Shown: positions 1 to 6,743 of the stretch, piece by piece | How the letters are laid out: each line of letters starts with the position of its first letter | Position numbering within the stretch: the first letter of the stretch is position 1 | Source: a candidate division CSSED10-310 bacterium | GTDB lineage: Bacteria; CSSED10-310; JAFGDC01 | NCBI GenBank assembly: GCA_016932295.1 | Contig: JAFGDC010000201.1 | Location: forward strand, 1 to 6,743 | Length of the DNA stretch: 6,743 nt | Direction of reading: 5' to 3' | The notes under the pieces: generated by a model | What the model saw: only the letters and a program-made list of their open reading frames with translations | Database searches by the model: none | Told to the model about the DNA's origin: nothing | Program-made: the position numbers and the translations under genes

Positions 1-1
1 A

Positions 2-934
2 ATGCTGCCGGCGACCATCTGGGCGCTGCCCGTCAGAAACCTCCTGAATCCCCTGGGCGATGTTTGGAAGCGCCGCCTGCTGGGCGTGTTCCACGTGCTG
101 TTCTCGCTTGTGATAGTAGCCACGGGGGCACGCATCGTCACCGATGCCGCCTACATTTCCACGCGCCGGGGGGAACGCTTCGGCTGGTGCTGGAACGACG
201 ATTTCGTACCGGTCAAGGCGGCGGAGTTCGCGGACAGGGAACGATTGCCGGGACGAATGTTGAACCACCTCAACTTCGGCGGCTACCTGATGTGGGCCCG
301 TCAGGAACCAGTCTTCATCGACGGCCGGACGGAAGTCATGGGAGTCGGCTTCTACAAGGTGTTTGAACGCGCCATGACCGATCCGGCAGCCCTTGAAACC
401 TGCGTGGCGCGCTACGGTATCACATGGATAATATTCCCTCATGGGCTCATGCCGGAACTCGTCGGGCGGCTGTCGGTCGACGAGAACTGGCGACTCGCCT
501 ATGCGGACAACCTGGCGGCGATCTTCCGGCGCAATGACGGAACCCTGCTAGAGGAACCGGTCGTCACCGCCATGCCGGTCAGGCGGACCCAGGTGGTGGA
601 TCTGCCGGGTCTGGGCGGCGGACCGCGCGACATAGGCATACCAAAATGGCTGGCGGGGTTCTGGAAGAAACAGGAATTTCCGTCCGAAGATCACTGCCTT
701 GGGTTGTTTCATCTTTATCGGGGTGAAAGCGCTTTGGCGGAAGTACGGTTCGCGGCGGCTATCATGAACAGCCGGGGTGCCTATTACGAACACTACAACA
801 ATCTGGGAGCGGCTCTGTTCAGGCAGGGACGCTGGGAGGAAGCGCTGCGCTGCTACCTGGTGGTGCTGCGGGAACGCCCGGAAGAAACCATCGCCCGGCG
901 CCGAATCGAAGAAATCCGCGCGGCAATGGAGTGA
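2..934 (+). CDS. C-terminal part of membrane protein with GT39-like soluble domain and TPR tail (5' partial)
   Basis: The frame is open from the left edge to TGA at 932-934. The ATG at base 2 is probably internal, because the visible part starts just before a lone hydrophobic helix. Numbering from that ATG, a basic patch (KRR, 23-25) precedes a transmembrane segment at about 26-45. A soluble domain at about 60-180 follows, with NFGGYLMW (91-98), VFIDGRTEVMG (104-114) and ENWRLAYADN (161-170). This pattern (GGYL..W, then F.DGR, then a 'pgWrlvy.D' strand) is typical of the part after the membrane domain in GT39/PMT-like and related uncharacterised bacterial membrane proteins. Residues 229-294 form about two TPR motifs, the second canonical (NNLGAALFRQGRWEEAL). 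The role may be sugar transfer from a lipid carrier at the membrane, with the TPR tail binding a partner, but the catalytic part lies outside the window. The family is moderately sure and the reaction is unproven. No clear terminator follows. Confidence 0.8.
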   Translation: MLPATIWALPVRNLLNPLGDVWKRRLLGVFHVLFSLVIVATGARIVTDAAYISTRRGERFGWCWNDDFVPVKAAEFADRERLPGRMLNHLNFGGYLMWARQEPVFIDGRTEVMGVGFYKVFERAMTDPAALETCVARYGITWIIFPHGLMPELVGRLSVDENWRLAYADNLAAIFRRNDGTLLEEPVVTAMPVRRTQVVDLPGLGGGPRDIGIPKWLAGFWKKQEFPSEDHCLGLFHLYRGESALAEVRFAAAIMNSRGAYYEHYNNLGAALFRQGRWEEALRCYLVVLRERPEETIARRRIEEIRAAME

Positions 935-1106
935 ATTTCCGTCTGATACGTGTCTGCCAACCCAGGGCGTCACTTCTTGACTATTCGTGGCCGATGCAAG
1001 GGATGCTCAGCCAACTCCTGCATGATTGAATGGCGATCTAACTATTTATCATGGTTGAAATAGCACCGAACTACGGGATCAGCGCAAACTTCATGAGTAA
1101 TTCGAG

Positions 1107-1163
1107 AAAAAAATACTTGAGTGACTCTTTGACTTTTTACACGAGCTGAGTATAGTGCCGTGA
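1107..1163 (+). promoter_or_regulatory. Sigma-70-type promoter with upstream A-tract
   Basis: TTGACT at 1129-1134 matches the -35 consensus at five of six positions. TATAGT at 1151-1156 matches the -10 consensus at five of six. The spacer is 16 bases. Transcription would start near 1162-1163. A run of seven A residues at 1107-1113 falls where a distal UP subsite would lie, about 50-57 bases before that start. A short palindrome (GAGT-G-ACTC, 1119-1127) sits just before the -35 box and could be an operator half, but it is small. This is the best promoter in the spacer and would give a leader of about 145 bases before the ATG at 1309. Confidence 0.65.
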
Positions 1164-1182
1164 AAGGCACAATTGGTTTTTT
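1155..1182 (+). promoter_or_regulatory. Small hairpin followed by a T-run at the expected transcription start
   Basis: GTGCC (1155-1159) and GGCAC (1166-1170) are perfectly complementary around a six-base loop, followed by AATTGG and six T (1177-1182). The stem is only five pairs and the T-run is not adjacent, so it would be a weak terminator for transcripts arriving from upstream. It also overlaps the end of the -10 box and the predicted start, so as DNA it could be a protein-binding site. Neither role is shown. Confidence 0.3.
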
Positions 1183-1249
1183 CCGAGGATGATGCGGAGG
1201 GTTTTGTTTTCCAAGCGTATTCCGCTGTGGATGGTTCAGAGAAGTACAA

Positions 1250-1294
1250 ATGAAGCCTGCGATCCTGGCGGCTCTTCGAGGATTGCGGGGATGA
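1250..1294 (+). CDS. Possible 14-residue leader peptide overlapping a candidate start as ATGA
   Basis: The frame reads MKPAILAALRGLRG and stops at TGA 1292-1294. That stop overlaps the in-frame ATG at 1291 of the large gene by four bases (ATGA), the usual layout for translational coupling. A purine-rich AGAGAAG (1238-1244) lies five bases before its ATG and could be a weak ribosome binding site. The peptide shows no run of regulatory codons such as those of an attenuator. A frame this short arises easily by chance, so only the overlap argues for it. Confidence 0.2.
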   Translation: MKPAILAALRGLRG

Positions 1295-1299
1295 GAAAC

Positions 1300-1304
1300 G
1301 GAGG
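1300..1304 (+). promoter_or_regulatory. Ribosome binding site deciding the start of the large gene
   Basis: GGAGG lies four bases before the ATG at 1309. The spacing is a little short but the match is the strongest near any candidate start. The rival ATG at 1291 has GAGG (1278-1281) nine bases upstream. ATGs at 1189 and 1231 are also in frame, since the frame is open from the TAG at 1153, but they would add up to 40 residues before the signal peptide. Confidence 0.6.
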
Positions 1305-1308
1305 TTTG

Positions 1309-1395
1309 ATGAAAGCATCGAGGAATGGTAGTGGTGTAGTGAGCGTAGTGGTTCTCGCCGTGCTTACCGCGGTGATCGCCATGGGCGCGGGCGGT
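1309..1395 (+). other. Signal peptide of the giant protein
   Basis: Residues 1-6 carry two positive charges (K2, R5). Residues 10-24 are an unbroken hydrophobic core rich in Val, Leu and Ala, and a Gly/Ala/Ser-rich stretch follows. Cleavage is likely between about 26 and 30. No lipobox cysteine is present, so a lipoprotein is unlikely. The following acidic segment (VETD) fits a mature N-terminus. Confidence 0.8.
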
Positions 1396-4300
1396 TCAGG
1401 AACAGTCTCTTCCCGGGTGGCTCCGGCTGTCGAGACTGATTGGCTGGATGCGGTGCAGGAAAGCATCCGCGCATCCGAGTACAACCTGACCTACTACCCG
1501 GAAGTGACTATCGGCTCCATCGGCGCGGCATATTACGCGCCGAACCGGGCGCATGGCATCCGTGCCTACTTCACCACGGACGGACTCGTCCTTACACCGC
1601 GCGCCGAGAATGAAGCAGCGTGGTTGTGTACGATGCGATTCGATGGCTACGGGCGGGATGCGCTGAAAAACGTTCCACCGCTCAAGGAACAGCGGGTGAC
1701 CGCCAATCGCATCGAGTATCAGCGCACGGGCATGAGTGAATGGTACCTGAATGATGAACGAGGGATCGAGCAGGGCTTCACCTTGATGCATCGCCCCGAT
1801 GGACCGGCTGACTCACCGCTGTGGGTCGCCCTCAAGATCTCGGGCGATCTGGCCCCCAGGCAAGCAGGCGCCATCGTGGAACTGGTGGACACCCAGGAAC
1901 GGGTGCTGTTGAAATATGGCGTCTTACGGGTGGTGGATGCGGCCGGCAGGGACGTGCCAGGGGAGATCCAGTGCCGGAACGGCGGCGTACGTCTCATCAT
2001 CAGGGATCGCGAGGCGATCTACCCGTTGATGATCGATCCGGTCATCACTCAAGAACAGATGAGTGAACTCTGGCATTACGACGGGAATCAGAATTACGAA
2101 AACCTGGGATTTTCCATCGCCAATGCCGGCGATATCAACAATGACGGCTATGAAGATATGATCGTCGGAGCGCCGTACTTCGATTACTGCTCGAGCAATG
2201 TCGGCCGCGCGATGGTGTTTCTCGGCTCCTCCACCGGACCGGCCAGCTCGCCGGTCTGGACCCATTATGGTAACCAATACAGTACCAATTTACAGTTTGG
2301 GTATTCGGTGGCGGGCGCCGGCGATGTCAACAGCGACAGCTACGACGATATCGTCGTGGGCGCACCCGGCACCGGCTGTGGCGTTCCGGGCGGCGCCGCG
2401 TTCCTCTACTACGGTTCAAGTTGCGGATTGGCCAGTGAATGGAGCTACGCGCATTCCCAGTCGTACGCGGAGTTCGGTTTTTCGGTTGCCGGGGCGGGTG
2501 ACGTCAATGACGACGGGTACGACGACATCATCGTCGGGGCGCGTTTCTATGGTAATTACAATGCCGGCGCGGCCTACGTGTTTCATGGCTCATCCAATGG
2601 TCTCGGGGCTGCCTATAACTGGATGGGAGTCGGAGAGGCGGCGGATCCTTACGAGCGGTTCGGATGGTCGGTGGCGAGCGCCGGCGACGTCAACAACGAC
2701 GGTTTTGATGATGTCATAGTCGGCTCGCCCTATTATTTCGGCTGTGGATGCGGCGTGTACGAATACGGTCACGCCTACCTCTTCAACGGTTCCAGCAATG
2801 GCTTGGGAGCGACGCATAGTTGGACCGCCACCATGAACGTCGATGCCCACTTCGGTTGGGACGTGGCTTCGGCCGGCGACGTCAACGGCGACGGCTATGA
2901 TGACGTGATAGTGGGCGCTCCGCAGTTCAACGAGTGCAGTATCTACGGCAAGGCCTTCGTGTACCCGGGCTCCGCCAGCGGCTTGTCCACCTCGCCCATC
3001 TGGCAGCACTGGGGTTACGGTTACGGCGAGTTCGGCGCGGCGGTCGCGGGTGGCTATATCGACAACGATCCATACAGCGACGTGATCGTCGGCATGTACG
3101 GCATCTACAGCAACAACGGTAGTGTCTACGTCTACAAGGGCGGCGCTGCAGGACCTGATACGGATTCCGATTACTACGCCTTCGGCTCGAACAGTTGTAT
3201 GCTGGGTTTCTCGGTGGATGCCGGCGACGTCGATGGTGACGGCCTGGACGATATCATCGTCGGCTCCCGCATGTACACCGAATCGTGCGGCGCTTCGCAA
3301 GCAGGACGGGCGCATGTTTTCAAAACTTCCCTGACTCCCGGTCCCACGATAACTCCTTACGTATCACCGAGCATGACCCCTACCTTCGTGATGACGCCAA
3401 CTCCGGAACCGACGATTGGTGCGTCACCGACACCGGTGGGGCCGACCACATGGAGCACCGACAGCCAGGAAAACCTGCGGGTCACCGCCTCCCAGACCGG
3501 CCAGGAATGCCTGAAAATCATCGCCGACGACGTTGGAGGTTATATCCTCTCCTGGTGCGTACCAGGAGAACTCACCGCGTACGACATATTCGCCCAACGG
3601 TTCGACGAAAACGGCACCCGCATGTGGGGCGATGAAGGCCTCTGCATCTGCCAGGCCGACTCGGATCAGTACTGTCCGAAGCTATCACCGAACGGGTCCG
3701 GAGGGGCTATCATCTGCTGGCAAGACGAACGAGACGGTAACCACCATATCTACGCTCAGCATGTGAGTATCGACGGAATTCCCCAATGGACGACAAACGG
3801 AATTAGAGTCTCACCGGTCGGAGTGGATTATTATTTCTCATGCTGCTTCAACGAACCAGACGGGATGGGCGGCATCTACGTGGTATTCAGTGGGGAACCG
3901 GCCAGTTACTGCCAGCACGTCAACAGCGACGGCACACTCTCATGGGATCCACCCGTACAACTCTCCCAGGTGACCAACTACGCTGGTGCAAAACTCGCAC
4001 CAGATGGAACGGGAGGAGTGCTCCTTACATGGATTGATGAACGTGGCTCGACCGGTATGGATATTTACGCCCAACGACTGGATAGCAACGGCAACCAACT
4101 CTGGGGTCAGAACGGGCTGTGCGTCTGCGCCGCCAGCGAGTATCAGCAATGCCCGCGGGTTGTGGGCGACGGCGCCGGCGGCGGCATCTTCCAGTGGCGC
4201 GACTACCGCGACGAGGAAGGCGACTACCTCTACGCGCAAAAAGTCAGCGCGGCCGGCACCATCCAGTGGACCGCCGACGGTATCCAGGTCTCCAGCGATG

Positions 4301-6743
4301 ATTACGTAAACAACCAGAACGTGCTCTACGATGGCGCCGGTGGGATGTACGTCCTCTGGCAGTCGCAGACCGACGGCAACCTCCACGCCGACCGTTTCGA
4401 TGCGGCCGGCCTGTCCCTCTGGTCAGAACCATTGGATGTCACCAATCTTGATTATGCCGACATCGTCTGTTCGCGCTTCAGTTGGACCAATGACGGCGCC
4501 GGCGGAGCGCTGGTGACCTACTGGTCATACGATGACGGCTACAAGATCTATGCGCAAAGAATATCTCCGAACGGAACATTACCATGGGGGATACATGGGA
4601 AAATACTCTGCGATCATTCCAGGGACGATTATCGGCAATGCGCCCAGATCGCACCGTGCCTCAGCACGTACGGCGGAGGCCTGGTGGCCTGGCTCGATTC
4701 CCGCGATAAAGCGGAAGCGCTCTTCGTCATGGGGGTCAATTTCCGCGGTGAACTGGGCAATCCCTGCGCTTCGATCGAACACACCCAGTGGAGCACCGAC
4801 ACGTTGAACAACCTCAAGGTCACCGACCGCTGGGGTCAACAGTACGCCTACCGCGTTCTCGCCGATGAGGATGGCTCCTACTTCGTGAGCTGGACCGAAT
4901 GGTTCGAGGATGAACAAGATTACGACATCCTCATTCAAAAATTCGACGGCACCGGCGACCGCCAATGGGGTGAAAACGGCGTAGTGGTCTGCAACAGCAC
5001 AGCCGAACAGTATTGCGCCCGACTGGCCCTGGACGGCAACGGCGGTGTCTTCGCGTTCTTCGTGGATGAGCGCTTGGAAAGCTCTCGGGTCTACGGTCAG
5101 CATATCTCCCCAACCGGGACGTTGCTCTGGGCATCGGACGGTATCCCCATTTCAAGCCTCGACGACTCCGGGGAATGCCCGGAACCTGCTCCGGACGGCA
5201 ACGACGGCGTGTATGTGGTCTGGCGCGGAGAAAATATCCACTGCCAGCGCGTGGATGCCAGCGGCAACCTGCTGTGGAGTCCTGAACTGACCATCACCGG
5301 CACCTATCCACAAGGCACGAAAATCCTCGCCGACGGCCTGGGCAACGCCATCATCACCTGGTTCGACTACAACGAGACAACCTATTACGATGTCCGGGCG
5401 CAAAAAATCAGCCCCGCGGGCGCTCTCCTGTGGGGCAGCACCCCAGTTCCGGTATGCGTGGCGACGGAAAGCCAGGATTGCCCGAGGATCGCCACCGACG
5501 GCGCCGGCGGTGCATACATACTCTGGCTCGATTACAGATCCATGAACAATGGCGGCGCTTTCATGCAGCACCTGAATGCCGGTGGCACGCCCAGTTGGAC
5601 CGCCAATGGCCTCGAAGTATCGGATGCGTACCACGATGCCTGGTGCCACACCCTGGTTTACGACCAAGCGGGAGGAGTGATCGTCACCTGGATCGACCAA
5701 GAGACCAACGATGTGTACGCCAGGCATTTGGCGCAGAACGGCACCGACCTGTGGGGCCAGATCATTCAAATGACCGACTGCGGGCAGGTCTTCTACGCCT
5801 CCAACTCACCCAACCAGACAGTATCCGACGGCCAGGGCGGCGCCATCACCACCTTCTCCACCATGAACTGGCTCCGTGTCGCACCTGTCGTCACCACACA
5901 ACGAATCGCCTACGACGGCAGTCTGCCCTGGGGTATTTCCGGCACGGTACTGTGCAACCATCCCGTTGGTGAAAGAGAATGCCCGCGATTGGCGGAATGC
6001 CGCGCCGGTTTCGGCGGTGCCCTGGCCATCTGGAGTGATTCACGCAACGGTTACTGGGATATCTACCTCATGGGCGTCAACACCAACGGCGTCATCGGCG
6101 ATCCCTGCCTGATGCTGGCGTCTCCCACCCCGGTAGCCACCGACACGCCCGAGCCCACCCTGACCCCCACCAAGACACCCACCAGGACCCCCACGCGCAC
6201 CCCGTCACCCACCTGCACCTTCACCCCCACTCCCGGTCCGCCCAACACCCCCACCCCCACGCCCATCCCCACCAACACCCCCACCCCGGCCCCCGATCTC
6301 GTCATCACCACCCAGGACATCAGCTTCACCCCGCCCTATCTCAACGACGGTGACCCCGTCACCATCGCCGCCACCGTCCACAACAACGGCAACGCCCTCG
6401 CCCTCTCCTTCGTCGTCCGCTTCACCGCCAACGGCAGCCAGATCGGCACCGACCAGATCGTCGCCTCGCTACCCGCCGGCGGCGCACAGACCGTCTCCAT
6501 CGCCTGGAACGCCGTCTGCGACACCACCGTCACCGTCACCGCCGACGCCACCAGCCTTGTCCAGGAATCACGCGAATACAACAACTCCGCCGCCCGCAAG
6601 ACCCCCATCTGGTACTGCCCCGGCTCCTGCTCCTGTTCGATCGTGCCCGCCAGCCGCGCGGTGCCGGTGGGCACCCAGACCTCCTTCCAGGTCCGGGTCA
6701 GCAACGGCAACTTCGGGCCCGACACCTTCGACCTGCAGATCAG
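1309..6743 (+). CDS. Giant secreted multi-propeller protein: FG-GAP propeller, two eight-unit repeat modules, CARDB (3' partial)
   Basis: The frame runs without a stop for 1,811 codons and leaves the window open. Residues 1-29 are a signal peptide. About 45-244 is the N-terminal domain often found before FG-GAP arrays, with EQGFTL near 152 and YPLMIDP at 238-244. Residues 267-654 hold seven FG-GAP blades. About 676-714 is a Thr/Pro linker. Residues 715-1153 and 1161-1600 are two eight-unit repeat modules. About 1605-1662 is a second Thr/Pro linker. About 1663-1766 resembles CARDB, and another Ig-like domain begins after a Cys-rich seam (1770, 1774, 1776). No enzyme active site is visible. The likely role is adhesion or binding at the cell surface or outside the cell, by analogy with FG-GAP and CARDB proteins; the ligand is unknown. 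Membrane anchor or sorting signals, if any, lie beyond the window. Its own promoter precedes it. The start at 1309 rests on the GGAGG and on the signal peptide that follows directly. Confidence 0.93.
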   Translation, partial: MKASRNGSGVVSVVVLAVLTAVIAMGAGGSGTVSSRVAPAVETDWLDAVQESIRASEYNLTYYPEVTIGSIGAAYYAPNRAHGIRAYFTTDGLVLTPRAENEAAWLCTMRFDGYGRDALKNVPPLKEQRVTANRIEYQRTGMSEWYLNDERGIEQGFTLMHRPDGPADSPLWVALKISGDLAPRQAGAIVELVDTQERVLLKYGVLRVVDAAGRDVPGEIQCRNGGVRLIIRDREAIYPLMIDPVITQEQMSELWHYDGNQNYENLGFSIANAGDINNDGYEDMIVGAPYFDYCSSNVGRAMVFLGSSTGPASSPVWTHYGNQYSTNLQFGYSVAGAGDVNSDSYDDIVVGAPGTGCGVPGGAAFLYYGSSCGLASEWSYAHSQSYAEFGFSVAGAGDVNDDGYDDIIVGARFYGNYNAGAAYVFHGSSNGLGAAYNWMGVGEAADPYERFGWSVASAGDVNNDGFDDVIVGSPYYFGCGCGVYEYGHAYLFNGSSNGLGATHSWTATMNVDAHFGWDVASAGDVNGDGYDDVIVGAPQFNECSIYGKAFVYPGSASGLSTSPIWQHWGYGYGEFGAAVAGGYIDNDPYSDVIVGMYGIYSNNGSVYVYKGGAAGPDTDSDYYAFGSNSCMLGFSVDAGDVDGDGLDDIIVGSRMYTESCGASQAGRAHVFKTSLTPGPTITPYVSPSMTPTFVMTPTPEPTIGASPTPVGPTTWSTDSQENLRVTASQTGQECLKIIADDVGGYILSWCVPGELTAYDIFAQRFDENGTRMWGDEGLCICQADSDQYCPKLSPNGSGGAIICWQDERDGNHHIYAQHVSIDGIPQWTTNGIRVSPVGVDYYFSCCFNEPDGMGGIYVVFSGEPASYCQHVNSDGTLSWDPPVQLSQVTNYAGAKLAPDGTGGVLLTWIDERGSTGMDIYAQRLDSNGNQLWGQNGLCVCAASEYQQCPRVVGDGAGGGIFQWRDYRDEEGDYLYAQKVSAAGTIQWTADGIQVSSDDYVNNQNVLYDGAGGMYVLWQSQTDGNLHADRFDAAGLSLWSEPLDVTNLDYADIVCSRFSWTNDGAGGALVTYWSYDDGYKIYAQRISPNGTLPWGIHGKILCDHSRDDYRQCAQIAPCLSTYGGGLVAWLDSRDKAEALFVMGVNFRGELGNPCASIEHTQWSTDTLNNLKVTDRWGQQYAYRVLADEDGSYFVSWTEWFEDEQDYDILIQKFDGTGDRQWGENGVVVCNSTAEQYCARLALDGNGGVFAFFVDERLESSRVYGQHISPTGTLLWASDGIPISSLDDSGECPEPAPDGNDGVYVVWRGENIHCQRVDASGNLLWSPELTITGTYPQGTKILADGLGNAIITWFDYNETTYYDVRAQKISPAGALLWGSTPVPVCVATESQDCPRIATDGAGGAYILWLDYRSMNNGGAFMQHLNAGGTPSWTANGLEVSDAYHDAWCHTLVYDQAGGVIVTWIDQETNDVYARHLAQNGTDLWGQIIQMTDCGQVFYASNSPNQTVSDGQGGAITTFSTMNWLRVAPVVTTQRIAYDGSLPWGISGTVLCNHPVGERECPRLAECRAGFGGALAIWSDSRNGYWDIYLMGVNTNGVIGDPCLMLASPTPVATDTPEPTLTPTKTPTRTPTRTPSPTCTFTPTPGPPNTPTPTPIPTNTPTPAPDLVITTQDISFTPPYLNDGDPVTIAATVHNNGNALALSFVVRFTANGSQIGTDQIVASLPAGGAQTVSIAWNAVCDTTVTVTADATSLVQESREYNNSAARKTPIWYCPGSCSCSIVPASRAVPVGTQTSFQVRVSNGNFGPDTFDLQI
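1441..2040 (+). other. N-terminal domain that commonly precedes FG-GAP propellers
   Basis: From about residue 45 to 244 the sequence shows landmarks I recognise from secreted FG-GAP proteins: FTTDGLVLTPR near 86-96, a GYGR motif, EWYLNDERGIEQGFTL (144-159), a VALKISGDL strand, a 'LKYGVLRVVDAAGR-(D)-(V)-P' stretch, and the closing YPLMIDP (238-244). The spacing suggests an all-beta domain. Its function is not known to me. It lies directly before the first FG-GAP blade, so it may cap the propeller or assist its folding. Confidence 0.6.
2107..3270 (+). repeat. Seven FG-GAP repeats forming one seven-bladed propeller (integrin-alpha type)
   Basis: Seven copies of the pattern F-G-.-S-V-A-.-A-G-D-V-N-.-D-G-Y-D-D-.-I-V-G-A-P begin at 2107, 2296, 2473, 2659, 2851, 3031 and 3202, spaced 57-64 codons apart. 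Most carry the D-x-N-x-D-G-x-x-D loop that binds calcium in integrin alpha subunits. Blade 2 has Ser for the loop Gly (DVNSDSYDD). Blade 6 is degenerate (YIDNDPYSD) and has lost the first Asp and the Gly. The region between loops often reads A-.-(V/L)-(F/Y)-.-G-S-S-.-G-L, the second FG-GAP landmark. The total of seven is the number needed to close an integrin-like propeller. The repeats are protein-level, and the DNA copies are diverged. Confidence 0.92.
3334..3450 (+). other. First Thr/Pro-rich linker
   Basis: About 39 residues rich in Thr, Pro, Ser and Val (for example TPTPEPT) separate the FG-GAP propeller from the first repeat module. The codons are mixed here (ACT, CCG, CCT, ACG), unlike the almost uniform ACC/CCC of the second linker. 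It probably forms an extended, possibly glycosylated, spacer. Confidence 0.8.
3451..4767 (+). repeat. Repeat module 1: eight propeller-like units (a-h)
   Basis: Residues 715-1153 form eight consecutive units with the pattern 'D-G-.-G-G-(5)-W-.-D-.-R-(5-8)-(I/L)-Y-A-Q-(R/K)-(5)-G-(3)-W-(4)-G-(I/L)-.-V'. Unit starts are 3451 (a), 3655 (b), 3820 (c), 3973 (d), 4135 (e), 4300 (f), 4450 (g) and 4618 (h). Their lengths are 68, 55, 51, 54, 55, 50, 56 and 50 residues. This repeat type is common in large secreted proteins of uncultured and anaerobic bacteria and looks like a beta-propeller blade with GG and W-D-R landmarks; I know of no proven function. The module opens with TTWSTDSQENL and ends with MGVNFRGELGNPC. 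Boundaries between units are my choice and could shift by some residues. Confidence 0.85.
4789..6108 (+). repeat. Repeat module 2: eight units matching module 1 one by one
   Basis: Residues 1161-1600 repeat the layout of the first module. It opens with TQWSTDTLNNL and closes with MGVNTNGVIGDPC. Unit starts are 4789 (a), 4999 (b), 5161 (c), 5302 (d), 5464 (e), 5629 (f), 5782 (g) and 5962 (h), with lengths 70, 54, 47, 54, 55, 51, 60 and 49 residues. Unit-specific marks recur at the same positions: a short unit c with YCQ/HCQ in place of YAQ, 'CPR...DGAGG...DYR' in unit e, LPWGI..G..LC in unit g, and an extra cysteine followed by a WLDSR/WSDSR motif in unit h. The DNA identity is clearly reduced, so the duplication is not recent. 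Confidence 0.85.
6118..6294 (+). other. Second Thr/Pro linker, C-rich DNA
   Basis: About 59 residues alternate Thr and Pro with single Lys, Arg, Asn or Glu in between (TPTKTPTRTPTRTPSPT). It joins module 2 to the CARDB-like domain and probably serves as an extended stalk. Almost all codons end in C, so the + strand is a run of C and A with very few T. The complementary strand consists of closely spaced G-runs. Confidence 0.85.
6295..6615 (+). other. CARDB-like Ig-fold domain
   Basis: Residues 1663-1769 begin with PDLVIT (P1662 just before), carry VHNNGNALA in the middle and end with VTADATSLVQES-RE-YNN. The D-L-x-(I/V) opening, the N-x-G-N turn and the final 'D....V.E..E.NN' are the landmarks of CARDB (PF07705), an Ig-like domain of bacterial surface proteins. 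It probably spaces other domains away from the cell or binds neighbours. The DNA here is nearly uniform in C-ending codons. Confidence 0.8.
6616..6743 (+). other. Start of a further Ig-like domain after a Cys-rich seam (cut by the window edge)
   Basis: Cysteines at residues 1770, 1774 and 1776 (YCPGSCSCS) precede a segment with VPVGTQTSFQVRVSN and FGPDTFDL. The pattern 'G....F.V.V.N.G...D.F.L' is typical of bacterial Ig-like repeats that follow CARDB domains. The sequence ends inside the domain, so its family cannot be settled. Confidence 0.45.

Follow-up and report, generated by a model that had tools for sequence, protein, structure and literature searches.

The large gene in the window, the whole stretch of 6,743 nucleotides from a candidate division CSSED10-310 bacterium that was analysed here, very probably encodes two predicted eight-bladed propellers in series, derived from a ring that had been diversified into eight blades and was then copied whole, before the present gene. 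By blade register, controls and module tree, a single ring first turned into eight different blades. The whole diversified ring was then copied, and the copies represent an old duplication with kin in proteins of two or three rings.

Gene and protein architecture

The following features were assigned on the forward (+) strand:

1309..6741, +: large multi-domain protein of at least 1811 residues, open at the 3' end of the window (from the list of open reading frames and the ATG at 1309)
2131..3378 (end approximate), +: FG-GAP (integrin-alpha-like) domain, Pfam PF01839, E 1.2e-46
3451..4767, +: first of the eight-unit rings (module A, residues 715-1153), with HMM-placed units a-h spanning residues 718-768, 773-821, 827-873, 879-927, 932-981, 987-1032, 1038-1088 and 1093-1145
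4768..4788, +: linker of seven residues joining the rings, left over between the two modules in their alignment
4789..6108, +: second of the eight-unit rings (module B, residues 1161-1600), with HMM-placed units a-h spanning residues 1164-1213, 1220-1268, 1274-1317, 1323-1369, 1375-1424, 1430-1477, 1482-1534 and 1541-1593
6121..6280 (bounds approximate), +: Pro/Thr-rich linker of the TPTPT type, from the translation
6289..6594, +: CARDB domain, residues 1661-1762, Pfam PF07705, E 1.4e-16

The start of the protein was placed at the ATG at 1309, with GGAGG just upstream; the mechanical list of open reading frames uses the ATG at 1189. In the translation, the N-terminus contains a hydrophobic stretch resembling a signal sequence, on the basis of which the protein is probably exported. 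Seven D.(N/D).D...D..VG-type motifs were counted in the FG-GAP domain; they start at residues 275-640, and one is irregular. The company of the FG-GAP and CARDB domains, together with the N-terminal hydrophobic stretch, points to a role in display or adhesion outside the cell. There is about an even chance that the protein is exported and uses the rings, held by flexible Pro/Thr linkers next to FG-GAP and CARDB, as stable discs for binding or spacing in adhesion or ligand capture.

Ahead of the gene, at 1129-1170, a promoter-like pair of hexamers (10/12 match) was identified; a short hairpin (GTGCC-GGCAC, ending in a T-rich tail) abuts the pair. The expectation from shuffled sequence is 0.4 and 0.5 such sites. 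An Rfam scan that included this region gave no match at gathering scores. An upstream open reading frame at 2-934, which touches the window edge, has a C-terminal tetratricopeptide-like stretch (best Pfam score 26.2 bits, cut-off 27).

Comparison of the two modules

In BLASTP, a single match joined residues 1-439 of module A to residues 1-440 of module B over their full length, with 36.5% identity in 446 columns (E 2.6e-95). Each module contains eight anchors of the D.GG type, at matching spacings (55, 56, 48, 55, 54, 54 and 57 in A; 56, 54, 46, 55, 55, 55 and 59 in B). Both start with WSTD and finish with MGVN..G.(L/I)G(N/D)PC, as described in the first-pass annotation, and the totals of 439 and 440 residues given there agree, with unit cuts that are slightly different here. 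The full-length match and the anchor spacings bear out the claim made there of a complete eight-unit module duplicated in tandem as a block.

When residues 715-1153 were aligned with 1161-1600 and eight units were cut from each module, same-letter units outscored different-letter units (mean 95 versus 37). The mean unit scores within one ring were 39 for A and 31 for B, so that equivalent blades across the rings are more alike than blades inside one ring. The in-phase sum was 760, with 236-363 for the other shifts, and among the 40,320 possible pairings it was reached only by the in-phase pairing itself, a result obtained again (1/40,320) with slightly different unit cuts. For units b-g, without the end units, the means were 87 and 46, and one of 720 pairings reached the in-phase sum. 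The same letter was the best match in six of eight rows and six of eight columns of the unit matrix. B-c outscored B-f as partner of A-f (81 versus 73), and B-d outscored B-g as partner of A-g (62 versus 46); the best partner of B-c in module A was A-f and that of B-f was A-b. The weak units of the protein are c, f and g, and the same letter wins 11 of 16 comparisons inside it. On the DNA level, no long match is left between the modules (the top match by E-value covers 36 bases at 78%, and the longest one listed covers 53 at 68%). Since the halves no longer align at length, the doubling is old and not an assembly artefact.

Structure models were obtained for the A+B pair and for module A alone. 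They contain eight strand groups per module, several of which have an outer strand that is short or was not assigned. The repeat corresponds to a blade of some 55 residues, in most cases made up of three long strands plus one short strand. Module A modelled alone was compact and confident (pTM 0.90), and each full module in the predicted models superposed best on an eight-bladed ring. The ring sizes of BamB, Rsa4, Cdc4, CylK, the Photorhabdus lectins and the Scone designs were taken as background. The structure prediction and blade count proposed with the first-pass annotation pointed to two closed eight-blade rings, by model and by superposition, and the predicted models support that the gene encodes two eight-bladed beta-propellers in series. 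The W-S-T-D strand at the start of each module would most likely complete the last blade and close the ring. A sequence search of solved structures gave no match up to E 10, and among viral predicted structures general propeller matches only were identified.

The register of the two rings was compared with that in 100 sixteen-unit proteins. The ratio of in-phase to out-of-phase scores was 2.45 for the window protein and 2.35 for P0013, and at most 1.16 for the other 98. No other protein of the 100 has a mean identity among blades as low as these two (30.2 and 32.1%); the next value is 35.0%, and the other 98 range from 35 to 72%. The window protein and P0013 form a subfamily with P0002, P0003 and P0241, of which P0241 and P0003 contain 24 units and P0002 contains 21, its record beginning inside a ring. 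The C-termini of P0002 and P0241 consist of Pro/Thr-rich sequence, a hydrophobic stretch and a basic tail, which is like a C-terminal sorting or anchoring signal. For the twelve complete modules of the five subfamily proteins, the best match outside the own module was the same letter in 94 of 96 units. Within these proteins, the same letter was picked in 122 of 144 cases (11/16, 15/16, 43/48, 37/48 and 16/16); for 123 further proteins with sixteen units the figure was 321 of 1968, with one in eight expected by chance. The register, the control in which 2 of 100 sixteen-unit proteins gave the signal, and the same-letter picks support the earlier proposal that the array first diversified and then doubled. 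Judged by these comparisons, the distinguishing feature of the window is the block copying of an already diversified ring.

In the module trees, the modules of the five subfamily proteins form one clade (100/100), also without P0241. Module B was identified as sister to the third module of P0002, with support of 100/99. Forcing A and B as sisters was rejected (log-likelihood 63 lower, p 1.1e-5); this constraint was tested after the first tree had been seen, and the grouping tested was the obvious prior one. A position of A beside P0002_m2 was not rejected (p 0.22), and the deeper forks of the module tree are mostly weakly supported. With A and B rejected as sisters and B sister to the third module of P0002, the split of A and B is older than that of the window gene and P0002. 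The two closed rings of eight suggested by the first-pass annotation are retained from the models and superposition, but a doubling inside the present gene is not, as A and B had parted before P0002 split off.

Ring number in the repeat family

Array sizes were counted in a family set of 343 proteins, the window's own included, taken as the best 120 of 724, 2100 and 142 matches, under length limits, to queries with 16, 8 and 21 units. The unit HMM was trained on the first list (best 120 of 724). In this ranking, arrays of 9-15 or more than 16 units should rank about like those of 8 or 16, and arrays of fewer than 8 may be under-listed. By the unit HMM, the count was 8, 16 or 24 units for 108 of the 120 proteins of the first list, and exactly 8 for 115 of 120 in the second (best 120 of 2100). 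Among all listed proteins, 8 or 16 units were present in 294 of 306 well-scoring arrays, at a limit of 30 bits and with 19 arrays touching protein ends left out. At 20 bits, 303 of 322 listed arrays were multiples of eight; without a score limit the number was 303 of 377, with sevens making up 32 of the other 74.

A single-unit model was also searched against 58 genomes of one phylum (centre G001; it holds L001, Candidatus Krumholzibacteriia), of which 45 matched. Fifty loci were considered, 11 obtained via the module query and the rest via the single-unit model (most of the latter about 3 kb), and 5 cut arrays were dropped. Eight units were found in 22 of 33 uncut arrays, a number that counts one gene twice, L012 and L016 being overlapping views; the other 11 contained 3, 4, 6 (two), 7 (five) and 9 (two) units. 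In L025, four strong units lie inside a long frame; L034 is divided between two frames, and L037 begins at a contig end. L044 and L046 are true sevens: each protein has seven good eight-type blade units, with further sequence after them, so that ring size can differ within the eight-type family. On contig C67 of G001 (1202-7729; L012, L016, L020), three neighbouring genes have exactly eight unit matches each, and by these matches they are single rings multiplied as separate genes, not inside one protein. From the unit counts, eight is the usual size in the repeat family and not special to the window protein, a correction to the first-pass annotation.

A related lineage is built on seven units (P0293, P0305, P0315, P0322, P0323, P0326, P0334, P0340, P0341 and P0342). 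Its blade consensus, TTGDQQEPSVAADADGGFVVAWQSSGQDGSGYGVYAQRYDA, occurs in complete sevens, with up to six arrays of seven per protein. The related blade, ..P..A.D..GG.VVAW....YAQR.DA (P0293, P0315, P0322, P0326, P0341 and others), likewise forms mostly complete rings. Unlike in the window family, the lineage's own model gives 7, 14 or repeated sevens; this model was trained on 12 proteins picked for giving sevens. In 10 of these, every array is of 7 or 14 units, and P0331 and P0313 have one extra array of 4 or 6 units. P0304 and P0320, printed beside the 12, gave 4+9 and 6+7 units.

It is quite improbable that the sixteen units arose blade by blade, with the likeness of same-letter units due to shared constraints of ring position, for example on first and last blades. 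Single-blade amplification is dominant in the highly repetitive propellers described in excerpts of PMC9218822, and the rings of other proteins show a slight in-phase excess against the window modules (mean 15, maximum 121, 313 rings). However, the excess of A against B is 415, units b-g alone are still in phase, and of 100 sixteen-unit proteins, subject to the same constraints of the ring, 98 lack the signal. A single open solenoid or one large ring of sixteen units would agree with the step from unit 8 to unit 9, which does not exceed 60 residues in 101 of 125 proteins with sixteen units (71 in the window), with no linker marking the boundary, but the clustering of array sizes on 8 and 16, the compact model of module A alone and the superposition of both halves on closed rings make it extremely improbable.

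A higher probability, albeit still a low one, is given to a doubling of the ring long ago in the whole family, in which later blade exchange wiped the in-phase signal outside the window subfamily. Sixteen is indeed the commonest size among the listed long homologues, and the two proteins with a strong signal are those with the lowest blade-to-blade identity. Against this, single-ring proteins are common, and in a tree of 32 rows first and second modules pair by protein in P0035 and P0059, whereas P0005_m1 pairs with P0068_m1; this mixed pairing suggests more than one ring doubling in the wider family.

Excerpts of PMC9218822 describe blade numbers that form a continuum in highly repetitive propellers and peak at a preferred number, and state that no counting system accompanies blade amplification and that mature propeller lineages favour a well-defined blade number. 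From this preference, as given there, a mature ring would be expected to have the usual eight. Copying a mature ring as a block is ordinary domain duplication, and the more interesting part is the rarity of sizes other than 8 or 16 among the listed arrays (mean blade identity 35-72% in the other 98 proteins with sixteen units). Among near-identical blades, unequal exchange would add single blades and selection would retain complete rings, part-rings failing to close and being lost; diverged blades would no longer recombine, and the close repeats remaining would be ring-sized. We only tentatively propose, and consider rather doubtful, that ring size is heritable and written into the blade, as essentially complete eights here and complete sevens in the related lineage, irrespective of growth by single blades or in blocks, with a step from blade-sized to ring-sized copying after divergence and the window subfamily as the block-copying end state. 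L044 and L046, with seven good units in the same family, speak against a ring size dictated by the blade. The listed arrays, mostly of 8 or 16, beside the seven-unit lineage offer a good natural test of the determinants of ring size, and the window subfamily would represent a later stage, where the copying unit is the whole diversified ring.

Nearest known systems

For the window repeats, no Pfam model scored above its cut-off. Scanned alone, modules A and B gave no match to the FG-GAP family (PF01839) up to E 1, PF03640 (Lipoprotein_15) was absent for the window protein and the modules up to E 1, and neither the whole protein nor the modules matched a Pfam WD40 family. Six relatives were scanned as well: P0012 scores above the cut-offs of Lipoprotein_15 and Mtf2_C with its repeat units, and the other five, for which Lipoprotein_15 was not listed, pass none on the repeats. 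The score of P0012 against Lipoprotein_15, a secreted repeat of unknown function, was 53.7 bits (cut-off 24.4), which may reflect distant kinship or a stray match. Many listed relatives are hypothetical proteins or unnamed, and some carry the name 'predicted lipoprotein with Yx(FWY)xxD motif'. Nothing matched among phage records, and plasmid records yielded one weak match (Azospirillum, 23%, E 3e-6). A description of the repeat was not found in the literature searched; as the repeat had no name to search by, it is not claimed to be undescribed.

The nearest named propeller repeat model is NCBIfam TIGR04275 (beta_prop_Msarc), for which no mention was found in the literature searched. The window protein and all six relatives scanned fall below its cut-off of 85 bits: P0012, P0121 and P0005 scored 83.5, 66.7 and 65.2 bits, the window protein 17.2, and P0002, P0003 and P0013 gave no match at E 0.01. 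The eight-bladed WD40 propeller of Fbw7 (2ovq/2ovr) has 8-10% sequence identity, with blades of about 40 residues compared to about 55 here. According to an excerpt of PMC6327176, 2ymu is a natural protein with 14 WD40 repeats forming two seven-bladed propellers. As in the window protein, the repeat number in one chain is a multiple of the ring size; however, in contrast to the diverged blades and the block-copied ring of the window protein, 2ymu is described there with highly repetitive blades and a ring of seven.
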